A stretch of DNA of 39,241 nucleotides from Clostridia bacterium (GTDB taxonomy: Bacteria > Bacillota > Clostridia > Christensenellales > Aristaeellaceae). The notes beneath the pieces are model-generated. The model was given only the letters and a program-made list of their open reading frames with translations, was not told the origin of the DNA and searched no databases. The stretch spans positions 1 to 39,241 of the forward strand of contig JAGBDE010000021.1 of the NCBI GenBank assembly GCA_017937655.1, given 5' to 3'. Made by a program: the position numbers and the translations under genes. Of the stretch, positions 1 to 39,241 are shown in pieces (within the stretch, counting starts at the first letter, position 1; the number at the start of each line of letters is the position of its first letter).

Positions 1-138
1 ATTGCGTTCCCGACGGGCAGCCTCGCTGATCTGTTTGTGCAGCTCCTTGATGAGGGCATTCTTTTCGTCTCGTTCCCGCAGGGCTTTTGCTTCTGCGGCA
101 CGCAGTTCGTCTACAGTTTTGTTCTTTTTTCTGGTCAT
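1..138 (-). CDS. DUF3847-type mobilization-associated protein, N-terminal part
   Basis: This is a minus-strand frame beginning at an ATG at 138 and running off the left edge, so only 46 residues are visible. The visible protein is short-repeat, Lys/Arg/Glu/Ala-rich and predicted to be a helical coiled coil (opening MTRKKNKTVDELRAAEAKAL). It resembles the DUF3847 proteins found just upstream of MobA/MobL relaxases in Firmicutes mobile elements. A good ribosome site (AAAGGAT) precedes the ATG. If the usual order holds, a relaxase lies outside the window to the left. The replication-like gene and parB at 3.8-5.1 kb, on the same strand, fit one mobilizable element. The family call is from memory of its N-terminal pattern and is moderately secure; that it is a real gene is likely. 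Confidence 0.6.
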   Translation of the reverse strand, partial: MTRKKNKTVDELRAAEAKALRERDEKNALIKELHKQISEAARRERN

Positions 139-676
139 TGAGAAATCATCCTTTCTGATATTAAATTTGAGTAAAGTGCTTGCTGCACCCCTACCTTACA
201 CCAACGAAAAGCGAGGCTCAACCTTGTGGAAAAGCCCCCATTTACCCTTGACATCCCCCAAAATTTTCCCTTTGATTGATGGATTGATTGATATTCTTTC
301 CTTGATAGTAACGATTTCTTTTTCTTTTTTTATTGATATTAGTTTAGATCATCAGTAAATTATTTGCGGATGTCCGGCCTCCGGAGGGCGAACCAAGGAC
401 TGATTACCAGTCGATGGCCTGTCCGTTGTCTGCATGTCACACGACGGTTCCGTCAAGGGCTGAAAAGGCCATTTTTGTATGTGTATTTCCCCATGTTGGA
501 TTCACCAAACAAGGTGTTTTCAGCATTTTGTTGCGTTGGGGCCCTTTACCGAAATGTGGGACAACTTGTCCCGTATTTACATCAGCTTCTTTACGTGCCC
601 CGCCAATTCTGATGTGATACACATGGAAACAATCGGCTGTGGACGCATCGTCGCAGCCGTTCAGGAGGTAACGATT
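139..676. other. Non-coding stretch of the mobile element
   Basis: No convincing gene is seen on either strand across about 540 bases. The left half (230-360) is AT-rich with T-runs, unlike the GC-rich surroundings. It contains a short motif (212-225, AACC-TTGTGGAAAAGC type) that recurs in the loop of the terminator at 3775-3820. A 7-1-7 palindrome (GGGACAA-C-TTGTCCC) lies at 558-572, and smaller dyads lie near 390 and 445. A minus-strand frame is open from the panE antisense down to 437, but it has no good start or ribosome site. Upstream of the mobilization gene is where an oriT or a regulatory region would be expected; this is inference only. Confidence 0.4.
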
Positions 677-1689
677 ATGAGAAGTGCAATCTATGGCGCT
701 GGTTCCCTTGGTACGGTGCTGGGCGCATACATCACGAAAAACGGCGGCGAGATCGACCTGATCAATCGCAACCGCTCCCATGTGGAGGCACTGAACACCA
801 CGGGTGCGCACATCACCGGCACCGTGGACATGACCGTGCCGGTCAAGGCCATTACCCCCGACCAGATGAATGGCAAGTATGACGCCATCCTGCTGCTGAC
901 CAAGCAGCTGCAGAACGTTGAGGTCGTGACCATGCTCCGTGATTATCTGGCGGAGGACGGCGTGATCGTCACGCTGCAGAATGGCCTGCCGGAGCCTGGC
1001 ATCGCGGAGATCGTTGGTACCCACCGCACCATGGGCTGTGTGGTGGAATGGGGTGCGACGCTGGAATCCCCTGGCGTTGTTCGCCTGACTAGTGCGCCGG
1101 ACAGCCTCTCCTTCCACATGGGCCGCATGGAGGGCATCTCCGACGCTCAGTACAACGCCGTGAAGGCCCTGCTGGAGAAGATGTGCCCCGTGCATGAAGA
1201 ACCCAACCTGCTGGGTGCCCGTTGGTCGAAGCTGCTGATCAACGCCACCTTCTCCGGCCTGGGCACGGTGGTGGGCGGCACCTTCGGCGACGTGTCCGAG
1301 AACAAGGACGCCCAGAAGGTGGCCATCCGCTGCATGAAGGAGTGCATCGATGTGGGCCATGCTGCCGGCGTGACCTTCGCTCCCGTGCAGGGCAAGGACA
1401 TCACCAAGCTGTTCTACTACAAGGGTGCCATCAAGCGGGCCATCGGCATTCTGCTGCTGCCCATCGCCATGAAAAAGCACCGCGCCATCGAGCCTTCCAT
1501 GCTGCAGGACATCCGCAACGGCAAGCCCTGCGAGGTGGACGCCATCAACGGCGTGGTCTGCGCCTATGGCCGCAAGCTGGGCGTGCCACCCCCATCAACG
1601 ATAAGATCGTGAAGATCATCAAGAAGGAGCAAGCCGGCGAGCTGCCCCTGAAAGCCGGCAACATCCGCCTGTTTGATCAGCTGCTGTAA
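677..1689 (+). pseudogene. panE: Ketopantoate reductase family protein (panE-like), one apparent frameshift
   Basis: This is an NADPH-dependent 2-dehydropantoate 2-reductase family protein; PanE makes pantoate for coenzyme A. The start at 677 follows AGGAGG at 663-668. The N-terminus has the Rossmann glycine motif (YGAGSLGTVLGAY), then a core with KQLQNV and LQNGLPE and a C-terminal helical domain with the ARWSKLLIN segment. The first frame ends early at 1612 after GRKLGVPP. The +1 frame continues with the expected C-terminus (INDKIVKIIKK to FDQLL) to a stop at 1689. One lost C in the C-rich run near 1597-1603 explains this; restoring it gives about 337 residues, the usual family size. It may be a real mutation or a sequence error. 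The family also includes reductases of other 2-oxo acids, so the pantoate role is not certain. Confidence 0.8.
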
Positions 1690-1718
1690 GGCTGGATTGT
1701 TTAATCCCTGTATTTCGC

Positions 1719-1748
1719 TTGACAATCCTTTCACAAATATGGTATCGT
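1719..1748 (+). promoter_or_regulatory. Sigma-A type promoter of the riboswitch operon
   Basis: TTGACA at 1719-1724 and TATCGT at 1743-1748 are separated by 18 bases. Transcription would start near 1755, at the foot of the structured leader described next. Confidence 0.7.
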
Positions 1749-1752
1749 AAAT

Positions 1753-1849
1753 TGTACATTCCGTGAGGGAGTAGCGAGCGCCACTGGCGTAGCAAGTCAA
1801 CATCCTGGCTCCGGCCTGGCTTGCTTCAAATTGCGAGACTCATCGTACA
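1753..1849 (+). promoter_or_regulatory. yybP-ykoY family (Mn2+) riboswitch aptamer
   Basis: The leader folds into a closing stem made of TGTAC (1753-1757) with GTACA (1845-1849) and GTGAG (1763-1767) with CTCAT (1839-1843). Inside it are signatures I associate with the yybP-ykoY family: GGGAGTAGC directly after the 5' stem strand, a short hairpin (GCGCC-ACT-GGCG region, 1778-1789), GTCAACAT at 1796-1803 with a second arm (GCAAG/CTTGC), and GCGAGAC at 1833-1839 entering the 3' strand. It is followed by a strong terminator at 1891-1928, and GGGT (1867-1870) could pair with ACCC (1891-1894) to prevent it. Known members sense Mn2+ and turn genes on, usually exporters or TerC-like proteins. The assignment rests on motif order and was not confirmed with a covariance model. 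Confidence 0.72.
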
Positions 1850-1890
1850 GCTGAAAGGCTATGCGTGGGTCGAAGTGTGATCGTTTCATC

Positions 1891-1928
1891 ACCCGGGCAT
1901 GGCATTCAGCGCCGTGCCCGGGTTTTTG
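1891..1928 (+). terminator. Intrinsic terminator of the riboswitch expression platform
   Basis: ACCCGGGCA (1891-1899) pairs with TGCCCGGGT (1915-1923), with an inner GGC/GCC pair and a T-run at 1923-1927. It lies between the aptamer and the ribosome site of the next gene, so it can control the whole downstream operon. Confidence 0.85.
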
Positions 1929-1959
1929 TTATCCTCAAACGACCGTGAAAGGAGATCAA

Positions 1960-2415
1960 ATGAAACATCGGCTTGTCGTACGATCCGTCACCCTACCTGC
2001 AAACGTAAACACCCTTTGGCCGAAGCTCTCCATGCTCAGCACGTTGCAGCATATTGCCAGGCCCTATGCCACCTTCCAGCCAGTTGACCGCTCCGACGAT
2101 CTCAAATGGCAGCCGGGTGAAGTATACCGGTTCCGCTTTCAACTTTTCGGGGCGCTGCCCCTGGGCATCCACACCATCCGTGTGATGCGCTTCGACCAAG
2201 CCGCTGGCATCATCTACACAGAAGAATCCAATTCCCATGTGCCGGTGTGGAATCACAAGATCATCCTGAAGCCCATCAACCATAACCACACAGGATATAC
2301 GGACGAAGTGGAGATCCACGCAGGCCGGAAAACGCCTTTCGTGTGCCTGTGGGCCAAGCTGTTTTACGCTCATCGGCAAAGAAAATGGATCCGTCTGCTC
2401 CATGAACACAAATAA
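1960..2415 (+). CDS. SRPBCC-like (START-fold) ligand-binding protein
   Basis: This is a 151-residue soluble protein with no signal peptide or membrane segment. The start at 1960 follows AAAGGAG at 1948-1954. Its pattern suits the SRPBCC / polyketide-cyclase-like fold: an N-terminal strand (LVVRSVTLPA), an early helix with LQHIARPYATFQP, and repeated strands ending in the C-terminal helix (LWAKLFYAHRQRKW). Such proteins bind hydrophobic ligands in a deep pocket; no catalytic residues can be assigned. It is the first gene after the Mn-type riboswitch terminator and sits 15 bases before an ATC-hydrolase-like gene, so it is likely co-transcribed with the next two genes. Function is unknown; the fold call is moderate. 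Confidence 0.7.
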   Translation: MKHRLVVRSVTLPANVNTLWPKLSMLSTLQHIARPYATFQPVDRSDDLKWQPGEVYRFRFQLFGALPLGIHTIRVMRFDQAAGIIYTEESNSHVPVWNHKIILKPINHNHTGYTDEVEIHAGRKTPFVCLWAKLFYAHRQRKWIRLLHEHK

Positions 2416-2430
2416 AGGAGAGTACAAACG

Positions 2431-3050
2431 ATGAAAACCGTCACCCCCGAAGCCTGCAAAAAGATCTTCCTCCAGAAGCCCATCACGAAAAGCCTGTACA
2501 ATGGTTTTGTGGCTAACGGTTGGGAAGCCCACCTGCCTGCCGTGTATGACCGTGCTGATTCCCTGTTTGTGGACAATGCCTCTGCCAGCCCTGCCCTGCA
2601 GATGCACCTGAACCAGCTGCTGCCCATAATCGCCCTGTACGAAAAGGCGGTGGAGATCACCGGAAGCGTGGAAGGGGCTTTGGCCTTCACGGAAAATGGG
2701 CATTCATCGAAACGGAAAAGATGATGAAGTTCGCCCGGGGCCTGATGAAGCTGGGGCTTTACAAACTGATGCCCTCCCTGTGCGGCAAAATGCTGGACAG
2801 GATGTTCGGCGAAGCAGCCGGTTTTAAATACCGCCTTGTGCCGGATGCCCCGAAATTCGCGGTGGATATGCTGCACTGCCCCTACTTTGAAACCTGCAAG
2901 AAGTACGGCTGTCCGGAGCTGACCCAGTTTTCCTGCCGTACCGATGATATCACCTACGGCAACCTGCACAAAAATCTGGTCTGGGCCCGCACCCAGACCC
3001 TTGCCACCGGCGGCAGCTGCTGCGATTTCCGGCTGCACCTGAAAAAATGA
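2431..3050 (+). pseudogene. L-2-amino-thiazoline-4-carboxylate hydrolase-like protein, one apparent frameshift
   Basis: This is read as one gene of about 206 residues broken by a single-base loss near 2694-2700. The first frame, from ATG 2431 (ribosome site AAAGGAGAG), runs to about 2700 and then gives nonsense (GHSSKRKR). The next frame carries on with WAFIETEKMMKFARGLM and ends at 3050. The C-terminal half has the cysteine-rich signature of the ATC-hydrolase family: CPYFETCKKYGCPEL, then FSCRTDD, YGNLH and the final GGSCCDF. The founding family member opens the thiazoline ring in bacterial L-cysteine production from ATC; most homologues are of unknown role. It is the middle gene of the riboswitch operon. 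Whether the shift is biological or a read error cannot be told here. Confidence 0.72.
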
Positions 3051-3064
3051 TTGGAGGAGTACCC

Positions 3065-3757
3065 ATGGATACGAAAACATACGCCAATATCCGAAAACTG
3101 CTGATCATCGGCCTGATCGCCTCCATCGTTACGGTGCTGGGCGGCGAGCTGACCATCGGCTGGGTGGAATACCCCAGGGTGGAGAACGACCTCACCGGCA
3201 TGATGGGCATGATGCTGGGCAGTGCCAACCTGTCGCTGTGGCAGCTGGCCTGCGGCGTGCTCTTTGGCGGCATCGGCATCCCGCTGCAGTATTACGGCTT
3301 CAAGGCCACCGCGCAGCTGGTGGAAAAGGGCGGCAGCAAAAGGGCTGCGAAGCTCATCCATGTGGGTGCTGCGGCTACCGCAGGGCTGGGCGGCATCGTT
3401 CATGTGATCTGCATTGCGCTGATGTTCCTGTGCCGCATGGTGGACTTCTCCGCAGGCGGCATTCCTCAGCCGCTGTGGGACTTCACGCTATGGCTGGTGC
3501 TGCCCATCTGCCTGGTATTTATGCCCGTCTACTACGCCATGACCATCGCCCTGTTCGTGACGGTGGTTCGCGGCAAAACCTGCCTGCCCCGCTGGGCTGC
3601 GGTGTTCAATCCGCTGACGGGCACTCTGGTGATCAACGCCCTGCCCATGCTCCTGCCGGCCTCCAAGCTGGTCAATGCCCTGGGCATGGCCAACATGGGC
3701 ATTGGCTCGGTGCTGACCTTCGCCGACATCCTGGCTGTGATGAAGAAGCCTGAATAA
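3065..3757 (+). CDS. Polytopic membrane protein (DUF6796-like)
   Basis: This 230-residue integral membrane protein starts at the ATG at 3065, behind GGAGGAG, 14 bases after the previous gene. About six to seven hydrophobic segments can be seen: residues near 10-32, 55-80, 100-125, 140-165 and 185-225. The conserved-looking stretches SLWQLACGVLFGGIGIPLQYYG and FNPLTG are what I recall from DUF6796 proteins of Clostridia. No transporter signature, ATPase motif or enzyme motif is visible. As the last gene under a Mn-type riboswitch it is a candidate for the ion-related function in the operon, but that is inference. It is followed by a strong terminator. Confidence 0.7.
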   Translation: MDTKTYANIRKLLIIGLIASIVTVLGGELTIGWVEYPRVENDLTGMMGMMLGSANLSLWQLACGVLFGGIGIPLQYYGFKATAQLVEKGGSKRAAKLIHVGAAATAGLGGIVHVICIALMFLCRMVDFSAGGIPQPLWDFTLWLVLPICLVFMPVYYAMTIALFVTVVRGKTCLPRWAAVFNPLTGTLVINALPMLLPASKLVNALGMANMGIGSVLTFADILAVMKKPE

Positions 3758-3774
3758 CGCAACCGTAACGTAAA

Positions 3775-3820
3775 GGGAACCGGAGCTTAACCCCTGTGGA
3801 AAAGCTCCGGTTCCCTTTTT
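3775..3820. terminator. Intrinsic terminator between convergent genes
   Basis: A 14-bp perfect stem (GGGAACCGGAGCTT at 3775-3788 with its complement at 3802-3815) and T5 end the plus-strand riboswitch operon. The loop (AACCCCTGTGGAA) shares a motif with 212-225. The same hairpin may serve the minus-strand gene ending at 3838, though that side lacks a T-run. Confidence 0.88.
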
Positions 3821-3837
3821 GATTCGGTACGATTAGA

Positions 3838-4163
3838 TTATTCTTTCTTTGATGGTAGTAACATGGTCTCTTTCGGCATCTCGTAGATATTGTACTCCAC
3901 GTAGGATCTGCCGTTTGCACCAGTTTTGCGGATGCGTTCCAGATAGCCCTTACTTTCCAGTTCCCGCATGGTGGTGCGAATGGCATCGGGCCATCCGGCA
4001 TGATCTTGCTAAAACCTGCCACGGAGAACCGCCAGTTGGGCGGCAAGTCCATTAGGACGGTCATCAACCCCTTGGCACGCAGAGAAAGCTCCTTATTGCG
4101 GGTGGAGTGGTTGCTCATTCTCAGGAAGGACTTGTGGGGATCGTTGCTGCGATAGACAGGCAT
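3838..4163 (-). pseudogene. Replication-initiator-like winged-helix protein of the mobile element, frameshifted
   Basis: The start at 4163 (MPVYRSN) follows GGAAAGGAGC. The first frame gives the typical helix-turn-helix N-terminus of integrative-element replication or regulatory proteins (RNKELSLRAKGLMTVLMDLP, then FSVAGFSKIMPDG). After PDG it goes out of frame. The neighbouring frame continues DAIRTTMRELESKGYLERIR, then VEYNIYEMP and KKE, ending at TAA 3838-3840. One missing G near 3990 (GGCCCG-GATGCC expected) restores a protein of about 108 residues, the usual length. It lies 17 bases downstream of parB on the same strand, so the two form a replication/partition-like pair of the element. 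Either decay or a sequencing error is possible. Confidence 0.72.
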
Positions 4164-4180
4164 TGTGATGCTCCTTTCCA

Positions 4181-5101
4181 TTATCGTTCTTGTTGTTGAC
4201 GCTTGCGCTGCCAGGTATCCAGCAGGCGGAAAATGACGGCTTCCATCTGTTGGGGCGTGTAGGACTTGGGGAAATACTTGCGCAGGGCTTCGGTGGAGAA
4301 GGACAACTGCTCACGCTCCACCTTTTTCTCTTCGGACAGGATGGCGCTCATCACCGCCGGGGACAGCTTGTCCTCCTGACTGAACCGCTTCAGCCGCTGC
4401 GCCTGGGACAAGGACGGCGTAGCCTGTTCGCTTTCCATGGCATCCAGCAGCTGGGCTTGTTCCTCCTGCTTCAGGTAGGACAGCTCCACCGCCGGATTGA
4501 AGGCGATCTTCTTTGCGTCCACCATGTTCAGTAATTGGGGAATCAGGTAAGTCAGGCGGATGTAGCGATGCACTTGATTTCTGCTTTCGCCTGATTCCTG
4601 TCCAACAATATCAAGCGCCTGTAACTTCATCCCAACTTGGGATGAAGTTAGGTCAGACCTTTTCCCTTGTCGCCTCAAGGCCTCCAACTTCATCTTATAG
4701 GCAAAAGCCCTCTCACTGGGCAGGATATTCTCTCGCTGGATATTACTATCCACCATCACCAGCACAGCGGCATTATCGTCCATCTCCCGGACGATCACCG
4801 GCATGGTGTCCAGCTCTGCCAGTTCGCAGGCACGCTTGCGGCGGTGACCGGAGATCAGCTCATAGCCGCCATCAGGGCGTGAGCGTGCAATGGCTGGCAC
4901 CAGCACGCCATGCTCCTGTACGCTGCGGGTGGTATCCGCCATGCGGTCATCGTCCAGCACTTTGAAGGGATGATCATGAAACGGGTGGAGTTCGCTTAGT
5001 GGAATGTCCATCACCTTTTCCCGGCGCAAGTCCTGCCGCTGTTCTTCGGTAGAAAAGAGATCTTCGTAAGGTGTCAGTTGAATCTGTGTCCGTCTTTTCA
5101 T
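4181..5101 (-). CDS. parB: ParB/Spo0J-type partition protein of a mobile element
   Basis: This 306-residue DNA-binding protein starts at ATG 5101 behind AAAAGGAGA. The ParB N-terminal (sulfiredoxin-like) domain is clear: IPLSELHPFHDHPFKV, EHGVLVPAI, then the nucleotide-binding box ISGHRRKRACELA near residue 85-97 and VRE/NIQREN. A helix-turn-helix region follows (about 150-215), with KYFPKSYTPQQMEAVIF in the C-terminal part. It resembles ParB copies carried by Firmicutes conjugative and mobilizable elements more than chromosomal Spo0J. No parA is present beside it; sigK begins on the other side. A perfect palindrome about 100 bases upstream (5202-5220) could be its operator or parS-like site. 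Confidence 0.85.
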   Translation of the reverse strand: MKRRTQIQLTPYEDLFSTEEQRQDLRREKVMDIPLSELHPFHDHPFKVLDDDRMADTTRSVQEHGVLVPAIARSRPDGGYELISGHRRKRACELAELDTMPVIVREMDDNAAVLVMVDSNIQRENILPSERAFAYKMKLEALRRQGKRSDLTSSQVGMKLQALDIVGQESGESRNQVHRYIRLTYLIPQLLNMVDAKKIAFNPAVELSYLKQEEQAQLLDAMESEQATPSLSQAQRLKRFSQEDKLSPAVMSAILSEEKKVEREQLSFSTEALRKYFPKSYTPQQMEAVIFRLLDTWQRKRQQQER

Positions 5102-5201
5102 ATGCTTCTCCTTTTTGATGTTGTCCGAATCAAATGCCCTTTCGTTTGCTCGCTTTCCCTTATTTCGGGCATGATTTTAAGGGAATGTGGTTCTGTTCAC
5201 T

Positions 5202-5220
5202 TCTGTGCATTTTGCACAGA
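5202..5220. promoter_or_regulatory. Palindrome upstream of parB (possible ParB site/operator)
   Basis: TCTGTGCA-TTT-TGCACAGA is a perfect 8-3-8 inverted repeat. It is preceded by a half-site-like TTCTGTTCA at 5191-5199. It lies in the 5' region of parB, where an autoregulatory or partition site would be expected; function is inferred. Confidence 0.5.
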
Positions 5221-5279
5221 GGTTGTCCACCGGGTCAAAACGCCTGATGAATGGCCGCTTTTACTCAACAAAACACCAA

Positions 5280-5310
5280 TGCCCGAAGGCTTTCTTCCAG
5301 CCTTCGGGCA
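5280..5310. terminator. Strong hairpin between parB promoter region and sigK end
   Basis: A 12-bp perfect stem (TGCCCGAAGGCT, 5280-5291, with its complement 5299-5310) surrounds a 7-base loop. The T-rich tails are poor on both strands, so it may be a weak terminator or a structural boundary. It sits 21 bases past the truncated sigK stop, close to the inferred element junction. Confidence 0.6.
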
Positions 5311-5331
5311 TCGTTTACAGTAATGGCGGTG

Positions 5332-5967
5332 CTATACATAACTCCTGGATATCCCCAGCAGATCCGCTATTTCATGCTGGGGGTGCATTACGCCGTCGGA
5401 CAGGCCGTAGCGCATGCTGAGCACCAGCCGTTCCCGCTCCGGCAGGGCGGGCAGATGCCGCCGGACGCCGTCCAGGGTAATGCGCCGCCGCACTTCCTCC
5501 TCCACCAGATCCGGCGCGGTGCCCAGAAGATCGGCGAAGGAAATGGCGTTGCCGTCGTGGTCTGTGCCCAGAGGTTCGTTCAGGCTGATGTCCGCCTGCT
5601 GCTTCCGGCTTTGCCTGAGGCACATGAGGATCTCGTTCTCGATGCACCGGGCCGCGTAGGTGGACAGCGACGTGCCCGCCTCCCGCTTGTAGCTCTGCAC
5701 CGCCTTGATCAGCCCGATGGCCCCGATGGAGATCAGGTCGTCAAAGGTGCAGCCGGGAACCTTGTACTTCCGGGCGATGTGAACAATCAGCCGCATGTTG
5801 TGCTCAATCAGCTTCTGGCGGGCGTCCTCATCGCCCCGGGCCATGGCGTCCAGGGCGGCGGCCTCCTCGGCGGCGGTCAGGGGTTTCTGAAAATTCTGCC
5901 TGCCGGAGATGTACCCCAACAGCAGCAGGCAATCCTTGATGATCCAGGTCAATAATGCAGATATCAT
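5332..5967 (-). CDS. sigK: Sporulation sigma factor SigK, truncated at the C-terminus
   Basis: In spore formers SigK directs late mother-cell transcription. ATG 5967 follows AGGAGGGA at good spacing; a longer upstream frame lacks support. The short hydrophobic N-terminus (MISALLTWIIKDCLLLLGYI) resembles the pro-region of SigK. Region 2 (IEHNMRLIVHIARKY, DLISIGAIGLIKAV, YAARCIENEILM) is intact and diagnostic of SigK/SigE. Region 4.2 reads HEIADLLGISRSYV and then stops, where SigK normally continues SRIEKRA for some 20-25 residues. The product (211 residues) would lack most of the -35 recognition helix. A mobile element begins right after, so the gene was probably interrupted. Either it is dead, or its 3' end lies beyond the element, as in skin-type systems. 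Confidence 0.85.
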   Translation of the reverse strand: MISALLTWIIKDCLLLLGYISGRQNFQKPLTAAEEAAALDAMARGDEDARQKLIEHNMRLIVHIARKYKVPGCTFDDLISIGAIGLIKAVQSYKREAGTSLSTYAARCIENEILMCLRQSRKQQADISLNEPLGTDHDGNAISFADLLGTAPDLVEEEVRRRITLDGVRRHLPALPERERLVLSMRYGLSDGVMHPQHEIADLLGISRSYV

Positions 5968-6017
5968 GCCATCCCTCCTGGGCAAAAGGTATGGCAGGTT
6001 TTGCCGCATTATGCCGG

Positions 6018-6049
6018 CAAAAAAAAGCCCTCCCCCGGAGGGGAAGGCT
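6018..6049 (-). terminator. Terminator of the secreted-protein gene
   Basis: On the minus strand AGCCTTCCCC and GGGGGAGGGCT form a stem with a TCCG loop, followed by T8 (6018-6025). It ends the sigma/anti-sigma/secreted-protein transcript 12 bases after the stop at 6061, and separates it from sigK. Confidence 0.88.
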
Positions 6050-6060
6050 TCGCCCAAAGG

Positions 6061-6447
6061 TTATTTGGTTTTGGTGATGGTGGGATACTCCAGGCCATTG
6101 CCCACATTGCCCTTGACCACCAGTTTGAAGGTGCCGCTGCCCACATAGATGTTGCCGGAAGCGCTGGCTTTCGCGCCGCCGGTAGCGCTGCCGGACCAGG
6201 AGGTGATGTAGGTCCAGGAACTGCCGTTCTGGCGGTAGAGGTTGAGGGTCACGCTGGCGCTGTATGTGCCCGTAGGATCCACAGAGCCGCTGCAGTATGC
6301 CGTGCCTCCCGTGACGGACAAACTGGCCGAGATACTGTCCGTGTACTGATAGGCGCGGGTTGTGTAGAGATCCGCCATGGCGACGGAGGCGCCCAGCAGG
6401 GTCAGCAGAAAAACAGCCAATGCCAAAGTTGCAAGAGTTTTCTTCAT
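6061..6447 (-). CDS. Small secreted protein (DUF6147-like)
   Basis: This 128-residue exported protein starts at ATG 6447 behind AAAAGGAGGG. A signal peptide (MKKTLATLALAVFLLTLLGA) ends near AMA/DLYTT at residue 25. The mature part is Ser/Thr/Gly/Tyr-rich with alternating strands (ISASLSVTGGTAYCSGSV, SASVTLNLYRQNG, WTYITSWSGS) that suggest a single beta-sandwich domain. I relate it to the DUF6147 secreted proteins of Clostridia. It lies 67 bases downstream of the anti-sigma gene and upstream of a terminator, so it may be a target or a partner of that sigma system. No enzymatic motif is seen. Confidence 0.65.
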   Translation of the reverse strand: MKKTLATLALAVFLLTLLGASVAMADLYTTRAYQYTDSISASLSVTGGTAYCSGSVDPTGTYSASVTLNLYRQNGSSWTYITSWSGSATGGAKASASGNIYVGSGTFKLVVKGNVGNGLEYPTITKTK

Positions 6448-6514
6448 GGGGAAACCCTCCTTTTGATGTGATAGTCATATATATGCTGTCATCATCAAAA
6501 GTATTCCCCATCAA

Positions 6515-7318
6515 TTACTTTTTATCTGATTTCCATACCGGATAGGTACTATTTGCAAATCGGAGCGTATCTTCCATACTCATATTTCGTGTGCCAATTT
6601 GGAAAAACGCTTCTCCGTCCGTCCAAAGCAAATAAACGGAATCCGAAATCTGTATGAGGTCCGCCTCAAAACCCTGAATCAGCGTCTTGCTGATCTCGGC
6701 TCTCTGCATGTCAAACTCTATGACTGTGCAATCCTGTTCGCTGATATTGAAATCAGCATAGCTCGCTCCGGTTTCTTCAGCAATTTCTGGGTCTGTAAAG
6801 GTCACATTGCTGTAGCCAGGGTAGGAAATCAGATTGGTGATTTCATATCCCTCAGGAATCCATGCAGGATAATGACTACCGATCCATTCCACCGGAACAT
6901 CAAAAGAGGCCTCGCGATTTTCCCGGAATTCATATTTTAGAATGCCCAGTTGCAGATTGCTCACCAGTTCCAATACACGGACGCGGAAGGTCTCGCTGAC
7001 GGCCATGGCAACGCCGCCTACCGCGATCATCACTGCCAGCACAATGGCGGCCACCCGGCCCAGCCCAGGCAAAGTCTTTGTAAAAAGGCGCTTGGTATTC
7101 CTGCGGCAAAAATAACGGCTCATCTCTTTTTGGTGCCGCTTTTCCTGCTGGGCAAAGAACGCGTCCATCTCGCCGGTAAGGCCGTCGGCCTGCTCCTTCT
7201 CAAGCTCCCGGAGCAGCTCCTCCGTCTCCTTCTGCAAAAGCATCTGGCCCAGATAGTCGTAAGCCATGTCGTCCAGGGAACGGTCCATGGTCAGGGCGTT
7301 ATTCAGCGCGATGCTCAT
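6515..7318 (-). CDS. Membrane anti-sigma factor-like protein with DUF4367-type domain
   Basis: This 267-residue protein overlaps the sigma gene by ATGA, a sign of translational coupling; AGGAGGAG precedes the ATG. The N-terminal 75 residues are charged and helical, suited to holding a sigma factor in the cytoplasm. A single membrane segment follows at about 87-107 (VAAIVLAVMIAVGGVAMAV). The outside part (about 130-267) resembles DUF4367: WIPEGYEI, a Tyr/Phe-rich strand region, YLLWTDGEAFFQIGT and the final MSMEDTLRFANS. It presumably restrains the upstream ECF-type sigma factor until an envelope signal is sensed. The role is inferred from gene pair and topology. Confidence 0.78.
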   Translation of the reverse strand: MSIALNNALTMDRSLDDMAYDYLGQMLLQKETEELLRELEKEQADGLTGEMDAFFAQQEKRHQKEMSRYFCRRNTKRLFTKTLPGLGRVAAIVLAVMIAVGGVAMAVSETFRVRVLELVSNLQLGILKYEFRENREASFDVPVEWIGSHYPAWIPEGYEITNLISYPGYSNVTFTDPEIAEETGASYADFNISEQDCTVIEFDMQRAEISKTLIQGFEADLIQISDSVYLLWTDGEAFFQIGTRNMSMEDTLRFANSTYPVWKSDKK

Positions 7319-7926
7319 AGGCTCTCCTCCTGTTTTCTGGCAATGTCTTCCAATTTGTGCTTGGCCCGGGACACCGCCGTGCGTGCCGCGCCGTAGCTCA
7401 GGCCAAGAATCTGGCCGATTTCCTCATAATCCAGCATGTCGATGTGCCTTAGCCGGATCAGTTCCCTCTCCCGCTTGGACAAGTGTTCGAAGGAATCCAG
7501 CATTTCCATGGCGTTGTGCTTGCTGAGCACCACTTCGTGCATGGCCCGCTCGTCGGCAATGTCCTCCATTTCCTCGGCGTCCTCCATGGCAAGGGTGATT
7601 TTCTGCTGCCGGGCCAGCTTCTTCAGCTGGGCGTTGCATACATTTCTGGCAAGGCAAACAAGATACGCCGGAAGCTTGTCTTCCGAAACGCTTCGAATGG
7701 TTTTACAATACCGGCACAGGTTAACCACCGCATTGCTCACCGCGTCCTCCATTTCCTGACTGTCAGCAGGAAAAAACTGACGGGCCACCTTGTAAAGCAA
7801 GGGCCTGTACTGGCTGTATATGGTTTCCACAAATTGGCGGTCGTCGTCGCTTTCCAGCATGAGGATGGCCAGCGGAACCGCCATGCCGCCTGCCGCAGCA
7901 ATGCTTTGCGGGTCTATCCATTGCAT
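7315..7926 (-). CDS. ECF-type RNA polymerase sigma factor
   Basis: This 203-residue sigma-70 family protein has only regions 2 and 4. I choose ATG 7926 (MQWIDPQ) because CCGGAGG lies nine bases before it; a longer frame upstream has no ribosome site. Region 2 spans about 48-95 (YSQYRPLLYKVARQF, then MEDAVSNAVVNLCRY). Region 4 spans about 145-195 (LSKRERELIRLRHIDMLDYE and EEIGQILGLSYGAARTAVSRA). It is followed by its likely membrane anti-sigma factor. A promoter at 7998-8026 looks housekeeping, so basal expression need not be autoregulated. The regulon is unknown; the secreted protein at 6061 is a nearby candidate. Confidence 0.85.
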   Translation of the reverse strand: MQWIDPQSIAAAGGMAVPLAILMLESDDDRQFVETIYSQYRPLLYKVARQFFPADSQEMEDAVSNAVVNLCRYCKTIRSVSEDKLPAYLVCLARNVCNAQLKKLARQQKITLAMEDAEEMEDIADERAMHEVVLSKHNAMEMLDSFEHLSKRERELIRLRHIDMLDYEEIGQILGLSYGAARTAVSRAKHKLEDIARKQEESL

Positions 7927-7997
7927 AATGAGATGCCTCCGGTTTATCTGCGTTTTGCGAACATGAAAGGGCAATTTGACTTAGAAAATTCAATATA

Positions 7998-8026
7998 AAG
8001 ATACATGAAATCATCCTTTTCGTCAA
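7998..8026 (-). promoter_or_regulatory. Promoter of the ECF sigma operon
   Basis: On the minus strand TTGACG (8026-8021) and TATCTT (8003-7998) are separated by 17 bases. They lie about 70 bases before the sigma gene start. Confidence 0.65.
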
Positions 8027-8113
8027 TCTTTGTAGGAAAACAGGGAATGTTTCTCGAATGGATAGATATATGTTTTCGCCTTCGGGCCACCAAAAGAAAG
8101 CGGTGATATCCAC

Positions 8114-8578
8114 ATGAAAAAAATGGTTGTGTTTGTGGCGTTCTGTGTCCTTTTGGGCGCAGCATTTCTGCTGTGGTATTTTGCGGGAGAAGATCTGCTG
8201 ACCGGAACATTCAGCAATATTGTGTGCATCACATTTTCCCAGGAAGAGACGACGGTAACCGTTCCCGCCGACGCCCTTCCCGACATCAAATCCTCCCTGC
8301 AGGCCTATGCCAGAAAGGCCCGCCAGCGGAATGCAGCGGACTATACCTTGCCTGATATTCCCCCGTGTTCCTTTACCGTTCTCTACGAAGACGGTACCTC
8401 CAACCTGTTTTCCTACAGCGAGAACCTGAAGCTGCTTTACCGCTACACCCGGGAGGATCGCAAGAAGATCATGCTGGTCTATGACCCGGACTTCACCCTT
8501 CTCCATCAGCTTGAGGCTCTTCTGCCGGAGGAACCCGCCGGGGAGGACGTTCTTTTCCCCGATGCATCGGCCCCGTAA
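8114..8578 (+). CDS. Membrane-anchored protein of unknown function
   Basis: This 154-residue protein is divergent from the sigma operon. An N-terminal hydrophobic segment (VVFVAFCVLLGAAFLLWYF, residues 5-23) has no clear cleavage site, so it is probably an anchored protein with its domain outside. The rest looks alpha/beta with TTVTVPADALPDIKSSLQAY, then FTVLYEDGTSNLFSYSENLKLLYRY and a terminal DPDFTLLHQLEALLP. The ribosome site is weak (GCGGTGATATCC). I do not recognise the family with certainty; small DUF5301-like proteins have a similar layout. Its place beside a sigma/anti-sigma pair allows a regulatory link, but the sequence does not show one. Confidence 0.6.
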   Translation: MKKMVVFVAFCVLLGAAFLLWYFAGEDLLTGTFSNIVCITFSQEETTVTVPADALPDIKSSLQAYARKARQRNAADYTLPDIPPCSFTVLYEDGTSNLFSYSENLKLLYRYTREDRKKIMLVYDPDFTLLHQLEALLPEEPAGEDVLFPDASAP

Positions 8579-8607
8579 GAGTTGTCCTTACAACCTTTGC
8601 AAATCCC

Positions 8608-8636
8608 TTGCCAAAAAAGGAAAAACCGTGTATGAT
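8608..8636 (+). promoter_or_regulatory. Promoter of the GH27-GH51 operon
   Basis: TTGCCA (8608-8613) and TATGAT (8631-8636) with a 17-base spacer, 40 bases before the GH27 start. No operator dyad is obvious around it. Confidence 0.75.
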
Positions 8637-8675
8637 GATGGCACAAACCGCGCCTTTGAAAGGAAGGGCTTACCT

Positions 8676-9959
8676 ATGAAAGATACATACCTGCTGCCCA
8701 AGGATCTTGTGGCAAAAACGCCTCCCATGGGCTGGAACAGCTGGGACTGCTATGCCGCCACCGTCAATGAGGAACAGCTCATCGGCAACGCGGAATACAT
8801 GGCCAAATACCTCAAGGAATACGGCTGGGAGTACATCGTGTGCGATATCCAGTGGTCGGATCCCGTTGCCGGTTCCACGGACGTGACCTACATCAACTTT
8901 GCCAAGCTGAACCTGGACGAATACGGCCGGCAGATCCCCCCGGTGGAACGCTTCCCCTCCGCCGCGAATGGCGTGGGCTTCCGTTCCATCGCGGACCGCA
9001 TCCATGAAATGGGCCTGAAATTCGGCATTCACATCATGCGGGGCATCCCCCGGCAGGCCGTCCACGCACGGCTGCCTGTCCTGGGCACCAATACCACCGC
9101 TGACCGCATTGCAGATCCCTTCTCCGTCAGCCGCTGGAACGGCGATATGTACGGCGTTCTGAACACGCCGGAGGGCCAGGCCTACTACGACTCCATCTTC
9201 CGGCTGTACGCGGAATGGGGCGTGGATTTCGTCAAGGTGGACGACATCTGCAACACCAATATGTATCCCCACAACCCCTATTCCGCCGCCCACGAGGTGG
9301 AGATGATCGCCCGGGCCATCGAGCGGAGCGGCCGCCCCATGGTGCTGAGCCTCTCACCCGGCCCTGCCCAGATCGACAAGCAGTGGCACCTGACCCAGTA
9401 TGCCAACATGTGGCGCATCACCGACGATTTCTGGGACGACTGGCGGCTCTTGAAAGAAATGTTCTGGCGCTGCGAGGTCTGGTGCGGCCAGGGCCGGGAA
9501 GGCTGCTGGCCGGACTGCGACATGCTGCCCCTGGGCAAGCTGCGCATCGGCTTCCACGACCCGGGCATGACCCGCTTCACCAAGGAGGAACAGCGCACCG
9601 TCATGACCCTGTGGAGCATCTTCCGTTCGCCCCTGATCATGGGCGGCGAAATGCGTGAAAACGACGACTGGACCCTGAGCCTCCTCACCAACCGGGATGT
9701 GCTCCGGCTCATCGGCCACAGCCATCATGCCCGCCAGCTGCAGCGCACGGACAGCGCCGCTGCCTGGCACAGCTACGATGAGGACGGCAGCGAATATCTC
9801 GCCCTGTTCAACCTGAGCGATGAAGAGCAGGAAATCAGCGCAGAAATCGACTTTGGCGGCAAGGCCATCCGGGAACTCTGGGGCCGGGACGATCTGCTCA
9901 CCGGCGCAAACTCCGCCCGGATTCCCGCCCACGGCGCCATTCTGATCCACGCAAAATAA
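8676..9959 (+). CDS. Glycoside hydrolase family 27 (alpha-galactosidase or beta-L-arabinopyranosidase)
   Basis: This 427-residue cytoplasmic retaining glycosidase starts at ATG 8676, behind AAAGGAAGGG; no signal peptide. The clan-D (beta/alpha)8 barrel begins with TPPMGWNSWDCY (15-26). The nucleophile Asp is in FVKVDD (D189), the acid/base Asp in WRITDD (D250), and the conserved WPDCDMLPLG and FRSPLIMGG blocks follow. A short C-terminal beta domain ends in the expected manner. The substrate-loop position, often DDxW in alpha-galactosidases, reads CDIQW here, so beta-L-arabinopyranosidase activity is a serious alternative. It sits 24 bases before a GH51 arabinofuranosidase, suggesting intracellular breakdown of arabinose/galactose-bearing oligosaccharides. 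No transporter is adjacent. Confidence 0.9.
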   Translation: MKDTYLLPKDLVAKTPPMGWNSWDCYAATVNEEQLIGNAEYMAKYLKEYGWEYIVCDIQWSDPVAGSTDVTYINFAKLNLDEYGRQIPPVERFPSAANGVGFRSIADRIHEMGLKFGIHIMRGIPRQAVHARLPVLGTNTTADRIADPFSVSRWNGDMYGVLNTPEGQAYYDSIFRLYAEWGVDFVKVDDICNTNMYPHNPYSAAHEVEMIARAIERSGRPMVLSLSPGPAQIDKQWHLTQYANMWRITDDFWDDWRLLKEMFWRCEVWCGQGREGCWPDCDMLPLGKLRIGFHDPGMTRFTKEEQRTVMTLWSIFRSPLIMGGEMRENDDWTLSLLTNRDVLRLIGHSHHARQLQRTDSAAAWHSYDEDGSEYLALFNLSDEEQEISAEIDFGGKAIRELWGRDDLLTGANSARIPAHGAILIHAK

Positions 9960-9983
9960 CCAACATTTTTGGAGGACGATATT

Positions 9984-11447
9984 ATGGCAACCATTACCAT
10001 CGACGCTTCCCGTCCGGGAGCCAAAATCAACAAAAACCTTTACGGCAACTTCTCTGAGCACCTGGGACGGTGCATCTACGGCGGCCTGTTCGTAGGCAAG
10101 GACTCCCCCATTCCCAACGTCAACGGCATGCGCACGGACGTGGTGGAAGCCCTGAAAAAGCTGAACCTGCCTGTGCTGCGCTGGCCCGGCGGATGCTTCG
10201 CCGACGAATACCACTGGCGGGACGGCATCGGCCCCCAGGAAGGCCGCAAGCGCATGGTGAACACCAATTGGGGCGGCGTGGTGGAGGACAACTCCTTCGG
10301 CACCCACGAGTTCCTGGAGCTGTGCGACCAGATCGGCTGCGAGCCCTACATCAACGCCAACGTGGGCAGCGGCAGCGTGCAGGAAATGGCCGAGTGGGTG
10401 GAATACCTCAACTCTGACGGCGACTCCACCATCGCCCAGCAGCGTTGGGCAAACGGCCGCAAGGAGCCCTTCGGCGTGAAGTTCTGGGGCGTGGGCAACG
10501 AAAACTGGGGTTGCGGCGGCAACATGCGCCCCGAATACTATGCCGACGTTTATCGCCGCTACCAGACCTACTGCCGTAACTACGGCGATAACAAGCTGTA
10601 CCGCATCGCCTGCGGCCCCAGCGGCGACGACTGGAACTGGACTGAAGTGCTGATGAAGAACGCGGCGGCCCACCTGGACGCCATCACCCTGCACCAGTAC
10701 ACCGTCCCCGGCGACTGGACCGACAAGGGCAGTGCCACCGATTTCAGCAAGGAAATGTACCTGACCACCCTGGAAAAGGCCGCCGACATCGAGCGGATGA
10801 TCAAGGGCCACCTTGCCATCATGGACAAGTATGACAAGGAGCACCGCGTGGGCCTGATCGTGGACGAATGGGGCTGCTGGCACAACGTGGAGCCCGGCAC
10901 CAACCCCGGCTTCCTCTACCAGCAGAACACCATGCGTGACGCCATGGTGGCCGCTATCCACCTGGACATCTTCAACCGCCACGCCGACCGCATCCCCATG
11001 GCCAACATCGCCCAGATGGTCAACGTGCTGCAGGCCGTCATCCTCACCGACGGCGCGGAAATGCTGCTGACCCCCACCTACCATGTGTTCGACATGTATC
11101 GCCCCCACATGGAAGCCCAGCTGCTGGACTGCATGGTGGCCAGCGACATGCTCACCGGCAGTCTGAAGAAGGTCACCGCCTCCGCCTCCATCAAGGACGG
11201 CGCGGTCACCCTGACCTGCTCCAACCTGTCCGACGTGGACGAGGAGGAAGTGCTGATTCAGGTCAATGGCCTGAAGCCTACCGACGTGACCATCAGCCTG
11301 CTTGCCGGCGAATGCCACGCCATGAACACCTTCGAAAACAAGGAAAACGTCACCATCAAGCCCTGCACCGATTTCACCGTCACGGACGCCGGCATCAGCC
11401 TGAAGCTGCCCGCCTGCTCCGTGGCCGCCATCACCGTCCGTGGCTGA
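9984..11447 (+). CDS. GH51 alpha-L-arabinofuranosidase
   Basis: This 487-residue cytoplasmic enzyme removes terminal alpha-L-arabinofuranose from arabinan or arabinoxylan oligosaccharides. ATG 9984 follows GGAGGACG. The family N-terminus ([20 protein letters not shown]) and [13 protein letters not shown] are intact. The acid/base Glu is in WGVGNENWG (E173) and the nucleophile Glu in [10 protein letters not shown] (E295). The C-terminal beta-sandwich covers about 385-487. Length is normal for GH51. It is the second gene after the GH27, under one promoter, and overlaps the next gene by 8 bases. There is no signal peptide, so the substrate must be imported. Confidence 0.94.
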
Positions 11448-11703
11448 GCGGGTCTGCCGCTGCCTGCTCCGGGAGCAGGACTCCACCCGGCCCCTGTATG
11501 AAATCATCCAGGACTATCTGGACACCCTGCCGGAAAATCAGCGGGCGGATGACCAGCTCTACCAGGCCCGGCTGAACCTTTGCCGCGACTGCACGGAGCT
11601 GCGCAACGGCACCTGCGTGCTCTGCGGCTGCTACGTAGAGGCCCGGGCCGCCAAGCGGAGCATGAGCTGCCCCATGGTGCCACCCAGGTGGGAAAAGGAA
11701 TAA
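11440..11703 (+). CDS. Small zinc-ribbon-like protein, DUF6171 family
   Basis: This protein of 87 residues probably starts at GTG 11440, inside the end of the GH51 gene; no clear ribosome site precedes it, so translational coupling is likely. It carries a cysteine set that looks metal-binding: LCRDC, then [16 protein letters not shown] and SCPMVPPRW. The CxxC...CxLCGC...C pattern and WE ending match the DUF6171 proteins I recall from Clostridia. Function is unknown. It ends 3 bases before a strong terminator. Its link to the two glycosidases may be only positional. Confidence 0.72.
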
Positions 11704-11705
11704 GC

Positions 11706-11738
11706 AAAAACCGTCCGTTTTTCAACGGACGGTTTTTT
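11706..11738. terminator. Bidirectional terminator
   Basis: AAACCGTCCGTT and AACGGACGGTTT form a 12-bp stem with a TTTC loop. A and T runs on both sides let it stop the GH27-GH51 operon and the opposing rodA transcript. It directly precedes the 20-nt repeat at 11740. Confidence 0.9.
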
Positions 11739-11739
11739 A

Positions 11740-11759
11740 TGGAGGTGCAGGAGGCACTG
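11740..11759 (+). repeat. 20-nt repeat, copy 1 (hairpin-forming)
   Basis: Identical to 23386-23405 over 20 bases (TGGAGGTGCA...GCACTG). It contains GTGC-AGGAG-GCAC, a small hairpin. Like copy 2 it lies just after a terminator hairpin, in the same orientation, between a plus-strand operon end and a minus-strand operon end. Confidence 0.8.
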
Positions 11760-11778
11760 ATCCGCAACCTTAGTCGGC

Positions 11779-11907
11779 GTGCAGCTCGCTACCCGCGAGC
11801 TACACTTGCCTCGGTTGACGACTGCGGGGCGCTAACGCCTTTGGCGTTGTGTCCACTGGACACACGCTTCCCTCCGTCTCCCCTGCCGGGTGTGGGCAGA
11901 GCCCACA
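11779..11907. repeat. Array of short perfect hairpins downstream of rodA
   Basis: Four compact dyads follow each other: AGCTCGC-TACCC-GCGAGCT at 11783-11801 (extended by GTG/CAC), AACGCC-TTT-GGCGTT at 11834-11848, TGTGTCC-ACT-GGACACA at 11848-11864, and TGTGGGC-AGA-GCCCACA at 11891-11907. Three have three-base loops. With the hairpin of the 11740 repeat and the terminator at 11706, this gap is almost wholly structured. No protein is credible here. It could protect mRNA 3' ends or be a miniature repeat element. Confidence 0.6.
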
Positions 11908-11931
11908 AACCTTTCCTCGTAGCTAATTCAA

Positions 11932-13137
11932 TTATTTATAATACCTGCTGCTAGCGTTCTGGGTCTGCAGGGCCAGGCCCGGCATAGAAGCGCTGCTGCG
12001 GTTCTTGACCACGTTCAGCACCAGGCCGATGCCCGCCATGTTGGTCATCATGTTACTGCCGCCGTAGCTGAGGAATGGCAGCGGAATGCCGGTAACCGGC
12101 ATCAGGCCGGTGGTCATGCCCACGTTCTCAAACACGTGGAAGAACATCATGGCCATCACGCCGATAATCACCAGCTGGCCAAAGCGGTTCATGGTGTACC
12201 GGGACAGGTACAGCATCCGCAGGATGATGCAGAAATACAGCAGGATCACCGCCAGGCAGCCCACGAAGCCCCAGGCCTCGCCGATGGTGGCGAAGATGAA
12301 GTCCGTCCAGTCTTCCGGCACGTAGTCCAGCTGGCTGAAGCTGCCCTGCACAAAGGTTCCCACGCCGCTGACGCCGCCGGAACCAATGGCGATCTTGGAG
12401 TTGTTCACCTGGTAAGTAGCGCCCTCGTCCACCAGGGAGGGATCGAGGAAGCTGAGGATACGGATCACGCGGTAGTTGTCCGAGCCGGAAACGGTGATCA
12501 CCGCATACAGCACCACCAGCAGGATGGCAAAAATGGCCATAAAGGTCACGATCAGCCGCCAGCGCATGCCGCCAAAGAACATCATGGCCACGAAGATGAC
12601 GGCCATAACCAGCACGGAGCCCATTTCGCCCTGGGCAAGGGTCAGCGCCACAGGCGGCCCCATCAGCATGCACAGCTGGAAGAAGCTCTTCGCATCGCCC
12701 ATGGGGTTATCGTTGGTCTCCAGGTATTTGGCCAGGGCGATGATACAGGCAAGTTTGACGAACTCCGAGGGCTGGATGGTGTAACCCCAGATAATGTCCG
12801 TCCAGGCCTTCACGCCCTGAGCCTGGTTACTGACCAGGGTGATGAGCAGCAGCAGACAGGCCAGCATGTAAAACAGGTTGGCACGGCGGCGGATCAGCTC
12901 GTAGGGGGCGTAGGTCAAAACGCCGATGATCAGCGGCGATACCAGCAGGAAGATGGACTGACGCATGCCGTAGTAGCTGGACACGATGTAGTTCAGGGCG
13001 CCTTCCTGCACCTCGGTGTTGATGGAGAAGGTAGCCACGGTCACGGCCAGCACGCCGAAGGCGGCCAGCGTGTATACCATCACCGTCAGGGGGATGTCAA
13101 AATGGGCCCGGGAACGCCGGGATTCGTTCAGCATCAT
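11932..13137 (-). CDS. rodA: Rod-shape peptidoglycan polymerase RodA (SEDS family)
   Basis: This 401-residue polytopic protein has about ten membrane segments. It polymerises lipid II glycan chains during elongation together with a class B penicillin-binding protein. SEDS signatures are GVKAWTDIIWGYTIQPSEFVK (near 108-128), the LAQGEMGSVLV block with the conserved acidic residue, and the C-terminal GMTTGLMPVTGIPLPFLSYGGS. It overlaps minD: the stop of minD lies inside two tandem ATG codons (13137 and 13134), either of which could start it behind GGGAGG. Clustering with mreBCD and mrdA supports RodA rather than FtsW. It is the last gene of the operon. Confidence 0.93.
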   Translation of the reverse strand: MMLNESRRSRAHFDIPLTVMVYTLAAFGVLAVTVATFSINTEVQEGALNYIVSSYYGMRQSIFLLVSPLIIGVLTYAPYELIRRRANLFYMLACLLLLITLVSNQAQGVKAWTDIIWGYTIQPSEFVKLACIIALAKYLETNDNPMGDAKSFFQLCMLMGPPVALTLAQGEMGSVLVMAVIFVAMMFFGGMRWRLIVTFMAIFAILLVVLYAVITVSGSDNYRVIRILSFLDPSLVDEGATYQVNNSKIAIGSGGVSGVGTFVQGSFSQLDYVPEDWTDFIFATIGEAWGFVGCLAVILLYFCIILRMLYLSRYTMNRFGQLVIIGVMAMMFFHVFENVGMTTGLMPVTGIPLPFLSYGGSNMMTNMAGIGLVLNVVKNRSSASMPGLALQTQNASSRYYK

Positions 13138-13919
13138 ACGCTCAGGCCTCCCTTCCGGCGGAAAAGGCCTTTCTTTGCGCCAACTTCCGGCATGGGCACA
13201 TACTCGCCCAGGAAACGCTGGCAGATCCGCTCCACAGCCTTGGCTGCGGGGCAGTTCTTTTCCATGAAGTTCTCATGGGTGTTCAGAGAGGCGATGATCT
13301 GGGCGTCATCAGGGATGTAGCCCAAAAGCGGCACGTCCAGCTGGTTGGCCACCACCTGGGGGCTGTACATCAGGCCCTTTTTGACCAAGTCCTCCCGAAC
13401 CCGGTTCACAATCAGCAGCGGCCGGCCCTTACCCTCCTCCTCCATCACGGCAATCAGCCGCTCCGCATTGCGGATGGCCACGTCGTCCGGAGTGACCACG
13501 ATGAGGCAGTCGTCGCAGGCGGGAAGCAGGTTTTTCAGCCCCCTGCCCACGCCCGCAGGAGCGTCCACCAGAATGTAAGCGTACCGCTTCTTCAGTTTGG
13601 ACAGGATCTTTACATAGGTCTCCGGCTCCACGTCGCCGTGGCCCGCGCTCTGGGAGGCAGGCAGCAGGGACAGCTTCTCGCTGCCGGAATGGTCCAGCAG
13701 AGCCGTTTTCAGCTTGCATTCCCGGTTGGCCACGTCCACCAGGTTGTACACCACTTGGTTGTGCAGGTTCATCAGCATGTCCAGGTCCCTGAGGCCCTGA
13801 TCCGCATCCACACAGCAGGTCATCATCTGCCGCCGGGCCAAGGCAAAGCCCAGGGCAGCCGTCAGCATGGACTTGCCCACGCCTCCTTTGCCCGATGCAA
13901 TCAGCCAGGACTGGCTCAT
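13134..13919 (-). CDS. minD: MinD-like septum-site ATPase
   Basis: This 261-residue ParA/MinD-superfamily ATPase starts at ATG 13919 behind GGGAGGG. A deviant Walker A motif is at residues 10-17 (GKGGVGKS), switch I around VDADQGLRDLD and Walker B in YILVDAPAGVG. The C-terminus carries a short basic, partly amphipathic tail (KKGLFRRKGG) that could be the membrane-targeting sequence. It lies between mrdA and rodA, where many Clostridia keep minCDE, yet no minC or minE gene is found beside it. It probably takes part in division-site or elongation-machinery placement, but MinD with no neighbouring partners leaves the mechanism open. Confidence 0.85.
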   Translation of the reverse strand: MSQSWLIASGKGGVGKSMLTAALGFALARRQMMTCCVDADQGLRDLDMLMNLHNQVVYNLVDVANRECKLKTALLDHSGSEKLSLLPASQSAGHGDVEPETYVKILSKLKKRYAYILVDAPAGVGRGLKNLLPACDDCLIVVTPDDVAIRNAERLIAVMEEEGKGRPLLIVNRVREDLVKKGLMYSPQVVANQLDVPLLGYIPDDAQIIASLNTHENFMEKNCPAAKAVERICQRFLGEYVPMPEVGAKKGLFRRKGGLSV

Positions 13920-13944
13920 GTTTTTCCCTCCCTGCTTGAGTGGT

Positions 13945-16599
13945 TTACGGCGCCAGCATATTTCCGGCGGGGAACAGCACATTTTCTGTGTTTCTGAGTG
14001 TTTTCTGGTCCATATACCAGCCCACAAATTCGCGGGCGGCTACGCTGGCCTCGCCGCCGGAGAAACCGCTGGGGATGAACACCACCACGGCGATTTCCGG
14101 CTGGATGGTGGTGGTTGGCGTCAGGCCCTGGTCGTAGCCCTCGGAGCCGTAAGGCGCCAGGCAGACGAACCAGGCGTTGTTTTCCAGGTCGATGGTAGTG
14201 ACCTCGGCGGTTCCCGTTTTCGCGCAGATCATGTCGCGATAGGGCCAGCCGGTAAAGTGCTTCTCAGCGGTACCGGAGTCGTCCACAACGCCCTTCATTC
14301 CTTCCCGGATATAGGCCAGATAGGTTTCCGTCTGGTCCGAATCCTCGGTAAAGTCATGAAGCAGCACGGGGTTACGCTCGCTGATGATATCGCCCTCGGG
14401 GGATGTGATGGAGTCCACCAGCGTCAGGTTGTACACCTTGCCGCCGTTGCCCAGGGCGGCAACGTAGCGGCTGACCGCGGCCGGGGTGACCACGGTGATG
14501 GACTGGCCGATGGCCACCTGAATGGTCTGGCCACCGCCCCACTTGATATCGTTGAGGTAGTTGTATGTATCGCCGATGACGGCCTGCGTAAAGACCATCT
14601 CACGGCTCATGTTCAATTCTTCCATCAGGATGGGACGCATATACTGCAGCCAGTCGCCCTGGTTGGTGTTGACGGCCATGTCCATCAGGCGCTTGACGCA
14701 GCGGTTGAGGCGGTCGTCATCGTAGGTGATATTCCGGCTGGCGCCCTGGTTGCGCAGGTGCTTCTTGATGGAGTTGAACACGATGATGGGCACGGCGGTG
14801 TCCTGGCTGGCTTCGTCCATGGCCTTGTCCGGGTCGTAAAGGCTGGTCTGGCAGCCAACCACGCTGCGCTCCTCGCCGGGCAGGTCCACGCCGGTCTTGC
14901 TGGTCAGGCCGAAGTCCGCCGCATACTGGTACATGCGGGTCTCGCCCAGGCGGCTGCCCAAAGTGTAGAAGAAGAAGTTGCAGCTGTGGGTCAGGCCCTC
15001 CACCACGGTCTGGTACTGATGCTTATACCGCTGGGACTCGGAAATCCAGCACTTAGGCGCGGTGGACTGGTCCGTGGTATAGAGCATGAAGTAACCGCCG
15101 TCAGAGATGGTTTCGTTGGTGTAAAGCTCGCCCTCGATGAGTGCGCCCAGAGAGGACACCATCTTGAAAATGGAGCCGGGGGTGCCGCGGGCGTGGATGT
15201 TGTAGTTCATCAGCACATTGCGGCTGTCCATCAGGATCTCCTGGCTTTCCGGGCCGGCAGCGGACAGGGCGTTCAGGTCGAAGGTGGGATAGTTGGCCAT
15301 GGCCAGCACCCGGCCCTCCATGTCAATGACCATCATGGCGGCACGCTCGGCCAGGGAAAGGGGATACTTCTTCCAGTTGCGGTTTTCGATATCCACCTTG
15401 TTGGAGTCCAGCCAGTTGTTGTCCATCAGCTTGCCTTCCTGCACCTTGCGGACGGAGGCCACGTTCTCGGCCAGGGCGCGTTCCGCCTGCTGCTGGTAAC
15501 TGGCGCGGATGGTCAGCTTCACGTTGTTGCCGTCCTCCGGCTCGGTGTAGCTGAGCTCGCGGGTGATCTTGCCCACACGGTCGCGCTCCACCACCCGGTA
15601 GCCCTGACGAAGGTCGCTGTTCTGGGTCAGCCAGTCCTCCATGGAGGCTTCCACGCCGTCCACGCCGATGGTATCGCTGTACTGGTAGCCCTTGGGCTTC
15701 AGCTCCGCCCACTTGGCGGCGGAGGGGATGGAGCCCATGTAGCCGATAACCTGGGCAGCCAGGTTGCTGCGGGGGTAGACACGCTTGGAGCCGATGGCGA
15801 TCTCCATGCCCGGCAGGGTCATGGAACGGGTCTCGATTTCAATGACCGTGACGTAGGGCACGTCCTCCGCAATGACGATGGGCTGGGAGTTGAACAGGTT
15901 CATCTGCATTTCGGAGTAGACCGCCAGCACCTTGAGCATGGTCTCCTCGTCCATGATGACGTCGTCCACATAGGTCTTGCCGCGGGAGGCGTAATCGGCC
16001 CGGTTGGCCTCGCGCTCTTCCACGGTATTGGCGATCTTGTAACGGTTTTTCAGCTTGACCATGGCATCGGCGGCCGTGGGCACGCTGGTGACGGTGAAGT
16101 AGTTGTTGCTGCGCCACTGGTTTTCGCGGGTCTGCAGCACGCTTTCGCTGACGCCGGAGCCAAAGTTGAACTCCCATTCGCCGGTCACTTCGTTGCGCTG
16201 GATCACGAAGGAAACGTCCAGCTCGTTGCCGTTGCGCTCGATGATCTCAATGGTCTCCATGATGGAGATGGTGAACTCCCGGTACTGGCTCTGGCTGTTC
16301 TGGCTGGCGTCGCGGTAGAAGGTGACGTTGTAGATGTCCTCGCTCTTGGCCATGATCACGGCGTCCGCGTCGGTGATCATGCCGCGGCTGCCGCGCAGGG
16401 GCACGGTGGTGGTGCGGCGGCTTTCCGCCTTCTCGCCGTAGGTGTCGCTGGAAAGCAGCTGCAGGTTCACAATGCCGGAAATCAGGTAGGCAAAAGCGGC
16501 CACAAGAATCACGACCACGGTCCAGTACCGCAGGGTCATGTTGTAAGTTTTGCCGGAACCAGGCGCTTTTCTGCGCCAGTTGTTTTTCCGTACAGGCAT
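13945..16599 (-). CDS. mrdA: Class B penicillin-binding protein 2 (elongation transpeptidase), enlarged
   Basis: This 884-residue protein has one N-terminal membrane segment (about 22-48). It cross-links new glycan strands during elongation with RodA. Start ATG 16599 follows AAAGGAGG. The dimerization domain starts with RGSRGMITDADA (69-80). Transpeptidase motifs are SIFK (S476), SCN (539-541) and KTG (794-796). It is longer than the usual 600-720 residues. One extra block lies in the N-terminal domain (about 100-245), and another of roughly 60-80 residues sits between LPGE and the conserved QVAIGQ (about 580-690), mostly helical and charged. No frame defect is seen. Confidence 0.93.
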   Translation of the reverse strand: MPVRKNNWRRKAPGSGKTYNMTLRYWTVVVILVAAFAYLISGIVNLQLLSSDTYGEKAESRRTTTVPLRGSRGMITDADAVIMAKSEDIYNVTFYRDASQNSQSQYREFTISIMETIEIIERNGNELDVSFVIQRNEVTGEWEFNFGSGVSESVLQTRENQWRSNNYFTVTSVPTAADAMVKLKNRYKIANTVEEREANRADYASRGKTYVDDVIMDEETMLKVLAVYSEMQMNLFNSQPIVIAEDVPYVTVIEIETRSMTLPGMEIAIGSKRVYPRSNLAAQVIGYMGSIPSAAKWAELKPKGYQYSDTIGVDGVEASMEDWLTQNSDLRQGYRVVERDRVGKITRELSYTEPEDGNNVKLTIRASYQQQAERALAENVASVRKVQEGKLMDNNWLDSNKVDIENRNWKKYPLSLAERAAMMVIDMEGRVLAMANYPTFDLNALSAAGPESQEILMDSRNVLMNYNIHARGTPGSIFKMVSSLGALIEGELYTNETISDGGYFMLYTTDQSTAPKCWISESQRYKHQYQTVVEGLTHSCNFFFYTLGSRLGETRMYQYAADFGLTSKTGVDLPGEERSVVGCQTSLYDPDKAMDEASQDTAVPIIVFNSIKKHLRNQGASRNITYDDDRLNRCVKRLMDMAVNTNQGDWLQYMRPILMEELNMSREMVFTQAVIGDTYNYLNDIKWGGGQTIQVAIGQSITVVTPAAVSRYVAALGNGGKVYNLTLVDSITSPEGDIISERNPVLLHDFTEDSDQTETYLAYIREGMKGVVDDSGTAEKHFTGWPYRDMICAKTGTAEVTTIDLENNAWFVCLAPYGSEGYDQGLTPTTTIQPEIAVVVFIPSGFSGGEASVAAREFVGWYMDQKTLRNTENVLFPAGNMLAP

Positions 16600-16629
16600 G
16601 CCTTTGCCTCCTTTCTGTAACAGGTGAGA

Positions 16630-17175
16630 TTATCTGGCTTTTTTCAGCTTATAGGTGCCCAGCCACCAGCGGATGGGAAACTGCAGCACCGCGGACAGCA
16701 GGGTGGTATAGCCCACGTCAATCAAGGCCCGCCGCCAGTGGCCGCTGTCCAGCTCCACGCCGGAGAGGGAAATATAGCCCATGTGGATGCCTTCAAAGAG
16801 CAGGATGCTCAAGAGAGCCGCCAGGGGCGCACGCAGATGAGCGTTCAGCTGCAGCCGTTTCTTGCCCCGGGTGCGCTCTTCCTCCAGCTTGCGCTCGGTC
16901 TTGTCAGAGAAGGCCAGAGCGGCCAGCATGGCGGCCACCGGGTAAAGAATCAGGTTGATGTAGTCCAGCGCAGGCACCATGATCTCCAGGCAATAGCCAA
17001 TCACCATGGACATCACAAAGGTGTACTTTCGGCCCAGGGCTACCGTCACGATGGAGATCAGCGCCAGGGCGATGTTAGGCGCAACGCCCCACAGGGCGAT
17101 GGAATCCACGGTGGTGACCTGCAGCAGATACGCCAGCAAGGTCAGCACCGAAAATTTGATCAACTTTCCCAGCAC
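16630..17175 (-). CDS. mreD: Rod-shape protein MreD
   Basis: This 181-residue membrane protein has about five hydrophobic segments (near 5-25, 30-48, 52-75, 78-95 and 115-135). The start is a GTG at 17175; its ribosome site (GAGGAGG) lies in the last codons of mreC, 3 bases upstream, which implies coupling. MreD is weakly conserved and is identified mainly by size, topology and its place between mreC and mrdA. A charged loop (KTERKLEEERTRGKKR) lies between segments four and five. It links MreC and MreB to the elongation synthases. Confidence 0.88.
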   Translation of the reverse strand: MLGKLIKFSVLTLLAYLLQVTTVDSIALWGVAPNIALALISIVTVALGRKYTFVMSMVIGYCLEIMVPALDYINLILYPVAAMLAALAFSDKTERKLEEERTRGKKRLQLNAHLRAPLAALLSILLFEGIHMGYISLSGVELDSGHWRRALIDVGYTTLLSAVLQFPIRWWLGTYKLKKAR

Positions 17176-17178
17176 GGT

Positions 17179-18432
17179 TTAGTCCTCCTCTACGGTCAGG
17201 TCGAGGGGCTCCGGGGTGGGAGAGGGCGTGGCGGTAGGCGGCAGGGTGAAGTTGAAGGAGTTATCTGTCTGCACGCCGGAAGGCAGCTGATACTCCAGGT
17301 TGCCGTTGGGGGTCAGCTGCGGCGTGGGAGTATCGGTCATGAGATCGCCAGGGCTGGGGCTTGCGTCAGGCTCCAGGGTGGGTTCCGGCGTGGGAGTGGG
17401 CGTGGGGGCCAGCTGGTAGAAGTCGCTGCCGATCTGGATGGTGGGCACAGGCACGATGGTATCCAGCGGCACATAGCCCAGATCGTCGCCGGAGGAGGTG
17501 CGGTCCTCCACATTCTCCGCGATGGCCTGATAACGCCACACAATCACGTATTCAATGTGCTGGAAGTCCGCCATGGGCTCCACCACGATGTACTGCTTGT
17601 TGCTTTCCATGCCGCGGGTACTTTCCCGCACGGTGCCCAGGGGGATGCCCTTAGGGAAGGACTTGGAAATGCCGCCTTCGTTGATCAGGTCGCCCACGCC
17701 GGAGGTGACCACCATATCGCCCGGGCGGGGCAGATGGTCTTCCGGCAGGTAATACATGCGGCAGAGGGGCTCGCCGTTGATGCCCAGCGTGCCGCGGACG
17801 GTTCCCTGGTCGCGGGAGGAGGAGATCAGTCCGGCGATGCTGGCCTCGCTGTCGATGATGGTACGGACAGAGGCGCTGTTGGGCTTGACGTTATAAGTGT
17901 AGCCGATCATGGCGTTGTCCACGGTCACGGCCATGTAGTCCCGAATGCCGTCGTTGGAGCCCTTGTTGATGACAAACACGGAAAAGTAGTTGCCCGGATC
18001 CTTGCCCACAACCGTGGCAACGATGGGGTTCATGCTGTCATTGGTGCTGATGTCGTCGTACAGGTTTTCGTACACGCTCAGCTTATGCTCAAGTTCCTGG
18101 GTCAGCATGGCCTGGTAGGTCAGCTGCTCATTTTCCTGCCTGAGAGTATTATACTCCAATTCCAGGCGGGAGCGCAGTTTCAATGTGTAAAAATAGTTGT
18201 CCACCCAGTTGACCACCTGCTGGAAGCCGTTCTGAATGGGCGTCAGGATCCGCGCCACGCCCCGCTCGGGGAAGGCGGTATCATCCGTGCCGTTGATCAA
18301 AACCAGCAGGTGCATGCCGGCAAAAAACAGAAGCAGCAGCACAACAATCCACAAAACAACGTTGCGGAATACTTTCCGGCCTTTGCCGCTGGACGAGCGT
18401 TTCCGTTCGGTTTTGGGTGTTTTCACGTTCAT
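17179..18432 (-). CDS. mreC: Rod-shape protein MreC with a Pro/Thr-rich tail
   Basis: This 417-residue protein starts at ATG 18432 behind TTTTGGAGG. A basic cytoplasmic N-terminus precedes one membrane segment (about 25-47), then a coiled coil (about 85-130) and the two MreC beta-barrel domains (about 135-305, with VGKDPGNYFSVFVINKGS and VVTSGVGDLINEGGIS). MreC forms a periplasmic-side scaffold for PBP2-RodA. The final ~100 residues are unusual: a low-complexity stretch rich in Pro and Thr (PTPTPTPEPTLEP, then TATPSPTPEP) ending in acidic EED. Such a tail may act as a flexible wall spacer. It is not typical of MreC. Confidence 0.92.
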   Translation of the reverse strand: MNVKTPKTERKRSSSGKGRKVFRNVVLWIVVLLLLFFAGMHLLVLINGTDDTAFPERGVARILTPIQNGFQQVVNWVDNYFYTLKLRSRLELEYNTLRQENEQLTYQAMLTQELEHKLSVYENLYDDISTNDSMNPIVATVVGKDPGNYFSVFVINKGSNDGIRDYMAVTVDNAMIGYTYNVKPNSASVRTIIDSEASIAGLISSSRDQGTVRGTLGINGEPLCRMYYLPEDHLPRPGDMVVTSGVGDLINEGGISKSFPKGIPLGTVRESTRGMESNKQYIVVEPMADFQHIEYVIVWRYQAIAENVEDRTSSGDDLGYVPLDTIVPVPTIQIGSDFYQLAPTPTPTPEPTLEPDASPSPGDLMTDTPTPQLTPNGNLEYQLPSGVQTDNSFNFTLPPTATPSPTPEPLDLTVEED

Positions 18433-18452
18433 TGCCTAACCTCCAAAACGTG

Positions 18453-19481
18453 TCAGGCCTCCTTGAGGAAGCTGGTTCTGCCCAGATGCTCCAGAAGGTC
18501 AAGATTTTCGATGATGTATCCCAGGCCCAGGGCGGCGCAGTCCATGGGTTCCCGGGCCAGAAGCACCCGGATGCCCAGCTCGCTGGCAATCATCTGGTCC
18601 ATGCCGTACAGCAGCGATCCGCCGCCGGTCAGGTAGATGCCGTTGTGCATCACGTCGGAAGCCAGTTCCGGGGGCGTGCGTTCCAGCACCCACTTGATGG
18701 CCCGGACGATGGCCTGGCAAGGCTCCCGGATGGCCTGATAAATCTGGGTGGAGTTGATCTCCGCGGTCTCGGGAAGGGTGGTGACGGCGTTCTTGCCGCG
18801 GATGCGGGCCCGGCGCTCGCCCTGCAGAGGCAAGGCGGAACCCAGATCCAGCTTCACTTCCTCGGCGGTGCGTTCGCCAATGCCGATGTCAAACTCCCGA
18901 CGGATATACGCGGCGATGGCTTCGTCCATCTTGCTGCCGCCCACCCGGATGGAATGGCTGATGACCACGCCGCCCAGGCTGACCACAGCCACGTCCGTGG
19001 TGCCGCCGCCGATGTCCACCACCATGCAGCCGTTGGGCTCAAACACGGGCAGGCCGCAGCCCAGGGCCGACAGGAAGGGCTTTTCTACCAGGTACACCTT
19101 CCGTCCGCCGGCATAGCGGGCCACCTCGCCCACTGCGCGGCGCTCGATGGCAGAAATGGAGGACGGATAGCTGACGAACAGTCGGGGGTGCACAATATAG
19201 CTCACGCCGATGGCCTTGCGGATAAAGGACTCGATCATGATCTCCGTCAGGTCAAAGTCCACAATCACGCCCTCCTGCATGGGCCGGGCGGCGATGTAAC
19301 CTTCGGCGGTGCGGCCGATCATGATGCGGGCGTCGTCGCCCACGGCGATGGCCCGGCGGTTATTGCCCGCCTCCACCAAGGTGATGGTGGGCTCATTGAT
19401 CACGATGCCCTTATGCTTCACGTAGATCTGCGTATTGCAGGTGCCGAGGTCTATTCCCAGGTCACGGGCAACAAATCCCAT
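18453..19481 (-). CDS. mreB: Rod-shape actin homologue MreB
   Basis: This 342-residue cytoplasmic protein has the full actin-fold nucleotide site: phosphate-1 DLGTCNTQIYV (about 10-20), phosphate-2 VVDIGGGTTDVAVVSLGGVV, and the adenosine motif YLTGGGSLLYGMDQ near 285-298. MreB filaments orient the elongation machinery. The start at 19481 follows a modest GGATGTG, 16 bases after maf. Length is normal. Relatives such as Mbl and MreBH cannot be separated by sequence alone, but the position before mreC and mreD argues for MreB. Confidence 0.95.
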   Translation of the reverse strand: MGFVARDLGIDLGTCNTQIYVKHKGIVINEPTITLVEAGNNRRAIAVGDDARIMIGRTAEGYIAARPMQEGVIVDFDLTEIMIESFIRKAIGVSYIVHPRLFVSYPSSISAIERRAVGEVARYAGGRKVYLVEKPFLSALGCGLPVFEPNGCMVVDIGGGTTDVAVVSLGGVVISHSIRVGGSKMDEAIAAYIRREFDIGIGERTAEEVKLDLGSALPLQGERRARIRGKNAVTTLPETAEINSTQIYQAIREPCQAIVRAIKWVLERTPPELASDVMHNGIYLTGGGSLLYGMDQMIASELGIRVLLAREPMDCAALGLGYIIENLDLLEHLGRTSFLKEA

Positions 19482-19497
19482 TATTTCACATCCATTC

Positions 19498-20085
19498 TTA
19501 CGTTTCAGAAAACAGCTGTACGTTGCAACTTTTCAAAAAGCGGGCCACGGTCTCCATCGGCATGCCAATCACATTGGAAGGGCTGCCTTTGATTTCCGTC
19601 ACAAAGGCGCCGGCCCGGCCCTGCACCGCGTAGGCGCCGGCCTTGTCCATGGGCTCGCCGGTCAGCACATAGCGGCGGATGGTTCCCTCGTCCAGGGTGG
19701 CGAAGCGCACGTCCGTCAGGCAGACTTCCTCCTGGACGCTTCCGTCCGGGGCGATCATGCAAACGCCGGTAGCCACCTGGTTGACCCGCCCGCTGAGGGT
19801 TTTCAGCATCTGGACGGCATCTTCTTCATCCACAGGCTTTCCCAGCACCTGGCCGTCTACACATACCAGCGTATCCGCCGCAAGCACCAGCCTGCCCGGC
19901 ATCCGGGCGGCCACTTCCTCGGCTTTCCGCCGGGCAAGCACTTTCACCCGCTCCGGCCCGGTACCCAGCACGTCATCCTCCGGCGCAAGGGAAGGCACCA
20001 CCTCAAAAGGCACGCCCATCTGCACCATCATTTCCTGCCGCCTGGGCGAGGCAGAGGCCAACACCACCGGGAACAACTTTTGCAT
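19498..20085 (-). CDS. maf: Maf nucleoside-triphosphate pyrophosphatase
   Basis: This 195-residue cytosolic house-cleaning enzyme hydrolyses dTTP, UTP or modified NTPs to monophosphates. The start ATG 20085 (MQKLFPVVLASASPRR) is preceded by AAGGAGG; a slightly longer frame from 20124 is less likely. Maf motifs are SASPRRQEMM near 11-20, the catalytic LAADTLVCVDG near 74-84, and the C-terminal GSPSNVIGMPME. The order maf-mreB-mreC-mreD is widespread in Firmicutes. It is the first gene of the seven-gene elongation operon. Confidence 0.92.
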   Translation of the reverse strand: MQKLFPVVLASASPRRQEMMVQMGVPFEVVPSLAPEDDVLGTGPERVKVLARRKAEEVAARMPGRLVLAADTLVCVDGQVLGKPVDEEDAVQMLKTLSGRVNQVATGVCMIAPDGSVQEEVCLTDVRFATLDEGTIRRYVLTGEPMDKAGAYAVQGRAGAFVTEIKGSPSNVIGMPMETVARFLKSCNVQLFSET

Positions 20086-20135
20086 ACAGCCTGCGCCTCC
20101 TTTTGCCAGAGCATAGATTTCCACATTAACGATTT

Positions 20136-20164
20136 ATTATAGCACACTTTCCTTCATAAGCAAA
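20136..20164 (-). promoter_or_regulatory. Promoter of the maf-mre-mrd-rodA operon
   Basis: On the minus strand TTTGCT (20164-20159), 17 bases, and TATAAT (20141-20136) with an extended TGC before it. It is divergent from the oxidoreductase promoter at 20254. Confidence 0.72.
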
Positions 20165-20253
20165 GGGCGCAAGCCTGTTTTCCCCGAAACAGATGCAAAT
20201 TTTTGCAGCGCCCCCCGCGGTGCAGAAATGCAAAGAGGAAACACGCCCCTCCA

Positions 20254-20281
20254 TTGACTTTGCAAAATCAGAAGGTATAAT
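20254..20281 (+). promoter_or_regulatory. Promoter of the 2-oxoacid oxidoreductase operon
   Basis: TTGACT (20254-20259) and TATAAT (20276-20281) with a 16-base spacer, 50 bases before the ferredoxin gene. Confidence 0.78.
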
Positions 20282-20330
20282 GTATAAGTCCAGTTTTTAT
20301 AGACGGAACTCTTACTTAGGAGGTGCGGAT

Positions 20331-20537
20331 ATGGCAAACGCAATTGTCAACGAGGACGTCTGCAAGGGCTGCGGCCTGTGCATCGACGCTTGCCCCAAAA
20401 AAATCATGGAGATTGATCGCAGCCATCTGAACCGCAAGGGATATCATCCTGCGCACTGCGCCAAGCCCGACGAATGCATCGGCTGCGCTTTCTGTGCCAC
20501 CATGTGTCCCGACGTGGCGATTACCGTGGAAAAATGA
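20331..20537 (+). CDS. 2 x [4Fe-4S] ferredoxin-like subunit of 2-oxoacid oxidoreductase
   Basis: This 68-residue protein, ATG 20331 behind AGGAGG, has two complete 4Fe-4S motifs: VCKGCGLCIDACPKK and ECIGCAFCATMCPD. It is the delta-type (ferredoxin) subunit of four-subunit 2-oxoacid:ferredoxin oxidoreductases, passing electrons from the thiamine site to ferredoxin. The alpha, beta and gamma genes follow at once on the same strand, so a single complex is clear. The longer frame upstream to 20193 crosses the promoter and is not used. Confidence 0.93.
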   Translation: MANAIVNEDVCKGCGLCIDACPKKIMEIDRSHLNRKGYHPAHCAKPDECIGCAFCATMCPDVAITVEK

Positions 20538-20575
20538 CCGGCTTTTGCAGGTTTGGAAAGAAGGTATAGTGCAGT

Positions 20576-21958
20576 ATGAAAAAGCTTATGAAGGGTAACG
20601 AGGCCATCGCCGAGGCCGCCATCCAGGCCGGCTGCCGGTTCTTCTTCGGCTACCCCATCACCCCCCAGAATCAGATTCCCGAATACATGAGCAAGCGCAT
20701 GCCCGAGGTGGGCGGCTGCTTCCTCCAGTCTGAAAGCGAAGTTGCCGCCATCAACATGGTTTACGGTGCTGGCGGCGCCGGCGCACGCGTCATGACCAGC
20801 TCCTCCAGCCCCGGAATCAGCCTGAAGCAGGAAGGCATCAGCTACATCGTGGGCGCCGAGGTGCCCTGCGTGATTGTGAACATGGTGCGCGGCGGCCCCG
20901 GTCTGGGCAGCATCCAGCCCGCCCAGAGCGACTACTACCAGTCCACCCGCGGCGGCGGACACGGCGACTACCGCATGTGCGTGCTGGCTCCCAGCTCCGT
21001 GCAGGAAGCCGTCGATTTGACCCAGGAAGCCTTTGACATCGCCGACCGCTATCGCAACCCGGTCATGGTGCTGGGCGACGGCCTCATCGGCCAGATGATG
21101 GAGCCTGTGGACATGGACCTGTGCAAGGACCGCAAGCCCGCCGAAGACCTGACCGAGAAGACCTGGGCCGCTACCGGCCACGTTCCCACCGAGGAAGCCC
21201 CCCGGGCCATCATCAACAGCCTGTACATCCAGCCCGACGTGCTGGAGAAGCATTGCCAGAAGCTGCAGGCCAAGTATGACGCCATCGAGGCCGCTGAATG
21301 CCGCTGGCAGGAAGAGGAGACCGAGGACGCCGAGATCGTGATTGTGGCTTACGGCACCACCAGCCGCATCTGCCGCAGCGCCATGCGCAAGCTGCGCCAG
21401 GAAGGCATCCGCGTGGGCATGATCCGTCCCATCACCCTGTGGCCCTTCCCCGAAGCCGCCATCCGCTCCACCCTCAAGACCGCCCGCCAGTATCTGTGCG
21501 TGGAAATGAGCATGGGCCAGATGATCGACGACGTGCGCCTGGCCGTGAACGGCGAGCGCCCCGTGGATTTCTACGGCCGCACCGGCGGCATGGTTCCCAC
21601 CGTCACCGAGATCGTGGACAAGGTCAAGGCCATGTACGATAACGACGATCTCCACAAGGCTGAGAAAGCCTTCAACGACACCGTCGGCGCCGTGGGCAAT
21701 GCCTTCAACAAGCTGGGCCAGAAGATCGAAAAGGCCGTGAACAACCCGGAGCTGGAGCAGAAGGCTGAGAACTTCCGCAAGCAGGCTTCCGACGTTGCCA
21801 ACCGCGCTGCCAGCGGCCTGGCCAAGGGCATGGACGCCATGGCCAGCACCCTGGGCAAGGCATTTTCCAGCATTTTCGGCGGCGCTCAGCCCGAAGAACC
21901 CAAATCAACTGAAACCGTGGATACTCCCGCGGAAAACAACGAAGGAGGGGAACAGTAA
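20576..21958 (+). CDS. vorB: 2-oxoacid:ferredoxin oxidoreductase alpha subunit (VorB-like) with amphipathic tail
   Basis: This 460-residue subunit of a 2-oxoisovalerate or 2-oxoglutarate ferredoxin oxidoreductase starts at 20576, behind AAGAAGG. The core (1-354) has the pyrimidine-binding domain opening (KGNEAIAEAAIQAGC, FFGYPITPQNQIPEYM), ESEVAAINMVYGA and TSSSSPGISLKQEG, then VRGGPGLGSIQPAQSDY. This closely matches VorB. Typical members are near 350 residues. Here about 105 more follow: repeated amphipathic helices (AFNDTVGAVGNAFNKLGQKI, then ASGLAKGMDAMASTLGKAF) and an acidic end. The tail is in frame and overlaps the next start (TAATG). It may bind a membrane, a partner or a shell; no such role is known to me. 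Confidence 0.92.
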   Translation: MKKLMKGNEAIAEAAIQAGCRFFFGYPITPQNQIPEYMSKRMPEVGGCFLQSESEVAAINMVYGAGGAGARVMTSSSSPGISLKQEGISYIVGAEVPCVIVNMVRGGPGLGSIQPAQSDYYQSTRGGGHGDYRMCVLAPSSVQEAVDLTQEAFDIADRYRNPVMVLGDGLIGQMMEPVDMDLCKDRKPAEDLTEKTWAATGHVPTEEAPRAIINSLYIQPDVLEKHCQKLQAKYDAIEAAECRWQEEETEDAEIVIVAYGTTSRICRSAMRKLRQEGIRVGMIRPITLWPFPEAAIRSTLKTARQYLCVEMSMGQMIDDVRLAVNGERPVDFYGRTGGMVPTVTEIVDKVKAMYDNDDLHKAEKAFNDTVGAVGNAFNKLGQKIEKAVNNPELEQKAENFRKQASDVANRAASGLAKGMDAMASTLGKAFSSIFGGAQPEEPKSTETVDTPAENNEGGEQ

Positions 21959-22710
21959 TGGCTACCGTTTTCAAGAAAACCAGCATGCTGACCGATAAGC
22001 CCTTCCACTACTGCCCCGGCTGCACCCACGGCATCATCCATCGCCTGACCGCCGAGGTTCTGGAAGAACTGGGCATTGGCGAGACCGCCATCGGCGTTGC
22101 GCCCGTTGGCTGCGCCGTATTCGCCTACGACTACTTCAACTGCGACATGATGGAAGCGGCTCACGGCCGTGCTCCCGCCGTCGCTACCGGCATCAAGCGC
22201 GTCCATCCCGACAAGGCCGTGTTCACCTACCAGGGCGACGGCGACCTTGCCTCCATCGGCGCGGCTGAGATCGTCCACGCTGCCACCCGCGGCGAGAAGA
22301 TCACCGTCATTTTCGTCAACAACGCCATTTACGGCATGACCGGCGGCCAGATGGCCCCCACCACCCTGCCCGGCCAGGTGACCACCACCAGCCCCTACGG
22401 TCGCGACACCAACCACTGCGGCTTCCCGGTGCACGTCAGCGAAATGCTGGCCACCCTCAACGGCCCCGCTTACATCGAGCGCGTCAGCGTCCACGATGTG
22501 GCCCACGTGAAGAAGGCCAAGGCCGCCATCAAGAAGGCGTTCCAGCTGCAGATGGAAGGCAAGGGCTTCACCCTCATCGAGGTCATCTCCTCCTGCCCCA
22601 CCAACTGGGGCAAGACTCCCAAGGAAGCGCTGGAATGGGTCAAGAGCGACATGATCCCCAACTACCCCCTGGGCGTTTACAAGGACATTACCGCAGGAGG
22701 TGACCAGTAA
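21958..22710 (+). CDS. 2-oxoacid:ferredoxin oxidoreductase beta subunit (TPP-binding)
   Basis: This 250-residue subunit holds thiamine pyrophosphate. The CPGCTHG motif near residue 19 and the TPP motif YQGDGDLASIGAAEI, followed by ITVIFVNNAIYGMTGGQ, are complete. The start at 21958 overlaps the alpha-subunit stop (TAATG), with GGAGGGG just upstream, so translation is coupled. It ends in the same overlap with the gamma gene. Together the four subunits decarboxylate a 2-oxo acid to the acyl-CoA and reduce ferredoxin. Substrate (2-oxoisovalerate or 2-oxoglutarate) is not fixed by the sequence. Confidence 0.94.
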   Translation: MATVFKKTSMLTDKPFHYCPGCTHGIIHRLTAEVLEELGIGETAIGVAPVGCAVFAYDYFNCDMMEAAHGRAPAVATGIKRVHPDKAVFTYQGDGDLASIGAAEIVHAATRGEKITVIFVNNAIYGMTGGQMAPTTLPGQVTTTSPYGRDTNHCGFPVHVSEMLATLNGPAYIERVSVHDVAHVKKAKAAIKKAFQLQMEGKGFTLIEVISSCPTNWGKTPKEALEWVKSDMIPNYPLGVYKDITAGGDQ

Positions 22711-23249
22711 TGGAAAAGCAATTTCTGATCGCAGGTTTTGGCGGACAGGGCGTTTTGCTGATCGGTCAGCTGATCGCCAAGGCCGCCATGAAGCAGGATT
22801 ATGAAGTCAGCTGGATGCCCTCCTACGGCCCCGAAATGCGCGGCGGCGAAGCCAACTGCGCCGTGGTCGTCAGCGACGAGCCCATCGGCAGCCCCCTGGT
22901 CAGCGAGCCCCCCGTGCTCATCGCCATGAACAAGCCCAGCCTTAACAAGTTCATGCCCATGATGCCCGCCGGCGGCGTGCTGCTCTACAACTCCTCCCTC
23001 ATCGAGGATCCCGAGCTGCGGGAAGACATCACCGTCATCCCCGTGCCCTGCAACGAGATCGCCGAGAAACTGCAAAACGCCCGCACCGCCAACATGGTCA
23101 TGCTGGGCGCCATCCGCCAGGCCACCGACGTGGTCACCGAGGACAGCCTGATCGCCACCCTGCAGGACTGGCTGGGCGAAAAGAAAGCCCACATGCTGGA
23201 CATCAACAAGCAGGCCATCGCCGAAGGCGCGGCTGTTGTGAATGCGTAA
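22710..23249 (+). CDS. 2-oxoacid:ferredoxin oxidoreductase gamma subunit
   Basis: This 179-residue subunit is the CoA-site domain of the complex. Its glycine motif AGFGGQGVLLIGQLIAKAA (8-26) and the MPSYGPEMRGGEANC block (36-50) are diagnostic. ATG 22710 overlaps the beta stop and follows GCAGGAGG. A near-normal length and clean end at 23249 lead to a terminator at 23273. This closes the four-gene operon. Confidence 0.94.
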   Translation: MEKQFLIAGFGGQGVLLIGQLIAKAAMKQDYEVSWMPSYGPEMRGGEANCAVVVSDEPIGSPLVSEPPVLIAMNKPSLNKFMPMMPAGGVLLYNSSLIEDPELREDITVIPVPCNEIAEKLQNARTANMVMLGAIRQATDVVTEDSLIATLQDWLGEKKAHMLDINKQAIAEGAAVVNA

Positions 23250-23272
23250 CAACTCCATTTATTTATTCTCTT

Positions 23273-23311
23273 TGCCTCCGGCGGCCCTGCCGGGGGCATT
23301 CTTTTCTTCTT
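23273..23311 (+). terminator. Terminator of the oxidoreductase operon
   Basis: TGCCTCCGGC (23273-23282) pairs with GCCGGGGGCA (23289-23298) with one T-G wobble, followed by a pyrimidine-rich T tail. Confidence 0.85.
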
Positions 23312-23327
23312 GGGAAGAAGAAAAGAA
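23299..23327. repeat. Perfect polypyrimidine/polypurine inverted repeat
   Basis: A 13-base arm of C/T only (TTCTTTTCTTCTT, 23299-23311), a GGG loop and its exact A/G complement (23315-23327). It starts at the tail of the previous terminator. The arm would be the U-tract of one hairpin and the stem of another. A second short purine copy (AAAAGAAG) follows. Confidence 0.7.
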
Positions 23328-23342
23328 CCAAAAGAAGACCGC

Positions 23343-23382
23343 ATGAAAAAAGCGACTGGGATGCTTCTCAGTCGCTTTTCAT
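23343..23382. terminator. Second, bidirectional terminator hairpin
   Basis: AGCGACTG (23351-23358) pairs with CAGTCGCT (23369-23376), and flanking ATGAAA/TTTCAT extend it around bulged A residues. A- and T-runs suit both strands: the oxidoreductase operon and the SDR operon converge here. The 20-nt repeat copy 2 begins 4 bases after it. Confidence 0.78.
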
Positions 23383-23385
23383 ATG

Positions 23386-23405
23386 TGGAGGTGCAGGAGG
23401 CACTG
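23386..23405 (+). repeat. 20-nt repeat, copy 2
   Basis: Exact copy of 11740-11759, again right after a hairpin terminator and between converging operons. The flanks beyond the 20 bases are unrelated to copy 1. Confidence 0.8.
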
Positions 23406-23444
23406 CCTTCTGCCGGGGCTAAGGGCGAGGAATCCCCCAAACCC

Positions 23445-24155
23445 TCACTCTTCCAGCTTCCACCCATGGTCGCCGTGATAGATCATCAGCCGGGTCATGC
23501 CGCCGTCGATGCAGATGTTTTCGCCGGTGATGAAGCCGGCCCGGTCGGAGGCCAGGAACAGCACCATGTTTGCGATATCGTCCGGATGGCCCACCCGGCC
23601 CGCAGGCTGCTGCACCGCGTCGGGGCCCTGATAAACGGTGTAGTTCACGTCGATCCAGCCGGGCGAAATGGAATTGACCCGCACCCGGCCTGCCAGGCTT
23701 GCCGCCAGGGCGTGGGTCAGCGCCGCGATGCCGCCCTTGGCAGCGGAGTAGCTTTCCGTCTGGGGCTGGCTCATGCGGTCCCGACTGGAGGAAATATTGA
23801 TGACGCTTGCCCCGGGGGCAAAGTGGGGCAGAAACAGCTTGGTCAGGTAAAAGGCCGCCGTCACGCCCACGTTCAGCGCGCCGGTGAAGTCCTCCCAGCT
23901 GCACTCGTCAATGCCCCGCATCTGCGGCGGCGCATTGTTGACCAGCACATCCACCCGGCCGTACTGGGCGACGACCTTCTCCGCAAAGGCTTCCAGCGCT
24001 TCCTTTTGGCCGATGTCTCCCTGAAAAAAATCGTTTTTCTGGGTATCGATCAGGCAGACGTGAGCGCCGGCCTCTTCAAACCTGCGGCAGATGCATTTGC
24101 CGATGCCGCCAGCGCCGCCGGTGACCACCACAACTTTTCCGTCAAAACGTTCCAT
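23445..24155 (-). CDS. Short-chain dehydrogenase/reductase (SDR)
   Basis: This 236-residue NAD(P)-dependent oxidoreductase starts at ATG 24155, inside the end of the GNAT gene (14-base overlap). The cofactor motif TGGAGGIG is at 12-19, NNAPPQ stands at the NNAG position, the catalytic Ser is in NISSSRD, and YSAAK supplies Tyr and Lys. PGWIDVNYT and the C-terminal SDRAGFITGENICIDGGM are typical of classical SDRs. The NNAG variant (NNAP) is mild. The substrate cannot be read from the sequence. It is the last gene of a four-gene minus-strand run. Confidence 0.88.
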   Translation of the reverse strand: MERFDGKVVVVTGGAGGIGKCICRRFEEAGAHVCLIDTQKNDFFQGDIGQKEALEAFAEKVVAQYGRVDVLVNNAPPQMRGIDECSWEDFTGALNVGVTAAFYLTKLFLPHFAPGASVINISSSRDRMSQPQTESYSAAKGGIAALTHALAASLAGRVRVNSISPGWIDVNYTVYQGPDAVQQPAGRVGHPDDIANMVLFLASDRAGFITGENICIDGGMTRLMIYHGDHGWKLEE

Positions 24156-24594
24156 GGTTTTCCTCCTGCTGGATTGATTTTCTCATGTGGACGTGGCCGT
24201 CCCCCTGGTAGCCGCAGGCGGCGTAAAAAGCCTGCGCGCCAAGGTTTTTCCGTCCGGTAAGCAAGTCCATGCGGTGCAAGGGATAGTGCTCCCGGCAATG
24301 TTTTTCCGCAAACGCCATCATCCCGCTGGCAACGCCCTGTCGCCGATAATTTTCCCGGACGTACACTTCCGTGACCTCCGGCTGACAATCCAGGTAGCAG
24401 AAGGACTTTTTCAGCTGCACGCAGAGAAAGCCCGCCAGGACGCCATCGTCGTCCGCCACAACGACCACCTCGCCGGTATTGTCTTCCAGCGCGGCGCGGA
24501 TCAGCGGCAGATCCGTTTCCTCCGGGCCGTTGAACTCCGCGTTCAAGGCAAAAAGCTGCTCCGCATCCCCGGGAGACGCCAACCTGTAGTCCAT
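24142..24594 (-). CDS. GNAT family N-acetyltransferase
   Basis: This 150-residue protein starts at ATG 24594 after GGGAGGAA. The GNAT fold is clear: MDYRLASPGDAEQLFALNAE at the start, VTEVYVRENYRRQGVASGMM as the acetyl-CoA-binding motif A (RRQGVA), and GAQAFYAACGYQGDG near the C-terminus. It transfers an acetyl group to an unknown amine. The stop of the nnr gene lies 15 bases upstream and the SDR start overlaps its end, so it is an operon member. Confidence 0.86.
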   Translation of the reverse strand: MDYRLASPGDAEQLFALNAEFNGPEETDLPLIRAALEDNTGEVVVVADDDGVLAGFLCVQLKKSFCYLDCQPEVTEVYVRENYRRQGVASGMMAFAEKHCREHYPLHRMDLLTGRKNLGAQAFYAACGYQGDGHVHMRKSIQQEENHGTF

Positions 24595-24609
24595 CTTTTT
24601 CCTCCCATG

Positions 24610-26133
24610 TCAATAGATTCTGCCCAGTTCCTGGCACAGATCGGTGGCCAGCACGCCGCGGCTTCCGTATGTTTCTTCCGCGGCCATGCCTGCCAGGCCG
24701 TGCAGGGCGCAGCCCAGCTGCAAAATTTCCAGCTGATTCAAGCGATACGCCCCGGCTGTTTTGCCTGCCAGCAGCGCGCCCAATATGCCGGTGAGCACGT
24801 CGCCGCTGCCGCCCTTGGCCATGGCCGGAGTGCCGAAAACATTGAGTCCCAGGCCGTCCTCCGCTGCAAGCACGCTGGCCGATCCCTTCAGCACCACCGC
24901 CGCGCCATACTGCTGGCGAAGCCGTTTTGCGGCGGACACATGGTCAGCCAATACGGCGGATGTGGTTTGGCCCAGCAGCCTTGCGGCCTCAGCAGGATGA
25001 GGCGTCAGAATGCAGCGTTCCAGCCGGGGCCTCTCCCCCATTTGGGCCAGCAGATTCAGTCCATCCGCATCCAGCACGGCAGGCTTCCCGCTGCGGGCAA
25101 CCATATCCAGAAGGCCGTACAGCAGAAATTGCGCCCACTCGCTCTGGCCCATGCCGCAGCCGATGGCCACAGCGTCGGCCTGTTTCACGGGCTGACGAAG
25201 CTGGCGGACGGCTTGTGCTGCATCCTCCGGCAAAGGCAGCGCGGTAGCGCAGGGGCAAAGGGTCTGGACGATGGGCAGCACATTTTCCGGACAAGCCACG
25301 GTGACCAGCCCCGCGCCGCTACGCAGAGCCGCCGTGGCGCAAAGGGACGCCGCCCCCGCCATGCCCACGCTGCCAGCCACGATCAGCAACCGCCCATAAC
25401 TGCCCTTGTGGCTGTTGTGAAGCCGTTTTGGCAGCAGGCAGGATACGTCGTCCCGCTGCAAAATGCTGAGGCCCTCCGGCGCAGAGTCATCCTCTGGGAT
25501 GCCTATATCCCCCACGGTGACACGCCCCGCGCAGTCCAGGCCGTGGTTCAGATACAGGCCGGGCTTGGGCCTGTGGAAGGTCACGGTTTCCGTGGCGCGG
25601 ACCGCCGTTCCCAGAGTTCTGCCGGTGGAGCCGTCCAGCCCGGAGGGGATATCCACCGCCAATACAGGCACGCCCGCATCGGCAAAAGCGTTGATTTTGC
25701 AGCACAAATCTGCCGCATCCCCCGTCAGCTCCCGGGCAAGGCCCGTGCCAAACAGCGCGTCGATGACCAGGCCGGGCTTTTCATCGGTCGGGGAGGATTC
25801 CGCCGCGGGTTTGACCTCAACCATAGGCGCTTCCTGCCGCAGCCTGTCCAGCTGGGCGGATGCATCGGCAGAGAGTTTTTCGGACAGAAGCCAACAGCAG
25901 CCACGGAAATCGGCCTTCCGGCCCGCCAAGATCCGCATGGCGGCAAGGCCGTCGCCGCCATTGTTTCCCGGCCCGCAAAAGCACTCTACCCGGCCGCCGG
26001 TGTGCAGCCGCTCCGCGGCGTCGGCCAGATGGGTGGCCGCCAGTTCCATCAGCTGACTGCCCGGCACCCCGGTGCGCTGCATGTATTGCTCCTCAAGGGT
26101 TTTCATCTCCGCAGGGAGTATGGTCTTCAGCAT
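24610..26133 (-). CDS. nnr: Bifunctional NAD(P)H-hydrate epimerase / ADP-dependent dehydratase
   Basis: This 507-residue cytosolic repair enzyme restores hydrated NAD(P)H. The N-terminal epimerase domain (about 1-215) shows CGPGNNGGDGLAAMRIL, VIDALFGTGL and VDIPSGLDGSTG. The C-terminal ribokinase-like dehydratase (about 225-507) shows HKGSYGRLLIVAGS, LDADGLN, TPHPAEAARLLG and the phosphate motif KGGSGDVLTGILGALL. Both halves are complete. ATG 26133 follows AAGGAGG. It follows a small lipoprotein gene by 15 bases and precedes GNAT and SDR. The enzyme is general housekeeping, so the operon need not have one function. Confidence 0.95.
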   Translation of the reverse strand: MLKTILPAEMKTLEEQYMQRTGVPGSQLMELAATHLADAAERLHTGGRVECFCGPGNNGGDGLAAMRILAGRKADFRGCCWLLSEKLSADASAQLDRLRQEAPMVEVKPAAESSPTDEKPGLVIDALFGTGLARELTGDAADLCCKINAFADAGVPVLAVDIPSGLDGSTGRTLGTAVRATETVTFHRPKPGLYLNHGLDCAGRVTVGDIGIPEDDSAPEGLSILQRDDVSCLLPKRLHNSHKGSYGRLLIVAGSVGMAGAASLCATAALRSGAGLVTVACPENVLPIVQTLCPCATALPLPEDAAQAVRQLRQPVKQADAVAIGCGMGQSEWAQFLLYGLLDMVARSGKPAVLDADGLNLLAQMGERPRLERCILTPHPAEAARLLGQTTSAVLADHVSAAKRLRQQYGAAVVLKGSASVLAAEDGLGLNVFGTPAMAKGGSGDVLTGILGALLAGKTAGAYRLNQLEILQLGCALHGLAGMAAEETYGSRGVLATDLCQELGRIY

Positions 26134-26148
26134 TGGGCGGCCTCCTTG

Positions 26149-26358
26149 TCAGCCGTTGTAATCCGGCTCGGTAACGGGTTTGCTGGTGGGCACAGGCGTG
26201 GCGTCCGGGCCGTCGCCCCGGGGCGGAACCTGCGTCACATCGGGCGCGGCGGTCGCGTAGCCCTCGCTGGCAGGCCAGGGTTCCCGGAAAAGGGCGCAGG
26301 AGGTGAGTGTACAGGCCAAAACAAGGGTCAAAGCCAAAAGAATCAGGCTTTTTTTCAT
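26149..26358 (-). CDS. Small lipoprotein
   Basis: This 69-residue protein starts at ATG 26358 behind AAAGGAGG. A lipoprotein signal (MKKSLILLALTLVLACTLTSC) ends in a lipobox LTSC, giving a lipidated Cys near residue 21. The mature part is short and rich in Pro, Thr and Asp (VPPRGDGPDATPVPTSKP), with no domain. It is probably tethered to the outer face of the membrane. The Pro/Thr style recalls the tail of MreC in this window. First gene of the nnr operon. Confidence 0.75.
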   Translation of the reverse strand: MKKSLILLALTLVLACTLTSCALFREPWPASEGYATAAPDVTQVPPRGDGPDATPVPTSKPVTEPDYNG

Positions 26359-26399
26359 GTGAGGTTCCTCCTTTGGGAGTTTTGCAGGTTCAGTATAGC

Positions 26400-26437
26400 A
26401 CAAAACCGCCCGCCTTGGACAGCGAAAGCGGTTTTGT
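26400..26437 (-). terminator. Terminator of the alpha/beta hydrolase gene
   Basis: On the minus strand ACAAAACCGC (26437-26428) pairs with GCGGTTTTGT (26409-26400). The extended -10 TGC-TATACT of the lipoprotein gene (about 26390-26398) directly follows, so terminator and promoter are fused. Confidence 0.7.
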
Positions 26438-26452
26438 TACAGGCTGACGTGG

Positions 26453-27202
26453 TCATTCCTGCCGCAGGCCCATCAGCCGCAGGAGTTTTTCCACGTATTG
26501 CCCGGCATGGTTGATGCTGATTTCCCCGTGATAAAGGCCCGGCAGCGTCTCCAGCTGTGCATTGGGCAGGGTTTTTGTAATCTCTTCGGCCGACTTTTTC
26601 ATCACCGCCTGCTCCTTTTCACCCACCAGCACAAGAGCCTTAGCAGCGCAGGAGGCTACGTCCTTCAGGCGATAATCCGCGTTGGCCTTGAGAAATGCCA
26701 CCATGTCCTCCCGGGCAATTGCAGCCGTATCTGCGAAATACTCTTCAAACAGTTCTTCCTTTATCCGCAGGGACCTGAACTGCAAACGCGCAAACCAGCG
26801 CCGCCGAATCAGCGGATAACAAAGCCGGAAGCTTGGGCCTACCAGTACAGCGGTCAGTTTCATCGGCAGAGTCAGCGCGCTTTCAACAACTGCATATTGG
26901 CAGATATCCCCTCGCTGGGCAAGCACTTCCAGCAAAATCTGCCCGCCCAGTGACAGTCCGCCCATCAGCAGTACATGTCCCCTGCAGTTTTCGTCAACCC
27001 AGCTGATGATCTCCCTGGCGTTTTCCTCAATAGATGTAAAGGGCCGATCGCTCCCCCCATGGCCATCCAGCACCGGGATCACCACATGATAGCGTTCTTT
27101 CAGGCGTTGCGCCGCTTCCCGGTAATTCCACCAGGATAGCCCGCCGCCATGCAGAAGAACAATGACTTCCGGATGTTCCTGCCCATATTCCATCACTTTC
27201 AT
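26453..27202 (-). CDS. Alpha/beta hydrolase
   Basis: This 249-residue cytoplasmic hydrolase shows an oxyanion block VLLHGGGLSWWNY near 15-27, the nucleophile elbow GGLSLGG near 81-87, and a probable catalytic His in LYHGEISINH near the C-terminus. A helical lid region occupies about 125-190. Relatives include esterases and hydrolases of the MenH type, but no substrate can be named. ATG 27202 follows GTGAGGTG. It stands alone between two terminators. Confidence 0.85.
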   Translation of the reverse strand: MKVMEYGQEHPEVIVLLHGGGLSWWNYREAAQRLKERYHVVIPVLDGHGGSDRPFTSIEENAREIISWVDENCRGHVLLMGGLSLGGQILLEVLAQRGDICQYAVVESALTLPMKLTAVLVGPSFRLCYPLIRRRWFARLQFRSLRIKEELFEEYFADTAAIAREDMVAFLKANADYRLKDVASCAAKALVLVGEKEQAVMKKSAEEITKTLPNAQLETLPGLYHGEISINHAGQYVEKLLRLMGLRQE

Positions 27203-27220
27203 GCTTTCACCTCACATCAG

Positions 27221-27256
27221 AAAAAGCCACCCCTGACACTTTGCATCAGAGGCAGC
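27221..27256 (-). terminator. Terminator of the liv operon
   Basis: On the minus strand GCTGCCTCTGA (27256-27246) pairs with TCAGGGGTGGC (27236-27226), three G-T wobbles, then T5. It lies 8 bases after the livF stop. Confidence 0.8.
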
Positions 27257-27263
27257 TCTCCTA

Positions 27264-27998
27264 TTAATTTCCCAGATAGGCTTTGCGGACGTTATCGTCG
27301 TGCAGCAGCTGGGAGGCGGGGCCTTCCATGCTGATGGAGCCGGTTTCCAGAACGTAGGCCCGGTCAGCGACGGACAGCGCCATCTGCGCGTTCTGTTCCA
27401 CCAGAAGAATGGTGGTGCCCGCTTCTTTCAGTTCGCGGATGATGTCAAAAATCTGCTCCACCAGGATGGGAGCCAGACCCATGGAGGGTTCGTCCATCAT
27501 CATCAGGCGGGGCTTGCTCATCAGGGCGCGGCCCATGGCCAGCATCTGCTGCTCGCCGCCGGACAGGGTTCCGGCCACCTGCTTGTAGCGTTCCTTCAGG
27601 CGGGGGAAGCGACGGTACACGTCCTCGATGGATTCCTCAATTTCCGAGGCCGGGCGGGTAAATCCACCCATTTCCAGGTTTTCCCGGACGGTCATCTGCA
27701 AAAAGATGCGGCGTCCTTCGGGGCAGAGGGCCATGCCGCGGGGCAGCAGTTTGTCGGCAGGAACGCCGGCGATGTTCTGGCCGTCCAGCAGGATGCTGCC
27801 GTGGCGGGGCTTCAGCAGACCGGCCACCGTGTTCAGGGTGGTGGACTTGCCTGCGCCGTTCGCGCCGATCAGGGTGACAATCTCGCCCTCATTGACGTGG
27901 AAGCTGACGCCCTTGATGGCGTGGATGCTGCCGTAGTAAACATGCAGGTCCTTGACGTCCAGAATGGTGTTGGAGGTGGGGTTTTGCACTTCGCTCAT
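27264..27998 (-). CDS. livF: Branched-chain amino-acid ABC transporter ATP-binding protein LivF
   Basis: This 244-residue ATPase has Walker A GANGAGKST (about 42-50), the signature LSGGEQQ, Walker B LMMMDEP and the switch His region. The final ALSVADRAYVLETGSISMEG is typical of LivF. I use ATG 27998 (behind GGAGG) rather than a GTG six bases earlier. It starts 3 bases after the livG stop. With LivG it powers uptake of Leu, Ile, Val or related compounds through LivHM. Confidence 0.95.
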   Translation of the reverse strand: MSEVQNPTSNTILDVKDLHVYYGSIHAIKGVSFHVNEGEIVTLIGANGAGKSTTLNTVAGLLKPRHGSILLDGQNIAGVPADKLLPRGMALCPEGRRIFLQMTVRENLEMGGFTRPASEIEESIEDVYRRFPRLKERYKQVAGTLSGGEQQMLAMGRALMSKPRLMMMDEPSMGLAPILVEQIFDIIRELKEAGTTILLVEQNAQMALSVADRAYVLETGSISMEGPASQLLHDDNVRKAYLGN

Positions 27999-28000
27999 GA

Positions 28001-28852
28001 TCACTTCGCCTCCTTCTGCTTGCCCAGATAGGCTTCAATAACCAGCGGATTGGACTGGATCTGCTCCGGGGTGCCCTTGGCGATGATGGAGCCGTAGTTC
28101 AGCACGGCGATGCCCTCGCAGATGCCCATGACCAGGTTCATATCGTGCTCAATGAGCATGATGGCGATCTGGAAGGTGTCGCGGATCTTGATGATGTTCT
28201 CCATCAGTTCCTCGGTCTCGTGGGGGTTCATACCGGCGGCAGGCTCGTCCAGAAGCAGTAGCTTGGGATCGGTGGCCAGCGCGCGGACAATCTCCAGCCT
28301 GCGCTGTGCGCCGTAGGGCAGGGAGCCTGCGGTCACGTCGGCCATGTCCTGCATGTCAAAGATGGACAGCAGTTCCAGGGCCTTTTCGTGCATCAGCTTT
28401 TCCTTCTTCCAGTAGTTGGGAAGGCGCAGCACACCGCTGGCGGCGCTGTAACGCATCCGGTTATGCAGGCCGATTTTCACATTGTCCTCCACGCTCATCT
28501 TGTCAAAGAGGCGGATGTTCTGGAAGGTACGGGCGATACCGGCCCGGTTGACCTGGATGGTGTTCATGTTGTGGGTGTCCTTGCCATCGATGAGGATGGT
28601 GCCGGTGGTGGGCTGGTACACCTTGGTGATCAGGTTGAAGATGGTGGTCTTGCCCGCGCCGTTGGGGCCAATCAGACCGGCGATCTCCGTCCGGCCGATG
28701 ATCATGTTGAAATCGTCCACCGCCTTCAGGCCGCCAAACTCCACGCCCAGGTGACGGGCATCCAGCACGGGGCGGGTGCCCAGGTCGCGCTCGGGGATGA
28801 TGGCGTCAGAGGGGAAGGGAACCATGTTGGTGCGCTTCCTGTTCTCGCTCAT
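28001..28852 (-). CDS. livG: Branched-chain amino-acid ABC transporter ATP-binding protein LivG
   Basis: This 283-residue ATPase has Walker A GPNGAGKTT, the LivG-type insertion after GIARTFQNIRLF, the LPYGAQRRLEI signature in place of LSGGQ, Walker B LLLLDEPAAGMNP and a D-loop/His with LIEHDMNLV. The unusual signature is normal for LivG. ATG 28852 overlaps the livM stop (ATGA). The N-terminus is some 25 residues longer than in the E. coli protein. Confidence 0.95.
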   Translation of the reverse strand: MSENRKRTNMVPFPSDAIIPERDLGTRPVLDARHLGVEFGGLKAVDDFNMIIGRTEIAGLIGPNGAGKTTIFNLITKVYQPTTGTILIDGKDTHNMNTIQVNRAGIARTFQNIRLFDKMSVEDNVKIGLHNRMRYSAASGVLRLPNYWKKEKLMHEKALELLSIFDMQDMADVTAGSLPYGAQRRLEIVRALATDPKLLLLDEPAAGMNPHETEELMENIIKIRDTFQIAIMLIEHDMNLVMGICEGIAVLNYGSIIAKGTPEQIQSNPLVIEAYLGKQKEAK

Positions 28853-29949
28853 TCTTCGGTTCCTCCTTCCTCGGTTTCGGGTTCTTCAGCTGCGGCGGCT
28901 TCCTTGGGAGCTTCTTCCTTTTTGCTGAACAGGGCCTTGATCCGGGCGATCCAGCCCTTGACCATGGAGCTGTTGGTGATCAGCATGACCAGAATCAGCA
29001 CGATGGCGAAGATCAGCATACGGTTTTCCTTAAATTCAGGGAAAGAACGGAGCAGCTCGGGCAAGGTGGTCAGCAAGGCGGCGGAAATGATGGAACCCCA
29101 GATGTTTCCGATGCCGCCGAACACCACATACACCAGAACCAGAATGGACTTGTCGAAAATAAACTCCTTGGAGGTGACGGTGCCGATATTGGCGCCGTAC
29201 AGCGCGCCCGCCATACCGGCCAGGGCAGCGGATACAACGAAGGCCATCAGCTTGTACTTGGTGGCGCTGATGCCAACGCTTTCGGCGGCGATGCGGTTAT
29301 CCCGCAGAGCCATCATGGCGCGACCGGAACGGCTGTTGATCAGGTTCAGCACCACGATCAGCGTGAAAAGCACCAACGCGAAGCCCATCACAAAGGTGGC
29401 AAGCTTGGCGTCGTTCTTCACGCCCATGGGGCCGTTAACGATCATCTTTCCGGGCAGGGCGGGATTGTTGAAACCAAAGTGCAGCCCCGCTTCATCCAGG
29501 GAAACATACAGGCAGTTGAGAATATTGCGGATGATCTCACCAAAGGCCAAGGTCACAATGGCCAGATAGTCGCCCCGCAGGCGAAGCACAGGCACGCCCA
29601 CGATGACGCCGGTAAGAGCGGCAAACGCCGCGCCTACGATCAGGCCGATCACCAGCCGCAGGGTGGGATCCGTCACCACGCCATTCAAAACGGCAATGGT
29701 AATGCTGCCGGAGAAGGCGCCCACGCACATAAAGCCAGCATGACCAAGGCTCAGTTCGCCGGAAATACCTACCACCAGGTTCAGGCTGACCGCCATCACA
29801 ATAAACACGCAGGCGGGCACCAGCTGGTTTTTGAAGCTGAAGGTCAGCTTGCCGGCGTTCTGCATAGTCATGATCACCACAAAGGCAACAATGACCAGCA
29901 GGTAGGTGAAGGCGTTATTCAAGAACGTTTTGCTGATTTTCCTTTTCAT
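28849..29949 (-). CDS. livM: Branched-chain amino-acid ABC transporter permease LivM
   Basis: This 366-residue permease has about nine membrane segments and the LivM motifs LNLVVGISGELSLGHAGFM, LRLRGDYLAIVTLAFGEIIRN and the cytoplasmic GRAMMALRDNRIAAESVGI. That last loop contacts the ATPases. A Glu/Ala-rich tail of about 30 residues (KEEAPKEAAAAEEPE) extends the C-terminus beyond the usual. ATG 29949 follows AAGGGGGTG, 12 bases after livH. Confidence 0.94.
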   Translation of the reverse strand: MKRKISKTFLNNAFTYLLVIVAFVVIMTMQNAGKLTFSFKNQLVPACVFIVMAVSLNLVVGISGELSLGHAGFMCVGAFSGSITIAVLNGVVTDPTLRLVIGLIVGAAFAALTGVIVGVPVLRLRGDYLAIVTLAFGEIIRNILNCLYVSLDEAGLHFGFNNPALPGKMIVNGPMGVKNDAKLATFVMGFALVLFTLIVVLNLINSRSGRAMMALRDNRIAAESVGISATKYKLMAFVVSAALAGMAGALYGANIGTVTSKEFIFDKSILVLVYVVFGGIGNIWGSIISAALLTTLPELLRSFPEFKENRMLIFAIVLILVMLITNSSMVKGWIARIKALFSKKEEAPKEAAAAEEPETEEGGTEE

Positions 29950-29961
29950 ACGCCCACCCCC

Positions 29962-30843
29962 TTATACCTTTTCGTTGACCTTCTTGCCAAGCAAACCGGT
30001 GGGCTTGACCAGAAGGATGATGATCAGGATCGCAAACACGATGGCGTCGCCCAGATCGGTAGAGATGTAGCTCTTGCCGAAAATCTCGATCACGCCCAGC
30101 AGAATGCCGCCCAGCATGGCGCCGGGCAGGGAGCCGATACCGCCGAACACGGCCGCGGTAAAGGCCTTGATACCAGGCATGGAGCCGGTGGTGGGCATCA
30201 ACACGGGAGAGGAGGAGCACAGCAGGATGCCTGCAACCGCCGCCAGCGCAGAGCCAATGGCAAAGGTGACAGAGATGGTCTGATTCACGTTCACGCCCAT
30301 CAGCTGCGCCGCGCCCTTGTCCTCGCTGACCGCACGCATGGCGCGGCCCATCTTGGTTTTGCTGGTAAACCAGGTCAGCGCCACCATGATCACGATGCAG
30401 CAAAGCACCGTCACGATGGCCACGTCGGAAATGATCAGTTCCCCATTGAACAGGCTGATCTTGCCCAGCTGTACGATGGACACAAAGTTCTTGGGGTTGG
30501 AGCCCCAGATGAGCAAAGCCAGGTTCTGCAGCAGATAGCTCACGCCAATGGCAGTAATCAGCACCGCCAGGGAGGTAGCGCTGCGCAGGGGCTTGTATGC
30601 CAGCTTTTCAATCACAATACCAAGCACGGTGCAAACCGCCATGGCTACAACCACGGACAAAAGGGGCGTCAGGCCCCAATGTTGGGTGGCATAGAAAGAA
30701 ATGTATGCGCCAACCATGATGACGTCGCCATGGGCGAAGTTCAGCATCTTGGCAATGCCGTAAACCATGGTGTAGCCAAGGGCGATAATGGCATAAATGC
30801 TGCCCAGACTGATACCATTGATCAGGTTACTGAGGAACGACAA
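29962..30843 (-). CDS. livH: Branched-chain amino-acid ABC transporter permease LivH
   Basis: This 293-residue permease with about eight membrane segments has LINGISLGSIYAIIALGYTMVYGI at the start and TKMGRAMRAVSEDKGAAQLMG in the ATPase-facing loop. The start codon is TTG (30843), ten bases after GGAGG; no ATG fits the conserved N-terminus. A TTG start and a weak hairpin upstream could lower LivH relative to the binding protein. Confidence 0.93.
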   Translation of the reverse strand: MSFLSNLINGISLGSIYAIIALGYTMVYGIAKMLNFAHGDVIMVGAYISFYATQHWGLTPLLSVVVAMAVCTVLGIVIEKLAYKPLRSATSLAVLITAIGVSYLLQNLALLIWGSNPKNFVSIVQLGKISLFNGELIISDVAIVTVLCCIVIMVALTWFTSKTKMGRAMRAVSEDKGAAQLMGVNVNQTISVTFAIGSALAAVAGILLCSSSPVLMPTTGSMPGIKAFTAAVFGGIGSLPGAMLGGILLGVIEIFGKSYISTDLGDAIVFAILIIILLVKPTGLLGKKVNEKV

Positions 30844-30890
30844 GTGGAATCAACCTCCATCTCTCGCGTGGAAAAAATGCTTCCGTAGGA

Positions 30891-30930
30891 ACGGAAAAGG
30901 GGAGAACGTCACCTAATGTGGCATTCTCCC
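30891..30930 (-). terminator. Weak terminator between livK and livH
   Basis: On the minus strand GGGAGAA (30930-30924) pairs with TTCTCCC (30906-30900), with an inner CAC/GTG pair and two mismatches, then CTTTTCC. Leaky termination here would give more livK than livHMGF message, a common arrangement for binding proteins. Confidence 0.6.
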
Positions 30931-30962
30931 AATGTTGGCAAACCTAATGGTTACTCTGCAAA

Positions 30963-32081
30963 TTACTGGGTAACGTAGGAGCCGTCAACAATCTTCACAA
31001 CCAGCGGGACCTTGGTCACAGCGCCGGTGGCATCCCACTGCATGGTGCCGGTGGTGCCTTCGAAGGTCATGGTGGGGAAGTACTGAACCAGCAGCTCGCA
31101 AACCTCGGCGCTGCTCATGTCGGGGGTCACGCCGCAGGCGACCATGGCATCGTAGAGGGCGTAGACGGCGTCGTAGCTGTCAGCGGCGAACTGAGTGGGC
31201 ATGGTGCCATAAGCGGCCATGTACTTATCAGCAAAGCTGGCGGTCTCAGCGTCGTTGAGATCGAAGGGGGTCAGCAGCATGACATTCTCGGCCAGGGAGA
31301 CGTCGAAGCCTTCCATGGTCAGGATGCCGTCCATGCCGTCCACGCCAAAGAACTGGGGCTGATATTCCATGTTCTTGGCCTGGGTCAGGATGGTGGAAGC
31401 GGGGGTGTAGTAGATGGGCAGGAACACCAGGTCAGCGCCGGCATCCTTAGCAGCGTTCAGCTGCACGGAGAAGTCGGGGTTGGCGTCGTCGGAGAAGGAA
31501 GCGGTGGCAACCACTTCGAAGGGCTGGTTTTCAGCCTCAGCCACGAAGCCCTGGTAGATGCCGGTGGAGTAAGCGTCGGCGTTGTTGTAGATGATGGCAA
31601 CCTTGGTGGCCAGGCCCTTTTCGCCGATGTACTTGGCAGCGGTCTTGCCCTGCTCAGGATCGGTGAAGCAGATCTGGTACATCATGTCGCGGCCCTCGGT
31701 CACGGAGGGAGAGGATGCAGAGGGGGTCAGCATGAACACGCGGTGCTCATAAGCCTCAGCAGCCACAGCGGCGCAGGGAGCGGAGGTAACGCAGCCGTTG
31801 ATGACCTGCACGCCCCAGTCCATCAGGGTGTAATAAGCGCCCACGGAGCTCAGGGGATCATGCATATCGTCCTCAGCCTGGAAAGCGATCTGGATGCCGC
31901 CCTTTTCGTTAATTTCCTGCACGGCGATCTCAGCGCCCTGCTTGGCAGAAATGCCGTAAACGGCAGCGCCGCCGGTCAGCGGGCCGATAAAACCAATCTT
32001 AAATGCGCCGTCTGCCATAGCGGGCAGAGTCATGCACATAGCCATTGCGATAGCCAGAACCAATGCCACAAACTTTTTCAT
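30963..32081 (-). CDS. livK: Branched-chain amino-acid ABC transporter substrate-binding protein
   Basis: This 372-residue exported type I periplasmic-binding protein starts at ATG 32081, behind ACAGGAGG. The signal peptide (MKKFVALVLAIAMAMCMTLP) ends at AMA/DG. No acceptable lipobox is present (AMAMC has Met at -1), odd for a Gram-positive binding protein, which is normally a lipoprotein. The mature part follows the Leu/Ile/Val pattern: FKIGFIGPLTGGAAVYG, AVQEINEKGG, LTPSASSPSVTEG near the ligand Ser/Thr residues, and ADSYDAVYALYDAMVACG. It is the first and best expressed gene of livKHMGF. Confidence 0.92.
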   Translation of the reverse strand: MKKFVALVLAIAMAMCMTLPAMADGAFKIGFIGPLTGGAAVYGISAKQGAEIAVQEINEKGGIQIAFQAEDDMHDPLSSVGAYYTLMDWGVQVINGCVTSAPCAAVAAEAYEHRVFMLTPSASSPSVTEGRDMMYQICFTDPEQGKTAAKYIGEKGLATKVAIIYNNADAYSTGIYQGFVAEAENQPFEVVATASFSDDANPDFSVQLNAAKDAGADLVFLPIYYTPASTILTQAKNMEYQPQFFGVDGMDGILTMEGFDVSLAENVMLLTPFDLNDAETASFADKYMAAYGTMPTQFAADSYDAVYALYDAMVACGVTPDMSSAEVCELLVQYFPTMTFEGTTGTMQWDATGAVTKVPLVVKIVDGSYVTQ

Positions 32082-32147
32082 GTTCTTTTCCTCCTGTCTT
32101 AACTTCCATACTTCAAGCATTCCATACAGGCTGGAATGTTGCTGTAT

Positions 32148-32176
32148 ATTATAGCCGCAAAGCGGCCACAATTCAA
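32148..32176 (-). promoter_or_regulatory. livK promoter with a dyad in the spacer
   Basis: On the minus strand TTGAAT (32176-32171), 17 bases, TATAAT (32153-32148). The spacer holds GCCGC-TTT-GCGGC, a perfect dyad placed where a repressor would block RNA polymerase. A second dyad, CATTCC...GGAATG, lies in the leader at 32119-32139. Confidence 0.75.
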
Positions 32177-32240
32177 GTAAAAATGGCGATATTTAGCTGT
32201 ATTTATCTTGTTTTTTACTGTATACATATGCAAAGGGCGA

Positions 32241-33326
32241 TCAATCGTCCCAGCTTTCCTCCTCGATGGCGCCGCCCAGGCACACGTCGCCCTGGTAGAG
32301 CACCACGCTCTGGCCCGGGGTGATGGCCCGTTGCTTCTGGTCGGCCTCAATGAGAAGCTCATCGCCCCGGAGGGTGACGGTCACGTCCTGGTCAGGCTGA
32401 CGATAGCGGAACCGGGCGGTGCAGCGGAAGCTCTGGCCGTCCAAAACCGGGGCCTCGTCTGCGATCCAGGTGGGTTGTGCCGCCCGGATATACCGGCTGT
32501 ACAGCCGGGGGCTATCCTCGCCCTGGGCCACCAGCAGCACATTTTTCTCCAGATCCTTGCCGATCACGAACCAGCTTCTGCCGTCGCCCCGGCCGCCGAT
32601 GCCCAGCCCCTTGCGCTGGCCCAGCGTGTAATAGGACAGGCCGATGTGCTCCCCCACCTTCTCGCCGGACTCGGTGAGCATATCGCCGGACTGCAGGGGC
32701 AGGAAGCCCTGGAGAAACTGCCGGAAATTCCGTTCGCCGATGAAGCAGACCCCGGTGGAGTCCTTCTTGGCAAACACGGGTAGGTTGTTTTTCTCCGCGA
32801 TGGCCCTGACGTCCGCCTTGAGCATATGGCCCACCGGGAACAGGGAGCGCTGCAGTTGAGCCTCCTTCAGCATATACAGGAAGTAGCTCTGATCCTTGCC
32901 CGGGTCGCTGCCCTTGAGCAGCGCCGCATGGCCGTCCCGCATTTCGCTGCGGACAAAGTGGCCCGTGGCCATCCGGCCCGCGCCCAGCTTGGTGGCGTAG
33001 TCCAGGAAGGCCTTGAACTTGATCTCCCGGTTGCAAAGCACGTCCGGGTTGGGGGTGCGGCCCTTGCGGTACTCGTCCAGGAAATAGGAAAACACCCGGT
33101 CATAGTACTCCTTGGCAAAATTCACCGAATAGCAGGGAATGTCGATCACGTCACAGACCTGCTGCACGTCCTCCCAGTCGGTGGCGGCGGTGCAGGTGCC
33201 GTTTTCGTCCTTCTCTTCCCAATTTTTCATGAACACGCCCACCACGTCGTAGCCCTGCTGCTTGAGCAAAAGCGCCGCCACAGAGCTGTCCACGCCGCCG
33301 GACATGCCGATTACAATTCTCTCCAT
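32241..33326 (-). CDS. mnmA: tRNA-uridine 2-sulfurtransferase MnmA
   Basis: This 361-residue cytosolic enzyme adds sulfur at U34 of Lys, Glu and Gln tRNAs. The PP-loop GMSGGVDSSVAALLL is at 7-21, the catalytic Cys in PDVLCNREIKF near 97, and the second Cys in STGVCFIGERNF near 193. The C-terminal beta-barrel (about 290-350) is intact. ATG 33326 follows the stop of the HAD-TMK gene with no gap. No clear terminator is seen before livK, whose own promoter lies in the gap. Confidence 0.95.
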   Translation of the reverse strand: MERIVIGMSGGVDSSVAALLLKQQGYDVVGVFMKNWEEKDENGTCTAATDWEDVQQVCDVIDIPCYSVNFAKEYYDRVFSYFLDEYRKGRTPNPDVLCNREIKFKAFLDYATKLGAGRMATGHFVRSEMRDGHAALLKGSDPGKDQSYFLYMLKEAQLQRSLFPVGHMLKADVRAIAEKNNLPVFAKKDSTGVCFIGERNFRQFLQGFLPLQSGDMLTESGEKVGEHIGLSYYTLGQRKGLGIGGRGDGRSWFVIGKDLEKNVLLVAQGEDSPRLYSRYIRAAQPTWIADEAPVLDGQSFRCTARFRYRQPDQDVTVTLRGDELLIEADQKQRAITPGQSVVLYQGDVCLGGAIEEESWDD

Positions 33327-34625
33327 TTATGCCTCCTGCTTTCTGTCCGGCTCCAACCGGTCCAGCACCCGCTGCAAAATCTCCTGGGCGATGGGCTCCA
33401 CGTCCCGGGCCGCGTCCACCACGATGAACCGATCGTCGCCCTGGGCGAGCAGTTCCTCGTAGGCGGCCTGAACTCTGCGGTGGAATGCGTCCCCCGCCAG
33501 CTCCAGCCGATCCGGCTCCGATGCGCTGAACCTGCGGCGGATGGCCTCCGCCTGGTCGATGTCCAGATACACGGTAGCGTCGGGCAGCATGCCGTCCACC
33601 GCGGGCTGGTTGATCTGCTGCACCAGGCCGACGCCCAGCTGCCGTCCGCCGCCCTGATAGGCCACGGAGCTGTCCACAAAGCGGTCGCTGAACACGATTC
33701 TGCCTTCCTCCACCGCCGGGCGGATGACCTGGCTCACGTGCTGGGCCCGGGAGGCGGCGTAGAGCAGCGCCTCGCAGATGGGGCTCATTTCCATGTGTTC
33801 CTTGTTCAGGATGATGCCGCGAATTTCCTCGCTGATGGGGCAGCCGCCGGGCTCCCGAGTGCGCAGCACGTCAAAGCCGTACTGGCGCAGGCTTTCCTCC
33901 AGACGGTTGGCCTGGGTGGTCTTGCCGCTGCCGTCGGGGCCTTCCATGCTGATGAACATCCCCCGGGGGGCTTCCCCGCCAGGGCAGAGCAGCTGAAACA
34001 GCTCTTCCGTGCTGTGGGCAATGTGGTCGGCTCCGGCGTTTTCCAGCTCCTCCACGGAGCCGCAGCCATAGCTCACGCCGACACTTTCCACGCCCGCGGC
34101 TTTTGCGCCTTCCACGTCAAACAGACGGTCGCCCACCATGACGGCCCGGGAATATTTCTCCGGCAGGGCCCGGCGGATCAGCTCCGGCTTGCCCAGCTTG
34201 TCCTTGCCGTCCACCTCTCCCATGATCACGTCGAAATAGTGGGATATGGCGAAGTGGTTCAGAATCAGCTCGCAGGTGTGGGCCGGCTTGGAGGACGCCA
34301 GCGCCACGTGCACGCCGGCCTTGCGCAGGGCGTAAAGCACCTTGCGGATGCCCGGATACACCCGGTAGCGGAAGCGGCCTTCATGATAGAAATTGTACAA
34401 ATAGCGCTGCACACCGTCCTCCACCCTGTCCTCCGGCACCCGGAGGATCTCCCGGAGGGACGTGCGCAGCGGCGGGCCTACCACCAGCCGGAGGTCGGCG
34501 TCCGGGGGGATGGGCAAATCCAGCTCTTCCATGGCCTTCACCACGGAGGATACAATGCCTTCCTCAGCGTCAAACAGCGTACCGTCCAAATCGAATACCA
34601 CCGCGTCAAAAGGGAACTGGCTCAT
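33327..34625 (-). CDS. tmk: HAD phosphatase - thymidylate kinase fusion
   Basis: This is one 432-residue polypeptide with two enzymes. Residues 1-205 are a HAD-IA phosphatase: VVFDLDGTLFD (nucleophile D11), ASSKPAH (motif II), GKP with Lys, and VMVGDRLFDVEGA (motif IV). It resembles phosphoglycolate phosphatases and 5'-nucleotidases. Residues 222-432 are dTMP kinase: P-loop FISMEGPDGSGKTT, TREPGG, SDRFVDSSVAYQG, and the RRRFSASEPDRLE lid. I start at ATG 34625 because GGGAGG lies before it; an ATG 15 bases earlier overlaps that ribosome site. Both domains look complete. A phosphatase joined to a dTMP-forming pathway kinase suggests nucleotide pool control; the pair is unusual. Confidence 0.9.
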   Translation of the reverse strand: MSQFPFDAVVFDLDGTLFDAEEGIVSSVVKAMEELDLPIPPDADLRLVVGPPLRTSLREILRVPEDRVEDGVQRYLYNFYHEGRFRYRVYPGIRKVLYALRKAGVHVALASSKPAHTCELILNHFAISHYFDVIMGEVDGKDKLGKPELIRRALPEKYSRAVMVGDRLFDVEGAKAAGVESVGVSYGCGSVEELENAGADHIAHSTEELFQLLCPGGEAPRGMFISMEGPDGSGKTTQANRLEESLRQYGFDVLRTREPGGCPISEEIRGIILNKEHMEMSPICEALLYAASRAQHVSQVIRPAVEEGRIVFSDRFVDSSVAYQGGGRQLGVGLVQQINQPAVDGMLPDATVYLDIDQAEAIRRRFSASEPDRLELAGDAFHRRVQAAYEELLAQGDDRFIVVDAARDVEPIAQEILQRVLDRLEPDRKQEA

Positions 34626-34666
34626 CCCGTTTCCTCCCATTCAAACAGCAATTTTCATCGCCCATA

Positions 34667-34695
34667 AGCATAACAAAAAAACGGTCAGGAATCAA
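34667..34695 (-). promoter_or_regulatory. Promoter of the HAD-tmk and mnmA genes
   Basis: On the minus strand TTGATT (34695-34690), 17 bases, TATGCT (34672-34667), 42 bases before the chosen start. Confidence 0.6.
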
Positions 34696-34765
34696 TCAAA
34701 ATCTGCCTTTTGGGCATGGGCGCCATCCCCCGGAAGGAAAAAACAAGCAAAATTTCAAAAAAAGA

Positions 34766-34794
34766 TTGACGGCGGCGCGGAAAACTGCTATACT
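34766..34794 (+). promoter_or_regulatory. Promoter of the tRNA-Ser pair
   Basis: TTGACG (34766-34771), 17 bases, TATACT (34789-34794), 24 bases before the first tRNA. Divergent from the tmk promoter. Confidence 0.8.
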
Positions 34795-34817
34795 AACTTC
34801 TGCTGGTTCCACAACGT

Positions 34818-34906
34818 GGAGAGATGGCCGAGCGGTTGAAGGCGCTGGTCTTGAAAACCAGTGATGCCGAAAGGCACCGGGGGTTCGAATCCCTCTCTCT
34901 CCGCCA
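34818..34906 (+). tRNA. tRNA-Ser (anticodon TGA)
   Basis: An 89-base class II tRNA: acceptor GGAGAGA pairs with TCTCTCC, discriminator G and encoded CCA. The anticodon loop CTTGAAA (anticodon TGA, reads UCA) is closed by CTGGT/ACCAG. A long variable arm (TGCC-GAAA-GGCA) and GGTTCGAATCC T-arm are present. Confidence 0.97.
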
Positions 34907-34928
34907 ATTTCATAAAACCGTCCACCAT

Positions 34929-35019
34929 GGAGAAGTACCCAAGTGGCCGAAGGGGCTCCCCTGCTAAGGGAGTAGTGTTCGAAAGGGCAGCGAGGGTTCA
35001 AATCCCTCCTTCTCCGCCA
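34929..35019 (+). tRNA. tRNA-Ser (anticodon GCT)
   Basis: A 91-base class II tRNA with acceptor GGAGAAG / CTTCTCC, encoded CCA, anticodon stem CTCCC/GGGAG around CTGCTAA (anticodon GCT, reads AGC/AGU) and a long variable arm with a GAAA loop. It lies 22 bases after the first tRNA-Ser and is probably co-transcribed. Confidence 0.97.
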
Positions 35020-35020
35020 A

Positions 35021-35053
35021 AAACCCACCGCTGATGCGGTGGGTTTCTTCTTT
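35021..35053 (+). terminator. Terminator of the tRNA pair
   Basis: AAACCCACCGC (35021-35031), TGAT loop, GCGGTGGGTTT (35036-35046), followed by CTTCTTTTT. Confidence 0.92.
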
Positions 35054-35121
35054 TTCCATTTTATGGAAGAATTTCGTTCCCTCCATCGTTTTATTTCCGT
35101 AGAGAAAAGGAGGCCCGACCC

Positions 35122-35772
35122 ATGAAGAAAACCATCGCGTTGCTGCTGACCCTGTTGCTTTGCGTTTGCAGCCTTTCCGCCCTGGCAGACGACGTCCGCG
35201 CCGTGCGCCCAATCCGACTCCGGACGGACATGAACGCCCTGGCGGGACTGACCCTGACCGCCATCCCCGGCGCGTACGACCCGAAAACGAACACCCTGGA
35301 ACTGACGCTGCTGGAGCCGGAAGCCTTTTCTGCCGAGGACATCCGCAGTCTGCGGCTGGGGGAATATCTGATTTCCGACCGCGTGACCTACCAGGTCAAT
35401 GAGCTGGAATTTGACGATATGGGCTGCACCATCAACGAATCCAATGGCATATTCTGCGACGGCTGGCTGTGGCTGTACCTGCACGAGGACGGCCTGTACT
35501 ACTCCACCAATGTCCACGACGCGGTCTGGCGGGAGGTAGGCACAGCAGCGTTCCCCCTCTCCCCCACCGCCGTGTTTCTGGACGGCATCGACCCGCGGGA
35601 CGGCGCCGTCCTGGACACCCCTACCCAGCATAGCATCCCTCAGTTTCTGGCCATGAAGGCCGATGAAGAAGAAAACGATGGCGTCGGCTTTTCCTGCCAC
35701 AACTTCCGGATCACCTTTGACGAAAACGGCCAAATCGCTATTCTGGAGCGGCATTACGTCAGCTGGCAATAA
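35122..35772 (+). CDS. Secreted protein of unknown function
   Basis: This 216-residue exported protein starts at ATG 35122 behind AAAAGGAGG. A clear signal peptide (MKKTIALLLTLLLCVCSLSA) ends near ALA/DD at residue 23; the Cys residues in it do not form a lipobox. The mature part is acidic, with alternating strand-like segments: LTLTAIPGAYDPKTNTLEL, FCDGWLWLYLHEDGLYYST and ITFDENGQIAILERHYVSW. I do not recognise the family. It lies between the tRNA terminator and its own terminator, so it is a single-gene unit. Confidence 0.78.
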   Translation: MKKTIALLLTLLLCVCSLSALADDVRAVRPIRLRTDMNALAGLTLTAIPGAYDPKTNTLELTLLEPEAFSAEDIRSLRLGEYLISDRVTYQVNELEFDDMGCTINESNGIFCDGWLWLYLHEDGLYYSTNVHDAVWREVGTAAFPLSPTAVFLDGIDPRDGAVLDTPTQHSIPQFLAMKADEEENDGVGFSCHNFRITFDENGQIAILERHYVSWQ

Positions 35773-35786
35773 TGCGCGCCTTTCCA

Positions 35787-35809
35787 CCGCCCATATCGGG
35801 CGGTTTTTT
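35787..35809 (+). terminator. Terminator of the secreted-protein gene
   Basis: CCGCCC (35787-35792) and GGGCGG (35798-35803) form a short GC stem followed by T6. Confidence 0.85.
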
Positions 35810-35811
35810 GT

Positions 35812-35864
35812 TGTTGACAAGTCAACATCCATGCGTTACAATGGCACTTGTTGAGAAATCAACA
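35812..35864 (+). promoter_or_regulatory. degV promoter with two identical-class operators
   Basis: The promoter is TTGACA (35814-35819), 17 bases, TACAAT (35837-35842). Two 16-bp sites of the form TGTTGA-N4-TCAACA lie at 35812-35827 (covering the -35) and 35849-35864 (at the transcription start), 37 bp centre to centre. Both half-sites match exactly in both copies. This is the layout of a repressor of MarR or TetR type. FabT-like lipid regulators use similar TTGA...TCAA palindromes, which would fit the gene downstream. Confidence 0.8.
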
Positions 35865-35902
35865 TTGTTTTTCATCCGCCATCATCAAAGGAGATTTATC
35901 CC

Positions 35903-36763
35903 ATGAAAGTACGCATTGTTGTGGATTCTACCACCGATCTGCCCCCGGAAATCAAAAGCCGGCTGACGGTGGTTCCCCTCACCATCCTCTTCGGCGACCA
36001 GGCCTATGTGGACGGCATCACCATTACCCATCAGCAGTTTTACGAAAAGCTGGTGGAGAGCGACGTGCTGCCCACCACCAGCCAGGCCAGCCCCGCCGTG
36101 TTTGAAAAGGTGTTCCAAAAGGCCAAGGCCGCCGGAGAAAGCGTGGTGGTGCTGACCCTTTCCGCCAAGCTCAGCGGCACCTGGCAGAGCGCTATGATCG
36201 CCGCCCGGGAGTTTGACAACGTTCACGTGGTGGACAGCCATTCCGTGGCCATCGGCACGGGCATTCTGGCCCAGCTGGCCCTGGAGATGGCCGAGCGCGG
36301 CATGTCCGCCGCCGATATCGCCCGGGAGCTGGAGCGGGAGCGGAACAACGTGTGCATCGTGGCCATGCTGGACACCCTGGAGTACCTGAAGCGGGGCGGC
36401 CGCATCTCCAAGACCGTGGCCTTTGCCGGCAGCCTGCTTTCCATCAAGCCCGTGGTCAGCCTGCATAACGGCGAGATCGAGATCCTGGGCAAGGCCCGGG
36501 GTTCCCGCCAGGGCAACAATCTGCTGGTGGAGAAGATCCAGGCCGCAGGCGGCGTGGACTTTGACAAACCCTTGCTTTTGGGCTACACTGGTATGAGCGA
36601 CGTGCTTTTACAAAAGTACATCCGCGACAGCGCATTTTTGTGGGCGGATCATCTGGTGGACCTGCCGCAGACCATCATTGGCAGCGTGGTAGGCACCCAT
36701 GCCGGCCCCGGCGCCGTGGCGGTGGCTTTCTTCAAGGGCAGCGCAAAAGAAGCGGCGCAGTAA
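35903..36763 (+). CDS. DegV family fatty-acid-binding protein (FakB-like)
   Basis: This 286-residue cytosolic protein starts at ATG 35903 behind AAAGGAGA. The DegV N-terminal domain is clear (RIVVDSTTDLPPEI, PLTILFGDQAYVDGITIT, LPTTSQASPAVF). The TLSAKLSGTWQSA block provides the conserved Ser that touches the fatty-acid carboxylate, and LEYLKRGGRIS, LLSIKPVVSL and GTHAGPGAVAVAF follow. Such proteins present fatty acids to the kinase FakA for phospholipid synthesis. No fakA is in the window. Expression is probably repressed through the twin operator. It is followed 26 bases later by a HAD gene. Confidence 0.93.
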   Translation: MKVRIVVDSTTDLPPEIKSRLTVVPLTILFGDQAYVDGITITHQQFYEKLVESDVLPTTSQASPAVFEKVFQKAKAAGESVVVLTLSAKLSGTWQSAMIAAREFDNVHVVDSHSVAIGTGILAQLALEMAERGMSAADIARELERERNNVCIVAMLDTLEYLKRGGRISKTVAFAGSLLSIKPVVSLHNGEIEILGKARGSRQGNNLLVEKIQAAGGVDFDKPLLLGYTGMSDVLLQKYIRDSAFLWADHLVDLPQTIIGSVVGTHAGPGAVAVAFFKGSAKEAAQ

Positions 36764-36789
36764 ACATCGAACCGAAAGGGGTTTTCATT

Positions 36790-37497
36790 ATGGCTCTGAA
36801 AATGGTTTTGTTTGACCTGGACGGCACCCTTTTGCCCATGGACCAGGAGCAGTTCACCAAGTATTATTTCGGCCTGCTGGCCAAGAAACTGGCGCCGCTG
36901 GGCTATCAGCCCGAGGCATTGATCGACGGCATCTGGAAGGGCACCGCCGCCATGGTGAAAAACAAGGGCGACAAGAACAACGAGGCCGTGTTCTGGGACA
37001 CCTTTGCCGCCCTTCTGGGCGACCACGTCCGGGCCGACGAACCCACCTTCGACCATTTCTACCGCAACGAATTCCAACAGGTGAAAGCGTCCTGCGGCTT
37101 CAATCCGCTGGCTGCCAAGGCGGTGGCTATGGTGAAGCAGAAGGGCCTGCGCACCGCCCTGGCCACCAACCCCATCTTCCCCGCCGTAGCCACGGAAAGC
37201 CGCATGGCCTGGGCCGGACTCGACCCCGCTGATTTTGAGCTCTACACCACCTACGAAAACTCCTGCCACTCCAAGCCCAATCCTGCTTATTATCAGGACA
37301 TTCTGGCCAAGCTGGGCGTCCAGCCCGAGGAATGCCTCATGGTGGGCAATGACGTGGGCGAGGACATGATCGCCGAGACCCTTGGCATGAAGGTGTTCCT
37401 GCTGACGGACTGCCTGATCAACAAGGACGGCCGGGACATTTCCATCTACCCCAACGGCAATTTTGAGGACTTCCTCCGCTTTGTGGAAGCCCTGTAA
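36790..37497 (+). CDS. HAD-IA family hydrolase
   Basis: This 235-residue cytosolic phosphatase-like protein starts at ATG 36790 behind GAAAGGGG. HAD motifs are LFDLDGTLLPMD (nucleophile Asp in DLDGT), ALATNP as motif II, SKPNPAYYQDIL with the motif III Lys, and MVGNDVGEDMIAE as motif IV. A helical cap lies at about 18-110. It shares a transcript with the DegV gene and so perhaps its repressor; a phosphate-ester substrate in lipid metabolism is possible but not shown. Confidence 0.88.
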   Translation: MALKMVLFDLDGTLLPMDQEQFTKYYFGLLAKKLAPLGYQPEALIDGIWKGTAAMVKNKGDKNNEAVFWDTFAALLGDHVRADEPTFDHFYRNEFQQVKASCGFNPLAAKAVAMVKQKGLRTALATNPIFPAVATESRMAWAGLDPADFELYTTYENSCHSKPNPAYYQDILAKLGVQPEECLMVGNDVGEDMIAETLGMKVFLLTDCLINKDGRDISIYPNGNFEDFLRFVEAL

Positions 37498-37521
37498 TCC
37501 TCGCAGAATATTGCCGCATAT

Positions 37522-37556
37522 AAAACCGGGATGCCGCTTCAGCATCCCGGTTTTTG
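37522..37556. terminator. Bidirectional terminator
   Basis: AAAACCGGGATGC (37522-37534) and GCATCCCGGTTTT (37542-37554) form a 13-bp stem with flanking T and A runs. It separates the converging HAD and GH16 genes. Confidence 0.9.
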
Positions 37557-37557
37557 T

Positions 37558-38301
37558 TTATTCAAAGCTGGTATAGGTGATCCACGCATACTCGGCGGAA
37601 AGGGGCAGGTTCTGATCGTCAAAGGGTTTCAGCCAGCCGTCCACGCCCTTGCCGCACCAGACGTTGGCCATGATCTTGCCCGGCGTTTTGGGGATATCTT
37701 TGGTGGCGGTGTGCACCAGCACATCGTCCACATACCAGTCAATCCTGTCCTCCCGCCATTCAAAGGCGTAGCGGTGGAAATCCTCGGAGGCGTCAAAGCC
37801 CAGGTCAATCATCACTTCATGGTTGCCTCTGCCGCTGGTAAAGTAGTTCAGCTGCACCTTGGTGGTGTCCCGGCCCAGGATCTCAAAGTCGATCTCGTCC
37901 CAGGGATTGTTGTCCGAGGGGCCGGTATAGGTGAAGAACGAGGAAACCACACCGTCGTTCTTGATGGCCTTCATGGATACCTCGAACCGTCCGTAGCCGT
38001 AGAAACCGTTGCTGCGGAGCTCCGCGCCGGAATAAGGGATGTTCCCCGTGGGAAACTTGTCAAAATCCAGAACCAAGCGGACAAATCCGTCCGCCGCCTG
38101 AATGTTGTCTCTGCGCCAGGTGACGTTGAACATGTTTCCGTTGGTCCAGCCGTTGGCGGCGCTGATGCCCAGCGGAATGCCCCTGGACAGGTCGTAAACC
38201 TGGGTGGCGCCGTCTTCCGTTTCCTGGGCAAAACCGGTCAGAGGCCAGATCAAGAGCAGCGCCAGCAGCAGGATCAGCATGGATTTTTGCCTGCACTTCA
38301 T
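37558..38301 (-). CDS. Secreted GH16 beta-glucanase (lichenase-like)
   Basis: This 247-residue exported enzyme starts at ATG 38301 behind AAGGAG. The signal peptide (MKCRQKSMLILLLALLLIWP) ends near GFA/QE at residue 25. The jelly-roll GH16 domain fills the rest. The catalytic motif WDEIDFEILG gives the nucleophile E136 and acid/base E140, in the EIDxE form of bacterial licheninases. SGAELRSNGFYGYGRFEVSM and the final strand VWCGKGVDGWLKP are typical. It cleaves mixed-linkage beta-1,3-1,4-glucan or related glucans outside the cell. No carbohydrate-binding or wall anchor domain is attached. Confidence 0.92.
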   Translation of the reverse strand: MKCRQKSMLILLLALLLIWPLTGFAQETEDGATQVYDLSRGIPLGISAANGWTNGNMFNVTWRRDNIQAADGFVRLVLDFDKFPTGNIPYSGAELRSNGFYGYGRFEVSMKAIKNDGVVSSFFTYTGPSDNNPWDEIDFEILGRDTTKVQLNYFTSGRGNHEVMIDLGFDASEDFHRYAFEWREDRIDWYVDDVLVHTATKDIPKTPGKIMANVWCGKGVDGWLKPFDDQNLPLSAEYAWITYTSFE

Positions 38302-38331
38302 TCATAACACTCCTTGTGTTTCCTTTTGTTC

Positions 38332-38360
38332 AATATAGCACATCCGTCCCCAGGAAACAA
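38332..38360 (-). promoter_or_regulatory. Promoter of the GH16 gene
   Basis: On the minus strand TTGTTT (38360-38355), 17 bases, TATATT (38337-38332) with an extended TGC. It begins just after the pckA terminator. Confidence 0.6.
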
Positions 38361-38372
38361 GAAAAAGAAAAG

Positions 38373-38402
38373 CGGCGCAACCCGAAGGTCACGCCGTTTT
38401 TT
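38373..38402 (-). terminator. Terminator of pckA
   Basis: On the minus strand CGGCGTGACC and GGTTGCGCCG form a stem (two wobbles) closed by a TTCG loop, then CTTTTCTTTTT. T6 on the other side makes it usable on both strands. Confidence 0.85.
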
Positions 38403-38437
38403 GATTCCCAAACGGGAAGATAACTGTCAGCCGTGAA

Positions 38438-39241
38438 TTACAGCTTGGGGCCAGCTTCCACCAGAGCCTTGCCAGCATCGTTGCCGGTGTACTTGACAAA
38501 GTTCTTCACGAAACGGCCGGCCAGATCCTTGGCCTTGGTTTCCCATTCAGAGGCATCGGCATAGGTGTCGCGGGGATCCAGGATGCCGGTGTCAACGCCG
38601 GGCAGTTCGGTGGGAACAGCCAGGTTGAAGTAGGGAATGGTCTTGGTTTCGGCCTTCAGGATGGAGCCATCCAGGATGGCGTCGATGATGCCGCGGGTAT
38701 CCTTGATGGAGATACGCTTGCCGGTGCCGTTCCAGCCGGTGTTGACCAGGTAAGCCTTGGCGCCGACCTTTTCCATCTTCTTGACCAGTTCTTCAGCGTA
38801 CTTGGTGGGATGCAGCTCCAGGAAAGCCTGGCCGAAGCAAGCGGAGAAGGTGGGGGTGGGCTCGGTGATGCCGCGCTCGGTGCCGGCCAGCTTGGAGGTG
38901 AAGCCGGACAGGAAGTAGTACTGAGCCTGCTCGGGGGTCAGGATGCTGACGGGGGGCAGAACGCCGAAAGCGTCAGCGGACAGGAAGATGACGTCCTTGG
39001 CGTCGGGAGCGGCGGACACGGGGCGGACGATCTTCTCGATGTGATCGATGGGATAGGACACGCGGGTGTTCTCGGTCACGCTGCCATCGGCGAAGTCGAT
39101 CTTGCCGTTTTCGTCCACGGTCACGTTCTCCAGCAGAGCGTTGCGGCGGATGGCGTTGTAGATGTCGGGCTCGGATTCCTTGTCCAGGTTGATAACCTTT
39201 GCGTAGCAGCCGCCCTCGAAGTTGAAGACGCCGTTGTCGTC
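38438..39241 (-). CDS. pckA: Phosphoenolpyruvate carboxykinase (ATP), C-terminal part
   Basis: The last 267 residues of PckA are present; the gene runs off the right edge, so the start and kinase P-loop are missing. The enzyme converts oxaloacetate and ATP to PEP, or works in reverse to fix CO2 in anaerobes. The visible part matches the bacterial ATP-type almost block for block: [67 protein letters not shown] and the terminal VEAGPKL. The frame is open to base 39241 with no break. Translation seemingly starting at 39124 is only an internal GTG. Confidence 0.97.

Follow-up and report, generated by a model that had tools for sequence, protein, structure and literature searches.

A probable sigK-specific integrative element, seen by its left end, at codon 211 of the gene in a Clostridia bacterium

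The window, the whole contig C11 of 39,241 bp from a Clostridia bacterium (genome G000; assembly of 2.56 Mb in 57 contigs, 94% complete), probably carries the left end of an integrative element that is specific for sigK and whose large serine recombinase (LSR) would rejoin the gene, most likely in the sporulating mother cell. The sigK-side end seen here would belong to a family of elements whose LSR recognizes one sigK site, at codon 211 in the part encoding region 4.2. The end arms, which in relatives are inverted and share a core, would be joined to TATGT at the codons for SYV/SR, and with the element in place the cell would make a SigK lacking the end of its -35 reader. The LSR, probably together with a small protein encoded upstream as directionality factor, would act on both junctions, the element would leave as a circle, and sigK would come back in frame. 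The likeliest occasion would be the mother cell in sporulation, as in Bacillus subtilis and Clostridioides difficile. A new sigK-specific, non-prophage, skin-like family is the best-supported explanation, and ordinary disruption of the gene is less likely.

The interrupted sigK gene and the element end beside it

The features of the window are collected in Table 1. The sigK frame matches the SigK model TIGR02846 with 255 bits over positions 1-211 of 227, which does not reach the cut-off of 298.65, and is 75-85% identical to 15 orthologues of the genus. Its truncation at codon 211, with foreign DNA starting there, was confirmed: as the earlier note had read it, the gene stops after ISRSYV where the element begins, and ten relatives continue. 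The junction at the stop, TATGTATAG, is common to the window, to the genus members G012, G007 and G002, and to one genome of the class sample (L243). On the sigK side most window genes match a 179-kb stretch of G015, in which sigK is intact, and their order is kept over about 33 kb; past the cut, none of the ORFs matches it. Another check that had been proposed was for a second intact sigK. No other SigK was found in the G000 assembly, and the nearest paralogue, on contig C53, is best read as SigE (346.6 bits with PRK08301, cut-off 339, versus 250-254 bits as SigK); by the SigE model TIGR02835 it has 336 bits, below the cut-off of 348.6.

Table 1 Features of the window around the sigK cut
Feature	Position	Strand	Basis
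sigK 5' part, codons 1-211, ending in GISRSYV	5335..5967	minus	TIGR02846; orthologue identity
TAG stop from the element end	5332..5334	minus	sequence; directly after ISRSYV
Attachment core TATGTAT	5334..5340	minus	both G007 junctions carry TATGTAT
Attachment arm TACTGTAAACGAT	5310..5322	minus	pattern search, 17 genomes
Hairpin, terminator-like, at the element end	5281..5309		sequence
Palindrome TCTGTGCATTTTGCACAGA between parB and the element end	5202..5220		sequence
parB	4181..5101	minus	ParB_N 3.9e-19; TIGR00180 3e-26
Replication-type gene, frame shifted, two pieces	3837..4181 (end approximate)	minus	similarity to G012 protein
Element body up to the contig edge, off the contig at base 1	1..5333		G015 comparison

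Beyond the cut, the hairpin, the palindrome, parB and the replication-like gene that the earlier note had listed were all located, and both genes lie on the same strand as sigK. A similar hairpin stands beside the arm in G002 and G007, and on the opposite side in G012. The window ParB is 60% identical over 301 aa to the ParB of the sigK element in G012, and the two replication-type pieces align one after the other with that element's DUF6017/HTH_36 protein, at 37% (46 aa) and 50% (42 aa) identity. The label of a mobilization-type gene is unsupported, since Pfam gave nothing significant (best E 0.071) for the frame at the contig start, a 46-aa partial. Also on the element side, a ketopantoate reductase gene (479-1689) seemingly has its end in another frame, with the break at about 1590-1610 by eye.

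The contig breaks off within the element, in an assembly that is 94% complete, and the right end of the window's own copy would lie off the contig. G000 was searched for the sigK tail, both as an exact pattern and allowing two mismatches, for the tail protein (a search run without a positive control) and for the orthologous recombinase, and none of them was found. The gene downstream in the intact relative G015, rarA, is on contig C54 of G000 (6649 bp), where homology to G015 ends with rarA and no sigK tail appears before the contig end.

Junctions and sigK halves in relatives

The genus set comprised 17 genomes including G000, and sigK was found in 16 of them (absent from G004, which is 65% complete). 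The gene is cut at codon 211, with the same element-end motif, in six of the 16 (G000, G002, G006, G007, G012 and G013) and intact in the other ten, where it reads SYV-SRVEKH[AG]IEL. All six cut genes have GTAT[AC]GC at the cut and, 11 bases after GTAT, TA[TC]TGTAA[AG][CT]GAT; the shared cut codon and motif are not a matter of chance. When the arm pattern was searched for in the 17 genomes, 15 matches were obtained, nine of them exact and only at sigK halves, and six with one mismatch elsewhere. The reversed pattern, used as a control, gave three matches. A search of eight genomes for the sigK tail with up to two mismatches found it exactly in four of the six cut genomes (G006, G007, G012 and G013); there was no match in G000, and G002 had a two-mismatch match only and no clear tail.

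Both sigK halves of G007 lie on one contig and one strand, 6.94 kb apart. The left junction reads TATGTA/TAGCACC and the right one CGCTATGTA/TCCCGAGTAGAAAAG, and TATGTAT is present at both. The two arms are inverted, with the GT of TATGTAT at their centre of symmetry; arithmetic on these junctions predicts GT (5336-5337 in the window), the symmetry centre of both arms, as the crossover dinucleotide. Precise excision in G007 would, judging from the two junctions, restore the frame as SYV-SRVEKHGIELLREALEGKAALE. The right arms of G006 and G012 are of the G007 kind, and that of G013 is a variant. The 3' fragment of sigK and the recombinase predicted by the earlier note are present in relatives such as G007, and were not found in G000 itself. 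The larger proposal of that note, in which an element that carries ParB and is not a prophage splits sigK in the manner of skin but at another codon, is partly supported: some relatives have the two gene halves together with an LSR and ends that match, and for G000 neither the tail nor the orthologous LSR was found.

Several side observations concern the arrangement of these loci. Relative to sigK, the element body has two opposite orientations among the cut genomes, with the hairpin on the 5' side in G007, G002 and G000 and the recombinase there in G012, G006 and G013. The outermost arm bases keep their side in G007 and G012 (L048, L054, L049, L055; window 5281-5337), and the inversion breakpoint seems to lie within the inverted TATTGTAAACGAT arms. 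In G013 (C53, C47; L052, L050, L156-L158) and G006 (C63, C39) the sigK halves are on different contigs. Past the LSR, the 5'-side contigs of both look chromosomal by eye, and the tail contig of G013 carries spoIVA; the parting of the halves reflects either a rearrangement or wrong assembly. Beside the G013 tail stands, by eye, a NusG/LoaP-like gene (L050, about 9245-9844), after which many polysaccharide-type genes come in a row.

The large serine recombinase and the cargo

The LSR of G007 (534 aa) has Resolvase, Recombinase and zinc-ribbon domains and ends beside the sigK tail. In both G006 and G013 an orthologue with at least 69% identity stands at the sigK junction; in G012 the identity is 98% over 47 aa, the contig ending by the junction. 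Among the remaining cut genomes, the best match in G000 has 32% identity and G002 gave none. In an order sample of 396 genomes (E 1e-140 or better), the LSR was found in six genomes, and each of the six copies is next to a sigK half: the tail in G349, G213, G315, G084 and G121, and the N-terminal half in G168, whose sigK tail looks decayed. Four of these genomes have the two halves together on a single contig: G315 (6.3 kb apart), G121 (9.4 kb), G213 (35.7 kb, the contig start cutting the 5' half) and G084 (7.6 kb, the 5' half being 17 residues at the contig edge). For G213 and G315 the tail was recognized by eye. In G121 (L208/L216) the LSR frame continues into the sigK tail with no stop between them.

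In a class sample of 391 genomes (E 1e-130 or better), 19 had an LSR match. The best nine (at least 560 bits) are located at a sigK half, eight at the tail and one at the 5' half, and the ten weaker ones (at most 511 bits) have no sigK half within 1.5-kb flanks. The tail matches of this sample extend over a mere 17-26 residues (E 2e-5 to 0.015) and depend on the SRIE motif; that of L249 is on the other strand, before the LSR. A sigma-like match in L260 (E 5e-4) was considered as sigK and judged by eye to be unrelated. The LSR family occurs in several families and, by the class sample, in more than one order.

The sigK-adjacent LSRs form one clade with a support of 0.997 in a tree of 34 sequences (20 versus 14), rooted on one non-sigK LSR and built without SpoIVCA and CD1231, and without L258 (no single open frame), L146 and the partial G012 LSR. 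Eighteen of the 20 clade members are firm; the contig of IMG144 ends at the LSR stop codon and that of IMG145 has nine bases of the core and tail start. Identities among the twelve LSRs compared first range from 43% to 90%. The last bases of one IMG/VR contig (L145) are the arm and TATGTCTCC, the way a sigK tail would start; by eye, L144 and L145 have about four more serine-recombinase-like genes in a row before the sigK-type LSR. When the LSR profile was compared with solved structures, the best matches were TnpX (1.8e-36, positions 20-130), which we take to be the recombinase of Tn4451, and YokA (8.3e-29, positions 23-509); the likeness to TnpX and to SprA/YokA of SPbeta is one of recombinase profile. 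A search of IMG/VR for the attP junction gave one whole-site and 22 half-site matches; none of the 23 matches an LSR or a sigK half, and we judged them all to be chance.

The cargo differs among the elements. That of G012 encodes ParA, ParB, the DUF6017/HTH_36 protein and Fic; that of G006 encodes ParA-, ParB- and replication-type proteins (by sequence) and a DUF4143 ATPase; and that of G007 encodes DUF6602, HEPN_Swt1 and DUF5343 (PADLOC candidate PDC-M34), Fic and a tyrosine recombinase. Candidate defence genes in G007 (L048:6373-9546) comprise matches to PDC-M34 A and B, the DUF6602 protein with nuclease-model matches, and the Fic protein. Pfam, NCBIfam or PADLOC was applied to selected element proteins, and none of those tested is a phage structural protein; the window shows 5.3 kb of its element. 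ParA/ParB/DUF6017 modules were found in the family, and the word mobilizable, used in the earlier note, would lean on these; no relaxase appeared among the proteins tested.

Timing, rival explanations and known systems

The genus keeps spoIIID in 17 of 17 genomes and spoIVA in 16 of 17. We take both to be sigma-E genes, and 33 of their upstream regions share [GA]CATA[TG] before the ribosome site. A first matrix with fixed spacing, made from these 33 regions and applied to six LSR loci and 244 background regions, placed a site 190-205 nt before the LSR in five of the six loci, equalled by 0-2 of the 244 background regions; G007 had no such site (51 of 244 as high). On 15 sigK upstream regions the same matrix gave uneven results (2 to 79 of 244). 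In a second scan, which allowed freedom of spacing and covered 12 LSR loci and 322 background regions, a sigma-E-like site of varying strength was found at seven of the 12 loci (background out of 322: G006 0, G084 1, IMG145 6, IMG146 10, G013 13, IMG144 15, G349 19), with no promoter signal in G213, G315, G168, G121 and G007; the signal was weaker once the spacing was freed. In 11 of 12 loci the LSR has a small ORF before it (called at 41-77 aa), with a pattern resembling V.C.[YF]..E...SF..[FY] by eye, and the one tested had no Pfam match. By analogy with CD1234 and GirX, as described in passages of PMC5025042 and PMC5595907, it is a candidate directionality factor. We infer that the recombinase is active and that excision takes place during sporulation.

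Among the rival explanations, plain disruption survives best and is nonetheless unlikely; here an element prone to sigK inactivates the gene, and its carriers do not finish spores or tolerate the loss. It is opposed by the keeping of spoIIID and spoIVA in G000 and the five cut relatives, by the sigK specificity of the LSR clade beyond the genus, and by signs of constraint on the gene. Over the last 200 codons of the sigK 5' part, the median pN/pS of cut genes is as low as that of intact ones (0.195 in 15 pairs versus 0.244 in 45 pairs), and four orphan tails compared pairwise over their first 12 codons differ by 5-10 synonymous and 0-1 other changes. However, G007 and G012 share 95% identity at their element ends (166 bp) and 82% in the host sigK stretch (312 bp). 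The element therefore appears to have moved recently between hosts, which weakens the selection argument: with ends more alike than their hosts, conserved sigK halves are no proof of long maintenance, and low pN/pS was rejected as proof of upkeep because it cannot separate upkeep from recent arrival. This horizontal spread favours plain disruption, as do the missing recombinase and clear tail in G000 and G002, the decayed-looking tail of G168, and the five of 12 LSRs without a sigma-E-like site.

Quite unlikely, in our estimate, is low-frequency excision in growing cells without sporulation control, with sporulation ability a minority trait. The same five LSRs without a promoter-like site would fit it, and so would C. 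difficile, whose recombinase is constitutive and whose directionality factor alone is mother-cell specific, according to passages of PMC5025042. On the other side, sigma-E-like sites are well placed in G006 and G084 and weaker in four others, and they lie upstream of the alignment-conserved part of the small ORF. An assembly artefact, in which two unrelated sequences of a metagenome bin were wrongly fused at sigK, is very improbable: the 15 genus records (L102-L116) are all titled metagenome assemblies and the halves of G013 and G006 are on separate contigs, but the junction is base-identical in six genus genomes and one class-sample genome, and G007, G213, G315 and G121 each have both halves on one contig.

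The preferred reading, an element that leaves sigK by its own LSR, can be compared with several known systems. The skin of B. subtilis, whose recombinase SpoIVCA is under sigma-E in a passage of PMC4191935, likewise splits sigK and carries its own LSR, and a sigma-E-like site precedes part of the LSRs here; in contrast, skin is prophage-like and located at another sigK site than codon 211. The skinCd of C. difficile also splits sigK, with the LSR CD1231 and the small directionality factor CD1234 (in passages of PMC5025042), and resembles the present elements in its LSR at the element end and, here, a small ORF before the LSR. It differs as a degenerate prophage of 14 kb (so described in part of PMC4430133); its insertion site is different from that of B. 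subtilis skin in a passage of PMC5025042, and our separation of the present site from it uses IMG/VR cut codons, not the codon of skinCd itself. Serine-recombinase elements in sigK are also described for C. tetani and C. perfringens in passages of PMC5553647, where the C. tetani prophage has structural genes, unlike the element proteins tested here. Also comparable is gin in gerE of Bacillus cereus, a non-prophage element in a sporulation gene with the LSR GirC, the small factor GirX and several serine recombinases (passages of PMC5595907). There the target is gerE rather than sigK, whereas the present LSR family spans several families, and orders by the class sample. A passage of a 2013 paper places sigK insertion among Clostridia in C. 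difficile only (PMC3789822), and passages of other papers add C. tetani and C. perfringens (PMC3789829, PMC5553647). A search of the open-licence PMC literature found no codon-211 sigK element. The present element looks like a non-prophage, ParB-bearing, skin-like kind at a separate sigK site, unlike the known cases examined.

Developmental DNA rearrangement in spore formers has so far concerned mainly prophage-like elements in few cultured species. The present family adds a recombinase clade of its own that targets its own sigK codon in several families of gut bacteria, with cargo that may be small or large and that showed no phage structural gene among the proteins tested. It points to sigK as a site at which mobile DNA docks repeatedly, and offers testable junctions, recombinases and candidate directionality factors. 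A further idea, which we consider unlikely, is that an old, Clostridia-wide LSR clade is dedicated to one sigK codon, and that ParAB elements spread by way of the doomed mother cell, with sigK as both landing pad and timer. If true, sporulation-timed excision would both free a transferable non-phage circle and complete the sigma factor.

Other interruptions of sigK were also seen. In IMG/VR, 15 contigs were found that carry a 5' part of sigK, their prophage nature resting on their presence there. The sigK match ends at codon 140-148, after DPIG.DKEGNE, in 13 and at codons 112 and 122 in the remaining two; none ends at 211. We take the cuts near codon 112-122 to be of the B. subtilis type. In a scan of genome contigs (42 loci, 41 checked, L143 omitted), the sigK matches of L137 and L138 end earlier than codon 211, and five loci are cut at codon 211, all of them in this genus.
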